Assembly: GCF_900129985.1 (NCBI RefSeq)
Contig: NZ_FQXN01000002.1
Coordinates: 62,001 to 126,000 of the forward strand
Source of the DNA: Thermosipho atlanticus DSM 15807
Lineage (GTDB): Bacteria; Thermotogota; Thermotogae; Thermotogales; Fervidobacteriaceae
Direction of reading: 5' to 3'
DNA: 64,000 bases
A program made the translations under genes and the position numbers. Positions 1-64,000 of this stretch are shown one piece after another (position 1 is the first letter of the stretch; every line of letters starts with the position of its first letter). The notes beneath the pieces were generated by a model. The model ran no database searches. It worked only from the letters and a program-made list of their open reading frames with translations, and was not told the DNA's origin.

Positions 1-576
1 ATACTGGAATTAGATATTTTCCATGAGTTTTATCTTGCTGGAGGAACATCTCTCCTTTTAAAATATAATCATAGACTGTCCTTGGATTTCGATTTTTTTC
101 TTTTACCCAACAAAAAATTCAAGCTTGAACTATATGAAAAAAAAATGCTTACAAGCTTCCAAAATTTAGAGATTGTGTATAGAGATACTCAAACCTTAAT
201 CTTTGACCTTAACGGTGTAAAAATTTCTTTGTTTGAATATCCATATCCGCTTATAAAAGAAATTGAAAGAATAAAAAATGTACCAGTAGCAAGCGATGAA
301 GATATAGCTTGTATGAAAGTGGATGCTATAAGTAAAAGAGGTTTGAAAAAGGATTTCTTTGATCTCTGGATATTAATAAGGATTCATAAATGGAGCATTA
401 ACGATTTGTTTGAAATGATACAAAAGAAATATTCAGGATACAATCTAGCTGTTTTTTTAAAATCACTGACATATTTTGATGATGCTGAAAAGAATAAAGA
501 TTTTCAGGAAGTTGAAAATAGCTGGAACATAATAAAAGATTTTTTTAGAAATTATGTGAAAACGTATAAATTTTAA
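1..576 (+). CDS. AbiEii/AbiGii-type nucleotidyltransferase toxin, 5' end outside window
   Basis: The frame is open from the first base of the window, so the start lies upstream; 191 codons are visible. Near the left edge it reads GGTSLLLKYNHR followed by LDFDFF, the GG[ST]...DxD nucleotidyltransferase pattern of the AbiEii/AbiGii (DUF1814) family. In characterised AbiE systems this protein is the toxin and a winged-helix AbiEi antitoxin lies just upstream. Here the antitoxin position is outside the window, so it cannot be seen whether a pair exists. The stop is at 574-576 and no gene follows closely. Seen: the motif and the open left edge. Known: the family role. Inferred: that it acts as a toxin here. 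Alternatives are an orphan or inactive copy, since the neighbouring 3 kb is rich in decayed genes. Confidence 0.8.
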   Translation: MLELDIFHEFYLAGGTSLLLKYNHRLSLDFDFFLLPNKKFKLELYEKKMLTSFQNLEIVYRDTQTLIFDLNGVKISLFEYPYPLIKEIERIKNVPVASDEDIACMKVDAISKRGLKKDFFDLWILIRIHKWSINDLFEMIQKKYSGYNLAVFLKSLTYFDDAEKNKDFQEVENSWNIIKDFFRNYVKTYKF

Positions 577-685
577 TTAAAATACTGATGAATTATTATC
601 GTATATTCTGGTAATATTTCTCCAATGAACTTTTAAATCCTTTGGTTTAGTGTGAAAATAAGGTTTAGTAAATATTCTTATTTTT

Positions 686-723
686 AAAGTTCCTGTTTTT
701 TTAGTGGGAGCTTTAATTTTTTA
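686..723 (+). terminator. possible intrinsic terminator
   Basis: AAAGTTCC (686-693) can pair with GGAGCTTT (707-714) through one G-T pair, and a T-rich run follows at 717-723. It lies about 110 bases after the AbiEii-like gene. The stem is short, so the call is weak. Confidence 0.3.
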
Positions 724-761
724 TTTCATTTTTGATGTTATTTTTTGGAACAATATTACTA

Positions 762-801
762 ACTTACGAGTTACTTACTTATAAGTTAGTAACTTGTAAG
801 T
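762..801. repeat. 40-bp near-perfect inverted repeat before an ATPase remnant
   Basis: ACTTACGAGTTACT (762-775) is the reverse complement of AGTAACTTGTAAGT (788-801) except for one base, around a 12-base centre. It ends 19 bases before the ATG of the ATPase remnant at 821. The position suits an operator or an element end. Other ATPase genes in this window also sit beside inverted repeats. Confidence 0.6.
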
Positions 802-820
802 ATATAAACGGGATGGTAAT

Positions 821-988
821 ATGTTCTTTGGTAGGGAAAAAGAACTGGAAAACCTAAATGAATTATACAAGAACGATAAATTTCAATTTGTTGTTGTAAA
901 CATCCGGAGACGAGTTGGAAAAAGCAATTCACTTTTAGAATCTTGCAAAGAAGAACCTTGTATTTTTTATGTGCAGAAGAATCTGTAA
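821..988 (+). pseudogene. remnant of an archaeal-type ATPase gene (N-terminal piece)
   Basis: A GGGATGG motif precedes ATG 821. The 55-codon frame begins MFFGREKELENLNELY and continues to RRRVGKSNSLL, which is the start and degenerate Walker A loop of the archaeal-type ATPase family (pfam01637/DUF234 group, normally 350-450 residues). It stops at 986-988 just after a CIFYV segment, where the family normally continues. The loop lacks the usual YGRRRVGKT glycine context (NIRRRVGKS here). It is immediately followed by a second remnant of the same family, so the gene was probably cut by a deletion joining two tandem copies. Confidence 0.75.
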
Positions 989-1275
989 AATAGATTCGAT
1001 GAAAAAGAACTTCTTAATAAAATACTTAATTCTCACAAAAAGGAAGTTTTCATATTATATAGTAGAAGGTATGTTTGAAAAAGTGTTTTGCTAAAAGAAG
1101 CTTCGAAGAATAAAAAAACTTTGTTTTATGCTGCCAGGAAAATATCAAAAACTGAACAATTAAATAATTTTTCCAAAAACGTTGGGTTTTTTCTAAATTT
1201 AGGGAGTAAAATTGGGAAGATGTATTTAGAATCTTATTTAATTTTTCAAAAAAAGAAAGTATAATTATCATTCTC
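989..1275 (+). pseudogene. second archaeal-type ATPase remnant, stop in the Walker A loop and a frameshift
   Basis: Without a start codon, the frame from 989 reads FDEKELLNKIL, then VFILYSRRYV, a TGA stop where the Walker A glycine belongs (GGA to TGA would explain it), then KSVLLKEASKNKKTLFYAAR and KISKTEQLNNFSKN. This is the same N-terminal region as the remnant before it. Around 1215 the matching frame changes: NWEDVFRILFNFSKKES then IIIIL is read one frame over, again matching the family before its Walker B. The similarity ends near 1270, where the sequence joins the 3' end of an ATPase gene on the other strand. So this is a frameshifted, stop-containing fragment fused on both sides. Confidence 0.75.
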
Positions 1276-1685
1276 GTATTTTTGTCACAGTTGCAAGGTA
1301 AATGTACTCTCTGAATGATAATAAAGGTATTCTAACTTTTATAAATCTTCTTGAAAGGTCCGCAATTCCTTTTCTTAAAATAATGCTACTACTATCACTT
1401 ATCCAGATCTTCTTATCCGGGAAAGAATCGTACAAAGATTTTATTTTTGTACTCCAATTGTTTAAAAAGTGTACTTCATCAATTATTAATTCACTAAACC
1501 CTTCTAAAAAAATTCTTTCTCCAAGATTGTAAAGTGAAATTTGAGAAAGTAGGGGATCATAACCTGAGACATAGAAAAAATTATAATTTTTTGCATTAAT
1601 TAGTAAGTACGTTGTTTTTCCAACACCTCTTGGACCCATATACCAATATTCCTCCTTCATTTTCTATTATTTCAATTATGTCCAT
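1268..1685 (-). pseudogene. truncated AAA_14/DUF4143-type ATPase
   Basis: The open frame 1660-1268 encodes 130 residues with Walker A GPRGVGKTT, Walker B-like ELIIDEVHFL, and SFREY near the end, as in AAA_14/DUF4143 ATPases of about 400 residues. The DUF4143 C-terminal half is missing: the gene ends at the junction with the remnant on the other strand. The 5' end is also broken: from an ATG at 1685 another frame reads MDIIEIIENEGGILVYG, the natural lead-in to GPRGVGKTT, so a one-base shift separates start and body. The family is known mostly as uncharacterised, mobile-looking ATPases. Two independent lesions make function unlikely. Confidence 0.7.
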
Positions 1686-1766
1686 TAATATTCCCCATTC
1701 GTTTTACTTTAAAACTATTAAATCATATTTTGGTTTTAATACAAAACGAATAATAGGAACAACATT

Positions 1767-1822
1767 AAAAATCGTTGTATATTAAAACGATTTTAGTTAA
1801 TATTCGTTTCATAATGAAACGA
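1767..1822. repeat. cluster of inverted repeats built on an AAACGA word
   Basis: AAAATCGTT (1767-1775) pairs with AACGATTTT (1786-1794), and TCGTTTCATAATGAAACGA (1804-1822) is a perfect 19-bp palindrome. Further AAAACGAA words occur at about 1743-1750 and, reversed, near 1699-1704. The cluster lies upstream of the truncated ATPase on the minus strand and could be its operator or an element end. It also lies upstream of the gene at 1931 on the plus strand, so either gene could use it. Confidence 0.5.
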
Positions 1823-1930
1823 TACTTAACATATCTTTTATTTAAATAGATTAATAAATATTAGTGATTTTTAGGTTTACCATGTATGTTAAAATTAAAC
1901 TGTTAGAACATGTAAAAAAGGAGTGAGTTT

Positions 1931-2911
1931 GTGAAGCAGATAGTTGTTTTATTTGATAAGGGGACGAATTACATTTTCCACATTCTTGCGGCATCTGGTA
2001 TAAATTTTTACAGTGATTATACTGAAAAATACTCAAAAACTTTAAAAAGTGCACATTTAGAATTTTTAATTGGTCATAAAGCACTTCTTAGTTTTCAGAA
2101 TGGGCACGCCTCTGAGCTTGTTGATCCTATAATTTTCTTTCCGGCATATCTCAATCTTGATTCTCAAGAGAAAATTAAAGAGTATTTTGATTTACTATTG
2201 AATGCTTTGATTAGAGATGAGGTACCTTTTATTAAAAAATACCGTGATTTTATCGAAAAAAGAACACTTTGGACTCCTGAAATTAATTCAGGGTGGTTTA
2301 ATAAAATAAAAGATAAAGTATCTCTTATTGAAAAACTTGGAGAGATTTATATAGAAAATTTTCAAACATTTGAAACAGAAGTATGGCCAAAAGAAAGAGA
2401 AAAACTGATAGAAGTTGCAGAAGAACTAAACAAAAGACTTAAAAAATTAAATCTTATAAAACGCTGGGAGGAACTAGTAGGAATTGATTTTAAAGTACCT
2501 GAATATCAAATAATTCTCGTCTTTGCAATAAAGAATGGTCCTAATGCTAATTCTCTTGGATATGATAGAAATGTTTTTTATTCAGGTAACAACTTAAAGT
2601 GGACTATTGATTTTATAAGTCACGAAGTCGGAACTCACATTATGTTCAATGGGATAAAACAATTCATGGAAGAAATCTTTTTTGAAACAGATACTGATAT
2701 GAATGATAAAGCACAGAAATTTCAGCGTTTGTATAAAGCATACGAATGTCTTGCGCAGTTTTATAACACCAAGATATTAGGTAAACAACTTAGTTATAAT
2801 CTTTCAAACTTCGAGTCTGACAAATATTTAAGTTTTTATCACAAATTATACGAATCTGGGATAAGAACATATAATAAAATGCTTAAGGTGGCTATGGAGA
2901 CTTTAAGATAA
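1931..2911 (+). CDS. putative zinc metallopeptidase with HExxxH motif, family not recognised
   Basis: A 326-residue protein; the GTG start at 1931 follows an AAGGAGTGAG ribosome binding site. I do not recognise the family with certainty. Residues 231-236 are HEVGTH, a histidine-glutamate pair with the second histidine three residues later. This is not classical HExxH but resembles the HExxxH of the DUF1704/MATCAP-type tyrosine metallopeptidases (HEIGTH-like). A later glutamate in YECLAQFYN could be the third ligand. There is no signal peptide or membrane segment; the middle is helical and charge-rich. It stands alone between decayed genes, with inverted repeats upstream. Seen: the motif and intact frame. 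Inferred: metal binding and hydrolase role. The substrate is unknown. Confidence 0.7.
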   Translation: MKQIVVLFDKGTNYIFHILAASGINFYSDYTEKYSKTLKSAHLEFLIGHKALLSFQNGHASELVDPIIFFPAYLNLDSQEKIKEYFDLLLNALIRDEVPFIKKYRDFIEKRTLWTPEINSGWFNKIKDKVSLIEKLGEIYIENFQTFETEVWPKEREKLIEVAEELNKRLKKLNLIKRWEELVGIDFKVPEYQIILVFAIKNGPNANSLGYDRNVFYSGNNLKWTIDFISHEVGTHIMFNGIKQFMEEIFFETDTDMNDKAQKFQRLYKAYECLAQFYNTKILGKQLSYNLSNFESDKYLSFYHKLYESGIRTYNKMLKVAMETLR

Positions 2912-3036
2912 AATAATTTGTTTAAATTACTAACAAGAATATTTTGATTTTTCTTGGAGTGAAGGACGGTTGTAATGTAATACTTTATATATGGAGAGAG
3001 GATTTAGGTTTGATAAATTCTTTTTTATTCTTCTTT

Positions 3037-3396
3037 TTAAGCTAAAATCATAAAGGTGTAAAAGATTATAGAATAGCATGAAGCTCCTGAATATGTTTTT
3101 TCGTATTATGTTCTAGTTTGTGTCTGGTCATTACAAAAATTTCTTTTTCAGAATAGTTTGAAAACTGTATCCTAAAACACTAATTTTCTCGATTTTTCGA
3201 CGACCGTTAAAGAAGTATTTATTCTTTTTAGCTTGTTTTAAAGGAGCTATAAAAAAACATTTGAGCGACTGATTTATTACTTTGTTCAATTTTTCATCTT
3301 CAAATGGTAAGAATTTATTAAATAAAGATGCAAAGAAAATTGGGAATAGCCAGGTTAAAAATACTTGAGGTGAAATAGAAGTTAAAAATAGTTTTT
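3037..3396 (-). pseudogene. decayed M48 (Ste24/HtpX-type) membrane peptidase fragment
   Basis: On the minus strand from about 3396 the sequence reads KLFLTSISPQVFLTW then LFPIFFASLFNKFLPFEDE, parallel to KVSLVFIAFQLFVTM and IYPIFIAPIFNKFTPLEDG of the intact M48 peptidase at 41722-42945. A later frame reads EIFVMTRHKLEHNTKKHIQEL where the intact gene has EILAIVAHELGHNVKKHIPKL, and a third reads IIFYTFMI against SIFYTLMI. The zinc motif HELGH has become HKLEH and the reading frame shifts at least twice, with stops. It is therefore a dead paralogue, missing both ends. The flanks (2912-3036 and 3397-3654) show nothing else that I recognise. Confidence 0.8.
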
Positions 3397-3663
3397 ATCA
3401 CTAATTTTGATTAGTATTTTTAGTATTCACATAAAGTATTATATTTTAAGTATTATATTTTTTATGCCGTCTGAAAAGAAGAGTTAATCTTTGATTGTAT
3501 TAAAACCATATTTTCCTTCAATTAATTGCAAATGTAGGAAATATTTTTAATGCGAATGAGACTATGAAGTTAACTATTCAATGTGTTTCAAAAAATAGTA
3601 GTCTTTGGATAAAATAAGAAAATTTGCACTTAAATATTTTCTATAATTACGGGGGTGCAAGTA

Positions 3664-5163
3664 TTGACAGAAAAGTACAATAGATATGTAAAGACAGCGA
3701 CAAGAGAAGCAGGATTGGTATTTAGTATTCGAGTAATAGCATTTATTTTAGGTTTTGCCATGCAAACCTTATTTGCACGACTTTTAGGGGCGGATAAATA
3801 TGGGCTGTATTCCTTAGGACTAACAGTTGCAAATGTTGGAGTTTTATTTGCGGTATTTGGGATGAGTTCTGGACAAATAAGGTTTTTGGGAGAATATTTG
3901 GGGAAGGGTGAAATAGGGAACGCAAAAGGAGTAATTTTTTCAGCGTTTCAAGTTACGGGTATAATCTCTATTATTCTTTCTGTTATATTGATAATTTTTA
4001 GAAGATTCATTTCCATTCGAATCTTTAACGAAGAAAGACTTATAGATATTTTACCGTGGTTTTCAATAATTTTACTGCTTTATTCATTTTTCAATCTTCT
4101 TTCAGGGACTTTTCAAGGGCTTAAAAAGCCCTCTGTTTTTATATTATATAAAGAATTTATAGAAAGAATAATAAGGATAACACTTTTTATTGCACTTTAT
4201 TTACTAGGTTACAAGTTAATAGGTGTAATAGTATCAACTGTAATTTCGAGTATATTAATATTACTTTTTTTGTTTATAAAGATAAAAAAATACGCTCCTT
4301 TTATCTTTAAACCTGAAATAAAACCTGTTTATGAAAGGAAAAAACTTTTAAAATACTCTTCTAACATGTTATTCGTAAGTTTTACCTATTTTCTTATGGG
4401 GCAGGTAAATAGATTAATCTTAGGAATCTATTTAGATTCCAAAAGTGTAGGATTGTACACAGTTTCAGATACTGTTGCACAACTTTCCGTTTTTTTCTTA
4501 ATGGCATTTAATTCAATATTTTCTTCTATGATTTCGGAATTATATCATACAGGGGATAAAGAAACTCTTTCAAAATTGTATTCAGATATAACAAGGTGGA
4601 TTATAACCTTTACCCTTCCAATAACAATATGGGTATTGATATATTCAGAAAACATTCTCGAGATTTTTGGTAAAGAATTTAGTGGAGCGAGGTGGGTACT
4701 AGTATTTCTAGCGATTGGGCAATTTGTAAACGCAGCTGTTGGATCTAATGGACTTATGCTTTCCATGACGAAATATCAACGTTTTGAAATGATAAACGGA
4801 GTTTTCATTGCAAGTTTAAATTTGGGATTAAACATCTGGCTTGTACCAAAATTTGGAATAATTGGTTCAGCTATAGGGGGAATGGCAGCAATTTCTACGG
4901 TAAATATAGTTAAATCGGTAGAGGTATACATTTTGTTAAAAATGATACCATATAATTGGAAGTATTTGAAACCGGTTATTGCTGGTATAGGGACAGCGAT
5001 AACTATGATATTTTTGAAGAACTATATAACAAATTTAGTAGGGACATTCATTATGTTAGCTATAAGTTTTGTTTTAATGTTAGGAATTTTAGCATTACTT
5101 GGTTTATATCCTGAAGACAAAGAAATACTTAAGACAGTAATGAAAAAGTTTTTTAAAAAGTAG
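3664..5163 (+). CDS. Wzx-type polysaccharide flippase (MATE/PST superfamily)
   Basis: A 499-residue polytopic membrane protein. A GTG at 3655 also opens the frame, but GGGGGTG at 3651-3657 is the ribosome binding site and sits six bases before TTG 3664, so TTG is preferred. The N-terminus AGLVFSIRVIAFILGFAMQT followed by FARLLGADKYGLYSLG is the usual opening of oligosaccharide-unit flippases, and about twelve to fourteen hydrophobic segments follow. Known role: moving lipid-linked repeat units across the cytoplasmic membrane. Its 3' end is followed by a strong terminator, so it seems to be its own unit at the left of the polysaccharide locus. Which polymer it moves cannot be told from sequence. 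Confidence 0.85.
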   Translation: MTEKYNRYVKTATREAGLVFSIRVIAFILGFAMQTLFARLLGADKYGLYSLGLTVANVGVLFAVFGMSSGQIRFLGEYLGKGEIGNAKGVIFSAFQVTGIISIILSVILIIFRRFISIRIFNEERLIDILPWFSIILLLYSFFNLLSGTFQGLKKPSVFILYKEFIERIIRITLFIALYLLGYKLIGVIVSTVISSILILLFLFIKIKKYAPFIFKPEIKPVYERKKLLKYSSNMLFVSFTYFLMGQVNRLILGIYLDSKSVGLYTVSDTVAQLSVFFLMAFNSIFSSMISELYHTGDKETLSKLYSDITRWIITFTLPITIWVLIYSENILEIFGKEFSGARWVLVFLAIGQFVNAAVGSNGLMLSMTKYQRFEMINGVFIASLNLGLNIWLVPKFGIIGSAIGGMAAISTVNIVKSVEVYILLKMIPYNWKYLKPVIAGIGTAITMIFLKNYITNLVGTFIMLAISFVLMLGILALLGLYPEDKEILKTVMKKFFKK

Positions 5164-5220
5164 GTAAGAAGCTAAAAGGAGTAAAGATTCTAAATAATGA
5201 TATATTAGTGAAGAGTATAC

Positions 5221-5256
5221 AAAAACCACAGAATATTCTGTGGTTTTTGTTTTTTG
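5221..5256 (+). terminator. intrinsic terminator after the flippase
   Basis: A perfect 28-bp inverted repeat at 5221-5248 (AAAAACCACAGAAT and its reverse complement) is followed by a T-rich run to 5256. It ends the flippase unit; a TATAAT at 5266-5271 just after it is a plausible -10 box for the next genes. Confidence 0.9.
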
Positions 5257-5305
5257 TTAACGTGTTATAATCTAATTGCTATGTAAAGAATTGGGGGAGA
5301 TAAGC

Positions 5306-5593
5306 ATGAAGATACTTTTTTTGATAATAGATACTTTAAGATACGATTATACTGGTTATGCAAGAAAATATGCTAATAGTATTACACCTAACTTAGATCA
5401 AATTTCACAAGAAGGTTTAATTTACAATCATGCATTTAGTTCAGGGACAAGCACACCTTTTTCTTTTCCTGGAATTTTGACTTCTACATATTCTCATCAA
5501 GTAAAAACACCGGGAGTTAAAGATGTACCTCTTGCTTTTGCAGAATATTTAAAAGATACGCAGTTTAATGCTTTAATGGAGGAATACAAATGA
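5306..5593 (+). pseudogene. sulfatase/alkaline-phosphatase-superfamily gene, only the N-terminal part left
   Basis: The frame starts at ATG 5306 behind GGGGGAG (an upstream in-frame start at 5276 has no ribosome binding site). It encodes 95 residues: MKILFLIIDTLRYDYTGYAR, then ITPNLDQISQEG, then SSGTSTPFSFPGILTSTY, the metal-binding and nucleophile region of sulfatases and phosphoglycerol transferases (usually 400-600 residues). After that it runs into unrelated residues and stops, with its TGA overlapping the ATG of the next glycosyltransferase. The remaining four fifths, including later metal ligands, are gone. A deletion joining sulfatase to the glycosyltransferase upstream region is the simplest cause. 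It may still be translated and couple translation of the next gene. Confidence 0.75.
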
Positions 5594-6828
5594 AGAAAAA
5601 TAATTTCATATACATCATAACTAATTCATTCCCTGAGAAAAAAGAGACTTTTAACACCCATGAATTTGAATACGTCTTAAAAAATTATAAAAATATTAAA
5701 ATTTTAAGTTTTTCAAGGTTTAGAAATAAAGAATTTGAAAATAACAGGGTAATAAAACTAAAAATAACTGATGGAATTAAAGAATTGATTTTTCCAAAGG
5801 AGATAAAAAATATGTCTATTCATTTTAAAATGTTTAGATATATAAAAAGTAAAAATATTATTGAGTTTGGAAAGAACCTTTATTCTTATATATTAGCTTT
5901 AAGTACAATAAGAAATGTAGAATTAAAAAAAGATGATATGATTTTTAGCTATTGGCTTACTAGATCTTCTCTTATTGCATATTACCTAAACAAATTAATA
6001 GGCATTAAATACATATGTCAGGGTCACGGATCAGATATATATATAAATCCACCTGAAAAATTAAAAGAAATTTTAGATAATTCAGAATTGCTCATTACAG
6101 TCGGTGACAAAAACAAAAAATATGTATCAAAAAAATATAATATTCCAGAAGAAAAAATAAAAGTATTTAGGCTTGGAGTAAGTAAAAACTTTTATGAAAA
6201 ACTTCTAAAAGTTCGTGAAAAAGAAAAATATACACATAGAGAAAATAACAAAAAAATCAAATTCTTAACTGTTGCAATGTACAAACATGTTAAAGGAATA
6301 GATTTATTGCTAAAAGCAATAAATCTGTTAGTAAATTCCCAAAAAATTAACCACAATGTAGAATTTAGTATCTTTGGGGAAGGAAAAAAATTTAAATTCT
6401 TACAAAATTACGTTAAAAAATATAATTTAAATCAATACGTAAATTTAAATGGATGGATTGATAGAGAAAATTTAACAAAAGAGCTCGTTAAAGCAGATTG
6501 CTTTATATTGCCGAGTAGAAGCGAAGGTTTACCGGTAGTATTAATGGAAGCATGTGCTGCTTCTCTGCCAATAATAGCTACAAATGTTGGAAGCGTAAGT
6601 GAAATTGCCATAGATGGTTATAATGCTATATTGTGTGAAGCAAACCCTGAATCAATTAGTGAAAGTATTTATACTTTCATTAATTTGGATAGAGAAAAGA
6701 TAAAACAATTTTCAGATAATTCCTTTAGTTTGTATATTAATAACTATCTTTTAGAAAACAATTTAAAAAGTAAATACACTTATATTGAAAGCATTTTTTT
6801 AAAAAATATTTCAAATGGAGGAACCTAA
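5590..6828 (+). CDS. glycosyltransferase, GT4-like family
   Basis: A 412-residue cytosolic, membrane-associated transferase of the GT-B fold. The N-terminal half contains YICQGHGSDIY, an acceptor-side motif often seen in GT4 enzymes. The C-terminal half has FLTVAMYKHVKGIDLLLKA, an IFGEGKKFKFLQNYVKKYNL segment and SRSEGLPVVLMEACA with the E-x7-E pair at about residues 312 and 320, which binds the nucleotide sugar. GGAGG eight bases before ATG 5590 decides the start; the ATG overlaps the stop of the sulfatase fragment. The next glycosyltransferase starts two bases after its stop. Codon use is very rich in AAA, ATA and TTA, more than in the housekeeping part of the window, which fits horizontal gain of surface-sugar genes. 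Donor and acceptor are not predictable. Confidence 0.9.
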   Translation: MKKNNFIYIITNSFPEKKETFNTHEFEYVLKNYKNIKILSFSRFRNKEFENNRVIKLKITDGIKELIFPKEIKNMSIHFKMFRYIKSKNIIEFGKNLYSYILALSTIRNVELKKDDMIFSYWLTRSSLIAYYLNKLIGIKYICQGHGSDIYINPPEKLKEILDNSELLITVGDKNKKYVSKKYNIPEEKIKVFRLGVSKNFYEKLLKVREKEKYTHRENNKKIKFLTVAMYKHVKGIDLLLKAINLLVNSQKINHNVEFSIFGEGKKFKFLQNYVKKYNLNQYVNLNGWIDRENLTKELVKADCFILPSRSEGLPVVLMEACAASLPIIATNVGSVSEIAIDGYNAILCEANPESISESIYTFINLDREKIKQFSDNSFSLYINNYLLENNLKSKYTYIESIFLKNISNGGT

Positions 6829-6830
6829 AA

Positions 6831-7940
6831 ATGAATCTATTGTATTTAACTCTTACAAATATTGAAAGAAAAGAATTTGCAGGAGCTAATAAAAAAATAG
6901 AAGGCCAAATCAAGGCTTTTAAAAATCATGGGGTTAAGACTTACAAGATAGCTATTAAAAACTTTGGCTTGTATGCATTCTATGATAACAAAGAAAAGTT
7001 ATTAAAAAAATCTCATTTTAAGAACAAGTTTGAAATTATTGAAAGGAGATTTCTTTATTACAAGCACGTAATAAAATTCATTGAAAAACAAGATATTAAA
7101 GTTGTATATATTAGATATCCTCTTTTTGACCTGTTTTTTATCAACTTTGTAAAAGTATGTAAAAACAGAGGATTAAAAATATTATTAGAACTTCCGACAT
7201 TTCCATACGACAAAGAACTAAGCGGAATAAGGTTATTTGTTGATAAGTTTTTCAGAAGATTTTTATATAAGTATGTAGATTATATAGTTACTTATTCAAA
7301 ACATGAAACAATATTTGGCATTAGGACAATAAAAATAGAAAATGGAATAGATGTTGAATCTATAAAAGTATCAAAACAAGCTAAAGAATCCAATACTTTA
7401 GACCTAATAGGAGTTGCATATGTAAATAAATGGCACGGGTATGATAGAGTAATTACAGGAGTTGCTGAATATTATAAAAAAAATCCAAGAAAAGAAGTTG
7501 TGTTTCATATTGTTGGTAATGGGCCGGAATTAGAGAATTTAAAGGTATTAACAAAAAAACTAAATTTAGAAAAATATGTAAAATTCTATGGATTTAAGAG
7601 TGGAGATGAGTTAGATAAAATTTTAGATAACTGTGATATAGGAATCGGAAGTTTAGGAATGCATAGAATAGGTTTAGAAAAAGGTTTTACTCTAAAACTT
7701 AGAGAATATTGTGCAAAAGGTATTCCTTTTATTTACGGATATTTTGATAAAGATTTTGAGGATTTTAAATATTCTTTGAGAGTTCCTAATGATGATAGTC
7801 CTATAGATATTGAAAAAATTATAAATTTTTATGAAACCATAAAAAATGAAAATTATGTTGAAAAAATGAGAAAATATGCAATAGAAAAACTAAGCTGGAA
7901 TACAAAGATAAAACCTGTAATTGAGAAAATCAAAGGCTAA
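6831..7940 (+). CDS. glycosyltransferase, GT-B fold
   Basis: A 369-residue protein with a GGAGG site before ATG 6831, two bases after the preceding glycosyltransferase, so they are co-translated. It starts MNLLYLTLTNIERKEFAGAN with KIEGQIKAF, as in group-1/GT4 enzymes that modify exopolysaccharide. The C-terminal Rossmann half has FHIVGNGPELENLKVL, KYVKFYGFKSGDELDKIL, and IGIGSLGMHRIGLEKG then LKLREYCAKGIPF, where the last stretch takes the place of the E-x7-E motif. It is AT-rich like its neighbour. It converges on the MurJ-family gene with only seven bases between the stop codons and no visible terminator. Confidence 0.85.
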   Translation: MNLLYLTLTNIERKEFAGANKKIEGQIKAFKNHGVKTYKIAIKNFGLYAFYDNKEKLLKKSHFKNKFEIIERRFLYYKHVIKFIEKQDIKVVYIRYPLFDLFFINFVKVCKNRGLKILLELPTFPYDKELSGIRLFVDKFFRRFLYKYVDYIVTYSKHETIFGIRTIKIENGIDVESIKVSKQAKESNTLDLIGVAYVNKWHGYDRVITGVAEYYKKNPRKEVVFHIVGNGPELENLKVLTKKLNLEKYVKFYGFKSGDELDKILDNCDIGIGSLGMHRIGLEKGFTLKLREYCAKGIPFIYGYFDKDFEDFKYSLRVPNDDSPIDIEKIINFYETIKNENYVEKMRKYAIEKLSWNTKIKPVIEKIKG

Positions 7941-7947
7941 GTGTATA

Positions 7948-9438
7948 TTATTTCTTTATTTTCTTCTTAATTTCTTTCCCAATTTTACTAATGAGAAATT
8001 TTATCTCATCTCTTGCAAGAATTAAGAAAATAATTACAAAAATTAGATTACCTAGAATGAACCATAAGTTGAGGTTCAAAGTAGTTTTTAAATAAATCAC
8101 AAGTAACGCTGAAACTATAACAATCACCAAATTAAAGGTAATATTTTTGATGGGAAGAAAACTGATTCCCTTTCTTTTTAAATAAAGTATTTGAATTATA
8201 GCAGTAATAAAAGCAACGAATGTTGTACTTAGAGTTATACCTCCATGCCCCCAAGGTTTAATAAACAACCAATCAAAAAGAGTATTTGTAAATATGGACA
8301 AAATTGACATGAATGTAATTAAAAAAACTTTACCAGATGAAATTAAAAAATATCTTATCATAGAATTTATTGGAAGAATTAATAAAAGTCCAGAATATCC
8401 AATTAAAGCTATTGATACCAATCTTACCGATTCTTCATTAAAATTTCCTCTTTGAAAAACAAAACTTATAAAACCGTTAGACATTATAACTATCCATGCA
8501 ACTATAGGGATAGCAATATTAAGCGAACTTTTTATAGTTTTTCTCATCCTATTTTTTGCAGCTTCTAAATTATTGGAAGTCACATATTCTGAAAGTTCCG
8601 TATAACTGGAAGTCAAAAATGCAACAATAAATATATTCAAAAATGATAGTAGTGTATTTGCATATTGTAAAGATGATATTCTTCCTGATGGAAGATACGA
8701 AACAAATGCTTTATCTATTATTTTATTTATTTCACTAGTGGTTGTTGCTAAGATTATTGGAATAGCTAATTTGAATGTATTTTTAATGATGTGAAAATCA
8801 AAGTGGGATTTTTTCAAATATTCTTTCGTAAAAAAGATTGAAATAAGAAGAATAAAGATATTTCCAATAACCCAGGAAACAACATAAGCTTGTTCGTTAA
8901 TTAATGGAGCAAATAAGATTAATAAAGGGATAAATACTATATTAAAAATTAATTGAGAAAACGAATATTCAAAAAACTTTCTTTCAGCTCTTAACAAAGT
9001 CTGTAAGATGTTATATGCTCCGCTTATTAAAGGAAAAATTGAAAGTACAATAAGAGATTTAGTAGCGTAATTAATTACCTCATCAGAAAATCCTGGAGCA
9101 AAAATTTTTATATAAAATTTGGGAAATAATAATAAAGTTAAGCCAAAAAATAAGTTTATAATCGAAATAAAAAACAGGAAAGATTGGACATATACCTTAT
9201 TTTTATTATTCCCTTCTGCTTTAAGTTTATGATAAACAGGTATAAATGCATTTGAAATACCTGTTGAAAATATTGTAGTAATTGCTATTGCTGGTGTTAG
9301 GGCAATTAATACGGCATCATAACGCCAAGAAGTTCCAAAATAATTAGCAATTATGATTTCTCTAGCAAAACCTAATAATTTTGCGATTAATGTAAAAAAA
9401 CTTATTATCAAAGCACCACCTGCAACGCTTTTAAACAT
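7948..9438 (-). CDS. MurJ/MviN-family lipid flippase
   Basis: A 496-residue polytopic protein beginning MFKSVAGGALIISFFTLIAK then LLGFAREIIIANYFGTS, the opening of the MurJ/MviN family, with about fourteen hydrophobic segments and a lysine-rich C-terminus (KEIKKKIKK). MurJ proteins flip lipid II; family members inside polysaccharide loci flip other undecaprenyl-linked units. Here it is the last gene of the wecB operon, five bases after the acetyltransferase. A role in the same surface polymer is therefore more likely than being the housekeeping lipid II flippase, but the sequence alone does not decide this. There are two flippases in one locus, on opposite strands, suggesting two polymers or merged clusters. 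Confidence 0.85.
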   Translation of the reverse strand: MFKSVAGGALIISFFTLIAKLLGFAREIIIANYFGTSWRYDAVLIALTPAIAITTIFSTGISNAFIPVYHKLKAEGNNKNKVYVQSFLFFISIINLFFGLTLLLFPKFYIKIFAPGFSDEVINYATKSLIVLSIFPLISGAYNILQTLLRAERKFFEYSFSQLIFNIVFIPLLILFAPLINEQAYVVSWVIGNIFILLISIFFTKEYLKKSHFDFHIIKNTFKLAIPIILATTTSEINKIIDKAFVSYLPSGRISSLQYANTLLSFLNIFIVAFLTSSYTELSEYVTSNNLEAAKNRMRKTIKSSLNIAIPIVAWIVIMSNGFISFVFQRGNFNEESVRLVSIALIGYSGLLLILPINSMIRYFLISSGKVFLITFMSILSIFTNTLFDWLFIKPWGHGGITLSTTFVAFITAIIQILYLKRKGISFLPIKNITFNLVIVIVSALLVIYLKTTLNLNLWFILGNLIFVIIFLILARDEIKFLISKIGKEIKKKIKK

Positions 9439-9443
9439 AGAAA

Positions 9444-10022
9444 TTAATCACTACCCTTTTCCAGTTTTCTAATTACTTTTGCTGGATTTCCGGCAATTAT
9501 ACACCAGCCTTCTGGAAAACTTTTAGTTACAACACTTCCTGCTCCAACTACTGTATTTGGACCTAGTTCTACGCCTGGTAAAATCACTACATTCATACCT
9601 ATCCAACAATTTTCGCCAATTTTTATCGGTTTGCCGGGAAGATGCTTCGTGATATCATTTGGATCGTGATTTGCAGTTATAATCCCAACATTAGGAGCTA
9701 TGGTGGTTCCTTTTCCAATGTAAATTTCAGCATAGCTTCCTTGAAAATAGCATCCAGGTCTATGAAAGATATTTAAGTCATCTGGATGGAATTTTATGTT
9801 TTCATGACCTGTTACTATACTTAAATGAGTTGTTGGCCATGGTACTTTTCTGTTAAAGCCCAAAATTTTTTGAAATAACAAAGCTTTCCAAGCCCAACCC
9901 CATCCTTGGAGATGGTCATCAAACCATCTTCCTCTTAGATATTCCTTTGAAAAAAATAAAGATAAAATTGTTTTAGAAAAAAGTATATACGATTTTTTCA
10001 AAACCCTCCTAATTAACTTCAC
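9444..10022 (-). CDS. left-handed beta-helix O-acetyltransferase (hexapeptide family)
   Basis: A 192-residue protein. The first 60 residues are basic and amphipathic. From about residue 85 hexapeptide turns appear: [20 protein letters not shown] (with the catalytic-type histidine in TANHD), [20 protein letters not shown] and [17 protein letters not shown], ending [16 protein letters not shown], typical of sugar O-acetyltransferases using acetyl-CoA. The start at 10022 overlaps the end of the preceding gene by 14 bases, showing translational coupling. By context it decorates the polysaccharide made by this operon. The acceptor sugar is unknown. Serine acetyltransferase is unlikely given the N-terminal region and context. 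Confidence 0.88.
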
Positions 10023-11118
10023 TCATTTCTCCCCCTTTTGCCCTATAAAACAACAAAGAAATAGCTTCAAATATATGTGCTTCATGTCTTATAAAAATTC
10101 TTGAATCTGAACTTTTATATTTAAAATACCCTTCGTCAACAAAAAGATTATTCTTTACAAAATTTAAAATATTAAAAGCTAAATCAAAGTTACCCATTTT
10201 TACACCTAATCTTAATGCAGCCGCATAACCCCACAAACGTGCTTCATCATTTGAAGTAAATAATTTCACTTTATATTTGATAATTCTTTTAATGTAAGAC
10301 AGTAATTCTTTTAATTCTAACTTTGATATTCTCGGTAAAGTTCTTATACAAAAACCATTTTTTGTAATAAAGAATTTTTTTGTAAATTTGTAAGCTTTAT
10401 AAATAACATCTAAATTATCATCTTTTAAGTTTTTTGAATATTCCAACAATCCTTCTATTGTATACACACTATGGAGTAAATCAATTAAATTATTATCATC
10501 GCTGTATCCCCATATGTTATATTTAATTTGACTTGATAACAATGTATTATATACTTTTTCAAGTTTTTCCAAATTTCTAAATGATAAATATTCTTTTAAA
10601 TTCGATAAAAAACCCAAAGCCAGTGATGTGGCGTTATATATATTATATGACAAACAACTATGCAGAGAATAAACAAAATAACTTTTGGCTTCTTCAACAT
10701 AATAATTTTCAAATAAATAATCTGCGATACTAAGTACCACTTTCAATATTTCTTCATCATTTGTTATATGAAAATAATTAAGAAGAAAATCACCAACAAA
10801 TACAGTAGTTAGAAGATATGGCGAAAAAGCAGGAACACATTTATATTTGAAAGGAAGTCCCCAACTTTTCCATTCTTTCGTATAAGAGTTTTTTAACAAC
10901 CATTGTGCACATTCTGTTGCTTTATCTAAATATTTCCTGTCTTGCAATGATTTATATAAAAACAGATACCCATTACCCAGTTTGGCATATGCTTCCGGAT
11001 AATGAAGTTTTTCTTCAGAATAATATTCATCAACACCTAAACCATAATCTCTACCATTATAACTTTCTCTCCAGTTTTCAAAACTTTCTAAAATATTTAT
11101 TATTTCATTTTTTCTCAG
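10009..11118 (-). CDS. alpha/alpha-toroid-like protein of the polysaccharide operon, probable CTG start
   Basis: From an internal TTG at 10947 the frame gives 312 residues, but it is open and clearly coding further upstream ([20 protein letters not shown], then [20 protein letters not shown]). No ATG, GTG or TTG occurs in that extension before an in-frame stop. An AGGAGGG site (11126-11132) lies seven bases before CTG 11118, giving 369 residues, so CTG is the likely start. The protein is helical with recurring paired helices and aromatic residues ([38 protein letters not shown]), like (alpha/alpha)6 toroids of glycan-acting enzymes and VpsJ-like exopolysaccharide proteins. I do not identify a catalytic residue. 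It lies between a glycosyltransferase (overlapping its ribosome binding site) and the acetyltransferase. Confidence 0.75.
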
Positions 11119-11120
11119 TT

Positions 11121-12209
11121 TTAATCCCTCCTATGACTAAGAGAAATCACAAAATCAAGAAATTCTTTTTCTTTTGTCTCATTCCAAACAAACTTATCAA
11201 TATTTCTTTTTATTGACTCAATCAAATTTGGATAATCGTTTATATTGTGTAAAATTTTATCCATATTAGTTTCAATATTATCTCTTAAATCCAACACAAC
11301 TCCGACATTTAACTGTTCTAATATTTTTTTCATACTCAAAAATCGTGAAGAAAGTATTACAGGAGTACCTGCCGCAAGTGAATCAAAAAATTTGTTTGGA
11401 AGGGAATATTTCTCGTTTGGATAGTCTGGATCTTTTCTATTTTGATAAGTTATCATAGTGAAGAAAGATTTGGAAATTTCTTTCATCATTTTTTCATAGG
11501 GTAAAAAAGGGAGTTTTATATCAGCAAGTTCTACATCAAGTCCTATAGTTTTAATTAAAAAACCAAGTTTTTTCAAATTAAAGTATAATTTCTTTGATGT
11601 TTCTATGTTTCTATCAGTACTTCCAACAATTACTATTTCTTTTTTTCTTTCATTCAATGAAAGAGGATGAATTTTAATAAGCGCATAATTTTCTACAATC
11701 ATGTTTGGAATTTTTACCTTCGTTCTGTTTAACATAAAATTTAATGCTTCTTCTGAGATTGAAACTATGCCATCACAAAGTTTCAATTGCTTTTTAAATA
11801 TCCACCACATTGTTCTTTTAAGTTTTTCGTATTTTTCTGAAAGAAATTGTTCAGGTATTATTTCGTGTAAGTCAAATATCAAAGTTTTTTTCCTTTTTTT
11901 GACTTCTTTAAATATTTTAAGAGGCATGGTAATCGGAAAATAATGAAAATATGCTATGTCATAGTCAAGGTTTTTTACAAGGTTTAAAATTTTAGAATCA
12001 AAGCCGTAAATTTCTTTATAAAAACCCAATCTATTACTTGTAGGTGGGATTTTCATAGGAAATGTTGTTAGATTACTTTCATCATGTTTTTCAATACCAG
12101 CATATTGGTAATACACCTTTCCTATTTTTTTAAAGGCATTGACCGTTCTAAATACTCTTTTATCATTGTACTTATGCGTATAACCTATTACTAAAATTTT
12201 AATGTCCAT
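11121..12209 (-). CDS. glycosyltransferase, GT-B fold
   Basis: A 362-residue protein beginning MDIKILVIGYTHKYNDKRVF, a typical GT-B N-terminal Rossmann strand. DLHEIIPEQFLSEKY then FKKQLKLCDGIVSISEEAL resembles GT4-like family acceptor domains, and LPNKFFDSLAAGTPVILSSR is the C-terminal nucleotide-sugar loop, where the E-x7-E pair is replaced by N-K-F-F-D. It is second in the wecB operon, 44 bases after wecB, and its own stop lies inside the ribosome binding site of the next gene. A role in building the same surface polymer follows from context; the sugar is not predictable. Confidence 0.87.
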   Translation of the reverse strand: MDIKILVIGYTHKYNDKRVFRTVNAFKKIGKVYYQYAGIEKHDESNLTTFPMKIPPTSNRLGFYKEIYGFDSKILNLVKNLDYDIAYFHYFPITMPLKIFKEVKKRKKTLIFDLHEIIPEQFLSEKYEKLKRTMWWIFKKQLKLCDGIVSISEEALNFMLNRTKVKIPNMIVENYALIKIHPLSLNERKKEIVIVGSTDRNIETSKKLYFNLKKLGFLIKTIGLDVELADIKLPFLPYEKMMKEISKSFFTMITYQNRKDPDYPNEKYSLPNKFFDSLAAGTPVILSSRFLSMKKILEQLNVGVVLDLRDNIETNMDKILHNINDYPNLIESIKRNIDKFVWNETKEKEFLDFVISLSHRRD

Positions 12210-12253
12210 CTCCTCCCATTAAATTGATGATTCAATGAATATTATTATTTTCA

Positions 12254-13315
12254 TTAATACTGTTTACATAATATTTCCACAATATTTTCGCCAGCTTTTC
12301 CATTTCCATATACATTTTCTATTTCTGGTTTAATTTCAGAAATTTTTAATAAAGCTTTAGAAATATTTTCAGGGTTTTCCAAAATATTCCATTTCATTTC
12401 AATTAGTTCTCTCCAAGCAGTATCGGGCATAACTACAATTGCACGTTTTCCAGCAAAAAAAGCTTCTTTTTGTAATCCGCCACTGTCTGTAATTACAACT
12501 TTACTATTTTTTACTAACCCCATCATTGAAAGATAGTCAACAGGGTCTATTACCATTAAACTTTTAATTTTACTTTCCAAACTAAATTCTTCAACTCTTT
12601 TTCTTGTCCTAGGATGCATTGGAAACACTACAGTTATATCTTTGGAAATCTTTTCTAACTCTGTTAGAATACTACTCAACTTTCTAGGATCGTCAGTATT
12701 AAAATCTCTGTGTATTGTACAAAGGACATAATCTTTATTTGATAATCCAAATTTTTCAACTATATCAAAGTTAAACAGTGATTCCATTTTTAAAAACAAA
12801 TCATACATTACATCACCGGTAAAATAAATTCCATTTTTTACGCCTTCATTTTTTAAATTTTCAACAGCAAGCTTAGAAGGGCAAAATAAATAGGATGAAA
12901 CATGGTCAGTAACCACCCTGTTTATTTCCTCAGGCATATCTTTTGGTTTTTGCCTTAAACCAGCCTCTACATGGGCTACGGGAATTTTTAATTTTGCGCC
13001 AACAAGTGCCCCAGCCAATGTAGTATTTGTATCTCCATATACAATTATTATATCTGGCATTTCTTTTACTACTATTTCTTCAAAAGAAATCATAATCTTT
13101 CCGATCATTTTACCATGTGGTCCTGAACCAACGTTTAAATTATAATCAGGTTTGTGAATATTCAATACCTTAAAAAAAACATCAGACATATTGAAATCAT
13201 AGTGTTGCCCCGAATGGACAAGGATTTCTTTAATACTTCTTTTTTGAAATTCTTCATGCAAAACTGCTTCTTTTATAAATTGTGGTCTTGCCCCTACTAG
13301 TGAGAGTATTTTCAT
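12254..13315 (-). CDS. wecB: UDP-N-acetylglucosamine 2-epimerase (non-hydrolysing)
   Basis: A 353-residue enzyme interconverting UDP-GlcNAc and UDP-ManNAc in the cytosol. Family signatures in order: MKILSLVGARPQFIKEAVL, HSGQHYDFNMSDVFF, IIVYGDTNTTLAGALVG, VAHVEAGLRQ, MPEEINRVVTDHVS, FTGDVMYD, TIHRDFNTD, FPMHPRTRKRV and VITDSGGLQKEAFF. These include the acidic and histidine residues of the active site and the length is normal. It is first in a five-gene minus-strand operon with CACCTC (reverse GAGGTG) eight bases before its ATG. So the polymer of this locus probably contains ManNAc or a derivative. There is no dehydrogenase (wecC) next to it. Confidence 0.95.
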   Translation of the reverse strand: MKILSLVGARPQFIKEAVLHEEFQKRSIKEILVHSGQHYDFNMSDVFFKVLNIHKPDYNLNVGSGPHGKMIGKIMISFEEIVVKEMPDIIIVYGDTNTTLAGALVGAKLKIPVAHVEAGLRQKPKDMPEEINRVVTDHVSSYLFCPSKLAVENLKNEGVKNGIYFTGDVMYDLFLKMESLFNFDIVEKFGLSNKDYVLCTIHRDFNTDDPRKLSSILTELEKISKDITVVFPMHPRTRKRVEEFSLESKIKSLMVIDPVDYLSMMGLVKNSKVVITDSGGLQKEAFFAGKRAIVVMPDTAWRELIEMKWNILENPENISKALLKISEIKPEIENVYGNGKAGENIVEILCKQY

Positions 13316-13406
13316 ATTTTCACCTCATAAAATTTCTATGATACGTTGTAAAAATATTAAGATATTTTGAGAAATTAAACAAAATAAGCTAGTTTTCACT
13401 ACATTT

Positions 13407-13434
13407 ATTATATCATATGCTTTTAGTAGTAAAA
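13407..13434 (-). promoter_or_regulatory. candidate promoter of the wecB operon
   Basis: Read on the minus strand, TTTTAC (13434-13429), a 16-base spacer and TATAAT (13412-13407) lie about 90 bases upstream of wecB, giving a leader of roughly 80 bases. The -35 box is weak. Confidence 0.45.
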
Positions 13435-13567
13435 TTAAACCTCTTAATATTCATTTAATTATTCATAAGTTTAGTTATTTTTTTATTTTTCCCCTAAAAA
13501 CTATTTTCCACACAATAATTTATGCTTCTATTAAACACCTGAAGAAAAAACAAATAAATTTCATAAA

Positions 13568-14245
13568 TTATTTATATGGTATGTAAGTTGTTATATGGAA
13601 CTGTTCGTTTGCAGTTGCATGCCCACCTATTAATTTTCCATCTTTATTTAATTAGATATATATGTATGTTACCGATAGTATGGAATCAGTAAGCGTTTTC
13701 TTCAAGATTATTTTTTCTATAGATGGTATACCTACGTATTTCTCATTTTTTTTTTACCATTTTGTTTTTCTTTTTGTTTTTTCAATTTTTCTATTTATAA
13801 CTTTAAAGTCTTTCATAACTTTCATAAAAGAGTATTTTTTTATGGATATTTATGATTCTTGTGAGAATGATGATATGATCGATAGAAGATATTTTAAACG
13901 TTATAAGTTTAAATGTGAGTTATACAATGATTTAAAACAAACTATCTAGTGTATTCTTTATTTATGTTTTAGTTAAATTTGATGGGAGGGGGTAATGAAA
14001 GATCATTTATTTTTAAAGTTTCGAGAGAAATGAATTGAATTCTATTTTTAAATACAATAGAAAACCACCATATTGTATTTATAATTCTTTCATTACTCTA
14101 AAATGGGGATGATAAAAATTCTGATTCCTTTGAGGAATTCCATGGTGAATATGGTGGAAATGATTGTTTTTTTTATCAATTGAATATTTCTTTAAATATT
14201 TTTTCTCACTAAAACTACAAATATCCTGTGGTTTAAATTTTAGAA
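13568..14245 (-). pseudogene. possible decayed gene fragments, family unknown
   Basis: The 969-base gap between wecB and the next gene has no convincing intact gene. On the minus strand three stretches read like protein: about 14245-14079 with FKPQDICSFSEKKYLKKYS and a histidine-rich HFHHIHHGIPQ; about 13770-13680 with KYVGIPSIEKIILKKTLTD; and about 13650-13568 with NKDGKLIGGHATANEQFH then ITTYIPYK and a stop. They lie in one order on one strand but in different frames with stops between, as in a broken gene. I do not recognise the family. A 95-codon plus-strand frame at 13662-13949 has no ribosome binding site and low-complexity Phe-rich content, and I consider it spurious. Confidence 0.3.
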
Positions 14246-14320
14246 AGCAGTTTATGATATAATTTTTCCGTTATATTGCTGTGAATGAAAAATTATATGA
14301 TATATGAGCAGGTGAATCTC

Positions 14321-15616
14321 ATGGGGAGATGGTGGGTGGTTGTCTTTTTATCCATCCTTCTTATCTTTCTTAATGCTGATCAAATGGTTATGGCTCCAAA
14401 TATTGGTGCAATTGAGGAAGAATTTGGTATTACTGATGCTCATATAGGATTAGTTGCCTCTACTTTTACGATTCTTGGAGCTGTTATCAGCCTAGTATGG
14501 GGTTTTTTAGCTGATAAGTATAATAGAAAGAAAATCTTTATATACTCCGTCCTTATTGGTGAAATTCCTTGCTTTATGTCTGCGTTTTCAAGAAGTTTTG
14601 GTGAGTTATTTTTGTGGCGCACACTTACGGGGATAGGTGTGGGTGCTTCTTTTCCGATAGCTTATTCTTTTGTAAGCGATATGTTTGGTAAAGGAGAAAG
14701 GGGAAAAGTTTCGTCTATACTTGGACTTTCAATATCTATTGGTGGTATTTTCGGAATGGTTATAGGTGGTTTTTTTGGTGCAACATATGGTTGGAGAATA
14801 CCATTTATTTTAGTTTCATTACCTAATATTTTATTAGCCTTTCTAGGATTTTTGATTCTCAAAGAACCACAAAGGGGTGCAATGGAAAGTGGGATTGGTG
14901 AACTTGTAAAAATGGGATATGAATATCCCAAAGAAATAAAACTTTCAGATTATTTAAATTTATTTAGAATTAAAACAAATCTCTTTCTTTTTTTACAAGG
15001 TATTGCAGGGACAATACCTTGGGGAGCAATTCCCTATTTCATGGTTGAATTTTTCAAAAGAGAAATGGGTTTTTCTGCTTCACAGGCTACCACAATTTTT
15101 CTAATATTTGGAGCTGGAAATATTGTAGGAATGCTTGTTGGAGGTTGGTTGGGACAAGCGATTTATAACAGATCACCAAAATTTGTTCCTATAGCTGCTG
15201 GCTTTACCACAATTTTAGGAGCTATTTTGACAATTTTAGTCTTTTCCAAAAATATAATTGGAGGTTCTTTTATTCTCGTTTCATCTATAGGTTTTGTTGC
15301 TGCAATGTTTGATTCGTATACAGGACCAAGTGTTAAAATGATGCTTATGAATGTAAATGAACCTCGAAGTAGAGGAAGGATTTTTTCCGTATTTAACCTT
15401 ACAGACTCATTAGGAACAGGTATAGGAAAGCTTTTTGGTGGATTAATTTCAACATCTCTTGGAAGTTTGGCAATATCAATGAAAATTTCAAGTGCTTTTT
15501 GGTTCATTTGTGGTATATTCTTATTTATCCTTGCAATGTTCTTTGAAAAAGATATAGCATTGCTTGACGAAAAAATGGAAGAAATGAAAAAGAAAATAGT
15601 AAATGAAAAGCTTTAG
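14321..15616 (+). CDS. major facilitator superfamily transporter
   Basis: A 431-residue twelve-segment membrane transporter. An ATG at 14285 opens the frame, but AGCAGGTGA (14308-14314) is the ribosome binding site of ATG 14321, giving the usual short MFS N-terminus MGRWWVVVFLSILLIFLNAD. The first-half signature is WGFLADKYNRKKIF (the loop 2-3 G-x-x-x-D-x-x-x-R-K motif), and WRTLTGIGVGASFPIAYSFV is a typical helix 4. A repeat of the loop motif appears in the second half (GGWLGQAIYNRSPKFV). TATAAT at 14258-14263 is a possible -10 box. The substrate is not predictable; the sequence is closest in feel to sugar-phosphate or organic-anion MFS members. It is a single gene with no partner. Confidence 0.88.
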   Translation: MGRWWVVVFLSILLIFLNADQMVMAPNIGAIEEEFGITDAHIGLVASTFTILGAVISLVWGFLADKYNRKKIFIYSVLIGEIPCFMSAFSRSFGELFLWRTLTGIGVGASFPIAYSFVSDMFGKGERGKVSSILGLSISIGGIFGMVIGGFFGATYGWRIPFILVSLPNILLAFLGFLILKEPQRGAMESGIGELVKMGYEYPKEIKLSDYLNLFRIKTNLFLFLQGIAGTIPWGAIPYFMVEFFKREMGFSASQATTIFLIFGAGNIVGMLVGGWLGQAIYNRSPKFVPIAAGFTTILGAILTILVFSKNIIGGSFILVSSIGFVAAMFDSYTGPSVKMMLMNVNEPRSRGRIFSVFNLTDSLGTGIGKLFGGLISTSLGSLAISMKISSAFWFICGIFLFILAMFFEKDIALLDEKMEEMKKKIVNEKL

Positions 15617-15710
15617 TGTGAAAGGTTGTTGAGTTTAGATAGAATTTTCTGTTAAGTCTTTAGCAAAATAACATTAACAGAAATTTTTCATTTTAATTTC
15701 TTAAAAGTGG

Positions 15711-15777
15711 TAAAATACTATGGGTTATCATACGCCTGGAACGTGTCTCAAACGCCAGAAAAGGCTACATGTTCCAG
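15711..15777 (+). promoter_or_regulatory. L21 leader: -10 box and structured 5' UTR hairpin
   Basis: TAAAAT at 15711-15716 is a plausible -10 box for the ribosomal operon. Downstream, CTGGAACGTGT (15736-15746) pairs with ACATGTTCCAG (15767-15777) with one G-T pair, and the loop contains a second stem GCC (15754-15756) / GGC (15763-15765). It stands between promoter and rplU, the position of the L21 autoregulatory leader in many bacteria. That it binds L21 is inference. Confidence 0.5.
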
Positions 15778-15815
15778 CGGATGTTTATTTCAAAAATCTT
15801 GAGGAGGTGAAGTTT

Positions 15816-16136
15816 GTGTACGCTATTGTAGAGAGCGGAGGAAAGCAGTTTCGTGTCGAACCAGGAAAAGTTTTCTTTACAGAAAAGATAGTTGGAAAAG
15901 CAGAGGGTGAAGCGGTTACATTTGACAAAGTTATAATGGTCAAGACGGATGATGGGAAAACGCTTGTGGGAAAACCCTATCTAGATAATGTAGAGATTAC
16001 GGGTACTATTGTTGAACACGGAAGGGCAAGAAAGATTTTAGTTGGGAAATTTAGACCGAGAAAAAACTACAAGAGAATAAAAGGTCACAGACAATGGTAC
16101 ACAGCGGTAAAAATTGAAAAAATAGAAGTAAAATGA
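15816..16136 (+). CDS. rplU: 50S ribosomal protein L21
   Basis: A 106-residue 23S rRNA-binding protein. The frame is open back to ATG 15720, but that would translate the leader hairpin. GAGGAGGTGA (15801-15810) directly precedes GTG 15816, which gives the canonical start [17 protein letters not shown]. The body [19 protein letters not shown] then [20 protein letters not shown] and [10 protein letters not shown] is standard L21. It is the first gene of rplU-prp-rpmA-ribU-rplM-rpsI, and its TGA overlaps the ATG of prp. Confidence 0.97.
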
Positions 16137-16444
16137 TTAAATGCACCTTTTTAAAAGAAAGTGGGTTTTTTGAAAAGTTTATTATAACAGGACATTCGTT
16201 ATACGCTAGAAAGGGAAAAGATATAATCTGTGCAGCGGTAAGTACAGTATCACAACACACTGCAAGATTTCTTGAAAAAAAAGGTGCACAATTAAAAATA
16301 GAAGAAGGTTATCTTGAAGTAAAGGATATAGCAAAAGATGAATTTTCACAAACATTTGTTGAAGAGCTTTTAACGACTTTAAAAGACTTAGAAGAACAAT
16401 TTGGAAGATTTATAAAAGTGGAGGTGAAGAATGATGAGAATTGA
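16133..16444 (+). CDS. prp: ribosomal-processing cysteine protease Prp (YsxB)
   Basis: A 103-residue protein encoded between L21 and L27, the conserved position of ysxB/prp. It has the catalytic histidine in [11 protein letters not shown] and the catalytic cysteine in [18 protein letters not shown]. Prp cleaves the N-terminal extension of L27 in Firmicutes and relatives. The downstream L27 has exactly such an extension, so enzyme and substrate are encoded side by side and overlap by 11 bases. Its start overlaps the rplU stop (ATGA), which points to translational coupling. Confidence 0.93.
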
Positions 16445-16700
16445 CATACAGCTTTTTGCAAAAAGTAGTACTGCAAAAAACGGTCGCGATAGTAATCCTA
16501 AATTTCTTGGAATAAAAAGAAGTGACGGCCAAAAAGTTCTTGCAGGAAATATAATTGTTAGACAAAGGGGAACAAAATACTGGCCTGGAAAAAATGTAGG
16601 AATGGGTAGAGACTTTACCTTATTTGCATTAAAGGATGGGGTTGTTAAATTTGAAGTAAGAAACAATAGAAAATACGTGAGTGTTTACGAAGTAGAATAA
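16434..16700 (+). CDS. rpmA: 50S ribosomal protein L27 with cleavable N-terminal extension
   Basis: An 88-residue ribosomal protein at the peptidyl-transferase centre. Two ATG codons are adjacent (16431, 16434); GGAGGTGA (16420-16427) is better spaced for 16434. The start [20 protein letters not shown] carries a short segment IQLF-A before the usual L27 body. This matches the Prp recognition pattern (LQFFA-type, cut after the second aromatic/F position) known from Firmicutes. Conserved parts [20 protein letters not shown] and [17 protein letters not shown] are intact. Cleavage is inferred from motif and from prp next door. Confidence 0.95.
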
Positions 16701-16711
16701 TGGGTGGTAGT

Positions 16712-17245
16712 ATGACTAACGCTAAACGCGTTGCAATCATCGGGGTATTTTCAGCACTTGCATTTGTAGTAATGTATATAGAATTTCCAATATTTCCAGC
16801 AGTGAATTTTTTAAAGTACGACCCAAGTGATATTATGGCACTTTTAATTGCATTTATATATTCTCCTACGACTGGGATTTTGGTTCTTGCGATAAAGGAC
16901 GTATTATTTTACTTGTTTAAATCTGGAGATATTGTCGGTATTATAATGAATTTTGTTGCAGGTGTATTATTTATTCTTCCAGCAGCTATAATTTATGCAA
17001 AAAAAGGAAGGGCAAGGGAAATATTTGGATATATTATTGGAGTAGCTTCTGCAACTGGCGGAATGGTACTTTTAAATATGGTTGTTGTACCGTTTTACTG
17101 GAAAGTACCTCTTGAAACGGTATTTACGTTACTCCCATGGATAATAGGTTTTAATGCAATTAAATTTTCTATAGATTCGGTAGTAAACTATATTATTCAC
17201 AAGCGCGTGAAAGGTATTTTAGAACCGAATAATGAGAGCATTTAA
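16712..17245 (+). CDS. ribU: ECF transporter substrate-binding component, riboflavin type
   Basis: A six-segment integral membrane S component of about 177 residues. The frame also opens at ATG 16700, overlapping the rpmA stop, but GGGTGG within that stretch could serve ATG 16712; the start is not certain. The motif [20 protein letters not shown] with the preceding EFPIFPAV is the riboflavin-binding signature of RibU, and the length is normal. S components work with the shared EcfA, EcfA' and EcfT energising module, which is not in this window. The position between rpmA and rplM is, to my knowledge, kept in Thermotoga. Confidence 0.9.
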
Positions 17246-17261
17246 GGAGGGAGGAATAACA

Positions 17262-17711
17262 ATGGCTAGAACTTTGCCAATACAAAAAACAACATTTTTA
17301 AAGAAAGAAGAAGTACAAAGAGACTGGTATGTAGTAGATGCAAATGGACAAACCCTTGGAAGACTTGCTACAAGAATTGCACTTGTTTTAATGGGGAAAA
17401 ATAAGCCAAATTGGACACCACACATTGATTGTGGAAATTTTGTTGTGGTTGTAAATGCTGATAAAATAAAACTTACAGGTAAAAAAATGGATCAGAAAAA
17501 ATATTACAGACACACAGGATACCCAGGTGGTATAAAAGAATTTACTGCAAGACAACTTTTACAGAGAAATCCTGAAAAATTAATTCAACTTGCAGTAAAA
17601 AGAATGCTTCCAAAAACAATTCTTGGAAGAAGGGCACTTAAAAGATTAAAAATCTACGCTGGTCCAGAACATCCACATCAAGCACAAAAACCAGTAGAAT
17701 TGAGTTTTTAA
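17262..17711 (+). CDS. rplM: 50S ribosomal protein L13
   Basis: A 149-residue large-subunit protein. GGAGGGAGG precedes ATG 17262, which gives [20 protein letters not shown]; an in-frame ATG at 17232 lies inside ribU and is not used. The core [59 protein letters not shown] and [13 protein letters not shown] is canonical. It pairs with rpsI 18 bases downstream, the universal L13-S9 gene pair. Confidence 0.97.
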
Positions 17712-17729
17712 TAAGGAGGGGTAGATGAG

Positions 17730-18128
17730 ATGGCAGAATATTACATGGGAACAGGAAGAAGAAAGACTTCTGTTGCTAGAGTATATTTAAAAGAAGGTAA
17801 TGGAAAAGTTGTAATTAATGATAAAGAATATGAAGATTTAAACGGATACCTTGAAAATTCTGTTTGGACACTTCACGCATTGGAACCATTAAAGGTTACA
17901 GGACTTGAAGGTAAATTTGATATGATTATTAGAGTAAATGGTGGAGGGAAATCTGGTCAAGCTGGTGCTATCAGACTTGGTATAGCAAGAGCCCTTTTAC
18001 AATACAGCGCCGAACTAAGACCTACTTTGAAAGAAAAAGGCCTTCTTACAAGGGACCCAAGAATGGTAGAAAGAAAGAAATACGGTCTCAGAAAAGCAAG
18101 ACGTGCTCCCCAATTCTCCAAACGTTAA
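17730..18128 (+). CDS. rpsI: 30S ribosomal protein S9
   Basis: A 132-residue small-subunit protein. It starts [20 protein letters not shown] behind AAGGAGGGG. Conserved parts are [40 protein letters not shown] and the basic tail [12 protein letters not shown], whose final KR contacts P-site tRNA. It is the last gene of the rplU operon and is followed by a hairpin terminator. Confidence 0.97.
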
Positions 18129-18153
18129 TTTTGTCATATCCTTACATACACTT

Positions 18154-18186
18154 GTGGCAGCGTTTGCTGCCACCTTGTCTTCCTTT
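18154..18186 (+). terminator. terminator hairpin after rpsI
   Basis: GTGGCAGC (18154-18161), loop GTTT, GCTGCCAC (18166-18173), then a pyrimidine-rich stretch CTTGTCTTCCTTTT. The stem is perfect but the T-run is interrupted, so read-through into dnaG is likely. Confidence 0.7.
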
Positions 18187-18201
18187 TAAAGAGGTGACTT
18201 A

Positions 18202-19821
18202 ATGCTTTCAAAAAAGGTAATTGAGGAAATTAAGTCAAAAGTTGATATTGTTGATGTTGTTTCAAGGTACGTTAGCCTTCAAAAGGTTGGAAATAACTAT
18301 AGAGCTTTGTGTCCTTTCCATACTGAAACCACCCCTTCGTTCTATGTCAATCCATCCTTTAAGACATACCACTGCTTTGGCTGTGGAGCGTCTGGGGATG
18401 TAATAAAGTTTCTTCAGGAAATCGAAGGAATTTCATTTATAGAAGCATTAAGAAGACTTGCAAAAGAGGCAGGTGTAAAGATTGAGCTTGAAGATTCATC
18501 GAGTTTTCATACTCTTTATTTAAAATTTTACACACTTTTAAACGAAGAGTATAAAAAAAACTTAACTGATGTTGCAATTTCGTATTTAAAAAATAGAGGA
18601 TTTAGTGAAAGTGAGATAGAAAAGTACGAGTTTGGTTTTTCACCAATTGATTCTGATTTACCCTTTAAAATTGCCAGAGAGCTTAATATAAACTCTTTAA
18701 GAAAACTTGGATTTTTACATGGCAAAGATCCATTTTCAGGTAGATTAATTATTCCAATAAAGGATGAGTATGGCCGAGTAATTGCGTTTGGTGGAAGGGT
18801 ATTGGGTGAAGGACAACCAAAATATATCAATTCATATGAAACTGATTTTTTTAAAAAATCCTCAACTTTATTTTTGCTTGATGTTGCAAAAGATAAGATA
18901 AAGAGTGCTGATTTTGCGATTATATGCGAAGGGTATTTTGATGCAATAGCTTTTCATAGGGCGGGACTTACAAATTCTGTAGCGACACTTGGCACTGCTT
19001 TTACAAAATACCATGCAAGAAAAATAAGGAAGTTGACACAAAATGTGGTTCTTTCATTTGATACTGATTCTGCGGGGATAAAGGCAGCTCTTTTAAGTTT
19101 AAAAATTTTGCTATCACAAAATTTTAATGTGATGGTAGTTATGTATGAAGGTGAAAAAGATCCAGATGAAATTCTGAAATTAAAAGGTAGCTCAGAACTT
19201 GTTGATGTTGTAAAATCGGCTATACCTGCAGAAGTATTTGTTCCAAAGGCATTGTCTAAAAAATACGATTTGAAAAATTCAAATGCAATAAATATGTATT
19301 TAGGAGAATTAAAACAGTGGGATGAAGTTTTTAAACTTGTACCTAAGAGACAAGAAAATTTTAGGAATACCATTAAAGAAATATTGGGATATGATTTTGA
19401 TTTTTCCAAATCTCTTTCGTACAAGATTAGAGAGGCAACAAAACTACCAACTTTGGAAGATATGCTTGTTTATTTGTACTTAAATTTCCCTGAACGATTT
19501 GAAAATATTGAAGTAGATTTAGAACTTTTAAAAGGAGAAGCTCGGGAATTTTTCACTTATGTAAAGAATGAGAACTTCTCCTTTGAAAGATTGTCTAAAG
19601 ATTTGTCTGAATATATAAACAGGGTTTTGAAGAAATTAGAGAATACTGAAATTGATGAAATATATATTGAAACAATTGAGAGAAAACTCCTTGAAAGAAG
19701 TTTAGAAAGAAGAATAAAGGAGATTGATGATTATTTGAAAAACGCATCTGATGAAGAAAAAAAGGTATTACTTCAAACCAGAATTGAGATTGTAAGGCAA
19801 CTTAAAAATCTTGGGAGGTGA
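18202..19821 (+). CDS. dnaG: DNA primase
   Basis: A 539-residue enzyme that makes RNA primers at the replication fork. The N-terminal CHC2 zinc finger is [16 protein letters not shown] then [15 protein letters not shown] (about residues 38-70). The TOPRIM core includes [35 protein letters not shown] and [14 protein letters not shown] with catalytic acidic residues, at about residues 190-300. The C-terminal helicase-binding part is short and charged, as in Thermotogae. AAAGAGGTGACT precedes ATG 18202. Its TGA lies inside the ribosome binding site of rpoD, giving the classic dnaG-rpoD macromolecular synthesis pair. Confidence 0.97.
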
Positions 19822-19828
19822 ACTCCTG

Positions 19829-20941
19829 ATGGCAAAAAGAAGAACCGCAGTAGACACAAGCGACAAGAAAATAAAAGAGTTAATTAAAATTGGTAAAGAA
19901 AAAGGATTTGTAACTTACGATGATATTGATAAAATGTTTCCTCCAGAAAAAGTTGAAGATTTTGATGGAAATTTACTCGAAAGGGTATATGAAGAACTCG
20001 AAAAGAATGGAATAACAATAACCGATACTTCGGGATTAGATACAGATATCAATGTCCAAGATTTCCTTGAAGAATCCCCGAAATTTTACGATAATATGGC
20101 TCCAAAAGATTTGATAAAAATGTATTTAAGGGATATTGGTAAAATCCCACTTTTAAGTCAATCTATGGAAAGAGAACTTGCAAGACGTGCGCAAATGGGT
20201 GATGAAAGAGCAAAACAGAAACTTGTAGAATCAAACCTTAGACTCGTAGTAAGTATAGCAAAGAGATATGTTGGTAAAGGTCTTTCGTTTCTGGATTTGA
20301 TTCAAGAAGGAAATGTTGGTCTTTTAAAGGCAGTTGAAAAATTTGACTGGAGAAAGGGATACAAATTTTCAACCTATGCAACTTGGTGGATTAGACAAGC
20401 TATTACAAGAGCAATAGCTGATCAGGCACGAACAATTAGGGTACCAGTCCATATGGTTGAGACAATAAACAAAATGCAAAAAATAATGAGGGAATATTAT
20501 CAAGAGCATGGGGAAGAAATTCCAATTGAAGAACTTGCAAAAGCACTTGATAAACCGGTTGAAAAAGTAGAAGAAATAATGCAGGCTGCAAGAGAAACAA
20601 CGTCTCTTGAAGCACCTGTGGGCGAAGATGAAGATTCAACTGTTGCAGACTTTGTCCCTGATGAAACAATAGCATCTCCAAAGAAAGAAGCAATGAGAAT
20701 GCTTATAAGGGAAGAAGTGGAAAAGGTGCTAGAAACGTTGAATGATAGAGAAAAATTAGTTTTAAAAATGAGATACGGATTAACGGATGGTAAAGCTAAG
20801 ACTCTTGAAGAGGTAGGGCAGTATTTCAACGTTACTAGAGAAAGAATTAGACAGATAGAAGTAAAAGCTTTGAGAAAATTGAGACATCCATCAAGAAGTA
20901 GGTACCTTAAAGTTTTATTTAAAATGCTTGATGAAGAATAA
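19829..20941 (+). CDS. rpoD: primary sigma factor (sigma A)
   Basis: A 370-residue RNA polymerase subunit for housekeeping promoters. The frame opens at 19811, but GGGAGGTG (19813-19820) marks ATG 19829 ([18 protein letters not shown]). Region 1.2 includes [19 protein letters not shown]; region 2 has [38 protein letters not shown] and [19 protein letters not shown]; region 3 has [11 protein letters not shown]; region 4.2 has [19 protein letters not shown]. The N-terminal segment before region 1.2 is short (about 80 residues) and acidic. Perfect TTGACA/TATAAT promoters elsewhere in the window fit its expected specificity. Confidence 0.97.
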
Positions 20942-20969
20942 AAAAACCGCACTAAGGGTGCGGTTTTTA
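20942..20969 (+). terminator. intrinsic terminator after rpoD
   Basis: CCGCAC (20947-20952), loop TAAGG, GTGCGG (20958-20963), flanked by A-run and followed by TTTTT. It begins at the rpoD stop codon and ends the dnaG-rpoD unit. Confidence 0.92.
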
Positions 20970-20998
20970 TATAAAACTTTATTTATTGGGTGATACAT

Positions 20999-23566
20999 AT
21001 GATATTTAAAATTGCATTTAGAAACTTTTTCTTAAACTGGAAAATGTCTTTACTAGTTATATTAGGTACAATGATCGCAACTATGCTTGTTGTGGGAGCT
21101 TTGTCTTTAAACGATTCTGTTGATGCATGGTTTGCTCAAAAGATTTTGAGAAATTTTGGAAGTGTAGACATTGTAGCGAAAGATAAAAAAGATACTTTTT
21201 TCTTTCCTAAGGCACTTGATGTAGAAAAGGTGGGTGATTACTTTCAAAAATTAAAAGAAGAAGGTACAGTTAAGGATTATACCTTTGTTTCGCTTGTTTC
21301 CTCAAGAATAGAAAAAAATGGTAACTTCTTTGATATATTTGCAATTGGGTATGACGACAATCTTTTAAGATTTTCTGGTCAAAAAGTTTCGGGAGTAGTT
21401 ATTTCAAAGGATCTTGCAGATGCCTTGAATATAAAAAGGGGAGATATTATAAATTTAGTAACTGTAAATGGAAAGCAAAAAGTAAAGGTAGATTATATTG
21501 GGACCCTTGAATTTAACTTCCGCGGAGAAACAGGGATGACAAATGGCTCTATCTTTATGCCAATGGATATGTTGAGAGAGCTGAGATTGTATGCAAACAA
21601 ACTTCCAAATACTGTATTTGCTTCTCTTAATGTTCCAATTAGTGAACATGAATTAATTGCTAAAAAAATTGAAGATGAAATAGATCTTCGAGTTACACCT
21701 ACAAAGTACAATTTAAAGTATTCTCCTCTTAACAGAGTAATTGGATATCTTTTCCTTGGATTTAGCGGATTTGCACTTTTGAGTAGTTTTCTATTTATTT
21801 CCAACTTTTTCGGTGTTTTAGCTGAAGATAGAAGAAAAGTTCTTGGAACTCTTAGAGCTTTGGGATATTCCCAAAGAAAAATTGCATCAATCTTGTTTGT
21901 AGAAGGATTTACATATCTTTTATTTTCTTCCCTAATTGGGGCAACTGCGGGGATAGGTTTTGGAAGATATTTATTGAGTTTGGTAAACAAAATGCCGTCT
22001 CTTCTTGCTTCTGACACAGCACTTCCGGAGACTATTTATTTTACAATTACGTTTAAAACTATTTTATTTGGGATATTAATATCACTTGTTTTACCAATAT
22101 TTATCCTCCTTTATCGAAGTGTTTCCTTCTCAAAAATTTCCCCTGTTGTTCTTTTATCAAGAGAAGAAATACTTCCAAAGAGAAAATTTCTTTATGTTTT
22201 TTTCTTCCTCCCAATATTTTTGTATTTTGTTAAACCTTACTATTCATTAGTCTCTTTAATAGCAATAGTGCCTTTGTTTGTAAAAAAAGATTTTTTGCAA
22301 GTTGTTTCGGGGGCCCTGGTTATTTTAATAACCTACTTTCAAATTGGAACGGGTGGCGGCTGGGATTATTTAGCACGAGCAGGGTTATTTTTGCTTGGAA
22401 GTATATACATTGTATTTGGAATACTCCCATGTGTAAAGAACTACTTTAAACACTTTAGAAATATTTCAACAGTGCTTGCTCTATCGTATATTGATAAACA
22501 AAGATGGAGAAATTTTGTAGTATTTCTTGTATACTCTGTTATAACTTTGGTAATATTACTTACAGCAATACTTCCAACAAGTATTTTTAATTATATTGAT
22601 AACAAAACTAATATAGGTATTTTAGGATATAACTTTTTAATAGTGGAAAATCCTTTAAAAATATTTTTTGGTGGAAGTACCTACGATAGAGATGAACAAT
22701 TCAAGTCGTTGTTTAATAACTTGGTAAAGATACAACTTGTCGATGCAAAATATAAAGATAGAAATGTAGTTGTTATTTTAGCGGGTAAAGATATCGTTAA
22801 ATCTCTGAAAATTGAAGGAATTAACACATTATACCTTGAAAACAAAGAAGGTATAGGGAGTAAAGATATATTCACAAAAGATGCAACATATACTCTACAA
22901 ATAAAGGGAATATTACCTGGGATTAGCAAGAAAATATCCGAAAATTTTGTTATAAAAGAACTTTATGATCCAAAATCCATGGTAGTTCCCTTTGATGGAA
23001 TACTTGTGTATAACCAAAAAATACCAGGTGCGCTGCAAGGTTATGCGGGAGTCGTAAAAGATAGTAAAGCAGCCCAGAGGGCAAAAAAAATTGTGTATGA
23101 AAGATTTGACGGCCCATTTTATGTTACAGAAGAACTTGATAAAGTATTTAATAGTGTTAGGTATTTTGTAAGTATAGCTATTCAGCTTTTCTATTTTGGC
23201 TTTGTCAGTGGTTTTTCAGGACTTACTATACTCAGTATTAAAAATGTATATTCTAGAAGAAGAATAATAGGCTCACTAAAAGCTATTGGAGTAAATAAAA
23301 TGCAAGTGTTTAAAGCTTTCTTATTTGAATCTATAATGATAGTTACAATAGCAATTTTAACGGCAATTTCTACTGTGACATTTATTACACTTGATTTTGC
23401 AAAACTCATTGTTGATGAAATTCCGGATTTTTCAATAACTGTTCCATGGGGGCAAGTATTTCTAATATTAGGAGGAGTGTACTTGATAACTATTATTTTC
23501 ACAATCTATCCCGCAAATCTTGCTCAAAAGGTTGATCCAGCTGAAGCAATACGAGTTTTTGATTAA
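20999..23566 (+). CDS. FtsX/MacB-type ABC permease, double-length
   Basis: An 855-residue membrane protein. GGGTGA (20988-20993) decides ATG 20999 over an in-frame GTG at 20990. Layout: a first membrane helix near residues 15-40, a large extracytoplasmic MacB-PCD-like domain (to about 240), three helices forming an FtsX domain (about 245-380, with LGTLRALGYSQRKIASILFV as coupling helix region), four or so central helices, a second extracytoplasmic domain, and a second FtsX domain ending YPANLAQKVDPAEAIRVFD. This duplicated form is typical of ABC3 permeases that export lipids or lipoproteins. No ATP-binding partner is adjacent; it must use one encoded elsewhere. It stands alone between rpoD and rpmB. 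Confidence 0.88.
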   Translation: MIFKIAFRNFFLNWKMSLLVILGTMIATMLVVGALSLNDSVDAWFAQKILRNFGSVDIVAKDKKDTFFFPKALDVEKVGDYFQKLKEEGTVKDYTFVSLVSSRIEKNGNFFDIFAIGYDDNLLRFSGQKVSGVVISKDLADALNIKRGDIINLVTVNGKQKVKVDYIGTLEFNFRGETGMTNGSIFMPMDMLRELRLYANKLPNTVFASLNVPISEHELIAKKIEDEIDLRVTPTKYNLKYSPLNRVIGYLFLGFSGFALLSSFLFISNFFGVLAEDRRKVLGTLRALGYSQRKIASILFVEGFTYLLFSSLIGATAGIGFGRYLLSLVNKMPSLLASDTALPETIYFTITFKTILFGILISLVLPIFILLYRSVSFSKISPVVLLSREEILPKRKFLYVFFFLPIFLYFVKPYYSLVSLIAIVPLFVKKDFLQVVSGALVILITYFQIGTGGGWDYLARAGLFLLGSIYIVFGILPCVKNYFKHFRNISTVLALSYIDKQRWRNFVVFLVYSVITLVILLTAILPTSIFNYIDNKTNIGILGYNFLIVENPLKIFFGGSTYDRDEQFKSLFNNLVKIQLVDAKYKDRNVVVILAGKDIVKSLKIEGINTLYLENKEGIGSKDIFTKDATYTLQIKGILPGISKKISENFVIKELYDPKSMVVPFDGILVYNQKIPGALQGYAGVVKDSKAAQRAKKIVYERFDGPFYVTEELDKVFNSVRYFVSIAIQLFYFGFVSGFSGLTILSIKNVYSRRRIIGSLKAIGVNKMQVFKAFLFESIMIVTIAILTAISTVTFITLDFAKLIVDEIPDFSITVPWGQVFLILGGVYLITIIFTIYPANLAQKVDPAEAIRVFD

Positions 23567-23593
23567 TGAAACAGAGTTTTTACATTAAAAAAA

Positions 23594-23622
23594 TTGACAC
23601 AATTAAAATGAAAGTGTAAAAT
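23594..23622 (+). promoter_or_regulatory. sigma-A promoter of rpmB
   Basis: TTGACA (23594-23599), a 17-base spacer and TAAAAT (23617-23622) lie about 60 bases before rpmB. It is a near-consensus housekeeping promoter in the expected place. Confidence 0.85.
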
Positions 23623-23681
23623 ATAGTTTGTATTAAAGTATATAATGAATTAATAAATAGATAGGAAAGGGGAGGAGCAAA

Positions 23682-23900
23682 ATGGCAAAATGTCAAGTTT
23701 GTGGTAAAGGACCCGTATCTGGAAAAAATGTATCACATTCTAACAGAAGGACAAACAGATGGTTTAGACCTAATCTTCAAAAAGTTAGAGTTTTGCTCGA
23801 TGACGGAACAGTAAAAAGAATGTGGGTTTGTACAGATTGTCTAAGTGCAGGAAAAGTCAAGAGATACGTTAGTAAATCGAGCACAGAGGTGGAGGCTTAA
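23682..23900 (+). CDS. rpmB: 50S ribosomal protein L28, zinc-binding form
   Basis: A 72-residue ribosomal protein: [20 protein letters not shown] then [17 protein letters not shown] is canonical L28. It keeps both cysteine pairs (CQVC near the start and CTDC near the end), so it is the zinc-binding (C+) form. GGGGAGGAG precedes ATG 23682. It has its own promoter and terminator, so it is monocistronic. Confidence 0.96.
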
Positions 23901-23902
23901 TA

Positions 23903-23925
23903 AGCGGGGTAACCCGCTTTTTTTA
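23903..23925 (+). terminator. intrinsic terminator after rpmB
   Basis: AGCGGG (23903-23908), loop GTAA, CCCGCT (23913-23918), then seven T residues. The next open frame starts immediately at the end of the T-run. Confidence 0.92.
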
Positions 23926-23928
23926 TAT

Positions 23929-24294
23929 ATGGTTAGAGTATCTCTTTGGTACAAAATATTGAATATAGTGCATTTATCTTTTGTTATATTTATAATCTCA
24001 CATTTTCTCACTCTCCCCATATCAATTTATATATTTTCTCTCCTTTTATTTTCACTTCTACTATCATTTAGCCTGTTTTTGGAAGCTATGACATTTAAAA
24101 TGTGTGTTTTTGTTGATAAAGTAGTTATTTTTTCTATTTTTTATGAAAAAACTTTTAATTATAATGATATAGAAGATTTTAAAATAGGTATTTTAAGTGG
24201 TAAAATAAAACGAAAACATGAGAAAAGTTATTTTGTTTTTCCGCCGGTTAAGGGGGGAGATTTACGGAAAGTAGAAGAACGTATGTGGAAATAA
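23929..24294 (+). CDS. small membrane protein of unknown function upstream of alr
   Basis: A 121-residue frame from ATG 23929. It has two hydrophobic segments (about residues 12-30 and 33-55) followed by a soluble part with alternating beta-like pattern (VFVDKVVIFSIFYEKTFNYN, YNDIEDFKIGILSGKIKRKH), reminiscent of small bacterial PH-like membrane proteins, but I cannot assign a family. There is no visible ribosome binding site, because the ATG follows directly on the rpmB terminator T-run; a leaderless or internally initiated transcript would be needed. It overlaps the alr frame by ten bases or more. I think it is real because the frame is long and membrane-like, with moderate confidence only. 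Confidence 0.5.
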   Translation: MVRVSLWYKILNIVHLSFVIFIISHFLTLPISIYIFSLLLFSLLLSFSLFLEAMTFKMCVFVDKVVIFSIFYEKTFNYNDIEDFKIGILSGKIKRKHEKSYFVFPPVKGGDLRKVEERMWK

Positions 24295-25352
24295 ATATTC
24301 GAAATTATATTTCGAATTTGAGATACTTTCAAAAAAAATGTGCACCTGCAAAGGTTATGCCCGTAGTTAAGGCTGACGCATACGGTCATGGTGCAATTAT
24401 GCTTTCTAAAGCAGCTGAAAAAATGGGAATTGATTACCTTGCAGTTGCATTTTTGGAAGAAGCGTTAGAATTGAGGGAAAATCGTATAAGGACAAAAATA
24501 CTCGTTTTTAATTATGTAGAGAAAGATTATGTTCCGTTAGCTATTAAAAATAACATAACTCTTACGATGTTCTCCTGGAACCAACTAGAAGAATATAAGT
24601 ATTTAAGAGAAAAACCTGTTGTTCATATAAACATTGATACTGGGATGAATAGAATAGGAATAAAACCTGAAGATGCGAAAATATTTTACGAAGAACTTTT
24701 AAAGTACGGTTTTAAAGTTGAAGGTGTGTATACACATTTTGCAGTAGCAGATTCACTGAAAAAAGAAGACATTGAATATACCAAGAAGCAATATGAGAAA
24801 TTCATTTCTGTAAATTTGAATGTTCCAATTAAACATGTATGTAATAGTGGAGCTTCTATTTCAGGTATTGTCCCGTACCACAATTATGTAAGAATAGGAA
24901 TTGCAAGTTATGGCTTGATGCCAAGTGATGAAGTTTTGGATGAAAATTTAAAACCTGTACTTAGTTGGAAAAGCGTTGTTTCCCATGTAAAGTATATTGA
25001 AAAAGGTGAAAGTGTAAGTTACGGTAGAACCTTTGTAGCTGATAATAAAATTAGAGTAGCAACAATTCCTGTTGGATATGCAGATGGTTATTGGAGACAT
25101 TTATCAAATATAGGCGAAGTGTTAATTAACGGTAAGCGTTGCAAGATATTGGGAAGAGTTTGTATGGATCAATTTGTTGTGAAAGTGGACGAAGAAGTTA
25201 AAGTAGGTGATGAGGTTGTTTTGATAGGATATCAGGGGAAAGAGCATATAAGTGCGGAAGAAATAGCAAAAAAGGTTGGAACTATAAATTATGAAGTAAC
25301 ATGTAGAATAACCAATAGGGTACCTAGAAAATATAAAGGGGTGGAACTTTGA
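24285..25352 (+). CDS. alr: alanine racemase
   Basis: A PLP enzyme interconverting L- and D-alanine for peptidoglycan. The PLP lysine is in MPVVKADAYGHGA, the catalytic tyrosine region is GESVSYGRTFVADNKIRVAT with IPVGYADGYWR, and CMDQFVV follows. From GTG 24285 there are 355 residues. However, in-frame codons just upstream read RRTYVEIN, the normal alanine racemase beginning, and the frame is open back to 24252 with no ATG, GTG or TTG. GGGGGGAGA (24252-24260) would fit initiation at ACG 24264. So the true start is uncertain: GTG 24285 with a clipped N-terminus, a rare codon, or a sequence error. It overlaps the nuclease gene downstream by four bases. Confidence 0.92.
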   Translation: MEINIRNYISNLRYFQKKCAPAKVMPVVKADAYGHGAIMLSKAAEKMGIDYLAVAFLEEALELRENRIRTKILVFNYVEKDYVPLAIKNNITLTMFSWNQLEEYKYLREKPVVHINIDTGMNRIGIKPEDAKIFYEELLKYGFKVEGVYTHFAVADSLKKEDIEYTKKQYEKFISVNLNVPIKHVCNSGASISGIVPYHNYVRIGIASYGLMPSDEVLDENLKPVLSWKSVVSHVKYIEKGESVSYGRTFVADNKIRVATIPVGYADGYWRHLSNIGEVLINGKRCKILGRVCMDQFVVKVDEEVKVGDEVVLIGYQGKEHISAEEIAKKVGTINYEVTCRITNRVPRKYKGVEL

Positions 25353-26359
25353 AATTACCAAAAGAAATTATTGAAAAATATAGGGAACCTTTTATTTCGG
25401 AACTTGGAAATTATATAAACTCAGAACTTGAAATAATTGTTAAAGTTAAAAGCAAAAGACTAATGGAAAACAAGAATGGTCAGAAATATCTCCTTTTAAC
25501 TTTTGAAGATAAAACTGGAATCTTGCGAGCAATAGATTGGTTTAATGCGGAAACAAATGATTCAAAGGTAAATGTTGGTAATATTATAAGGACTAGTGGA
25601 AAGGTGGTAGTATACGACGGGAGATTACAATTCAATCTATTGCAAGATTCACCTGTTATTGTGCTAAAAGAGGGAGAATACAGTATAGATAGATTTGTTA
25701 TGGAAGCAAAACGTTCAATAGACGAAATAATGGATGAGATTAAAAAATTAATCGATTCGATAAAGAATGTTCATTTAAAAAGATTATTAAATGAATTCTT
25801 TGAAAGGGATGAAAGTTTTCTCAAAAAATTTAAAAGTGTTCCAGCAGGTGCTAAGGTTCACCACAATTATGTTGGAGGACTTGCCGAACATTCTAGTACT
25901 GTTGCACAATTATGTGATAGTGTGTGTAAAACGTACAAAAATCTTGATAGAGATTTATTAATAGCCGGTGCACTTCTTCATGATATTGGCAAAATAAATG
26001 ATTACAAAGTAACCTCAAAAGGAATAGAAATTACAACTCAAGGTGAACTAATTGGACATATAGTGTCGGGGTATGAAATGGTTAAGGTAAAGGTAAAAAA
26101 AATGAAAGTACCGGAAGATATTTCCACAAAATTACTTCATATGATAATATCACATCATGGTGAGCTTGAATGGGGTTCTCCTGTTGTGCCTAAAACACCT
26201 GAAGCTTATGTTCTTCATATGATAGAGAATATGGATTCAAAATTAAATAGAATATTTGCAATCAAAGAAAAAGAACTTGAGGGAAATCCGGAAAAAGACT
26301 GGAGCGATTATGATCCAAATCTTGGAAGAAGATTTTATCTAAAACACGAGCTTGATTGA
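25349..26359 (+). CDS. YhaM-like 3'-5' exoribonuclease (OB-fold plus HD domain)
   Basis: A 336-residue cytosolic protein starting at TTG 25349, overlapping the alr stop (TTGA), with GGGGTGG before it. Residues about 20-110 form an OB-fold nucleic-acid-binding domain (YLLLTFEDKTGILRAIDWFN, VVVYDGRLQFNLLQ). Residues 160-300 form a metal-dependent HD domain: KVHHNYVGGLAEHSSTVAQL, LIAGALLHDIGKINDYKV, and MIISHHGELEWGSPVVPKTP. This arrangement is that of YhaM/CBF1-type 3'-5' exonucleases acting on single-stranded RNA or DNA. It lies in alr-yhaM-topA, all overlapping. Confidence 0.88.
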   Translation: MKLPKEIIEKYREPFISELGNYINSELEIIVKVKSKRLMENKNGQKYLLLTFEDKTGILRAIDWFNAETNDSKVNVGNIIRTSGKVVVYDGRLQFNLLQDSPVIVLKEGEYSIDRFVMEAKRSIDEIMDEIKKLIDSIKNVHLKRLLNEFFERDESFLKKFKSVPAGAKVHHNYVGGLAEHSSTVAQLCDSVCKTYKNLDRDLLIAGALLHDIGKINDYKVTSKGIEITTQGELIGHIVSGYEMVKVKVKKMKVPEDISTKLLHMIISHHGELEWGSPVVPKTPEAYVLHMIENMDSKLNRIFAIKEKELEGNPEKDWSDYDPNLGRRFYLKHELD

Positions 26360-26372
26360 AAGGGGAATGTTT

Positions 26373-28475
26373 GTGGCTAAAAAGATAATAATTGTAGAAT
26401 CACCTGCAAAGGCGAAAACTATAGAAAAAATTCTTGGGAAGGATTACAAAGTTATATCCTCAAAAGGGCACATAAGGGATTTACCCCAAAAAAAATTTGG
26501 GGTAAATCTAAAGAATTTTGAACCAGAATTTGAAATAATACCTGGAAAAGAAAAGGTAGTTGAGGCAATAAGGAAAGAAATAAATGGTAAAGAAGTTTTA
26601 TTAGCTTCAGATATGGATAGAGAAGGTGAAGCAATTGCTTGGCATCTTTCTCAAATACTTGGACTTAATGGGAAAAATAGGATAGTTTTTACTGAGATTA
26701 CTCCAAGTACTATAAGAAAATCTGTTCAAAATCCTAGAGAAATAGATCTAAAAAAAGTAAACGCCCAACTTGCTAGAAGGATACTGGATAGAATTGTTGG
26801 ATATAAAATAAGCCCCCTTTTATGGAAAATTATCAAAGGTGCAATGAGTGCTGGAAGAGTTCAATCAGCTGCTTTAAAAATTATCTGCGACAGAGAAAGA
26901 GAACGCTTTCTATTTGTCCCCAAAGAGTTCTACAAAGTTTCTATAAAGCTTAAAGACTATGATATAAAGGCAAATCTTTGGAGTATTTCGGGAAAGAAAA
27001 TAAAGCAGGAAAACGTGAGTGAAAAAATAGCAAGTGATATAAAGGAAAAAATAAAAAAGGTAACATTAGTTGATATTAAAGAAAAAGAGACAAAAAAATC
27101 TCCACCGTTACCATATATTACAAGTACTCTGCAACAAGATGCCGCAAATAAACTTGGATATACAGTTTCAAGAACTATGAGAATTGCCCAATCTCTGTAT
27201 GAAGGAATTGATACTCCGGAAGGTCATATTGCTTTTATTACTTACATGAGAACAGACTCTACAAGAGTATCTGATGAGGCAAAACAAATGGCTCAAGATT
27301 TGATAACGGAATTGTTTGGAGAAGAATACGTCGGGGTAAAAAGAAAGGCAAGAAAGAAAAAAACTTCCAAAGTGCAAGATGCACATGAATGTATAAGGCC
27401 GGTTAATGTAAAAATTACTCCAGAAAAAGCTAAAGACCTTTTGTCAAGAGATCATTACAAGTTATACAAGCTTATTTGGGAACGCTTTGTAGCTTCCCAA
27501 ATGAAAGAATCAAAGTACCTGGATCGAACGTATATTTTTAAAGAAGGAAAATACGAATTTAGAACAACAATTTCAAAGTTAATTTTTGACGGGTTTGAAA
27601 AGGTACTTACTACTTCAAAAAAAGAAATAAAGCAAATTGAGCTTGAGAAGAACAAAGAATATGAACTTGAAAAAGTAATAGCTGAAAAAGATACTACCAA
27701 ACCACCTGCAAGATTTACGGAAGCTACACTTGTCAAAACACTTGAAGCAGAAGGTATAGGAAGGCCTAGTACCTATGCAACAATTATTACAACATTACAA
27801 CAAAGAAAGTATGTTGTAAAACAAAAAAGAGAACTTATTCCAACACTTCTTGGTTTTGTAGTTGAAGATTTTTTAACGAAAAAATTCCCGGAAATTGTGG
27901 ACAAAAAATTTACGGCTTTAATGGAAGAAGAGTTGGATAAAATTGAAACTGGTGAAAAAAAATGGAAAGAAGTGCTTGATGAATTTTATAAAGAATTTGA
28001 AAAATATTTAAATGATGCAAAAACTAAATTTTATTCAATTAATTATAAAACTGATTTACCTTGTGAAAACTGTAAAGACACTTTTTACAGTTTAAAAATT
28101 GGAAAGTATGGGTTATATTTGAATTGTGAAAAATGTGGAACAAATAAAAGCATTGATAGTACTATAAATGCTGTACAAATTGAAAATAAGGTTTATATTG
28201 AAAAAATATTAAAAGAACATGAGAAACACAGTATTGCGGAAGATTCTTGTCCGAAATGCGGGGGACATTTAACAAGAAAAAAAGGAAGGTACGGTTACTA
28301 TTTTAAATGTGATTCTTGTGATTTTACAGTTTCTGGTTATAAAATAGCTAACGGTAAATGTCCGAAATGTGGTTCGCTCGTAGTTATGAAAAAAAGTAAA
28401 AAAGGTAAAAGCTATTGGAGTTGTATAAATCCAGACTGTGATTATATGTCATGGAATGAACCAAAAGATAAATAA
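26373..28475 (+). CDS. topA: DNA topoisomerase I (type IA)
   Basis: A 700-residue enzyme that relaxes negative supercoils. The frame opens at TTG 26352, but AGGGGA (26361-26366) places the start at GTG 26373 (MAKKIIIVESPAKAKTIEKI). The TOPRIM domain has SSKGHIRDLP and LASDMDREGEAIAWHL; the active-site tyrosine is in AFITYMRTDSTRVSDEA (near residue 295); FTEATLVKTLEAEGIGRPST is the core signature. Three C-terminal zinc ribbons follow: CENCKDTFYS..., CPKCGGHLTRKKGRYGYYFK... and CPKCGSLVVM...CINPDC. It ends with a bidirectional terminator. Its start overlaps the preceding nuclease gene region closely. Confidence 0.97.
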   Translation: MAKKIIIVESPAKAKTIEKILGKDYKVISSKGHIRDLPQKKFGVNLKNFEPEFEIIPGKEKVVEAIRKEINGKEVLLASDMDREGEAIAWHLSQILGLNGKNRIVFTEITPSTIRKSVQNPREIDLKKVNAQLARRILDRIVGYKISPLLWKIIKGAMSAGRVQSAALKIICDRERERFLFVPKEFYKVSIKLKDYDIKANLWSISGKKIKQENVSEKIASDIKEKIKKVTLVDIKEKETKKSPPLPYITSTLQQDAANKLGYTVSRTMRIAQSLYEGIDTPEGHIAFITYMRTDSTRVSDEAKQMAQDLITELFGEEYVGVKRKARKKKTSKVQDAHECIRPVNVKITPEKAKDLLSRDHYKLYKLIWERFVASQMKESKYLDRTYIFKEGKYEFRTTISKLIFDGFEKVLTTSKKEIKQIELEKNKEYELEKVIAEKDTTKPPARFTEATLVKTLEAEGIGRPSTYATIITTLQQRKYVVKQKRELIPTLLGFVVEDFLTKKFPEIVDKKFTALMEEELDKIETGEKKWKEVLDEFYKEFEKYLNDAKTKFYSINYKTDLPCENCKDTFYSLKIGKYGLYLNCEKCGTNKSIDSTINAVQIENKVYIEKILKEHEKHSIAEDSCPKCGGHLTRKKGRYGYYFKCDSCDFTVSGYKIANGKCPKCGSLVVMKKSKKGKSYWSCINPDCDYMSWNEPKDK

Positions 28476-28481
28476 GAATTT

Positions 28482-28510
28482 AAAAAGCCCCTTGCTTCAA
28501 GGGGCTTTTT
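28482..28510. terminator. bidirectional terminator between topA and the ferritin-like gene
   Basis: AAAAAGCCCCTTG (28482-28494), loop CTT, CAAGGGGCTTTTT (28498-28510): a perfect 13-bp stem with T-runs at the 3' end on both strands. It serves topA and the convergent minus-strand gene. Confidence 0.95.
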
Positions 28511-28514
28511 AACC

Positions 28515-28991
28515 TTAGATCATACTTCCTTCACTAAACATATCGAAAGCATCTTCATCGTTTAGTTTTAAAGTTAATTTTTTCAGATGCAATCTTTCTT
28601 CTTCAATTATTTTATTTAATACTTCAAGACTTGGTATAAGGGCTTTTATATTTGTATAAAAAATTATTGAATCCTTTTCTACCTCAATTGCTCTTTTAAG
28701 TGCTTCTTTAAGATTTGAGGGAATGTTTTCATCATTTAGTTTAGGAAAGATAATCTCCTGGGCATATGTTGTTGCATAGCCAACCTCTTCCTCATTCAAC
28801 ATTCCAATAGATTTTTCTTCGTATTGTTTCAGAAGTTCTTCGAAGATTCTTGAATGTTCTCTTTCTTCATTTGCAAGTTCTTCAAATAATGTTCTAATTT
28901 TCTCTGGAGATTTTTTTGAAAGGTTAGAATAGTAAGAATAACCAACGCCTTCGATTTTTAACGCTATCCCCATTAATTCATTAATGGTCAT
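28515..28991 (-). CDS. ferritin-like (rubrerythrin-type) diiron protein
   Basis: A 158-residue four-helix protein. The frame opens at 29027, but GGGGGGTGA precedes ATG 28991 (MTINELMGIALKIEGVGYSY), and that start is chosen. Diiron ligands appear as E in KIEGVGYSYY, ELANEEREHSRIFEEL (E-x-x-H), and in the second half AIEVEKDSIIFYTNIKAL and KIIEEERLHLKKL (E-x-x-H), the erythrin pattern. No rubredoxin domain is attached. Such proteins act in peroxide reduction or iron handling in anaerobes. TATAAT on the minus strand at 29020-29015 is a possible -10 box. Confidence 0.85.
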   Translation of the reverse strand: MTINELMGIALKIEGVGYSYYSNLSKKSPEKIRTLFEELANEEREHSRIFEELLKQYEEKSIGMLNEEEVGYATTYAQEIIFPKLNDENIPSNLKEALKRAIEVEKDSIIFYTNIKALIPSLEVLNKIIEEERLHLKKLTLKLNDEDAFDMFSEGSMI

Positions 28992-29073
28992 GTTGTTCAC
29001 CCCCCTTATCTTTTTATTATACCACAATAGATTTTGGCTTTGTTTTGTTATATAATCATATTGAGGTGGTCAA

Positions 29074-29574
29074 ATGTTAGACATGTTTTTTTTGTTTGTA
29101 AAAATAGGTTTTCTTGCATTTGGAGGCGGTTGGTCCGTAATAGGAATAATACACGATACAGTTGTTACAAAAGGGTGGCTAACGCCTGATCAGTTTAAAG
29201 AAGTTATATCCCTTGCACAAATGACACCAGGTCCTGTAATGTTAAATACAGCTACATACATAGGTTTAAAATTGTACGGTATTTGGGGTGCAATTTTAAA
29301 TTCTTTTTCTATACTTGTAGCTCCAATTGTTTTTACTTCTATTTTCTTTTATTTTAGAGAGAAGATATCAAAAAACAGAAAGTTGATTATGTCTCTCAGA
29401 TACGGAGTTACGTTTTTGATATTTTTAACTCTTCAATCTCTTGTGTTTAAGATTGATAATATATATCAAGTAATTATCGCGATAGTGGCTTTTTTCTTGT
29501 TTATAAAAACAAAAATCCATCCATTATACGTAATTTTCCTTGCGGGAGTTTTTGGATTAATATTTCATAGATAA
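29074..29574 (+). CDS. half-size CHR (chromate-type) transporter
   Basis: A 166-residue membrane protein with about five segments. Conserved motifs of the ChrA family are FLAFGGGWSVIGIIHDTVVT near the start and AQMTPGPVMLNTATYIGLKL. Full-length ChrA proteins have two such halves; short members usually come as adjacent gene pairs. Here only one half is present and a terminator follows, so it may act as a homodimer or pair with a distant gene. TATAAT at 29051-29056 and GAGGTGG before ATG 29074 support expression. The substrate in anaerobes is probably not chromate; family membership does not settle it. Confidence 0.85.
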   Translation: MLDMFFLFVKIGFLAFGGGWSVIGIIHDTVVTKGWLTPDQFKEVISLAQMTPGPVMLNTATYIGLKLYGIWGAILNSFSILVAPIVFTSIFFYFREKISKNRKLIMSLRYGVTFLIFLTLQSLVFKIDNIYQVIIAIVAFFLFIKTKIHPLYVIFLAGVFGLIFHR

Positions 29575-29579
29575 TAAAA

Positions 29580-29605
29580 AAATCCACCTCAGAAGAGGTG
29601 GATTT
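29580..29605. terminator. bidirectional terminator between the CHR gene and the SLBB gene
   Basis: AAATCCACCTC (29580-29590), loop AGAA, GAGGTGGATTT (29595-29605): a perfect 11-bp stem between two convergent genes. T-runs are short, A-run on the left serves the minus strand. Confidence 0.85.
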
Positions 29606-29612
29606 ATATTAT

Positions 29613-32387
29613 TTATTGCCCTGATAAGTTATTTAGTAGCAATATAGAATTATTTACGAGATTTAGCATACTAGAGATTGTTGGAATCCAATCTATAGCA
29701 GTCCTGAGTGGATCGTTAGGTACAAATATAATATCACCAGGTTCAACTATAGGATTTTCCGTAATATTTCCTCCTTTTACAGCTCCACTGAGATTCACCT
29801 TTATTGCATTTCCATTTATTCCATCCTTGTAGAGGAATATAGAAGATGGTGCGGCATTTTGAGTGAAAAATCCTGCAGAAATAATAGCTTCAAGTACTGT
29901 TGTACCTTCATGAAGCTGTACTATACCAGGATTTTTGACTTCTCCGAGAATATAAGCAAAGTTTTGTGGTGTATCTACAACTTTTATTATGTCACCAGGT
30001 TTGACATTAAACGCAAGGGTATCTTCAACTTTTGAAATATCTATAATTTTTTCTTCAGAGTTTCTTAAAAGCTTTACGTATTTATAATTTTTATCAATTC
30101 CAAGCTTTGTGAGTATTTCATACAAAGTTACCTTATCTTTGTCAAGATAAATTACTTCTGGTTTTCCTAAAGCATCCATTGCATAAACGTAATTTTCAGT
30201 ATCTAAATCAAAAATTATAGTACTTCCATTTTTTAATTGTAGATTTTTTGTTTCATCCCATGTGAATGAAACTTTTGTAGAATCTTCAATGATAGTCACA
30301 GTTTTGCTGATTCCTTTAGGAATTCCATTAATCTTAGCCAAAAGGGTTTTAAAATCAAATGCTTCATTATTTTTAAATTGGACTATAGTATTGGGCATAT
30401 TTTTGCCAAATACGTAAACATAATTTGGTTGTCTTTCAGTTACAAATACAAAGTCATTGTCTTGAAGAATGGTGTTTTCTTCACCGAGATAAACTTTTTC
30501 AGCATCGAATTCTTTGATTATTTTTCCATTTCTCAAGATATAAACTTTGTCAGAAGAGTAATACAAATCAGGACCAATTATGAGACCTCCAAGTTTTCCA
30601 AACAAGGTTTTAAGATCAGGAGTTTCGTAATATTCAAATGCAACTCTACCAGTTTGTTTTATATACCCCATAGCAGTTACATAAATTGTCTTTTTTAATT
30701 TCACATTTAAAATAGAACCTTTTTCTATTATTATATTCTCTTTTACATTCAATGTTTTTCCATTTACGGAAATTGTTTCAATTTGTCTATAGTCACTCAA
30801 TCCAGCTTTAGCAAGGATCCTTTGAAGTGTAATCGGTTCGTTATAATCAAATACGATGTATTTTGCGACATCCCCTGTTAAATACACAGCATTTGTTTCT
30901 GCAGTTTTTATAACAATAGTGTCAAATTTTTCAAGGGTGATATCGGGATTTTGATAAATAAGTGTATTTATATCGTAAGTCTCTATAGCTTTGTTTCTTA
31001 CAATTAAAACTTTTTCAATTTCTTTAGGTTCTTTTATTCCTAATCTTTTAATTAAATAAGGCAAAGTTTTGGGTTCATTATACGAAAGTTTTATACTTCC
31101 ACCGTTTGGGCCAACTACATTAACAACAAACGGTTCGTATACAATTTGAACAATATCTCCAGACTTTAGATTATAATCTTCATTTCCGAAAATTACACTC
31201 TTAATATCTATTACAAAATCGTTGTTGATAACTACTTTTCCATCGTGTTCAACTTCATCGTCCAAGCCAATTTTTGCAAGAAGAACCTTCAAAGTTTTAA
31301 CCTCATCAGGGGTAAATTCAATTTTTCCCTTTATCTTTGAATTTCCAAGCACATAAACATAAAAATCAGGGTATTTTACTATTTTTACAATAGAGCCTGA
31401 TTGTAAATAAATTTTTTCTTTGGTATTTAAAACTTCAGGACTGTATTGTAATTCTTTTCCATTTGGCAGTGAAACAATAATTTTTTCTATAAATTTTCTT
31501 TCATTTTCTGAAATACCACCACTTTTAGCAATGAGAGTATTTAAGGTTAGTTCTTCATTTACACCAAATGTTTTTACCCCAGGATTTTTTACAAAGCCAA
31601 TTATATACGCATATTTTTCCTTTCGTTTTGGAATATAAATTCTAATACCCGGTGAAAGAGGGTAATCTTTGGTACCTGAAATAACATCTTCCAGATTTAT
31701 TGAATTAACGACACCGTTTTGATAAATTTTGGTATTTTCAATCTCAGCATATTCTTTGTCAATGGGGCCAAGTTTTAAAAGCAATGTTGATAAAGTTAAT
31801 CCTGGCACATATGTGGTTTCTAATGTATATGCTCCAAGTATTTTTATAGTTTTTTCAGAGGATAAAGGCGGTAAATAAATAATATCTCCTTCTTTTAATA
31901 CGATATCGTTGTCAAATTTTCCTTGGTAGAAATAGGGGAGAAGGTTTACCGTAATAGTTGTATTGTCCCTTCTTATTTGTATATTTTCAAAATCAACTCC
32001 CGAATCTTTTGAAATACTCAAAAAAGAGAAAAGTTTTGTAATAGTCATGTCAGGGTACGTAGATATATCAAAAATTTTGTTAATAGCACCTTGGAGGAAA
32101 ACAAGCATAGGAGCGTATTCAACAACGTATACAGTAATTACTGGTTGTTTAACAAATTTTTCAATATATGGTCTCAACATTTCTGCAACTTCATCTGGAG
32201 TTTTTCCTTGAACTTTTATATTTCCAGCGTAAGGATAGGGAATAGAACCATCAAGAGCGACTTTTACTGTTCTGGATAAATTTGGATAGTTGAATACTTC
32301 AATTGAAATAGTATCTCCAACTCTTATTGTGTATGAAAAAATTATAAGGGCAAAGAACAACATGAAAATAATTGTAAATTTTCTCAT
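29613..32387 (-). CDS. polysaccharide export protein with ten tandem SLBB domains
   Basis: A 924-residue exported protein. An in-frame start at 32402 is rejected because GGGAGGT precedes ATG 32387. The signal peptide is MRKFTIIFMLFFALIIFSYT. Next is one Poly_export domain (IRVGDTISIEVFNYPNLSRT, VALDGSIPYPYAGNIKVQG). By eye, ten SLBB repeats follow, each about 75-90 residues, opening with a Y-x-x-G strand and ending in a G-D-I-I strand: for example AYIIGFVKNPGVKTFGVNEE, YVYVLGNSKIKGKIEFTPDE, AVYLTGDVAKYIVFDYNEP, FAYILGEVKNPGIVQLHEGT with PGDIIFVPND. Wza-type exporters usually carry two. There is no lipobox cysteine and no clear outer-membrane helix; the last 40 residues are mildly hydrophobic. 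It is divergent from the BY-kinase gene. Confidence 0.9.
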   Translation of the reverse strand: MRKFTIIFMLFFALIIFSYTIRVGDTISIEVFNYPNLSRTVKVALDGSIPYPYAGNIKVQGKTPDEVAEMLRPYIEKFVKQPVITVYVVEYAPMLVFLQGAINKIFDISTYPDMTITKLFSFLSISKDSGVDFENIQIRRDNTTITVNLLPYFYQGKFDNDIVLKEGDIIYLPPLSSEKTIKILGAYTLETTYVPGLTLSTLLLKLGPIDKEYAEIENTKIYQNGVVNSINLEDVISGTKDYPLSPGIRIYIPKRKEKYAYIIGFVKNPGVKTFGVNEELTLNTLIAKSGGISENERKFIEKIIVSLPNGKELQYSPEVLNTKEKIYLQSGSIVKIVKYPDFYVYVLGNSKIKGKIEFTPDEVKTLKVLLAKIGLDDEVEHDGKVVINNDFVIDIKSVIFGNEDYNLKSGDIVQIVYEPFVVNVVGPNGGSIKLSYNEPKTLPYLIKRLGIKEPKEIEKVLIVRNKAIETYDINTLIYQNPDITLEKFDTIVIKTAETNAVYLTGDVAKYIVFDYNEPITLQRILAKAGLSDYRQIETISVNGKTLNVKENIIIEKGSILNVKLKKTIYVTAMGYIKQTGRVAFEYYETPDLKTLFGKLGGLIIGPDLYYSSDKVYILRNGKIIKEFDAEKVYLGEENTILQDNDFVFVTERQPNYVYVFGKNMPNTIVQFKNNEAFDFKTLLAKINGIPKGISKTVTIIEDSTKVSFTWDETKNLQLKNGSTIIFDLDTENYVYAMDALGKPEVIYLDKDKVTLYEILTKLGIDKNYKYVKLLRNSEEKIIDISKVEDTLAFNVKPGDIIKVVDTPQNFAYILGEVKNPGIVQLHEGTTVLEAIISAGFFTQNAAPSSIFLYKDGINGNAIKVNLSGAVKGGNITENPIVEPGDIIFVPNDPLRTAIDWIPTISSMLNLVNNSILLLNNLSGQ

Positions 32388-32431
32388 CGGATAACCTCCC
32401 ATATGTGGTTTTCAATTTTAATCTGTTATTT

Positions 32432-32467
32432 ATTATATCACAACGTTGTGATATAATGTGATATAAT
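32432..32467. promoter_or_regulatory. 26-bp perfect palindrome overlapping divergent -10 boxes
   Basis: 32432-32457 is a perfect palindrome centred between 32444 and 32445 (half-site AACGTT at the centre, TATCACAA arm). Its two ends are TATAAT on each strand, so it contains candidate -10 boxes facing both ways. On the right, the ten-base word GTGATATAAT occurs twice in tandem (32448-32457, 32458-32467). It sits in the 123-base gap between the SLBB and BY-kinase genes and is a strong candidate operator controlling both. Confidence 0.75.
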
Positions 32468-32510
32468 AATATATGATTTCCGCCAAAAACTTTTTGAATG
32501 GGGGAGTTAT

Positions 32511-34676
32511 ATGGATCCAGAAATCATCCAAGACGAACTTACACTTGAAGATATCATCCATATTTTCAAAAAACGATTTTGGGTTTTTATGACAACATTA
32601 ATTTTAACGGTAGTTGCTGTGGTAGTGTACCTTATATATGCAACGCCAATATATGAAGCTAGTGCAACTTTAAAAATTGAACCGCAGTCTGCTGGTTCAA
32701 TTACCGATTTATTTACTTCACAAGTTACGCCTGGAAGGCCTGATATTTCTACAGAGGTTGAACTTATAAAAAGTCGAAGAAATATTGAAACAGTTGTTGA
32801 TGATCTTGATTTAGTATCATATTTTAGAAATAAAACTCAAAATCCAGAAATTACTAAAAATGATGTAATAGGAATTGTTAGTAATATGATATCAATTTCC
32901 CCCGTGAAAGATACAAAAATAGTGAAAATTTCTGTACAAAGTGATGATCCTATGCTTGCTAGTAATATAGCAAATAGGCTTGCAGAAGTATACAACGAGT
33001 TATTAAAAAGTCTTTCAAAGAACGAGTATACTGTTAAGAGGCACTTTATAGAACAACAGATTCCAATTGTTGAGGAAGAGTTGAAAAAAGCAGAAGATAA
33101 TTTGAGAAAATTTAAAGAAGAAAACAACGTATTTGTCCTTGACGAAGAAGCAAAGAATCTTTTGTCACTTATGCTAAATTACGATAGTCAAGTAAATTCG
33201 TATATGCTTCAACTTCAAGAAAACAAAGCAACCATTGCTGCACTCAACGAGATGTTGAAAAAGGTGGATGAAAAGATAATTTCTTCTGAAACAATTACTA
33301 CAAATCCAATAGTTAGCCAATTAAAATCAAAGCTTGTTGAATATAGAATAGAACTTGCTGGTCTAACACAAACTTATTCAGAAAGTGATCCAAAGGTTTT
33401 GGAAATAAAAGAAAAAATTAGCGAGACAGAAAAGTTATTGAAAGAAGAAGTTGCAAAGATTGTTACTTCTCAAGTTCAAACAATCAATCCTGCTTATCAA
33501 GAATTGTATACACAATTGATAGAAGCTCAGTACAAAGGGGAAGTGTATGATTCAATAATTAAATCACTTAATAAATTAAGAGATACTTACCAGGAAAAGT
33601 TATCAAAGTTACCATTACTTGAGCAAAAATTACTAGAGCTTAATAGGGACATAAAGGTAAAAGAGAATTTATATACACTTTTACTTGAAAAACTTGAAGA
33701 AACAAGAATAGCAGAGGCAGGTGTAGTAGGAACAGCAAGCATTATAGACAAAGCAATTGTACCTGACAAACCGGTTAAACCAAACAAGAAATTAACTCTT
33801 GCTATTGGCGGTGTTCTCGGTATATTCCTTGGTATATTATTTGTTTTTCTCGTTGAATATGCAGATAAAAGTATAAAGGATGAAGAAGAGTTAAAAAGAA
33901 TTGCAAAAGGGAAAGTAATTCTTGGTAGAATTCCAAGATTTGAGCTGAAGAAAGATTTAAAAAATCCTGAGTTAATAGTTTTAAATAGTCCAACATCTCC
34001 ACAAGCAGAATCGCTAAAGCTTGTATCAACTAACATTAATTATTCGGTTACACCTGAACCAAAGGTAATAGCTATTAGTAGTTCTGGACCAGGTGAGGGG
34101 AAGACGATAACTGCAGCTAATCTTGCAATTTCATATGCTCAAAATGGTGTTAACACCCTTTTATTGGATCTTGATATGAGAAAACCTAGAGTTGAAAAAG
34201 TACTTGGTTTAAAGCGTTTTAATATGGGAGTTGTGAATCACATCTTAAAAGATGTCCCAATTGAAAAGATTACCCAAAATTACATGGAGAATTTAGATAT
34301 CATACCTGTTGGACCTCTTCCCCCAAACCCAACTGTTGTTTTAACATCCAAAAAATTTAAGGAGTTAATAAATACACTAAAGGAAAAATATGAAAGGATA
34401 GTAATAGATCTTCCACCAATTCTTGCCGCTGCTGATGCATTGATAGTTTCCAAACACACAGATGGTATGGTATTAGTTGTAAGAGCTGGTACAACTCAAA
34501 AACATTCTTTGAGAATTGCAATTGAAAATATTGAAACATCTGGAGCAAATCTTCTAGGAATAATAATTAATGATATTAATGAAAAGTCATCTAATTATTA
34601 TTACTATTATTACTATTATTATTATGATGAAGAAGGAGGAAAAAAGAAGAGAAGGTTTAAAAGGCATAAAAAATAA
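32511..34676 (+). CDS. Wzz-type chain-length regulator fused to BY tyrosine kinase
   Basis: A 721-residue inner-membrane protein combining polysaccharide co-polymerase and kinase. It starts MDPEIIQDELTLEDIIHIFK behind GGGGGAG. The first membrane helix is near residues 25-45, a long extracytoplasmic coiled-coil region runs to about 420 (KDLEEK-like heptads and a typical P-rich VPDKPVKPNKKL before the second helix), and the second helix is near 425-450. The kinase has Walker A SSSGPGEGKTITAANLA (about 523-531), Walker A' LLLDLDMRKPRVEKVLGL and Walker B IVIDLPPI. The C-terminus carries ten consecutive tyrosines (34596-34625), the autophosphorylation cluster, then DEEGG and a basic tail. The phosphatase gene follows at 15 bases. 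Confidence 0.95.
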   Translation: MDPEIIQDELTLEDIIHIFKKRFWVFMTTLILTVVAVVVYLIYATPIYEASATLKIEPQSAGSITDLFTSQVTPGRPDISTEVELIKSRRNIETVVDDLDLVSYFRNKTQNPEITKNDVIGIVSNMISISPVKDTKIVKISVQSDDPMLASNIANRLAEVYNELLKSLSKNEYTVKRHFIEQQIPIVEEELKKAEDNLRKFKEENNVFVLDEEAKNLLSLMLNYDSQVNSYMLQLQENKATIAALNEMLKKVDEKIISSETITTNPIVSQLKSKLVEYRIELAGLTQTYSESDPKVLEIKEKISETEKLLKEEVAKIVTSQVQTINPAYQELYTQLIEAQYKGEVYDSIIKSLNKLRDTYQEKLSKLPLLEQKLLELNRDIKVKENLYTLLLEKLEETRIAEAGVVGTASIIDKAIVPDKPVKPNKKLTLAIGGVLGIFLGILFVFLVEYADKSIKDEEELKRIAKGKVILGRIPRFELKKDLKNPELIVLNSPTSPQAESLKLVSTNINYSVTPEPKVIAISSSGPGEGKTITAANLAISYAQNGVNTLLLDLDMRKPRVEKVLGLKRFNMGVVNHILKDVPIEKITQNYMENLDIIPVGPLPPNPTVVLTSKKFKELINTLKEKYERIVIDLPPILAAADALIVSKHTDGMVLVVRAGTTQKHSLRIAIENIETSGANLLGIIINDINEKSSNYYYYYYYYYYDEEGGKKKRRFKRHKK

Positions 34677-34690
34677 AAGTAGGTGAAATT

Positions 34691-35311
34691 ATGTTAGATA
34701 TGCATACACATATTTTACCTGCAGTAGATGATGGAATAAAAACTGAAGAAGAAGCATTTTTGGTACTTGAGGAGTATAAAAAAAAAGGTATAAATATTGT
34801 AGTATTTACCCCTCATGTTAATCACTATAGTGTGAAAACGAGTATAGAAAAGATTTCTGATACGTATAAAAGATTAAAGCCAAAGTTTGATGAGATAGGT
34901 GTAAAAACATTTCTTGGAAGTGAAATTTACTTAACTGAAAAAGTTGAAAAATTTATACCAATTAATGATTATTTTTTGCTTTTAGAACTTCCTAGAGATG
35001 TTTATCCCATGTACTTACTTGACAAGATTTTTGAATTTCAATTGGAAGGTTATGAAATAATTTTAGCCCACGTTGAAAGATATAAATGGCTTAAAGATAA
35101 TGAACTATTAATTGATAGATTAAAAACAATGAATGTTTATTTTCAGATGAATTTTGAAGCAATTGAAAGTGATAACTATTTTCTTAAAAATTCATTGATT
35201 GATTTTCTTTCAACTGATTGTCATGGCAATTTGTCTGAGATAGATTTTTCATTTTTTGAAAAATACAAAGACATATTTGAAAAAAGCATGGAAATCTTAA
35301 ATTTAACATAA
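34691..35311 (+). CDS. PHP-type protein tyrosine phosphatase (CpsB/YwqE family)
   Basis: A 206-residue metal-dependent phosphatase. The PHP motifs are MLDMHTHILPAVDDG at the N-terminus, VFTPHVNHY, GSEIYLTEKVEKFIP, ILAHVERYKWL and DFLSTDCHGNL, which provide the histidines and acidic residues of the metal cluster. CpsB/YwqE enzymes dephosphorylate the tyrosine cluster of the cognate BY-kinase and so control polymer chain length. Here the kinase gene is directly upstream in the same transcript, and a terminator follows. Substrate assignment rests on family and position. Confidence 0.94.
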   Translation: MLDMHTHILPAVDDGIKTEEEAFLVLEEYKKKGINIVVFTPHVNHYSVKTSIEKISDTYKRLKPKFDEIGVKTFLGSEIYLTEKVEKFIPINDYFLLLELPRDVYPMYLLDKIFEFQLEGYEIILAHVERYKWLKDNELLIDRLKTMNVYFQMNFEAIESDNYFLKNSLIDFLSTDCHGNLSEIDFSFFEKYKDIFEKSMEILNLT

Positions 35312-35331
35312 CAGAATAAAGAGTTTAGATA

Positions 35332-35363
35332 AAAATGACCGGGATTTAACCGGTCATTTTTTT
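35332..35363 (+). terminator. intrinsic terminator after the phosphatase gene
   Basis: AAAATGACCGG (35332-35342), loop GATTTAA, CCGGTCATTTT (35350-35360), continuing in T-run. It closes the kinase-phosphatase operon. Confidence 0.93.
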
Positions 35364-35371
35364 TAAACCAA

Positions 35372-35406
35372 TTGACATATCTTTGTCATTATAGTATAAT
35401 GTCAAA
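35372..35406 (+). promoter_or_regulatory. consensus promoter with an overlapping inverted repeat
   Basis: TTGACA (35372-35377), exactly 17 bases, TATAAT (35395-35400): a perfect sigma-A promoter for the transporter at 35461. TTTGTCATTATA (35382-35393) and TATAATGTCAAA (35395-35406) form a 25-base inverted repeat with one mismatch across the -10 box, a good place for a repressor. Confidence 0.85.
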
Positions 35407-35460
35407 AATTAAATATTAAAAGATGTTTATCTTTATAATATTAATTTTAGGGGGGAGTAT

Positions 35461-36630
35461 ATGCAAAGCTATCATTATAATATTTCGATTTATCCCATGT
35501 ATAGATTTATGATAAATATGCTCATAATTGGGCCAGTTCTGGTTCCGTACATGCTTTTAAAGGGACTAGATTATACCCAAATAATGTTATTGCAATCAAT
35601 TTCTGCAGTTGCGGTCTTTTTGTTTGAAGTACCGACGGGAAGTATTGCTGATAAATTTTCAAGGAAGTTTTCCCTTTTCTTGTCTGGATTATTTATTGCA
35701 ATATGTATGTGGATTTATATCGTTTTCAATTCATTCTTCATGTTTGCAATTGCTGAAATTATTTTTGGAATAGGTTTTACATTTGGAAGTGGTGCAGATT
35801 CAGCATTATTATATGAAAGTTTAAAAAAACTTGGAAGAACTTCTGAATATCAGCAAAGAGAAGGAAGTGCTTTGTCGTATGTATTTATTGGTCAAGCTAT
35901 TGGATCAATAGCAAGTGGGTTTCTATTTAAAATAAATGCTGTTATACCATTTTGGATAAGCTTCTTAAATGTTTTAATTGCCGCAGTTATCGCTTTATTT
36001 TTCGTTGAAACTGAAAGAGAAAAAAGTGAACATAAATATGTAACACATGTTTTGAAAAGTGCAGGCCTTATTTTTAAGATACCACGTGTTTTTTGGGCAA
36101 TGTTTTATGCGATGTTGATGGGTTTTGCACTAAGGGTAGGTTACTGGATATACCAACCATATTTTTCTGCGATTCAACTTGATATTGCCTATTATGGTAT
36201 AGTATTCTTTTTATTCAATTTAGTGGCTGCATTTAGTTCAAAAGTACTAGTGAAGAGATACAAGAATGTAAGGCCAAGAAAAGTACTTCTTGCTTTATGT
36301 CTGTTGATGGTGATTAGTTTTATAGTACCAGCTATGTTTCTTTCGAAAATTGCGCTTGTGATTATTGCACTTCAGCAAGTGGTAAGAGGTCTTCATCCTT
36401 CAACCTTAAGGTTTTATATAAATCATCAAATAGAAGATAAATACAGAGCTACTGTGATTTCTTTTTCAAGTTTACTTGCAAATTTATCATTTGCAATACT
36501 TGCCCCTTTTGTTGGATGGGTTCTCGATAACAAAGGGACAATTCCTGCATACTATACAGTTGGACTTATCACTCTAGTAGGTACGGTGTTTTTGTATCAA
36601 CTGCGCAAATTTCAAAAATCAAAAAATTAA
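35461..36630 (+). CDS. major facilitator superfamily transporter
   Basis: A 389-residue membrane protein with about twelve segments. FEVPTGSIADKFSRKFSLFL is the loop 2-3 motif in the DHA1/YxiO-like style where E-V-P-T-G-x-x-A-D precedes a basic pair; LKKLGRTSEYQQREGSAL and GQAIGSIASGFLF are typical of this subgroup. GGGGGGAG precedes ATG 35461. It has its own consensus promoter, an inverted repeat over the -10 box and a 60-base leader, so it is likely switched by a repressor. The neighbouring genes do not suggest a substrate; multidrug efflux is one possibility. Confidence 0.88.
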   Translation: MQSYHYNISIYPMYRFMINMLIIGPVLVPYMLLKGLDYTQIMLLQSISAVAVFLFEVPTGSIADKFSRKFSLFLSGLFIAICMWIYIVFNSFFMFAIAEIIFGIGFTFGSGADSALLYESLKKLGRTSEYQQREGSALSYVFIGQAIGSIASGFLFKINAVIPFWISFLNVLIAAVIALFFVETEREKSEHKYVTHVLKSAGLIFKIPRVFWAMFYAMLMGFALRVGYWIYQPYFSAIQLDIAYYGIVFFLFNLVAAFSSKVLVKRYKNVRPRKVLLALCLLMVISFIVPAMFLSKIALVIIALQQVVRGLHPSTLRFYINHQIEDKYRATVISFSSLLANLSFAILAPFVGWVLDNKGTIPAYYTVGLITLVGTVFLYQLRKFQKSKN

Positions 36631-37296
36631 TTAATTTGAAAGAAAATAAAGTCTAAAGTATCCAAGAAAAGCTGGGTTAAGTTTAATGGGTCTCCAGGCC
36701 ATATCGCCTAACATCATATTTTCAAATGTAACATATCTTATTTCACCGTTATCAGGACCTGTATGATATACAAATCCGTTCCCAGTATATATCATCACAT
36801 GATATGGAAATTCCGGATCTTCGGGGTGAAAATAGAAAACAAGATCGCCTGGTTTTGCATATTGTCTATCAAAAGAAACAAATCTAGTATTAAAATGCAG
36901 TAAATTATATGCATTAACATAACTTACAAAAGATTTTCCATTAAAAAATATGTTAATTCCCAGAGGAGTATCAGGATAGTTGTATTTTTTAACATCATCA
37001 AATATTGGACCTTGATAATTGGTTTTTTCAAACCAATTATCATCATGCTTTTTCAAACTTTCTTTTAAAGCATAAAAAATGAATCCCGAACAATCTTTTG
37101 TGGTAAATGTTGGATGTTCATTATTTACGTTATCTAATGCTATTGCTACAAACCATAACCTGAAATTTAAGGAATCTTGTACATCCAAAAGCATTTCTGT
37201 TAGATATTCTTTATTAATTTTCCCAGTGGGAAATAATAAAGTTTGACAAATTACCATTAAAATTATCAAGAAAAACTTCAACTTCAGGTTTTTCAT
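36631..37296 (-). CDS. DUF1175 (YfaT-like) secreted NlpC/P60-type protein
   Basis: A 221-residue protein with a signal peptide (KLKFFLIILMVICQTLLFPT). It matches the DUF1175 family: FRLWFVAIAL, the cysteine in TTKDCSGFIFYALKES, KKHDDNWFEK, YVNAYNLLHFNTRFVSFDR, QYAKPGDLVFYFHP, HVMIYTGNGFVYHTGPDNGE and NPAFLGYFRLYFL. Cys in DCSGF and His in YHVMIYTG are placed as the catalytic pair of NlpC/P60-fold hydrolases or amidases. E. coli yfaT of this family lies next to the macroglobulin gene yfaS, as here. The start at 37296 overlaps the previous gene by 83 bases; GGGAGA lies close before it. Activity is inferred, not shown. Confidence 0.85.
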   Translation of the reverse strand: MKNLKLKFFLIILMVICQTLLFPTGKINKEYLTEMLLDVQDSLNFRLWFVAIALDNVNNEHPTFTTKDCSGFIFYALKESLKKHDDNWFEKTNYQGPIFDDVKKYNYPDTPLGINIFFNGKSFVSYVNAYNLLHFNTRFVSFDRQYAKPGDLVFYFHPEDPEFPYHVMIYTGNGFVYHTGPDNGEIRYVTFENMMLGDMAWRPIKLNPAFLGYFRLYFLSN

Positions 37297-37729
37297 ATTC
37301 TCCCAACCACCAATATATCACTCCTTCTTGAAATTTTTCATCTAAGTTGTATAACACCCAGTGAAGAAGTTCGTGAAGTAGTATCTTTTCATATATTCCC
37401 TTCGACTTAAGAATATTTATTGGTTGAAGAATAATTAGAAAATCTTTGTATACACCACCTATGCTGTACGGTTTACCTGTGAGTAAATTAAACTCATACA
37501 GGCTTTTAGCTTCATACAAAAGTACAGGAGTTGGAGGTAAAGTCAGACTTGCCTCTTCTAAAAATACATTCAATTCGTCCCACACAGAAAATGGAATTTC
37601 AAAATTTTCAGTATTTATTGGTATAACAACGTTGCTATTTGATAATAAAGGTATCAAGAGAGCCAATAGCAAAAGTGTCTTCATAATACATGTTGAAAAT
37701 ATAGGTTGGTTTTTTAACAAAGGTTCCAT
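37214..37729 (-). CDS. small exported HExxH metallopeptidase-like protein
   Basis: A protein of 171 residues from ATG 37729, where GGAGGG lies nine bases upstream, or 156 residues from ATG 37684, where the signal peptide MKTLLLLALLIPLLS would begin directly but no ribosome binding site is seen. The motif LLHELLHWVLY is a classical HExxH zinc site; GVIYWWLGEYEKPE downstream may give the third acidic ligand. I do not recognise the family. It overlaps the end of the macroglobulin gene by 95 (or 50) bases and the start of the DUF1175 gene by 83, so three genes are chained by overlaps. A protease encoded with a protease-trapping macroglobulin is notable. Confidence 0.7.
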   Translation of the reverse strand: MEPLLKNQPIFSTCIMKTLLLLALLIPLLSNSNVVIPINTENFEIPFSVWDELNVFLEEASLTLPPTPVLLYEAKSLYEFNLLTGKPYSIGGVYKDFLIILQPINILKSKGIYEKILLHELLHWVLYNLDEKFQEGVIYWWLGEYEKPEVEVFLDNFNGNLSNFIISHWEN

Positions 37730-40700
37730 TGTAAGTTACCCTCCAATAATAGTTGAGTTTTCCAGGGTTAAGGTAACGAATGAAAAACGCTATTTTGTCT
37801 TTTTTAAGATCTTGATAAGAGTACCAAAGGTTATAATCTTCATACCATTGGTATGAAAATTTACCGTAATAATCGGGAGTTTTTTCACTGTAATTTTTAA
37901 TAACTTGAGCACAAGCGGGTAAGTACTCTTCTACTATAAGATATTCACCTTTACCATCAATGTTAATTACAGTTTTTAAAAAGTCTCCTTTATGTATTTC
38001 AAAATCCTGATTTGCCGCAAATTGTACACTATAAAAACCATCTTCAAAGTAATAGTCGTTTCCAATGAATTTAAATGGTCCTTCTATTACAAGGTTATTA
38101 TTACTAAACGAAACAGGTGTTCCGCCATGAATTATTTTAGAAATATCATCAGGAATTGGAGAAAAAAATGTTGGTGTTGATGTATATGAAATGCTTACAG
38201 GAATGTACTTACTATCTAATGGTAAAAATGCATCTATGTATTTATCATCGAATAATACTTCGTATCTTTTGAAAAGTTCATTTTGTATTTTAATTCCATT
38301 AGAAACATTTTGAGAATGGATTTTCTCAATAGATTTAACTTCCACATAACCATTACCTTTTACAATAATATTTTTTTCGTTCTCTTCAATGATTAGATTA
38401 CTTTTGTATTTTTCAAAATCTTGACTTTCTATTATGGCAAGAACTGAAAGTGCTGTATCTTTTGTCGAATACCAGAACGGGCCTCTTTTCATACTTAATA
38501 AATAATTGATCATTTTATCTCTTAGATCAAGATATTTATTATTTCTTGAAAGAGTTCTTATAGCAATACTTGTAAGTTGGACGTTAGAATAAAATCCTGT
38601 ACCTTTAATGTACGCTTTATCATTGTCTTCAATAGCGTATTCTCTAATTTTTTCTGGAGAGGTGTAGACATAGTCGATTATATTTTCGCCTTGAAAATCA
38701 ACTTTTTCACCAAATAGATTTAAAACAAACGCAGAATATCCATTCAATTTTTGTTTTTTAAGATATATAATTGCGTTTTCAATAACCTCGTTTGGAAAAT
38801 AATAACCTAATAGTTTTGTGTAGTACAAGCCCTCTAAAACATATGAAGTCATGAATACACTGCTTTCATCATTCATCCACCAGCCCCATCCACCATCACG
38901 ATGTTGAAATTTTAAAAGTCTTTGCAATCCTTTTAGAATAATATCATCGAGGTTTGGATATTCAACGAATTTTTTTGCAACAAGCGCGGGATAGAAAGAA
39001 CTCATTGTTTGTTCTACACAGCCGTATGGGTATTTGATTAACGCCTTTATTGAAGGTTTGAGAATATCTTTTATATTGTTTATTATTCTTATTTCATCTT
39101 CTTTGTTGAAAATCTTTTCACCGTTGATTTTTATTATTTTACTTATATTTTTTTCGAAATATTGTGGTTGAATTGGAATAGAAATTTTTATTCCATCATA
39201 TTCATTAAGCATTGAAGCCTCAGCAGTTATTGTAGCTGTTCCTTCATTTGAAACTTTTATTTTAAATGGAATTTTTAAATCTTTTTCTATATAAAAGGTA
39301 CCTGATTCAAAGTTTATCATTTCAACATTTTCTGCAGAAAGTTTAACTTCTACTTTTCCTTTGTTTCCAGTGTAATTTTTGATGTACAAAAGTCCATTTA
39401 CATTATCACCTACTGTTAGAAAATCTGGTACGAAAATCTTTATTTCAAAAGGTTTTGTAACCACAAAATTGATATTTCCTTCCGCAATATAATCTTTAGA
39501 AATTTCATAAGCGGTTACTCTCCACTTGGTAATACTATCCGGTGCTTTAAATGAAAATTCATTTTCATATAATTTTGGGTTCCAATACGCAGTTTCTGGG
39601 AAATAGTCCCTTATTCTTCTTTCACTTGTTTCTTTGGTTGAGGCGAAAATATGACTTTTGATATTTTTTTCAAATTTAGAAAGAGAGCCAAAGTAAATAT
39701 ATCTTATCGATTTATATACATCAAAGTCTGGATAAGGATGTTCTGGGTATAAATTTTCCAAAACAGATGGTGGATTTGAAATGAGATATAATCCTTCATC
39801 TACGACACTTACAATCTTTAAAGATTTTGATTTTTCAAATGCAACGTTGACAAATTCTCCTGGTTTATAAACGCTTTTATTAAGTACAATATTGAGTTTT
39901 TTAACTCTGTTATGTTTAATCTTAATATTTAGCAAATCGTAAGATTTTAGGCCATAAAATTGCACAAAATAACTTTTTGCAATTTCGTCATTGGGGATTT
40001 TAATTGTAACTGTTTGTTTTTTGGTTATTAATATAAAATCCCTTATTTGTTCTGCACCTGTAACTAATATTCCTACGTCATTTTTTGGTTCTACTGTTAT
40101 ATTAACTGTTTCTCCTAATTTTACCTCCATTTTATCTGCGGTTAAAATACCACTTTCTCCTCTAGAATATCTTGTGAATATATTTTTGATTTCTTTGCCA
40201 AACTTTACAGTGACTTTCCAAACGTTTTTTGGTATTTCAATCTCTGCCCTTCCGTTTAACACTTTAAAGTAAGAATCAACATCATTAATTGTGACAACAC
40301 CTATACCGTTTAAGGGATTTCCCGAAAGATCAGTTATATACAATTTTAAAATGTTATTTTCAATTTTACTTTCAATATTTACATTATCTGCTTTAGCTTC
40401 AACGTAAATTTTCTTGTCGTATTGTTTTCCAGAATCATCAACTACCAAAGCTTGAATCTTATACATTCCTGGTTTATCAAGATGGAGATAGTAAACAGCT
40501 TCACCGTTATTATCTGTTACAACTCGCATTTTATTTATTAAATTTGTATTGAGAAAACCGTAAAATAGAACTTCTGCATTTTTAACGGGATCCCCATTTA
40601 AATACGTTGCTTTCAATTTTACTTGCAGGGTATTGCCAGCGACGATCTGAGTTGAACTGGGAGTTAATGTAATTGTATATGTTGGTTTTGTATAATCTTG

Positions 40701-41549
40701 AATTAAAAAATAGAACCATGAAATTACATCATTATTTTCTTTTACGATTACTGTATAGTTTCCTGTTATTATTTCAGAGGTCGTTTTATAATCAAAAACA
40801 GCACCACCATACTCATCGGTTTTAAATGTATTAGAATATATGATGTTATTAAAAGGATCTTTCAAAGAAATCGTTACAGTGGAAGGATAAGGAATGTATT
40901 TATCTTTTGATCTTTTAAACAAATTAACCCTGAAATGAATAATATCTCCAGGTTTATAAATAGGTTTATCGGTAAAAACAATCGCTTTTTTTTCTGGATA
41001 ACTAGACCAACCACCGTATTTTGAAAGAAAAACCACATTGTTATCAATAAAAAATACCTTGCTTTTGTAACGTTCAATATCAAAGTTAAAAATAGGTCCA
41101 GTTAACGTTTTTTTGAGATTTTTGTCATAATAATATAGTTTATTAATAAATCTTTTGTTTTTCAAATCATATACAGAGAAAAACAATTGTTTTTTAGAGG
41201 AAGCTACAAATGCTTCAAAATGTGTTAGGAAAAATAAATTGTTAACTGCATTTTTTCCTCCTTTTACAAGCACATAATAAGCTCCTGGGATATCTGGAAG
41301 TATTATTTTATACACGTCATCAGATTGCTTTTTAAGCGTAAAATCTGAGATTTCCATATCGCCGTAAAGTATTCCTTGTAACACATTTTTATTAATGTTA
41401 AAACGGAATACCTGTACATAGAATTGTTCATTAGATCTAAAATAAATTGTTCGATTGGGATAGATTAGAACATCTGGTGACGTAAAATAGATTTTTGAAA
41501 AAGAAATTGCAGACGCTAAAATAAGTAGTATTATAAGCAATTTTTTCAT
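37635..41549 (-). CDS. bacterial alpha-2-macroglobulin with thioester
   Basis: A 1304-residue exported protein. GGGGGG before ATG 41549 and the signal peptide MKKLLIILLILASAISFSKI decide the start. N-terminal macroglobulin domains include FTDKPIYKPGDIIHFRVNLF; the A2M signature region is YWNPKLYENEFSFKAPDSIT with KWRVTAYEIS; the thioester is YPYGCVEQTMSSFYP (C844, Q847); the complement-like toroid follows (LLKFQHRDGGWGWWMNDESS). Bacterial A2Ms trap proteases in the periplasm after cleavage of a bait region. No lipobox cysteine is present, unlike many proteobacterial forms. It is first in an operon with the HExxH protein and DUF1175, like E. coli yfaS with yfaT; there is no penicillin-binding protein 1C nearby. 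Confidence 0.95.
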   Translation of the reverse strand: MKKLLIILLILASAISFSKIYFTSPDVLIYPNRTIYFRSNEQFYVQVFRFNINKNVLQGILYGDMEISDFTLKKQSDDVYKIILPDIPGAYYVLVKGGKNAVNNLFFLTHFEAFVASSKKQLFFSVYDLKNKRFINKLYYYDKNLKKTLTGPIFNFDIERYKSKVFFIDNNVVFLSKYGGWSSYPEKKAIVFTDKPIYKPGDIIHFRVNLFKRSKDKYIPYPSTVTISLKDPFNNIIYSNTFKTDEYGGAVFDYKTTSEIITGNYTVIVKENNDVISWFYFLIQDYTKPTYTITLTPSSTQIVAGNTLQVKLKATYLNGDPVKNAEVLFYGFLNTNLINKMRVVTDNNGEAVYYLHLDKPGMYKIQALVVDDSGKQYDKKIYVEAKADNVNIESKIENNILKLYITDLSGNPLNGIGVVTINDVDSYFKVLNGRAEIEIPKNVWKVTVKFGKEIKNIFTRYSRGESGILTADKMEVKLGETVNITVEPKNDVGILVTGAEQIRDFILITKKQTVTIKIPNDEIAKSYFVQFYGLKSYDLLNIKIKHNRVKKLNIVLNKSVYKPGEFVNVAFEKSKSLKIVSVVDEGLYLISNPPSVLENLYPEHPYPDFDVYKSIRYIYFGSLSKFEKNIKSHIFASTKETSERRIRDYFPETAYWNPKLYENEFSFKAPDSITKWRVTAYEISKDYIAEGNINFVVTKPFEIKIFVPDFLTVGDNVNGLLYIKNYTGNKGKVEVKLSAENVEMINFESGTFYIEKDLKIPFKIKVSNEGTATITAEASMLNEYDGIKISIPIQPQYFEKNISKIIKINGEKIFNKEDEIRIINNIKDILKPSIKALIKYPYGCVEQTMSSFYPALVAKKFVEYPNLDDIILKGLQRLLKFQHRDGGWGWWMNDESSVFMTSYVLEGLYYTKLLGYYFPNEVIENAIIYLKKQKLNGYSAFVLNLFGEKVDFQGENIIDYVYTSPEKIREYAIEDNDKAYIKGTGFYSNVQLTSIAIRTLSRNNKYLDLRDKMINYLLSMKRGPFWYSTKDTALSVLAIIESQDFEKYKSNLIIEENEKNIIVKGNGYVEVKSIEKIHSQNVSNGIKIQNELFKRYEVLFDDKYIDAFLPLDSKYIPVSISYTSTPTFFSPIPDDISKIIHGGTPVSFSNNNLVIEGPFKFIGNDYYFEDGFYSVQFAANQDFEIHKGDFLKTVINIDGKGEYLIVEEYLPACAQVIKNYSEKTPDYYGKFSYQWYEDYNLWYSYQDLKKDKIAFFIRYLNPGKLNYYWRVTYNGTFVKKPTYIFNMYYEDTFAIGSLDTFIIK

Positions 41550-41595
41550 AATATCCCCCCTTAATTGAAGGCACAGCATTAATTTATACGTAATA

Positions 41596-41623
41596 ATTAT
41601 ATCAAAATTTATTAAGAATTCAA
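41596..41623 (-). promoter_or_regulatory. candidate promoter of the macroglobulin operon
   Basis: On the minus strand TTGAAT (41623-41618), 16 bases, TATAAT (41601-41596), about 47 bases before the ATG. A separate TATAAT at 41683-41688 on the plus strand may serve the divergent M48 gene. Confidence 0.6.
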
Positions 41624-41721
41624 TGTGGTTATTTAAGTTATTGTTAATACATTGTTAAGTGCATAAATTTCTAAAATGATGATATAATGAAAAATATAGA
41701 TTAAATAACAGAGGTGATAAG

Positions 41722-42945
41722 ATGTTTTATATTATTTTTTTATTTGTAATTGTTTTTGAAGCAATTTGGGAAGTAGTTTTGGGAATTTGGAATATGAAAT
41801 ATTCGACAAGTTCTACATCTATTCCAGAAGTTTTGAAAGATAAAATTTCTGAAAAAGATTTTGAACGTTCAAAAAAATATTTAAAGGATACTACACGTGT
41901 AAAAGTTGCCTCAATAATATTAAATTTAATACTTACTTTGGTGTTTATTTTTTGGGGATTTCCGTATTTTGAAAGTTTAGTTTCAAAAATTTCTAATTCG
42001 GTAATTCTCCAAGGATTGATCTTTTTTGGAATATATTGGGTGATTAACATTCTTGTAAATCTTCCAATAAAGATGTATTCAAACTTTATTGTAGAAGAAA
42101 AATATGGTTTTAACACGATGACTTATAAAACATTTATAGCAGATACTATAAAGAATATGGTAGTAAGTATTGTGTTATTCACCCCGCTTATAGCATTACT
42201 TATTTGGATATTAAAGGTTGAATCTAATTGGTGGTGGAAGGTATCTTTAGTTTTTATAGCTTTTCAACTGTTTGTTACTATGATATATCCCATATTTATT
42301 GCACCGATATTTAACAAATTTACCCCTCTTGAAGACGGTGAGTTAAAGAAGAAGATCAACAAGTTATTAAAAACTGCACAATTTAAAGTATCAGATATAT
42401 ACGTTATGGATGCATCAAAGCGAACAAAAAAACAAAATGCTTACTTAACTGGTATTGGAAAGTCAAAAAAACTTGTGTTATACGATACAATATTAGATTA
42501 TTCTCAAGAAGAAATTTTAGCAATTGTTGCACATGAATTGGGACATAATGTGAAAAAACATATTCCAAAACTTCTGATAATAGTTTCTATTTTCTATACA
42601 TTAATGATATATTTAGTAAATGTTGTATATAACTATATATTAAGTTATCATGTATTTAACGTATCAAAGCCTTATTCAGTATTTATATATGCATTTATTT
42701 TTATCTCTTCAGCTATTTCCTTTATAGTACCAATAGTTAATTATATTCAAAGAAAGTTTGAATATGAAGCAGATGCTTATTCTGCTAAATTAGTGGGAAC
42801 TACAGATTATTTGATTTCAAGTCTTAAAAGGTTAATTAAAGAAAATTTATCCAATATAAATCCCCTTCCACTTTATAAAATATGGCATTACAATCACCCT
42901 TCTCCTGAAGAGAGAATAAAAAGGCTGTATGATTTAAAAATATGA
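41722..42945 (+). CDS. M48 family (Ste24/CAAX-type) membrane zinc protease
   Basis: A 407-residue polytopic membrane protease. The zinc site is AIVAHELGHNVKKH (H271, E272, H275) and the third ligand E349 is in KFEYEADAYSAKLVG, both as in Ste24-type M48 peptidases. The N-terminal long hydrophobic segments, YWVINILVNLPIKMYSNFIV, EEKYGFNTMT and KRTKKQNAYLTGIGKSKK are also typical of the family. Such enzymes degrade or process membrane-associated substrates; a CAAX substrate is not expected in bacteria. GAGGTGAT precedes ATG 41722. It is divergent from the macroglobulin operon. A decayed relative lies at 3037-3396. Confidence 0.92.
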   Translation: MFYIIFLFVIVFEAIWEVVLGIWNMKYSTSSTSIPEVLKDKISEKDFERSKKYLKDTTRVKVASIILNLILTLVFIFWGFPYFESLVSKISNSVILQGLIFFGIYWVINILVNLPIKMYSNFIVEEKYGFNTMTYKTFIADTIKNMVVSIVLFTPLIALLIWILKVESNWWWKVSLVFIAFQLFVTMIYPIFIAPIFNKFTPLEDGELKKKINKLLKTAQFKVSDIYVMDASKRTKKQNAYLTGIGKSKKLVLYDTILDYSQEEILAIVAHELGHNVKKHIPKLLIIVSIFYTLMIYLVNVVYNYILSYHVFNVSKPYSVFIYAFIFISSAISFIVPIVNYIQRKFEYEADAYSAKLVGTTDYLISSLKRLIKENLSNINPLPLYKIWHYNHPSPEERIKRLYDLKI

Positions 42946-43020
42946 ATGGGATTTTTGTTTTTATTCTTGTATAAAAATTCCTTAGTTTAGCAGTATTTTA
43001 AAATAAAGGGAATATGTGGT

Positions 43021-43066
43021 ATAATCACCTCGTAATAAACGAGCTTTCTTTTTGCGAGGTGATTAT
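43021..43066. promoter_or_regulatory. 12-bp perfect inverted repeat around the ATPase start region
   Basis: ATAATCACCTCG (43021-43032) and CGAGGTGATTAT (43055-43066) are exact reverse complements 22 bases apart. The right arm contains the ribosome binding site and ends at the ATG; the left arm overlaps a TATAAT (43020-43025). If that -10 box is used, the left arm is not transcribed, so a DNA operator or element end is more likely than an RNA hairpin hiding the ribosome binding site. Confidence 0.6.
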
Positions 43067-44128
43067 ATGGTAAATCCCTTCAAGTTTGGTGTGGTTGTTA
43101 AAGGGCATGATTTTTGTGATAGAGAAAATGAAATAAACGAGATAATCTCTGATATTAAGAGCGGGGTAAGCATTACTCTCATTTCGCCTAGAAGATATGG
43201 AAAGACTTCACTTATCTTAAACATATTTGACAGGTTGAATTATTTGAAAACAGTGTATATTGATTTAATGGGAATTACGACTATTCAAGATTTCTTAGAT
43301 GTTTATGTAAGAGCTTTTTTTGAATATCTTGGGGGAGTAAAAAAGATTACAGCTTCTTGGAAAAAGATTTTTCCAAATCTTGAAGATTTACAAATAAATT
43401 TTGGACCATTTGGCGCCAGTTTTAAAGTTTCACCGAGTATAAAGAATATCGAGGAGGTTATTGCATTACCTGAGAAGATAGGTGGACAAGTTGTTGTTGC
43501 ACTCGATGAATTTCAAGAAATTACGAATATTAAAGAAATTGACCTTTTAGCACTTTTTAGGAAAAAAGCTCAGTTGTTTGAAAATACGACCTTTATTTTT
43601 TCTGGAAGTAGAAGACATGTAATGTACGAAATATTTTCAAATCTTGAAAAACCATTTTATAGGTTTTCCAAGATTTACAATTTAGGTTCGTTAAATAAAG
43701 AAGAGGCAGTCGGTTTTGTGAAACACAAGTTTGAATCAACAAATATAAAAATAGATAAAAAACTGGTGGAAAGATTATACGAAATATGTATGGGTCATCC
43801 ATATTACATGCAGTATATTTCACATATTTTATGGAATATATCATCAAATAATGAAAAGTGTTATGAAGAAAATTTAGAAGAAGCTGTAAATTTAGTTCTT
43901 TTATCTGAAAGACCAATGTTTGAAGCACTTTGGGATTCGTTGACTTCAAATCAGAAGATGGTTTTAAAAAGCATATCCTACGGAATTTCACCGTATGATT
44001 TGGATATAAGTGCAGGAAGTGTAAAAGCTGCGCTTGATAAGTTAAAAAAGTTAGACGTTGTTGAAAAAATCAATAGAAGATACAACGTGGTTGATCCATT
44101 TTTTTCAATGTGGTTAAAAAATTTATAA
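43067..44128 (+). CDS. archaeal-type AAA ATPase (pfam01637-like)
   Basis: A 353-residue protein. The frame opens at 43052, but GAGGTGAT (43056-43063) decides ATG 43067. Motifs: FGVVVKGHDFCDRENEINEI (the family FxGRexEl region), Walker A ISPRRYGKTSLILN (about 39-52), Walker B VVVALDEFQEI, and sensor-like FIFSGSRRHVMYEIF. The C-terminal part is winged-helix-like (NQKMVLKSISYG, AALDKLKKLDVVEKINRRYN). These STAND-like ATPases are common in archaea and thermophilic bacteria, often in multiple copies, and their function is mostly unknown. The gene is bracketed by related 22-base repeats and by an inverted repeat at its start. Confidence 0.85.
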   Translation: MVNPFKFGVVVKGHDFCDRENEINEIISDIKSGVSITLISPRRYGKTSLILNIFDRLNYLKTVYIDLMGITTIQDFLDVYVRAFFEYLGGVKKITASWKKIFPNLEDLQINFGPFGASFKVSPSIKNIEEVIALPEKIGGQVVVALDEFQEITNIKEIDLLALFRKKAQLFENTTFIFSGSRRHVMYEIFSNLEKPFYRFSKIYNLGSLNKEEAVGFVKHKFESTNIKIDKKLVERLYEICMGHPYYMQYISHILWNISSNNEKCYEENLEEAVNLVLLSERPMFEALWDSLTSNQKMVLKSISYGISPYDLDISAGSVKAALDKLKKLDVVEKINRRYNVVDPFFSMWLKNL

Positions 44129-44138
44129 CTCAAAAATT

Positions 44139-44160
44139 ACGAGCTCGCATTTCACGAGGT
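44139..44160. repeat. direct repeat copy flanking the ATPase gene
   Basis: ACGAGCT, nine bases, CGAGGT at 44139-44160 repeats ACGAGCT, nine bases, CGAGGT at 43039-43060 with the same spacing; 17 of 22 bases agree by eye. One copy lies just before the ATPase start and the other eleven bases after its stop. Confidence 0.5.
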
Positions 44161-44252
44161 AAATGGGTAAGAAAATAGAATTTTTTAGTTGTATAACTGT
44201 GAAAGTGCTATAATATAAATATAGATAGGTAGATTTAGTAGAATTTCTTTAA

Positions 44253-45281
<1,029 letters not shown>

Positions 45282-45285
45282 AACG

Positions 45286-45314
45286 AAAAAAGCTGGCTTA
45301 AAGCCAGCTTTTTT
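45286..45314. terminator. bidirectional terminator between lacI-type gene and oraE
   Basis: AAAAAAGCTGGC (45286-45297), loop TTAAA, GCCAGCTTTTTT (45303-45314). Perfect 12-bp stem with A/T runs on both sides, between convergent genes. Confidence 0.95.
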
Positions 45315-45316
45315 GT

Positions 45317-47506
45317 TTATTTTTCTTGTTGTTTTAATTTTTTAACGATAAAGGAGGCAACGTGAATTCCTTTAGTGCCACGTCCAAATCCTGCATCAAG
45401 TCCATTTTCAACGGCAAGATCGTTATTAATCTGGGTTCCTCCAGCGATAATTAATATTTTATCTCTAATACCCTTTTCAACTGCAAGTTCATGTAATTTT
45501 TTCATATTTTGTATATGAACATCGTTATGAGTGATAATCATAGAAGCAAGTATTGCTTTTGCTCCCGTTTCTATCGCTGCATCTATTAACTTTTCAGGTG
45601 GCACACTTGTTCCAAGATACGTGTATTTAATACCATACTTTTCGATTCCGCCGTGCTTTATATCAAGTATTTCCCTTAAGCCAACTGAATGTTCGTCATT
45701 TCCCACTGTTCCTGCAACAACGTGAATTGGGTTGTTTTTTACAAATTCAAATATTTCTTCTTCAGGAAGGGTTTCTGGTTTTTTTGGAATTACTAGTTTA
45801 TCAACTTCAATTTCAAATGGAACTTTTGCCTTTACTTCAATGTACGTTCCTTCAGCTGGATGTAATACGCTTTTGTGAATAATTGTCGGTTCTTCAAGTC
45901 CCAATTTTTCACACATGGTAATTGCAGCAGCTTCTGCAAGTTCTTCAGGAAGGGCAAAAGTCATATCTAATTGTATCCATCCATCTGAGAACCATTCAAC
46001 TTCCGGTTTTATAACGTTTCTTTTTTTCATATCACGGATTTTTTCAAGTCTGATTTTTACATTATCAGTTTCGTCCAATTCATCTATGAATTGAATCTTA
46101 TCTGGATTGTGGAATGTACAACCTCCTATTAAATCACATGGTTTTTCAACACCTTCTGGTAGGTTATTGTACCCGAAATGTTCACAAACTGGTGCCATGT
46201 AATCTTTATCTCTTGGAACGACAGTATTGGCAGCAATTTCACCATCTTTTTTTCTTGCAATACCATCACCTATTCTTTCTGGATAGTATCCATTATCTAC
46301 AAACATACCAGCTTCTAATGCTTCAAAATATCCTCCCATTTCTAAAATTTCTTCAAGCATTAGAATAGCACGCATTTTTAGTTCCCTTACTTTTGTTCTT
46401 ATTTCTTTTTCATCAATTTTTACATACTTTTTCATACCATCTAATGCTATAAGGGTATGTTTTGCTGTTTCAACTCCTCTAATTGAATTTACATGCCAAG
46501 GTACGTTTCTTCCTTCATCTGGAGTGATTGTGGATTGTAAATCTGCAGATGTAAGTCTTGATATTAATGTATTTAAAACGTGAATTCTTGTAGCATCAAA
46601 GAGATCTGATTCTATGTATCTAGTATTCATTTGTGCTCTGAATTTAAAGCCATCAAAAAGTTCCCTTAACGCAACTGCGTATGGAAGATTGTATCTAAAT
46701 TCAGGCATTGGAGAAACAACGGGAGGAACAGTTGAAAGAGCTATGTATTCTTTTCTCATACCAGCTTTAAGTGAATACATACAGTTTATTCCATGTTGTA
46801 CTAGAAGTTCAGGCATTACAGTCCAGGCAAGTTTTGCAGAGGCATTTGCGTTATGAGCACCATCAATTTGGAGCATATTTACAGAGGCCATGATTTTTTT
46901 TGCAACTGCTGCATCTACGAATGATCGAATCGGATTTATACCCCTATACAACACATTGTATTGGGGGTCCTGATGTGCGCCATTAACTCCTTCTTCGGCA
47001 AAAAGAACAGCAATTTCAGGACCAGCAACACCTGAAACATAACTATGAAAATTAATTGGCCTTCCAACTTCTTCTTCAATTAAATCAAGAGCTTTTCTTG
47101 TTGCACGAAGTTGTTTTCTTGTAATGGGAATTCCTCCAACACCTTCAGGTGTACCTTCTATGAGGCTGTCGTAATGAGATTGTCCCAGGGTTCTAATAAC
47201 CATAATATGATCTGCGCCATGCCAAGCAGCCATTCTCATTCTTCTAATATCATCCTCAAATCGTCCAGATGCAATTTCAGAAGTTATTATAACGTCTGGT
47301 TGAGGATCAATATTACCAAAATAATGGGCAGCTGGTAAGGGGATTGAATTTTTCAAATTTTCACTTACTTGGTAATATTCGTATTCTCCTATTTTGGAAC
47401 CATCTGGAAGGTGTTTTCTCCAAGTCCATCCCTTTCTTTTGGGCCTATATTTATCAAGGTCTTTTAAAATTTCATCTATATCAATTTGTTTTTTTGGATC
47501 AAGCAT
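45317..47506 (-). CDS. oraE: D-ornithine 4,5-aminomutase, large (B12/PLP) subunit
   Basis: A 729-residue subunit of the coenzyme-B12- and PLP-dependent mutase that converts D-ornithine to 2,4-diaminopentanoate. The N-terminal TIM-barrel part includes TRKQLRATRKALDLIEEEVG and INCMYSLKAGMRKEY. The C-terminal cobalamin domain has the base-off DxHxxG motif NDEHSVG (D604, H606, G609), followed eleven residues after the histidine by K617 in DIKHGG, the spacing of the PLP lysine in the Clostridium enzyme, and by AGGTQINNDLAVENGLDAGF. It is last in ord-ortA-ortB-oraS-oraE and overlaps oraS by eight bases. It acts with OraS in the cytosol. Confidence 0.95.
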   Translation of the reverse strand: MLDPKKQIDIDEILKDLDKYRPKRKGWTWRKHLPDGSKIGEYEYYQVSENLKNSIPLPAAHYFGNIDPQPDVIITSEIASGRFEDDIRRMRMAAWHGADHIMVIRTLGQSHYDSLIEGTPEGVGGIPITRKQLRATRKALDLIEEEVGRPINFHSYVSGVAGPEIAVLFAEEGVNGAHQDPQYNVLYRGINPIRSFVDAAVAKKIMASVNMLQIDGAHNANASAKLAWTVMPELLVQHGINCMYSLKAGMRKEYIALSTVPPVVSPMPEFRYNLPYAVALRELFDGFKFRAQMNTRYIESDLFDATRIHVLNTLISRLTSADLQSTITPDEGRNVPWHVNSIRGVETAKHTLIALDGMKKYVKIDEKEIRTKVRELKMRAILMLEEILEMGGYFEALEAGMFVDNGYYPERIGDGIARKKDGEIAANTVVPRDKDYMAPVCEHFGYNNLPEGVEKPCDLIGGCTFHNPDKIQFIDELDETDNVKIRLEKIRDMKKRNVIKPEVEWFSDGWIQLDMTFALPEELAEAAAITMCEKLGLEEPTIIHKSVLHPAEGTYIEVKAKVPFEIEVDKLVIPKKPETLPEEEIFEFVKNNPIHVVAGTVGNDEHSVGLREILDIKHGGIEKYGIKYTYLGTSVPPEKLIDAAIETGAKAILASMIITHNDVHIQNMKKLHELAVEKGIRDKILIIAGGTQINNDLAVENGLDAGFGRGTKGIHVASFIVKKLKQQEK

Positions 47507-47873
47507 CTTTCTTCACCCCTTTGAAAATCCTATCTACATCTTCCCAATGTTTTCCTTCAATAAGCTGTCTCCCAGCTTCAATGATATCCAAATTTTTTTC
47601 TTTTGCTATTCTCCAAACAATGTGTCCTGCGCCTTTTGAAAGTAAATCTCTTTGAAAAATCATATCAACCAATTTTTTTGTCTCAATGCTGTTAAACCCC
47701 ATTCTTAAGAGTACGGATCTCTCAACAGAGGGGGATGTATGAGTCTCAGCTAATTTTATTAGAGGTTCAACAACTTTTTCAACGAGATGCCAAAAATATT
47801 GGTTTAATTCTTCATCAGTCATTTTTTGTAAATGTTTACTTCTTTCCTGAAAATCATCTTTTCTAGGTTTCAA
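47499..47873 (-). CDS. oraS: D-ornithine 4,5-aminomutase, small subunit
   Basis: A 124-residue helical protein: RSKHLQKMTDEELNQYFWHL, THTSPSVERSVLLRMGFNSI, LLSKGAGHIVWRIAKEKNLD, the OraS family pattern. It forms the heterotetramer with OraE. Its stop overlaps the oraE start and its start overlaps the ortB end by four bases (ATGA type), so the three genes are translationally coupled. Confidence 0.93.
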   Translation of the reverse strand: MKPRKDDFQERSKHLQKMTDEELNQYFWHLVEKVVEPLIKLAETHTSPSVERSVLLRMGFNSIETKKLVDMIFQRDLLSKGAGHIVWRIAKEKNLDIIEAGRQLIEGKHWEDVDRIFKGVKKDA

Positions 47874-49294
47874 TTTTCTTCACCTCCAAGGAATTCACTA
47901 ATAAATTGTTTTATTTTTTCTTCAGTTGTATTTGTATCTTCTGCCATGAATTTTATTTCTTCATTTGTGAAATTCTTTTTGTTGTATCTTTTTATAACTT
48001 CTTTTACGTAACTCCTTCTAACATCGTCCATATTAAGTTCAATATATCCAATTTGAGAGGGGTGTTCTGGTATAACGATTCTTTTACCTGGAATATCCTC
48101 TTTAATTGGATCGCCACGTTTTATTTCCATCCCCATTTTTTTTGCAAATGTAAGTTGGGCAGAGGGAAGTTTTCCTGCGCCCGTGTATTCGGTTTCGTTT
48201 ACAACAATTACTTTATCATCATCCATTTCAAGAGCAAGAGCAAATGCCGCTGCAAGAGACGTATTTCCAGCTGGTCCCCTTTGCATACCCTCAAGTTGAG
48301 CGAGCATCTCAGTTATATAAAATACTTCTCCTTGAGTTACAAGAAGATATCTATCCATATATCTCAGAGCTCTTGCAGCATTTTTTGGAACATCCGATCT
48401 ATCTGGAAAGGTTGCAAATGGAATGCCAAAACCTGTATGTCCAGTTGTAAAATATTTTTTATTAAAATCATTGTCACTTGCCATGTGGAGACCTTTCAGG
48501 TTAACACTTGCAGCGATTATTTCTGTATCAATTGCCCCAGCTTTTTTCAGTCCACGGGCCGTTCCGGTTAAAATTCCACCGCCTGCGTGGGTAATTACAA
48601 CTGCATCTGGATATTTACCTACTAATTCTTTGGTTTGAATTGCAATTTCGTATCCCAAAGTTTCTACTCCGGCAATTGCATACGGTGTATAAAGAGAAGC
48701 ATTGAAGAAACCAGTTTCTTCAAGTAAAACAAGGGTGTAATAGAAAAGTTCAGGTCCAACGGTTAATTGAACAACTTCCGCACCATATGCTTCACATGCT
48801 CTGCCTTTTTCGAGTATTTCTGGTTGACCAATCCATCTACTATCATAGCATTCCTGTGTAATTATGCATTTTAACCCTCTTTTTGCTGCTTGAGAAGCAA
48901 CGGCAGCACCATAGTTACCACTAGTTGCTGCGATAACTCCCTTGTATCCATGTTTTTGAGCGTGATACACACTGACAGAAGCTCTTCTGTCTTTGTAGCT
49001 GCCAGACGGGTTCGTTGCTTCATCTTTAACAAAAATTCTTGCACCTTTTCCCTTTTGAGCAATTTTCTTAATCAATCTATTTATTTGTTTTAATTCAACA
49101 AGTGTAGTGTTTCCAACTCCTGTTTCTGCTTGTATTTCTCTTACTTTATCTAAGGAGTATCCCACTTCTTCCATCATTTGTTCATAATCAAATGCAAGTT
49201 CTGAACTCATAAATTTTTCATAATCTATTCCAACGGCTTTTTTCATTATTTCATTTTTTCTTGCTAAGACAGCCTCGTATGATATGTCACGCAT
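47870..49294 (-). CDS. ortB: 2-amino-4-oxopentanoate thiolase, beta subunit
   Basis: A 474-residue fold-type II PLP protein. GGTGAT before ATG 49294 (MRDISYEAVLARKNEIMKKA) is preferred over GTG 49303. The PLP lysine lies in ATNPSGSYKDRRASVSVYHA, followed by AATSGNYGAAVASQAAKRGL; HAGGGILTGTARGLKKAG is the phosphate-binding glycine loop. In the ornithine pathway OrtAB cleaves 2-amino-4-oxopentanoate with CoA to give alanine and acetyl-CoA. The sequence resembles threonine synthases, but the operon context decides the role. Confidence 0.93.
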   Translation of the reverse strand: MRDISYEAVLARKNEIMKKAVGIDYEKFMSSELAFDYEQMMEEVGYSLDKVREIQAETGVGNTTLVELKQINRLIKKIAQKGKGARIFVKDEATNPSGSYKDRRASVSVYHAQKHGYKGVIAATSGNYGAAVASQAAKRGLKCIITQECYDSRWIGQPEILEKGRACEAYGAEVVQLTVGPELFYYTLVLLEETGFFNASLYTPYAIAGVETLGYEIAIQTKELVGKYPDAVVITHAGGGILTGTARGLKKAGAIDTEIIAASVNLKGLHMASDNDFNKKYFTTGHTGFGIPFATFPDRSDVPKNAARALRYMDRYLLVTQGEVFYITEMLAQLEGMQRGPAGNTSLAAAFALALEMDDDKVIVVNETEYTGAGKLPSAQLTFAKKMGMEIKRGDPIKEDIPGKRIVIPEHPSQIGYIELNMDDVRRSYVKEVIKRYNKKNFTNEEIKFMAEDTNTTEEKIKQFISEFLGGEEN

Positions 49295-49595
49295 TGTTAT
49301 CACCTTCTAAAATCTTTCTCAGTTCAATACCAATAGTTATTAATTCAGGAACGGGTTCACCAAAGTCATGTTCATATTTTGGATTAATTGCTACAAGTTT
49401 TCCTTTGATCCTACGCCCTATCAAAGTTTCAATTTCAACTTCTTCACCTAATTTTGCTGTCTCATTTATTAAAAAACCTTTTACCCTCATTTCAAGGGGA
49501 ACTTTTTTTGTATCATTAGGTAGCGAAGCAGTTCTTTCCTCGGGTTTAAGTAACGTTTTTTGGATTTGTACCCAATCACCCTTTTTGGCTTCCAT
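49287..49595 (-). CDS. ortA: 2-amino-4-oxopentanoate thiolase, alpha subunit
   Basis: A 102-residue protein: KKGDWVQIQKTLLKPEERTA, NDTKKVPLEMRVKGFLINET, EIETLIGRRIKGKLVAINPK and YEHDFGEPVPELITIGIELR, the OrtA family. It is the small partner of OrtB. GAGGTGAT precedes ATG 49595; it lies nine bases after ord and overlaps ortB. Confidence 0.92.
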   Translation of the reverse strand: MEAKKGDWVQIQKTLLKPEERTASLPNDTKKVPLEMRVKGFLINETAKLGEEVEIETLIGRRIKGKLVAINPKYEHDFGEPVPELITIGIELRKILEGDNNA

Positions 49596-49604
49596 TCTAT
49601 CACC

Positions 49605-50612
49605 TCATTTGATTGAAAGGATCGACCTTGGTACTGGCAAGTCTGCCATTGATTTTAAACCAGGTTCTGCATTTACAACAATTGGTATCATATTAGTTGC
49701 AATGGCAATTGTTGCTTTTCCACCTGGAATCTCCGGTTTTATTGCAAGTTTTATATCAGGATCTCCGTAAATTTCAATATAATCTCCAGTTTCAACACCT
49801 TCAAGGTGTGGGTGAATTTGTTGAGGATGTTGCATTTCTATAACTACCTCGTCGTCTATGTATGCTTTTGCAGAATGGTTACAACCAGCAACCATTCCAG
49901 GTTCCACCTTTACTACAGGTGTTTCCCTGTGAACCTTTGAAATAATTGGTTTTCTTTCCTGCTCTATTTTAGTAATGTTCCATCCAAGTGCTTTTGCAAT
50001 CATCATGATACTTTGTGGAAATCCTATGTGTCCTACAATTTTTCCATTTTTTAACCCTTCTTCAAATTCTTCTGGTGTTGTTCCAACACCCTGAGTTTCC
50101 ATAACGGTTTTACCGAATGGTGAAAGATCATTTATTCTCCTTGCAACAATTTTATTAACTTTGTTGCACACGCCAGTTAATGCAATAATTAATGTGTCTA
50201 ATACAAAACCAGGGTTTACACCTGTTCCAAGAATTGTGACACCGTATCTTTTTGCAAGACTATCTAAATACATAGATTCTTTGATGTGTGAATCAAAAGG
50301 ATATGCCATTTCTTCAGCTATAGTTATTACATTGCAGTGGTTTTTCACTGCATATTCAATTTGTGGTAGAACATCCTTAACAAAAGAAGATGTAGCAATT
50401 ACAACTAAATCAGGATTTGTTTTTTCTATTATTTCTTTGTTATCAGAAACTACAATTCCAATTTTTTCCATTTGTAAAATTTCCCCTACATCTTTTCCGA
50501 TAAATTCTTGATTTAAATCTATTACGCCAACAAGTTCTAAATTTTTACTTTCAATAACATTTTTAGCAATTCCTTTTCCCATTGCTCCAAATCCCCAACT
50601 AACTATTCTCAT
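49605..50612 (-). CDS. ord: 2,4-diaminopentanoate dehydrogenase
   Basis: A 335-residue NAD(P)-dependent enzyme that oxidatively deaminates 2,4-diaminopentanoate to 2-amino-4-oxopentanoate. GGAGGT (50620-50625) marks ATG 50612; an in-frame upstream ATG at 50645 has no such site. The Rossmann motif is [24 protein letters not shown]-like features are [20 protein letters not shown] and [18 protein letters not shown]. It is the first gene of the operon. A 22-bp palindrome lies about 85 bases upstream. No ornithine racemase gene is in the operon, although the mutase needs the D-form. Confidence 0.94.
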
Positions 50613-50693
50613 ATCTTTTACCTCCTTGTTTTTATAACATTCCAACTTAATGGTATCATGTAATTTAAAAGTTTTCCATCTTGTTTAAATTCA

Positions 50694-50715
50694 ATTAATT
50701 TTACGTAAAATTAAT
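50694..50715. promoter_or_regulatory. 22-bp perfect palindrome upstream of ord
   Basis: ATTAATTTTAC (50694-50704) and its exact reverse complement GTAAAATTAAT (50705-50715). It lies in the divergent region between ord (minus) and the S9 peptidase (plus) and could be the operator for the ornithine operon. AT-rich palindromes do arise by chance here, but 22 perfect bases are unusual. Confidence 0.5.
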
Positions 50716-50810
50716 GAAGTGAAAAAAATATCATTATGCACGTTTTTATAAAAGTATGCGTTAGTATGCTTTAAAATGTAATTTCAAAGTAAGTTAGTTA
50801 TACGAACCAT

Positions 50811-50840
50811 TTGGTTTTTAAGTAGCAAAAGAGTTATAAT
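50811..50840 (+). promoter_or_regulatory. candidate promoter of the S9 peptidase
   Basis: TTGGTT (50811-50816), 18 bases, TATAAT (50835-50840), 32 bases before the ATG. A small inverted repeat AACCA/TGGTT (50805-50816) overlaps the -35 box. Confidence 0.6.
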
Positions 50841-50871
50841 ATCTACGAGTATGTTTTAAAGGGGGGAGAAT

Positions 50872-52872
50872 ATGGAAAAGTTATTAGTATCGGATTTATT
50901 AAAATTTACATTTCTTTCTGGAATTTCTATTTCTCCGGATGGTAGATTTTTAGGTTATGTAGTTCACAAAATGGATAGCGAAGAGAATAAATATATATCA
51001 AACATATGGATTTACGACATGAAAGATGGGAAAAATTTCCAACTTACATCATTTGGGCAAGAAAGTAATTTTATATGGCTTGATAATGAAACACTTCTTT
51101 TTCCTGGAGTAAGAAATGAAAAAGATAAAAAAAGAAAGGAAAATGGTGAGATTTTTACTTCTTTTTACAAAATAAAAGTAAATGGAGGAGAAGCCACAAA
51201 GGCATTTGAAGTTCCGTATATAGTTAGAAGAATAAAAAAATTAGATAATGATAGGTTTATACTGTTAGCTATGTACGATAGAAGAATACCTGATTTTTCT
51301 AAAATAGATGAAAAAGAAAAACAAGAAGTATTAAAAAAACTGAAAGAAGAAAAAGATTACGAAGTTTTAGATGAAATTCCATTTTGGTTTAATGGAGTTG
51401 GTTTTACAAACAAAAAAAGAGAGAGATTGTATATTTACTTTCAAAAGGAAAATAAGCTTGAACCTATTACAGATGAATTAACCAGTGTAAGTCATTTTGA
51501 CATATCAAAAGATAAAAAAAGTATTCTTTATATTTCCAATAGATATAGCGATAAAATGGAAATAAGGTCTGATTTAAATATTTATTATTTCGAAGGAAAA
51601 AGGTTTGAAACATTAACACATAAAGAACCTTTCAATTATATTTACGCATATTTTTTAGGTGATTCCATAATTTTTGCTGGAACTGATATGAAAAAATTTG
51701 GTATCAATGAAAATCCAAAGTTTTACATGTTAAATCCCCTTACAAAAGATGTTAAACTTTTAACACCTAATTTTGATCTGAGTGTATGGAATAGTGTGGG
51801 TTCAGATGTTAGATATGGTTCAAGCATAAATGCAAAAGTTGACGGAAAGTACTTATACTTTATTACAACCGAATGGAACAGTTCGTACCTAAATAGAATT
51901 GATGAGAATGGAAAGATAGAAAAATTAACAAAAAAAGGTGGTTCGATTGATGGATTTGATGTAAAGGAAGGGAAAATTTTCTTTATCGGTTTAAAAGATT
52001 ACAAGTTACAAGAATTGTATAAATTGGATTTGAATGAGGAAGAAAAGCAAATTACTACGTTTAACGAATGGGTAATAACTAAAAAACATATTTCAAAGCC
52101 AGAAAGATTTACATTTTTAGCAGGCGATGGTACGGAACTTGAAGGTTGGATAATTAAGCCAATTAATTTTGATGCTAGTAAAAAATATCCAGCAATTTTA
52201 GATATACATGGTGGTCCGAAAACTGTGTATGGAGAGGTGTTTTTTCATGAAATGCAGGTTTGGGCAAATGAAGGCTATGTTGTAATGTTTACAAATCCAA
52301 GGGGAAGTGATGGAAGAGGGAGTAAATTTGCAGATATCAGAGGAAAGTATGGAAGAATCGACTACGACGATTTAATGAAATTTGTCGAAGAAGTGTTAAG
52401 AAGATATCCGTTTGTTGATGAAAACCGTTTAGGAGTAACAGGTGGTTCATACGGTGGCTTTATGACCAACTGGATTATAGGCCATACAGATAAGTTTAAA
52501 GCGGCGGTATCACAAAGAAGTATAGCAAATTGGATTTCGAAATTTGGGACAACAGACATAGGATATTATTTTGTTGAGGATCAACATGCTGCAACTCCAT
52601 GGAGTGATTTTGAAAAACTTTGGTGGCATTCTCCAATGAAATATGCAGACAGAGTAAAAACTCCAACATTGTTTATTCATTCTGATGAGGATTACAGATG
52701 TTGGCTTGCGGAAGGAATACAAATGTTTACTTCATTAAAATATTTTGGTATAGATTCAAAACTTGTAATATTTAAAGGAGAAAATCATAACTTAAGTAGA
52801 GGTGGAAAACCTAAACATAGAATAAGAAGGTTACAGGAAATTACAAGTTGGTTCAATAAATATTTAAGATAA
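50872..52872 (+). CDS. S9 family peptidase (acylaminoacyl-peptidase type)
   Basis: A 666-residue cytosolic serine peptidase with no signal peptide, behind GGGGGGAG. The N-terminal two thirds form a WD40-like/TolB beta-propeller (ISPDGRFLGYVVHKMD near the start). The C-terminal alpha/beta hydrolase has DIHGGPKTVYGEVFF, TNPRGSDGRGSKFADIRG, the nucleophile GGSYGGFMTNW (S526), the acid in HSDEDYRCW (D607) and the histidine in KGENHNLSRGG (H639). These enzymes trim peptides. A decayed copy of its 3' part lies at 56051-56255, and its own terminator looks degraded, see findings. Confidence 0.95.
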   Translation: MEKLLVSDLLKFTFLSGISISPDGRFLGYVVHKMDSEENKYISNIWIYDMKDGKNFQLTSFGQESNFIWLDNETLLFPGVRNEKDKKRKENGEIFTSFYKIKVNGGEATKAFEVPYIVRRIKKLDNDRFILLAMYDRRIPDFSKIDEKEKQEVLKKLKEEKDYEVLDEIPFWFNGVGFTNKKRERLYIYFQKENKLEPITDELTSVSHFDISKDKKSILYISNRYSDKMEIRSDLNIYYFEGKRFETLTHKEPFNYIYAYFLGDSIIFAGTDMKKFGINENPKFYMLNPLTKDVKLLTPNFDLSVWNSVGSDVRYGSSINAKVDGKYLYFITTEWNSSYLNRIDENGKIEKLTKKGGSIDGFDVKEGKIFFIGLKDYKLQELYKLDLNEEEKQITTFNEWVITKKHISKPERFTFLAGDGTELEGWIIKPINFDASKKYPAILDIHGGPKTVYGEVFFHEMQVWANEGYVVMFTNPRGSDGRGSKFADIRGKYGRIDYDDLMKFVEEVLRRYPFVDENRLGVTGGSYGGFMTNWIIGHTDKFKAAVSQRSIANWISKFGTTDIGYYFVEDQHAATPWSDFEKLWWHSPMKYADRVKTPTLFIHSDEDYRCWLAEGIQMFTSLKYFGIDSKLVIFKGENHNLSRGGKPKHRIRRLQEITSWFNKYLR

Positions 52873-52945
52873 CTTTAGAATGAAGAATGTAATAACTAGA
52901 AAAAATGGCGCTCCAGAAAAGCACTATATCCGAGAAAAGAAACAA

Positions 52946-52993
52946 AAAAACACCCCCGGAGTGGCAAGATAAAAGCGAGAAGGGGGTGTTTTT
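52946..52993 (+). terminator. long-loop hairpin, possible terminator
   Basis: AAAAACACCCCC (52946-52957) pairs with GGGGGTGTTTTT (52982-52993), loop of 24 bases. It follows the S9 gene after a degraded first terminator and precedes the IS remnant, so it may now terminate the S9 transcript. Confidence 0.65.
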
Positions 52994-52994
52994 C

Positions 52995-53445
52995 ATTAGC
53001 AAAAAAGAGATAGATCAAAAAAAGGAAACATTTGAAGAAAAAATTAAAGGAATATATTTCAAATACAAATGTATTTACAAGTATCGTTACGTAACAATTG
53101 TATTGTGAAAGGAAAAGAAAACAATAAACCACAAAAAAGTTTACAGATTAATGAAAGAAATGAGCCTTTGTGCAAGGGTACAAAAGAAACTTTAGAAGCA
53201 AAAGAGCATGAGAAAAATTTGTAAGTGATATAGCAGAGATTAAAACAAAAAGAAAGAAATTTGTACTTGACGGTGATTCAAGACATATTAAAGAAGAATT
53301 GGTAAAGATACATGTGGAAAAGACAAAAGAAGAATACAAGAGGTTGATATCAGAATACATAAGATTTTACAATGAATAGATATTTCAAAAAAGATTGAAA
53401 AACATGGCTTCGGTAGAATTCTGAAGCCATGTCTTTTGAAATATT
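52995..53445 (+). mobile_element. IS3-family (IS150-like) transposase remnant
   Basis: Broken coding sequence of an IS3-type OrfB. One frame reads EKIKGIYFKYKCIYKYRYVT then TIVL, a stop, and KEKKTINHKKVYRLMKEMSL then CARVQKK, the HTH_21 region. After a frame change, EKFVSDIAEIKTKRKKFVLD matches the first aspartate region of the DDE catalytic core. KEEYKRLISEYIRFYNE then FQKRLKNMASVEF matches the C-terminal end. Most of the catalytic core between them is deleted, and several stops and frameshifts are present. No clear terminal inverted repeats or target duplication can be recognised. Confidence 0.8.
53402..53438. terminator. hairpin at the end of the IS remnant
   Basis: ACATGGCTTC (53402-53411) pairs perfectly with GAAGCCATGT (53423-53432), followed by CTTTT. 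It could end transcription from either side, including the convergent phosphatase gene. Confidence 0.6.
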
Positions 53446-53503
53446 AATAGTTTCTTTTTTTATTTGTCCCGCTTGTGGGGGTAAGTTCAGTTCGGAAAAT
53501 TAT

Positions 53504-55396
53504 TTAATTTCTTGTATTTCTAGCATAAATATCAAATTCATCAAGAATTTTATATACTTTGGAAAGTTTTCTGTTTTCTTCTTTGGCAACTGCTTTTACA
53601 ACAAAATGAATACTTCCATCTTCTACATTTCCAACAATATAATGCAAATAACCTGCTGCACTAGCTTTAGAAAATGGTAGATAGGAAACATCACTGGAAT
53701 ACAATCCGTATCCAAATGGTGCACCGCCACCACCCGTTGTTACATACATTACACCATCTTTAAAAAACCTCTCATAATGATGGATATGTCCATTAAAAAC
53801 CGCAGAAACCTTATATTTTACAAAAAGATTATGCCATTTCTCACGAAATTCTTGACCTCTCCCCTTTACATTTGAGAAAAAGGGATGATGAAATAATACT
53901 ATTATATAGGGTTTAGTAGTTTTTTTCAAATCATTTTCCAACCACTGTGTTTGATAAAAATCCAAATTTGTATTTTCTTGAACATTACTATCAAGAACAA
54001 TATAATGCACAGGTCCTATATCAAACGAATACCACTGTTTTAAGAAATCTCCTCCACCTTTTCTGGGGGGCATAAAGGCCTGGTAATAGTAAACCGCATT
54101 GTGTTCGTGATTTCCTATTACAGGCATAATAGGTGTTCTTGAGAAAAGGGTATGTCCGGTATTAAAGAAGAAATCCCATTCAAATAGTTGAGGGCCACTC
54201 TCTACAAGGTCTCCTGTATGAAGAACAAAAAGTGCCTTTTCTTTCGACATTTCGTCACAAATAATTTTGTGCCAATCGGTATTTGTCCTAGTATCTCCAT
54301 AAACTAAAAATTTATATTTTTTATCTCCAGCTGTCTTAAAAGATATCTTTTCTTTTAGCTGCGCTGCAACAACTTCAACATCATAAACGGTTGCAGGTGT
54401 TAAATTATCAACCTTAATCATATGAAATGTATCATAAAGGTTATCCTCTATCATTTTACCGTTGATAAATAATACAGCTGTACTAGGTTTGTTAACTTTA
54501 AATACTACATATACACTATCCGTTGAAAGTCCAGTAAGATAAGGTTTCCATAAAAATTTAGTTTCTTTGGGTGAATCAAGAAATATCCTATCTTTTGTAA
54601 AATTTCTTATTTTCAGATCTTCATTCAATAATTTAAAATTATCGCCGTTACCCGAAAAATAAATTTCACCATTAAGTTTACTAGTAGATACATCTACGGG
54701 TGTATCACCATTTAACATTACTACTTTTATATTATCTACAGGTTTATTTTGTGTATCCAATACTATGTATTTATTTTGATAATCTATCAAACCTAATTTT
54801 TCCTTTAAATGATGTATATCTTTATCAAGAATAATATCAAAATCAAATTTGGAGTAATCATTTACAGGAACAGATTTTATTGACAAAAACATTAATGCAC
54901 CTATTCTATACATTGATAGTGCATTTGGAAAAAATATACCATATGCAACATGTCTACACTGAATAAAAGTATAATTTTTCTCTTTCAAGAAGATAGGGTC
55001 TAGATCACTTTCTTTAAAAAACACTCTTAATTCCTTAGGCTCTTTAGAAAGCACACTGACGTGAAGCCCATCTTTTATTAACGAATACTCAACAATCACA
55101 TCTTTGACACCATTTGTTCCATACGCTAGTATTTTTTTATTATCTGACACTTTAATTTCTTCAAAAGAAACTTTAGATTTGTCAAGTGTAAAATACATAT
55201 TATATACTGCATCAAACATCGTATCCTTCAATGCTAAATTCTCAAGAAGACCGTCATTTCCAATAGAAGCAACCACATTTTCATTTGATAAAACAAAGCT
55301 TTCGTTTTCCACAAATGGAGTCATTCCCTTAAAAATAATCGATGGAAAAACTACAACAGAGAATATTAAAAGAAAAGAAATAATTTTTAAACGCAT
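53504..55396 (-). CDS. secreted purple-acid-phosphatase-like metallophosphoesterase
   Basis: A 630-residue exported protein: signal peptide MRLKIISFLLIFSVVVFPS, a 300-residue N-terminal part of beta-type sequence that I do not recognise, a fibronectin-like segment (about 320-360, VDNLTPATVYDVEVVAAQ), then the calcineurin-like catalytic domain: YGDTRTN, HTGDLVESG, PVIGNHEHN, LFHHPFFSN and GHIHHYERF, which supply the two-metal ligands. The layout resembles purple acid phosphatases with an N-terminal Fn3 domain. AGGAGG lies before ATG 55396. It sits inside what seems to be a former tandem duplication, next to an IS3 remnant, so it may have been inserted. Confidence 0.9.
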   Translation of the reverse strand: MRLKIISFLLIFSVVVFPSIIFKGMTPFVENESFVLSNENVVASIGNDGLLENLALKDTMFDAVYNMYFTLDKSKVSFEEIKVSDNKKILAYGTNGVKDVIVEYSLIKDGLHVSVLSKEPKELRVFFKESDLDPIFLKEKNYTFIQCRHVAYGIFFPNALSMYRIGALMFLSIKSVPVNDYSKFDFDIILDKDIHHLKEKLGLIDYQNKYIVLDTQNKPVDNIKVVMLNGDTPVDVSTSKLNGEIYFSGNGDNFKLLNEDLKIRNFTKDRIFLDSPKETKFLWKPYLTGLSTDSVYVVFKVNKPSTAVLFINGKMIEDNLYDTFHMIKVDNLTPATVYDVEVVAAQLKEKISFKTAGDKKYKFLVYGDTRTNTDWHKIICDEMSKEKALFVLHTGDLVESGPQLFEWDFFFNTGHTLFSRTPIMPVIGNHEHNAVYYYQAFMPPRKGGGDFLKQWYSFDIGPVHYIVLDSNVQENTNLDFYQTQWLENDLKKTTKPYIIVLFHHPFFSNVKGRGQEFREKWHNLFVKYKVSAVFNGHIHHYERFFKDGVMYVTTGGGGAPFGYGLYSSDVSYLPFSKASAAGYLHYIVGNVEDGSIHFVVKAVAKEENRKLSKVYKILDEFDIYARNTRN

Positions 55397-55559
55397 TAAC
55401 TAAATACCTCCTTTTTAGTGAGTTTTTAGTAATATATTATATCATAAAAATAATAAAAAATATGGTTCTTTAAAGGGCTACACTTATTTTGTTTTTTGGA
55501 AATATGGTGTGAACGGATAATAATTATACGTCTTTGGATATATTGTTTGAGACATTCGA

Positions 55560-55938
55560 TTTTTGTAAAAAAAGAGCTCTTAAGCTTGCATTTTTTAATA
55601 AGGATTTTCACTGTAACATCATTACTCGTAAGTCCAAAGGTAATTTAAAACTCACACCATTGTTTAACCTTATTTCCACCGTTTAAATTTTTACTTTCAT
55701 CCCAGGTTCTGATTATGTAAATTTCTATATCTGTTAATTTACTTATAAGTACTATTTTGATTTTTGGAATAACTATTCCTGAGACAATATACGCTTCTTT
55801 AATTGTTCAAACATACGTTTTAGGATTTCTCATACCAGTACTCTTTAACCTTCGAATGAAACTTTCAGATTTATTTTGAAAGGCAAATACCACGACTATA
55901 AGCAAAACCGTTAAGAATGATACAAAGCTTTTTCTCAT
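55560..55938 (-). pseudogene. decayed paralogue of the Met-rich secreted protein at 56302
   Basis: On the minus strand from ATG 55938, behind GAGAGGTAAT, the frame reads MRKSFVSFLTVLLIVVVFAF, a signal peptide. Then NPKTYV, a TGA stop, TIKEAYIVSGIVIPKIKIVL and DIEIYIIRTW follow. The intact gene at 56302-56928 has DPATYIGTIKEVYIELDTGL then SKSKIIL and EMEIYIGPMW in the same order. A second stop follows, with weak further similarity (ITFGLTSNDVTVKI against ISFNLAFELSSNGITIEI). The Met/Tyr/Pro tail is not found. It is a dead copy. The rest of 55397-55560 shows nothing else that I recognise. Confidence 0.75.
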
Positions 55939-56039
55939 ATAAATTACCTCTCATTAATAAATTTTCAACTTAAATAATACAAATTTTACCTTAAAGAAAT
56001 TTAAAATGATATAATCCATCTAAGGTGATTTAAATTTGA

Positions 56040-56255
56040 AAAAGAATGAGAAATAAGAAGAATGGAATGGAAAGATAAAAAAATTAACTGAAAAAGGCGG
56101 ATTATAGGTGTTGGCTTGCGGAAGGAACACAAATGTTTATTTCATTAAAATATTTTGGGATAGATTCAAAGCTTGTAATATTTAAAGGAGAAAATTATGA
56201 GTTAAGTAGAGATGGAAAACCTAAACAAAGAGTAGATAACTTCAGAGTGAAAAAT
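56040..56255 (+). pseudogene. decayed partial copy of the S9 peptidase gene
   Basis: 56051-56099 resembles 51891-51941 of the intact S9 gene. It is joined directly to 56100-56255, which resembles 52690-52872 and continues past the stop codon into the downstream untranslated sequence. About 750 bases are missing between the two pieces. In the longer piece, roughly nine of ten bases agree by eye near the catalytic histidine, where the histidine codon itself has become tyrosine (GENYELSRDG against GENHNLSRGG). So this is the 3' end of a second S9 gene that lost its body. Confidence 0.85.
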
Positions 56256-56267
56256 GTGATAACTAGA

Positions 56268-56299
56268 AAAAATGGCGCTCCAAAAAGAGCGCCATTTTT
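56268..56299. terminator. bidirectional terminator
   Basis: AAAAATGGCGCTC (56268-56280), loop CAAAAA, GAGCGCCATTTTT (56287-56299). The same sequence, with its right arm degraded, follows the intact S9 gene at about 52902-52926. It now serves the minus-strand gene at 56302. Confidence 0.92.
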
Positions 56300-56301
56300 G
56301 T

Positions 56302-56928
56302 TTATTTTCCTCTCATTGGAGGGGTATATGGAGGATGTTGTGGCATTTCTTGTTCATTATCATATGGTGTTTCAAACTTTGGACCATGCATGGGGCCATA
56401 CATCGGACCGTACATTGGACTATACATAGGGCCATACATTGGGCCATACATTGGCATTCCTCTTAACATTAACTTTTGGTGTAATCTTCTTTGATATGCT
56501 AGGTTTTTCATAAGTTCAAGTCTGTTTCGAATAATCTTTCTGTAAGGTATTTCAATTGTAATACCATTGCTAGAAAGTTCAAATGCCAAGTTGAAAGAAA
56601 TATTGTCGTTGAATTTAACTTCTACTGCTTGAAGTTCAACTTGCATTCCAGGTTTTAGTTCAATGAATCTCCACATTGGTCCAATGTAAATCTCCATCTC
56701 TGTTCCTTCTTCTGTATCAAGAATAATTTTTGATTTGGAAAGACCGGTATCAAGTTCTATATATACTTCTTTAATTGTACCTATGTATGTTGCAGGATCA
56801 CTGATTTCTAAATTTTTTAATTTTTGTACCATCTCTTGATAGTTTAGTGGTTTTTCAGTATTAAAAGGAAAAGCAAATAATGCGCCAATAAACAAAACTG
56901 AAATTAATAAAACTGATAACTTTTTCAT
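56302..56928 (-). CDS. secreted protein with Met-Tyr-Gly-Pro repeat tail
   Basis: A 208-residue exported protein, family not recognised. Signal peptide KKLSVLLISVLFIGALFAFP. The middle (about 35-150) is beta-rich (ATYIGTIKEVYIELDTGLSK, TEMEIYIGPMWRFIELKPGM) like a small OB- or DUF-type domain. From about residue 160 it has seven or so tandem M-x-G-P/M-Y-x-P units (MPMYGPMYGPMYSPMYGPMY), then a Pro/His tail QHPPYTPPMRG. Methionine-rich repeats may bind soft metals, but this is a guess. GGAGGTGAA precedes ATG 56928. It is downstream of the small SHOCT membrane gene (29-base gap), likely one operon. A dead copy is at 55560-55938. Confidence 0.75.
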   Translation of the reverse strand: MKKLSVLLISVLFIGALFAFPFNTEKPLNYQEMVQKLKNLEISDPATYIGTIKEVYIELDTGLSKSKIILDTEEGTEMEIYIGPMWRFIELKPGMQVELQAVEVKFNDNISFNLAFELSSNGITIEIPYRKIIRNRLELMKNLAYQRRLHQKLMLRGMPMYGPMYGPMYSPMYGPMYGPMHGPKFETPYDNEQEMPQHPPYTPPMRGK

Positions 56929-56957
56929 ACTTTCACCTCCTTGTGTGTTATGTTAAA

Positions 56958-57230
56958 TTAACCTTTGAGAATAATATTTTTCAACCTTTTATATTCTTCT
57001 TCGTTAATTTCACCTCTGGCAAATCTTTCATTTAGTATTTTTAAACTTTTGTTGGTTGTTTCAGAATAGGTGTCGTTATGAAAACTACTTGCTGTAAATA
57101 TATGTTTAAGTAATTTATAAATTAAAAATGCAACAAATATGAATACAACTATTCCAATGATTGGCATTAACCACCCAAACCATCCGAACCATCCATCGTG
57201 CCACATAAAAGGACTATGATACCAGTACAT
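56958..57230 (-). CDS. small SHOCT-domain membrane protein
   Basis: A 90-residue protein with one membrane helix (about residues 19-42, LMPIIGIVVFIFVAFLIYKL). A Trp/His-rich N-terminus MYWYHSPFMWHDGWFGWFGW precedes it, and the C-terminal SHOCT motif ILNERFARGEINEEEYKRLK follows. SHOCT segments are oligomerisation or targeting motifs with no known activity. GGAGGTGAAACA precedes the ATG and TATAAT on the minus strand lies at 57266-57261. It is first in a two-gene operon with the Met-rich secreted protein, so both may act at the envelope. Confidence 0.85.
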   Translation of the reverse strand: MYWYHSPFMWHDGWFGWFGWLMPIIGIVVFIFVAFLIYKLLKHIFTASSFHNDTYSETTNKSLKILNERFARGEINEEEYKRLKNIILKG

Positions 57231-57331
57231 TGTTTCACCTCCTTTAGTTTTTCTATCTTGATTATACAGGTTTAACCTTAAAAAAACCTTAGAATTTCTA
57301 ATGTTATAATTTAATTGTGAGGTGATTCAGA

Positions 57332-59254
57332 TTGAAAGGATATATTAAAAAATTAGTTCAACTTGTGGAATATGAAAGAGACGAAGAGATAAAAAAAATG
57401 ATATGGGAGATAAAACATTTATCTGGTGAGCAAAGAGAGAAAAGGGGGAGGGCAATTTTAAATCTAAGGCCCAAAGTCATTGGTGAAGAACTTGGAATGT
57501 ATCTTGTAAAATTTGGAAGGAGTAGATTGATAGAAACAGAAATAGGTGTTGGAGATGAGGTAATAATAAGTAAAGGTGACCCAATTAAAAGCGATTTAAA
57601 AGGAGTAGTTGTAGAAATAGGAGCAAGATATTTAATTGTGTCTATGGATAACTTATTACCAAAAGATTTTAAAAATGTTCGAATTGATTTGTATGTAAGT
57701 GATGTTACGTATAAAAGACAGATTGAAAATTTAAAAAATCTTTCTGAACGAGGGAAACTAGTGTTGGAATTTTTGCTTGGGAATAAGAAATTAGATGATG
57801 ATAAAGCTGAAAAAATAGAATTATTTGACTGTGATCTTAATGAATCACAGCTAAGAGCTGTATCAAAATCTTTATCAAGTACGACTTTTTTTCTTGTTCA
57901 TGGTCCCTTTGGTACAGGAAAAACAAGAACATTAGTTGAATATATAGTTCAAGAAGTAAAAAAAGGTCGAAAGGTTTTAGTAACAGCTGACAGCAATATG
58001 GCGGTTGATAATCTCGTTGAAAGACTCAATGAAAAGGTAAGTCATGTTAGAATAGGACATCCGTCGAGGGTATCAAAAAAATTACAAAGTTCAACTCTTG
58101 CTTTTAAAATAGAACATCATGAAATGTACGAAAAGATAAAAGAATTAAAAAATAAGTTTGAACAATTGATTGCACAAAGGGAAAGGTTTCAAAAACCGAT
58201 ACCTAAATGGAGAAGGGGACTTTCTGAAGAGCAGATTTTAAAACTTTCAGAAAACGGCAAATCCGCAAGGGGAATACCTAAATGGGTAATTGATAATATG
58301 GCAAAATGGATAAGATTAAATCGGCAAATTGACGAATTAAAAAGTAGGATAAAGATAATTGAAGAAAGAATTGCAAAGGATATAATAGAAAATTCAAATG
58401 TAGTATTTTCTACAAATTCTTCTGCATTTTTGGAGATTTTGAATGATTTTACATTTGATGTTGCAGTAGTTGATGAAGCAACTCAAGCAACGATACCAAG
58501 TGTACTCATACCACTGTCAAAGTCTACAAAATTTGTTTTGGCTGGTGATCACAAACAACTTCCTCCAACTGTGGTTTCAGAAAGAGCAAAAGAGCTTTCT
58601 GAAACTTTATTTGAAAAATTAATTAAAAAGTATTCTTTTAAAAGCGAATTACTTAGAATTCAGTATAGAATGAACGAAAAGCTGATGGAATTCCCCAATA
58701 AAGAATTTTATGATGGAAAATTAGTTTCGGCTGTTGGAAATATAACTTTGTCTGATCTTGGGTTTTATGGAAACAATAAAATAACTGATGCTAATAACGT
58801 ATTAATATTTATCGACACTTTTAAGAAAAAAAATAGGTATGAAAGTAGAAAAAGTGATTCAACTTCTTATTTTAACAGTCTCGAAGCGAAAATAATAAAA
58901 AATGTAGTGAAAGATTTTATTAAATTAGGTGCAAAGAAAGAATGGATTGGTGTAATAACTCCATATGATGATCAAGTCGATTTATTAAAGTCAATGGAGT
59001 TGGCCGTTGAGATAAATACTGTTGATGGTTTTCAGGGAAAAGAAAAGGAGATAATAATAATTTCGTTCGTAAGATCAAATAAAAAAGGTGAAATAGGTTT
59101 TCTTTCAGATTTAAGAAGGTTAAATGTTTCTCTTACAAGAGTAAAGAGGAAATTAATTTGTATTGGAGACAGTTCGACATTAAAAAAACACCCAGTTTAT
59201 AAAAGATTCATTGAATTTGTGAAAGTTAAAGGTACGTACATTACCTTTAAATAA
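57332..59254 (+). CDS. SF1B DNA/RNA helicase (Upf1/IGHMBP2-like)
   Basis: A 640-residue helicase starting at TTG 57332 behind GAGGTGAT (57319-57326), with TATAAT at 57305-57310. The N-terminal part has an OB-like stalk domain (VGDEVIISKGDPIKSDLKGV). Motif I is VHGPFGTGKTRTLVEYIVQE (near residue 195), Ia VTADSNMAVDNLVERL, motif II AVVDEATQATIPSVLIP, III LAGDHKQLPPTV, IV region LRIQYRMNEKLMEFPNKEFY, V VDGFQGKEKEIIIISFVRSN, VI NVSLTRVKRKLICIGD. This is the Dna2/IGHMBP2/Upf1 type of 5'-3' helicase, widespread in Thermotogae and archaea. It stands alone. Confidence 0.93.
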   Translation: MKGYIKKLVQLVEYERDEEIKKMIWEIKHLSGEQREKRGRAILNLRPKVIGEELGMYLVKFGRSRLIETEIGVGDEVIISKGDPIKSDLKGVVVEIGARYLIVSMDNLLPKDFKNVRIDLYVSDVTYKRQIENLKNLSERGKLVLEFLLGNKKLDDDKAEKIELFDCDLNESQLRAVSKSLSSTTFFLVHGPFGTGKTRTLVEYIVQEVKKGRKVLVTADSNMAVDNLVERLNEKVSHVRIGHPSRVSKKLQSSTLAFKIEHHEMYEKIKELKNKFEQLIAQRERFQKPIPKWRRGLSEEQILKLSENGKSARGIPKWVIDNMAKWIRLNRQIDELKSRIKIIEERIAKDIIENSNVVFSTNSSAFLEILNDFTFDVAVVDEATQATIPSVLIPLSKSTKFVLAGDHKQLPPTVVSERAKELSETLFEKLIKKYSFKSELLRIQYRMNEKLMEFPNKEFYDGKLVSAVGNITLSDLGFYGNNKITDANNVLIFIDTFKKKNRYESRKSDSTSYFNSLEAKIIKNVVKDFIKLGAKKEWIGVITPYDDQVDLLKSMELAVEINTVDGFQGKEKEIIIISFVRSNKKGEIGFLSDLRRLNVSLTRVKRKLICIGDSSTLKKHPVYKRFIEFVKVKGTYITFK

Positions 59255-59256
59255 TA

Positions 59257-59694
59257 TCACAAACCGGGCCACCCAAATTCAAAGGTGGTTTTATAAGGTA
59301 GTTCTGAACCATCTCTTTTTATATCAGCAATTGTACTTATATATTTACTAACAAAAATATAAGAGGTTGTTGTTGAAGTAACTAGATATGATATATTTTT
59401 CTCAGTTGAAAATCTGTATTTTAAATAGCTGTTGAAATTAAGCTCTGTATACGTTGCGTTACCGTCTGAACTTTGAATATCGTCCCAGAAAGCTGCATTA
59501 TCGGTCAAAAATTTTTTCCACATATTTGCAGTTGATAAAAATAGAATTTTAGAATACGTATTTTCAATACTTTCAAAAGTTCTCTGTTCAATTTCAATTG
59601 CTTCTTTCATCAATGGTGAAATAATGAGGGCCACAAATGATGAGAAAAGTAGTAAAATTAATGCCATGCTAATGTTTACGAGTCCTCTTTTCAT
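59257..59694 (-). CDS. PilX/GspK-like minor pseudopilin
   Basis: A 145-residue protein. The N-terminus MKRGLVNISMALILLLFSSF is a short basic leader plus hydrophobic helix, like PilX/GspK minor pilins, which often lack the usual Glu at position 5 after cleavage, as this one does. The rest is a soluble domain (FESIENTYSKILFLSTANMW, AAFWDDIQSSDGNATYTELN). It is fourth and last pilin of the minus-strand operon, 11 bases after the PilW-like gene. Assignment rests on the leader and gene order. Confidence 0.65.
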   Translation of the reverse strand: MKRGLVNISMALILLLFSSFVALIISPLMKEAIEIEQRTFESIENTYSKILFLSTANMWKKFLTDNAAFWDDIQSSDGNATYTELNFNSYLKYRFSTEKNISYLVTSTTTSYIFVSKYISTIADIKRDGSELPYKTTFEFGWPGL

Positions 59695-59705
59695 ATTTTT
59701 CCCCC

Positions 59706-60704
59706 TTACATATTAGAAACTATGTTGATTGTTCTTGACTTTATTATAGGTTCTTTTTTCCAATTTGGTTGCCATACTATAGTAAATTTTAGCCCTATTA
59801 CAGTAGTTGTATCAAAGCCTATGGAGTTTTTGGCCGTATTTATATCCATTTCTTTAATTCCATTGTCAAAGTAAATAACAGAAATTGAAAAATCTTTAAC
59901 ATCGTTTATTAAATCGATCTCTACGGTGTTATTTGTAATGTCTAACATAGGATAATACCTTATCATTGAAACTTTTTCCAATGTTTTATCGTAGATAACC
60001 CTTATTTGTCTAAAAGATTTTGCAAATAAATCAGTGCTATTATATATTGGATAAATATATTTATCATCTGAAGTTAATTCCACAGTTCTATTTGGATTAG
60101 CTAAATTTACTTCTCTTATTGAAAATTTATCATCTATTTTCACTTCACCAGGATAGGTACCTGATCCTGATAATTTGGTAACTTTTAATTTAGCGTACCT
60201 TGTATAATAACCTTCAGTATCAGGTGATAATTTGTTTTTGATAATTGCCCATTGTATTTCACCAACTTTTTCGTTATATAATGGAGAATATGTTCCATCG
60301 TTATTTCTAACGAAAAAAACAGGATATGTTACAACATATGTCAAATAAAATATTTTCTGATTTTTGTCTTCGTAATAGTCGATACTATTAATAAGCCAAC
60401 CGTGATCTACAATTTCGGTGAATAACCTTCCCTTTTGAACGTAAGAGTTAGATCTTCTTGGGATATATGTGGGGACATAGAGATTTTTTAAAAGCTCAGA
60501 ACCACTCCCAGCAAATTTTACTTCATCGTCAAGAATATCGAATAAAAGTGAGATAGAACTTTCAGCATATAACGTTCTTACGTTTGTTTTTGAGATTTTG
60601 TATGAATCAAGGGTATTGGTAACAATCAAATAAATTATAGAAAAAGTAATGGAAGTAATAATCAACGTAACCAGTAATTCTACAAAAGTGAAAGCTTTTT
60701 TCAT
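59706..60704 (-). CDS. PilW/GspJ-like minor pseudopilin
   Basis: A 332-residue protein with the class III-like prepilin leader MKKAFTFVELLVTLIITSIT: a basic pair, a small residue, then F-T-x-V-E-L-L and a membrane helix. The 300-residue globular domain (SISLLFDILDDEVKFAGSGS is the PilW/GspJ-like first helix) is larger than in major pilins, as in PilW. Cleavage and assembly need prepilin peptidase and pilus ATPase, which are not in this window. It overlaps nothing; the gap to the previous gene is four bases. Confidence 0.85.
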   Translation of the reverse strand: MKKAFTFVELLVTLIITSITFSIIYLIVTNTLDSYKISKTNVRTLYAESSISLLFDILDDEVKFAGSGSELLKNLYVPTYIPRRSNSYVQKGRLFTEIVDHGWLINSIDYYEDKNQKIFYLTYVVTYPVFFVRNNDGTYSPLYNEKVGEIQWAIIKNKLSPDTEGYYTRYAKLKVTKLSGSGTYPGEVKIDDKFSIREVNLANPNRTVELTSDDKYIYPIYNSTDLFAKSFRQIRVIYDKTLEKVSMIRYYPMLDITNNTVEIDLINDVKDFSISVIYFDNGIKEMDINTAKNSIGFDTTTVIGLKFTIVWQPNWKKEPIIKSRTINIVSNM

Positions 60705-60708
60705 ATTA

Positions 60709-61206
60709 TCACTCCAGAATCTCAGGTAATGAGTTTGTTATTTTTAAAACTTTTTCATCTTGATCTAATTGCAATTTGATTTCCATATTACTATATTCAG
60801 ATGAAAAAGAGTCATTGAAGAATTTTAAAAACAAAGCATCACGAGAATAGATTTTAATATCGTTTGTTATAGAACCGTTGATGTAGACAGTTATTTCATC
60901 TGGTATTTCAACTGTAACTTCATTTCCATTATCAGATACGCCATCTAGGTCGTTATCTACGAAAGACGAAAACTTTTTGTTTGCATATTTTATACAGAAA
61001 ATTTGGTTTTTTAAAAATGCTTCTCTGCGGGTTGAAACAAACAAATAGTATATCCTTTGAATGGTATTATCAAGCCTAGCTTGATTGGATAATTTTACAT
61101 AAACAGTTGTGTATAATCCATATACAAATCCGAGAGCAATTGCTGTTATAACTAAAACTATAAGTAATTCAACTAATGTAAAACCACTTTTTATATGTTT
61201 ATTCAT
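60709..61206 (-). CDS. GspH/FimT-like minor pseudopilin
   Basis: A 165-residue protein with a strong prepilin motif KSGFTLVELLIVLVITAIAL (G, cleavage, F-T-L-V-E). The globular part is 130 residues and includes FSSFVDNDLDGVSDNGNEVT, an acidic calcium-binding-like loop. The start overlaps the previous pilin gene stop by four bases. The order (PilV-like, FimU/GspH-like, PilW-like, PilX-like) is that of minor pilins which prime pilus assembly at the tip. Confidence 0.88.
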   Translation of the reverse strand: MNKHIKSGFTLVELLIVLVITAIALGFVYGLYTTVYVKLSNQARLDNTIQRIYYLFVSTRREAFLKNQIFCIKYANKKFSSFVDNDLDGVSDNGNEVTVEIPDEITVYINGSITNDIKIYSRDALFLKFFNDSFSSEYSNMEIKLQLDQDEKVLKITNSLPEILE

Positions 61207-61592
61207 TGTTGTGGCACCACCCTGGTTTCAATGTATTTTCCATCAGGTGCAGTAACGCGGACTTTAACAACGACAATATCTGAAAATATAATATTTTGAT
61301 TATTTGAAACCATATAGATCATATCTTCCAAATTTTCTATTTCTTTTGTGATTTCTATGGTGTACTCTCTATCATTGTATGTTATTTTAGAAGTTCCAGT
61401 AGGAATTAAAGAAACATCCATGAACGTCAGAGTTTCAGTTTCGTTTAATAAGATGTTTGAAAGTTCAATAAGGTGTCTATTTTCTAAAGACTTTTTAAGT
61501 AAATTTCCTGTTGAGACAATGGCAATACCAACAGCCATTGCAATAATAAGTAGTGCGACAAGTGTTTCTACAATGAACGAACCTTTTTTCAT
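61203..61592 (-). CDS. PilV/GspI-like minor pseudopilin
   Basis: A 129-residue protein: leader MKKGSFIVETLVALLIIAMA with G, S-F-I-V-E-T after the basic part, the PilV/GspI pattern, and a small domain (LLNETETLTFMDVSLIPTGT, YNDREYTIEITKEIENLEDM). It lies four bases after the FG-GAP gene and overlaps the next pilin gene. First pilin of the operon. Confidence 0.85.
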   Translation of the reverse strand: MKKGSFIVETLVALLIIAMAVGIAIVSTGNLLKKSLENRHLIELSNILLNETETLTFMDVSLIPTGTSKITYNDREYTIEITKEIENLEDMIYMVSNNQNIIFSDIVVVKVRVTAPDGKYIETRVVPQQ

Positions 61593-61596
61593 TTCT

Positions 61597-63351
61597 CTAT
61601 TCTCCTTTTGACCAGTTGAAATTTTTGATAATTACTTGTGATTGTTGAGTTTCTACTATATATTCCAGTTCTACCAGATGTGGAGCAGAAGTTTCACTTT
61701 CAGGAAATAAAACTACGATTATTTGAGGATCGGGCACAGGCTTGTTAAAGACAATAGTAGAAGTAAATTCTTCCTGAATAGGCATTTTTGGAAAACATCC
61801 AGGAGCCAAAGGATAGCTGTCGACATCGATTAATTGAGGGTCTTTAATTCCGCTTTTTATGTATCGTACTTCGAAGAATCCGTTACCAAGGCTTTTATCA
61901 AATTTTAAAGTTACAGTTATTTTTTTAATAAAATTTTGGGGCAAATCTTTTGGTAGGATTCCAACAACATTTGGAATATAATCGCTAATTAAGACTCCCC
62001 TTTCTGTGACATAAAGTTTCGAGGTTCTAGGGAAAATCTTATAGAAATTTCCAGAGTGATTCCCGTCAGCGGCTACAAAATCTGGGATTCCGTCGTTGTC
62101 TAAATCTCCAATAGTTCCAGCGTCAAAGTCATATGGTGGGTTATTTTCATATGAATAACTTCCATGAACAAGTTCAAGACTTAAATATTGCGGTTTATTA
62201 TCATTAGTTATTCCAACCCCTTTGAAAAGATAAACACTACCTCCAAAGTTTTTTCTTTGTCTCCAGGCGTCAGTTCCTACAAATATATCTTTATATCCAT
62301 CCCTGTCAATATCACTAATTTTTATAATAGTTGGTGAAAAACTTGGAAGACTTTTTGGGGATTTGGAATTTGGAATGGAAGGATCTACAAAAGTTGTTGG
62401 GCCCAGTTTTCCATCATTTTCTACTATTTTAAGACTGTTTTTTTTGCTAAATGTGAGTTTGTTATTAACCATTTTTCCAAAGTAGATGATTATATTCTTT
62501 TTGTTGGTGTGACCAGCAACGATATCAATTATTCCATCATTATTTACATCTCCAACATCAAGTACTCCACCGCCATACCATTCATCTGAGGAAATACTTC
62601 TATCTTCAAAAAGAAAGATTATATTTTTTTCGTTAAAAAATCTGTTGATTCCCTTTTTGTAATCATTTAACCAAACCCAAAATCTTCCTTTTCTATCAAC
62701 GTACAGGATATCTTTAAATCCATCACCGTTATAATCAAAACTCGCCATAGCTGAAACGGTCCAATTAGTTACAAATCCGCTTCCTGCACTTCTGTTGTCT
62801 ATTTTAACTTTAAAATAGTTAATTCTATGGTAAGAGATTTGTTTTGGTGAAAGAACATCATTCACATATTGTGCATAAAACCATGAATTATACGAAAACA
62901 TATCTAAACTTCCATCGTTGTCAAAGTCGTCTATAATCATTGTACCATCACCGTTATATACAGGAAGATAATATTTTCTAATATCTTTTAGAATCAGATT
63001 TCCTTCATCATCAAACTTTTTGTTTTCTTTGATCACAACCTTTCCATGATATGTCAAAGAAATGATATCAGCATATCCGTCATTGTTATAATCAACAGCA
63101 AAGGTTTGTGAAACATCACTGAAAGGTCCCGAATCAGAATCAGCGTAAATAGCGTTTATTTTATAAACATTTACAGCAACTATTTTGCCTTCAATAACTC
63201 TGGTAGCGATGTTTTTTATAAAAATTGCACCCCATGCCTTTTCGGGATATTGTTGACTGTAGTTTAAAATTGGAAATTTTGCTGTAAAAGTTCCCGCTAT
63301 CAAAACAATTTGTAATAAAATCAAATAAGTTATTAAAAGTCTTTTTAACAT
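61597..63351 (-). CDS. secreted FG-GAP/VCBS-repeat beta-propeller protein of the pilin operon
   Basis: A 584-residue exported protein. GGAGG before ATG 63351 (MLKRLLITYLILLQIVLIAG) overrules the in-frame start at 63375. At least six FG-GAP/VCBS blades with calcium-binding DxDxDG-type loops are seen: DYNNDGYADIISL, DFDNDGSLDMFSY, DYNGDGFKDILYV, DVNNDGIIDIVAG, DIDRDGYKDIFVG and DLDNDGIPDFVAA, all at similar spacing, suggesting an integrin-type beta-propeller. A 130-residue C-terminal beta-rich domain follows (KITVTLKFDKSLGNGFFEVR). It is first in the operon with four minor pilins, five bases before the first one. By position it matches PilY1 tip adhesins, though the blades differ. A role in adhesion is inferred. 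Confidence 0.85.
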   Translation of the reverse strand: MLKRLLITYLILLQIVLIAGTFTAKFPILNYSQQYPEKAWGAIFIKNIATRVIEGKIVAVNVYKINAIYADSDSGPFSDVSQTFAVDYNNDGYADIISLTYHGKVVIKENKKFDDEGNLILKDIRKYYLPVYNGDGTMIIDDFDNDGSLDMFSYNSWFYAQYVNDVLSPKQISYHRINYFKVKIDNRSAGSGFVTNWTVSAMASFDYNGDGFKDILYVDRKGRFWVWLNDYKKGINRFFNEKNIIFLFEDRSISSDEWYGGGVLDVGDVNNDGIIDIVAGHTNKKNIIIYFGKMVNNKLTFSKKNSLKIVENDGKLGPTTFVDPSIPNSKSPKSLPSFSPTIIKISDIDRDGYKDIFVGTDAWRQRKNFGGSVYLFKGVGITNDNKPQYLSLELVHGSYSYENNPPYDFDAGTIGDLDNDGIPDFVAADGNHSGNFYKIFPRTSKLYVTERGVLISDYIPNVVGILPKDLPQNFIKKITVTLKFDKSLGNGFFEVRYIKSGIKDPQLIDVDSYPLAPGCFPKMPIQEEFTSTIVFNKPVPDPQIIVVLFPESETSAPHLVELEYIVETQQSQVIIKNFNWSKGE

Positions 63352-63504
63352 ATTAAAACCTCCTAAGTTTTCCAAATAATATTATATCATAATAAAATTA
63401 TAAATAAAAAAATAAAAAGCATATGTTTGATTATTATGATACAATAAAAAATGGCAAAGTAAATTTATTAATTTTGAGAGGAGATATTTTTATGAGGGGA
63501 CCTT

Positions 63505-64000
63505 ATGCACCGTATTGATAATATAGTCTTTGATCTAGGAAGAGTATTGATTAATTGGGATCCGTATAGTTATATGATAGAGAAATTTAAGACAGAAGTA
63601 GCTGATTTTTTAAAAAAAGCTGTGTTTGATACAGATGATTGGGATTTGATGGATAAAGGAGAGTTAACAGAAGAAGAATTATGGGAAAAAAAGTTGATAA
63701 AATATCCAGAATATAGGGAATATATTTTACATATGAAAGAAAAAGTTGTAGAACTCCTAACTCCAATTGAAAAAAATGTAAAATTAATTCCTGTTTTGAA
63801 ACATAAAGGATTTAAGCTATATATCCTTTCAAATTTTAGTAAAGTGACGTTTGATAAAGTATATAAAAAATATGACTTTTTTAAATACTTTGATGGAATG
63901 ATCATTTCAAGCCATGTGGGGGAGATAAAACCAGATGAAAAGATTTATAAAATACTAATTGAAAAGTACAATATAAATCCGGAAATTTCTTTATATATTG
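63505..64000 (+). CDS. HAD-superfamily phosphatase (YihX-like), 3' end outside window
   Basis: The frame starts at ATG 63505 behind GAGGGGA and is open to the right edge, 165 codons. Motif I is VFDLGRVLINWDP (D-x-G-x-V form of the YihX/HAD-IA group), motif II LYILSNFS, motif III lysine in SHVGEIKPDEKIY. YihX hydrolyses sugar phosphates such as glucose-1-phosphate; others in the group act on different substrates. Motif IV should be further right, outside the window. Confidence 0.88.
   Translation, partial: MHRIDNIVFDLGRVLINWDPYSYMIEKFKTEVADFLKKAVFDTDDWDLMDKGELTEEELWEKKLIKYPEYREYILHMKEKVVELLTPIEKNVKLIPVLKHKGFKLYILSNFSKVTFDKVYKKYDFFKYFDGMIISSHVGEIKPDEKIYKILIEKYNINPEISLYI

Follow-up and report, generated by a model that had tools for sequence, protein, structure and literature searches.

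Two points are debated about outer-membrane polysaccharide export (OPX) proteins: whether they make up an unbroken conduit that reaches Wzc, and what determines their length. These questions are raised by a gene on the minus strand (29613..32387) of the window, that is, the whole stretch of 64,000 nucleotides of Thermosipho atlanticus DSM 15807 DNA that was analysed. It encodes a protein of 924 aa in which one Poly_export domain is followed by ten SLBB repeats, whereas Wza, the OPX protein of E. coli group 1 capsule and colanic acid (PDB 2j58, 9r60; Wza-Wzc complex 9r64), has two. Why should an exporter of this type carry ten? The answer proposed here, to which we assign a probability of roughly 0.7, is that the protein is a Wza-like OPX of a Wzx/Wzy-type system that has been extended to bridge a wide periplasm propped by rods, with its length matched to the gap.

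Domain layout and repeats of the OPX protein

The start of the gene at ATG 32387 is favoured over an alternative ATG at 32402 on the same strand, which would give an ORF of 929 aa (29613-32402), because a Shine-Dalgarno-like GGGAGG lies directly 5' of the former. Residue numbers of domains, repeats and helix refer to the 929-aa version. The protein is composed of a signal peptide (32337..32387, minus strand, starting MRKFTIIFMLFFALIIF), a Poly_export domain, ten SLBBs and a C-terminal helix. The Poly_export domain (32112..32336, minus strand; Pfam PF02563, residues 23-93, E 2.8e-18, 66 bits against a cut-off of 28) is equivalent to D1 of Wza and is the predicted contact with Wzc. It starts straight after the signal peptide, with no N-terminal stretch before it. 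This is the single Poly_export gene in the genome, and a search of the plasmid collection returned no match spanning most of the protein.

Pfam, with SLBB_2 in four stretches (8.8e-23) and SLBB (3e-19) as its other matches, picks up about half of the repeats on its own, and a family-wide repeat HMM delimited exactly 10 contiguous SLBBs at residues 98-899, practically without linkers. Ten segments starting at residues 98, 183, 263, 346, 424, 504, 572, 660, 737 and 814 were cut for scoring, and each was scored with an HMM built from the other nine repeat classes of 26 family members. These leave-one-out scores ranged from 22.8 to 48.2 bits; with 500 shuffles per segment, the top shuffle score was between 7.8 and 13.7. 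All the repeats lie on the minus strand, and from the N-terminus onwards their scores (each against its best shuffle) were 26.2 bits against 8.3 for repeat 1 (31857..32111), 45.0 against 9.3 for repeat 2 (31617..31856), 48.2 against 11.5 for repeat 3 (31368..31616), 45.6 against 11.8 for repeat 4 (31134..31367) and 36.6 against 10.2 for repeat 5 (30894..31133). They were followed by repeat 6 (30690..30893; 32.1 against 13.7), repeat 7 (30426..30689; 41.7 against 9.5), repeat 8 (30195..30425; 36.2 against 13.0), repeat 9 (29964..30194; 29.1 against 10.6) and repeat 10 (29712..29963; 22.8 against 7.8), which is the most Pfam-like copy (SLBB_2 at 816-894). Chance repetition is ruled out by these scores.

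Regarding the fold, AlphaFold2 was run on a single chain with a 14-row alignment and gave a model with a mean pLDDT of 78.9. In this model the repeats are beta-grasp domains, most of them with two strands, a helix, two strands, usually a short helix and a final strand; the placement of the domains relative to each other is unreliable (pTM 0.37). Wza structures were the top Foldseek matches of the model (9r60, E 5e-16; 2j58, E 9e-16), and a family profile covering Poly_export and SLBB1-2 aligns to Wza with E 1e-38.

The C-terminus carries a helix of 25 residues (29625..29699, minus strand; 902-926 by DSSP on the model), and the last 25-35 residues are predicted to be helical. Its hydrophobic moment is 0.29 against 0.15 +- 0.08 for shuffles (p 0.04), with a family median of 0.30, and the motif (F/W)xxALxWxPxI is conserved among close relatives. 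The sequence of this region diverges in distant members, one of which (L070) has a longer hydrophilic tail. It has been proposed that OPX proteins insert into the outer membrane through C-terminal amphipathic helices of this kind (PMC11845990), which makes this one a candidate Wza-type membrane segment.

The first-pass annotation of this DNA had described about ten SLBB-like repeats after one Poly_export domain, had suggested structure prediction as a check of the SLBB fold, and had noted the lack of both a lipobox and an obvious outer-membrane helix. The repeat number is now fixed at ten and the single-chain model bears out the fold. The signal region contains no cysteine and therefore no lipobox, as had been stated, but the remark on the helix has to be withdrawn in view of the conserved amphipathic helix predicted at 902-926.

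Concerning its classification, the protein shows what defines the OPX family, namely an N-terminal Poly_export domain, at least one SLBB (here ten) and an adjoining PCP/Wzc gene. It is likely a member of class 1 (Wza-like), although this is unproved because the Pfam Wza_C model (PF18412) is absent from its matches. Domain order and the Wzc tyrosine autokinase as companion are shared with Wza, which is also the top structural and profile match. Differences from Wza, apart from the number of SLBBs, are the missing lipoprotein signal, the missing stretch before Poly_export and the C-terminal segment that Pfam does not detect as Wza_C. The absence of a lipoprotein (Sec/SPII) signal is compatible with class 1 because only about 78% of class 1 OPX proteins carry one (PMC9603273). 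On the other hand, KpsD (class 2B) is likewise a long periplasmic OPX with a Sec/SPI signal and a C-terminal helix, but it has a GfcC module (PF06251), and none was found among the Pfam matches of the Thermosipho protein up to E 10. Foldseek also gave a weak match to GfcC (3p42, E 4e-4), which is accounted for by SLBB domains. A class 2 or KpsD-like assignment was rejected.

Length and repeat number across the phylum

A Poly_export match was found in 83 of 103 Thermotogota genomes, nearly always one per genome. Full-length frames range from about 720 to 1734 aa, shorter ones being due to contig edges or frameshifts, and the number of SLBBs, where counted, goes from 8 to 20. The long protein is thus not an oddity of one species. 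Most OPX proteins in 14 genomes from outside the Thermotogota measure 200-640 aa; in the literature, class medians of 256-824 aa (PMC9603273) and an SLBB number of 1-8 (PMC1796856) are given. Class 1 is described as Poly_export-SLBB(1-14)-Wza_C (Saidi et al. 2022, PMC9603273), with the same domain order as here. Ten SLBBs are inside this range, and 16-20 appear to be without precedent. Compared with the published class 1 proteins, the long form is present in nearly every Thermotogota genome, usually as the sole OPX, reaches 20 SLBBs in our counts, and its length tracks an independent spacer of the envelope. We found no report in the literature on OPX length in Thermotogota or on a link to the toga.

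G008 has two OPX genes (L042 and L043) with 14 SLBBs each, and each has its own PCP alongside. The OPX protein of G028 (L034) is 51% identical to that of the window, and the value for its congeners G026 and G032 is about 30%; it is possible that the L034 exporter was acquired by horizontal transfer.

Over the range from 9 to 20 SLBBs, the neighbouring PCP keeps a periplasmic part of constant length (median 392 aa, IQR 386-398). The extension is therefore confined to the OPX protein, and one shared by the PCP is ruled out. Within the window's family, repeats 1-2 and 5-10 correspond one to one and both ends are conserved; the gains and losses in close relatives sit at one internal site around repeats 3-4: repeat 3 is missing in the 9-repeat relatives G002 and G007, and Fervidobacterium has additional R3/R4-like copies at this site of expansion. 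Moreover, adjacent SLBB repeats are 94-100% identical in protein in genus g20 (L166 of G087 and L167 of G089), and at the DNA level they share 96-100% identity in G087, whose genome is complete. The duplication in g20 is recent because its tandem copies are near-identical. It should be noted that SLBB numbers may be undercounted in draft assemblies from short reads, which may collapse identical repeats; the 12 repeats of G050, for example, seem few in view of its Omp-alpha.

Repeat number and the Omp-alpha rod

In Omp-alpha, a coiled-coil rod connects an SLH domain to a membrane segment at the C-terminus. The T. maritima rod has 316 residues and reportedly keeps the toga at a distance of about 50 nm from the cytoplasmic membrane, ballooned parts excepted (PMC3387000). 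The length of this coiled coil was used as a proxy for the width of the periplasm. Relatives were searched with the orthologue of the window's genome (L177, which adjoins tyrS), and rod length was taken as the residues from the end of the SLH domain to the terminal hydrophobic segment. The sample comprised 58 genomes in which the OPX gene is complete; two of them (G096 and G085) were set to 9 repeats, as the HMM had left a repeat-sized gap. Across the phylum the rod measures about 36 to 70 nm, and in the window's genome it has 279 residues (about 41 nm).

SLBB number correlates with rod length (r=0.87, p 4e-19, n=58), with a slope of 20.1 +- 1.5 rod residues per SLBB, equivalent to 29.8 Å at a rise of 1.485 Å per residue. 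Genus means (n=28) give r=0.91 and 32 Å per SLBB, family-centred values r=0.86 and 33 Å, and genus-centred values r=0.67 (p 2e-6) and 24 Å. Between the congeners G001 (10 SLBBs) and G002 (9), a difference of one SLBB goes with one of 23 rod residues (34 Å). In the solved Wza-Wzc complex, Wza measures 140 Å and Wzc 220 Å (PMC12881504). The slope comes close to a single Wza ring, whose height we estimate at about 33 Å by taking the 140-Å translocon as three rings plus an assumed helix barrel of about 40 Å.

Counting SLBBs in homologues against periplasm width had been suggested in the first-pass annotation, which held that many SLBBs would suit an enlarged periplasm. With the rod as proxy, the comparison sustains this idea in that repeat number tracks rod length, both in the raw data and by independent contrasts (see below). 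The relevant width, however, is the lateral spacing of the toga, for which Omp-alpha is responsible, and not that of the ballooned poles, so this part of the argument was amended.

These data also bear on the idea of an ordinary multi-SLBB class 1 OPX whose repeats tune polymer avidity, unrelated to envelope width. Such an idea would agree with the up to 14 SLBBs already listed and with a survey of Gram-negative bacteria, in which Thermotogota are not mentioned and OPX length was not linked to periplasm thickness (PMC9603273). Nevertheless, every full-length Thermotogota protein is long while the PCP stays constant, and the number of SLBBs follows the rod, which makes this explanation extremely improbable.

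Another explanation would be an indirect one, in which lineage, temperature or cell size makes SLBB number and Omp-alpha length drift alike, without the OPX protein reaching across the gap. Descent can indeed inflate raw correlations, as DnaG length also correlates with SLBB number in the raw data (r=0.37, p=0.004), and the recent near-identical tandem repeats would fit neutral slippage. Independent contrasts were run on an RpoD+DnaG tree and retained the Omp-alpha signal in the 58 genomes (r=0.63, p 1e-7; none of 20000 contrast permutations was as high), whereas the control lengths gave -0.17 (RpoD) and 0.09 (DnaG). When Fervidobacterium and its sister genus are left out, the contrasts rise to r=0.79; they stay significant without family f1, f9 or f11. 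Descent as the sole cause is countered by these contrasts, subsets and control genes. Furthermore, genome size is uncorrelated with either trait, the centred correlations persist within families and genera, and the slope has the right physical size. Inside f2, f3 or f11 alone there is no significant trend, and f1 alone gives a contrast r of 0.25, which is not significant; deviations of 45-67 aa from the regression line are seen for Fervidobacterium, G055 and the 20-repeat genus. Taken together, we consider indirect co-variation very improbable.

The choice of paralogue in Fervidobacterium and its sister genus deserves mention. This group has Omp-alpha-like SLH proteins of about 1000 aa (L334-L339; L334 is a 980-aa frame on the + strand). 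Their coiled coil spans about 900 residues (about 135 nm), and they would possibly be a spacer for the distended toga. They would fall far off the regression line and were left out as another size class, and the normal 440-585-aa paralogues of the same group were used instead. This exclusion does not drive the result, because dropping those genera altogether strengthens the correlation. TamB (PF04357), tried as a third periplasm-spanning yardstick, had no match in any of the 103 Thermotogota genomes, and the Deinococcota, cyanobacterial and proteobacterial controls were positive. Finally, in many f9 genomes the OPX and Omp-alpha genes are about 10-13 kb apart (in G091, C2:665726 and C2:675237), the two proteins being unrelated.

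A possible conduit and its genetic setting

Returning to the Wza-like exporter matched to the gap, the following arrangement can be proposed. The Poly_export domain would dock onto Wzc on the inner side, from where the ten SLBBs would stack outward as Wza-like and probably octameric rings of about 33 Å each, the C-terminal helices would line a pore in the outer membrane, and the polymer would pass through the channel. At this ring height the window's protein would span about 37 nm, against the rod of about 41 nm. In evolutionary terms, selection may favour the number of rings that fills the distance set by Omp-alpha, and when the Omp-alpha spacing changes, repeats would be duplicated in tandem or lost at the one internal site. 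Both the stacking of the SLBB rings and a sealed channel are our inference.

The same length correlation would be expected if the SLBBs were a flexible chain of glycan-binding beads, or a tether, spanning the periplasm without a sealed tube and still matched in length. The SLBB was named as a soluble-ligand-binding domain and proposed to bind sugars in exporters (PMC1796856), and the uncertain inter-domain placement in the model (pTM 0.37) would leave room for such a chain. Nonetheless, the repeats follow each other without linkers, Poly_export and the first two SLBBs align to the ring-forming Wza, and about 30 Å per SLBB is near the height of a Wza ring, whereas in a slack chain the scaling could be looser. 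A chain of beads is therefore unlikely.

We lean slightly towards a stronger form of the ring model, in which a single protein would provide the exopolysaccharide conduit from Wzc to the toga, its rings would evolve with Omp-alpha at one ring of about 30 Å per roughly 20 coiled-coil residues, and the sequence would predict the width of the periplasm. Thermotogota offer for this a natural length series, from 8 to 20 SLBBs with a constant Wzc, and with the Omp-alpha yardstick encoded by the genomes themselves. Since SLBB number follows Omp-alpha, a conduit that spans the periplasm gains support, and exporter length would seem to evolve together with envelope spacing, through tandem gain and loss of a ring-sized module; sequence could thereby become a predictor of toga spacing. 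The length of Omp-alpha (OmpA1) and of E. coli Lpp likewise corresponds to, or determines, how far apart the envelope layers are (PMC3387000, PMC5736177, PMC8824477), but these are unrelated coiled-coil proteins, whereas the ruler-like property of the present exporter is its repeat number. The Poly_export-SLBB architecture was already known; the novelty, which the comparison supports, is a Wza-type exporter with a repeat number matched to envelope width.

The surroundings of the gene, judged by the genes described below, fit a Wzx/Wzy-type exopolysaccharide system. Divergent from the OPX gene lies a gene for a Wzc-like polysaccharide co-polymerase (PCP) and tyrosine autokinase (32511..34676, plus strand; Pfam Wzz, GNVR and AAA_31; NCBIfam Wzc and eps_fam), and in most relatives checked a PCP gene is close to the OPX gene. 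It is followed by a CpsB/CapC-type PHP tyrosine phosphatase (34691..35311, plus strand; Pfam CpsB_CapC, E 4e-31), which we take to be the partner of the autokinase, and one gene for an initiating sugar-phosphate transferase is found elsewhere in the genome. Between the divergent OPX and wzc genes there is a perfect 24-bp palindrome, TTATATCACAACGTTGTGATATAA (32433..32456), which is a candidate operator; it is the sole copy in this genome, allowing up to 3 mismatches, and an exact search for its central 18 bases in the other fetched loci gave none. A bidirectional terminator-like hairpin (29580..29605) lies 3' of the OPX gene. Lastly, the C-terminus of the Wzc-like kinase consists of ten tyrosines in a row (SSNYYYYYYYYYYDEEGGKKK), an extreme form of a tyrosine-rich tail.
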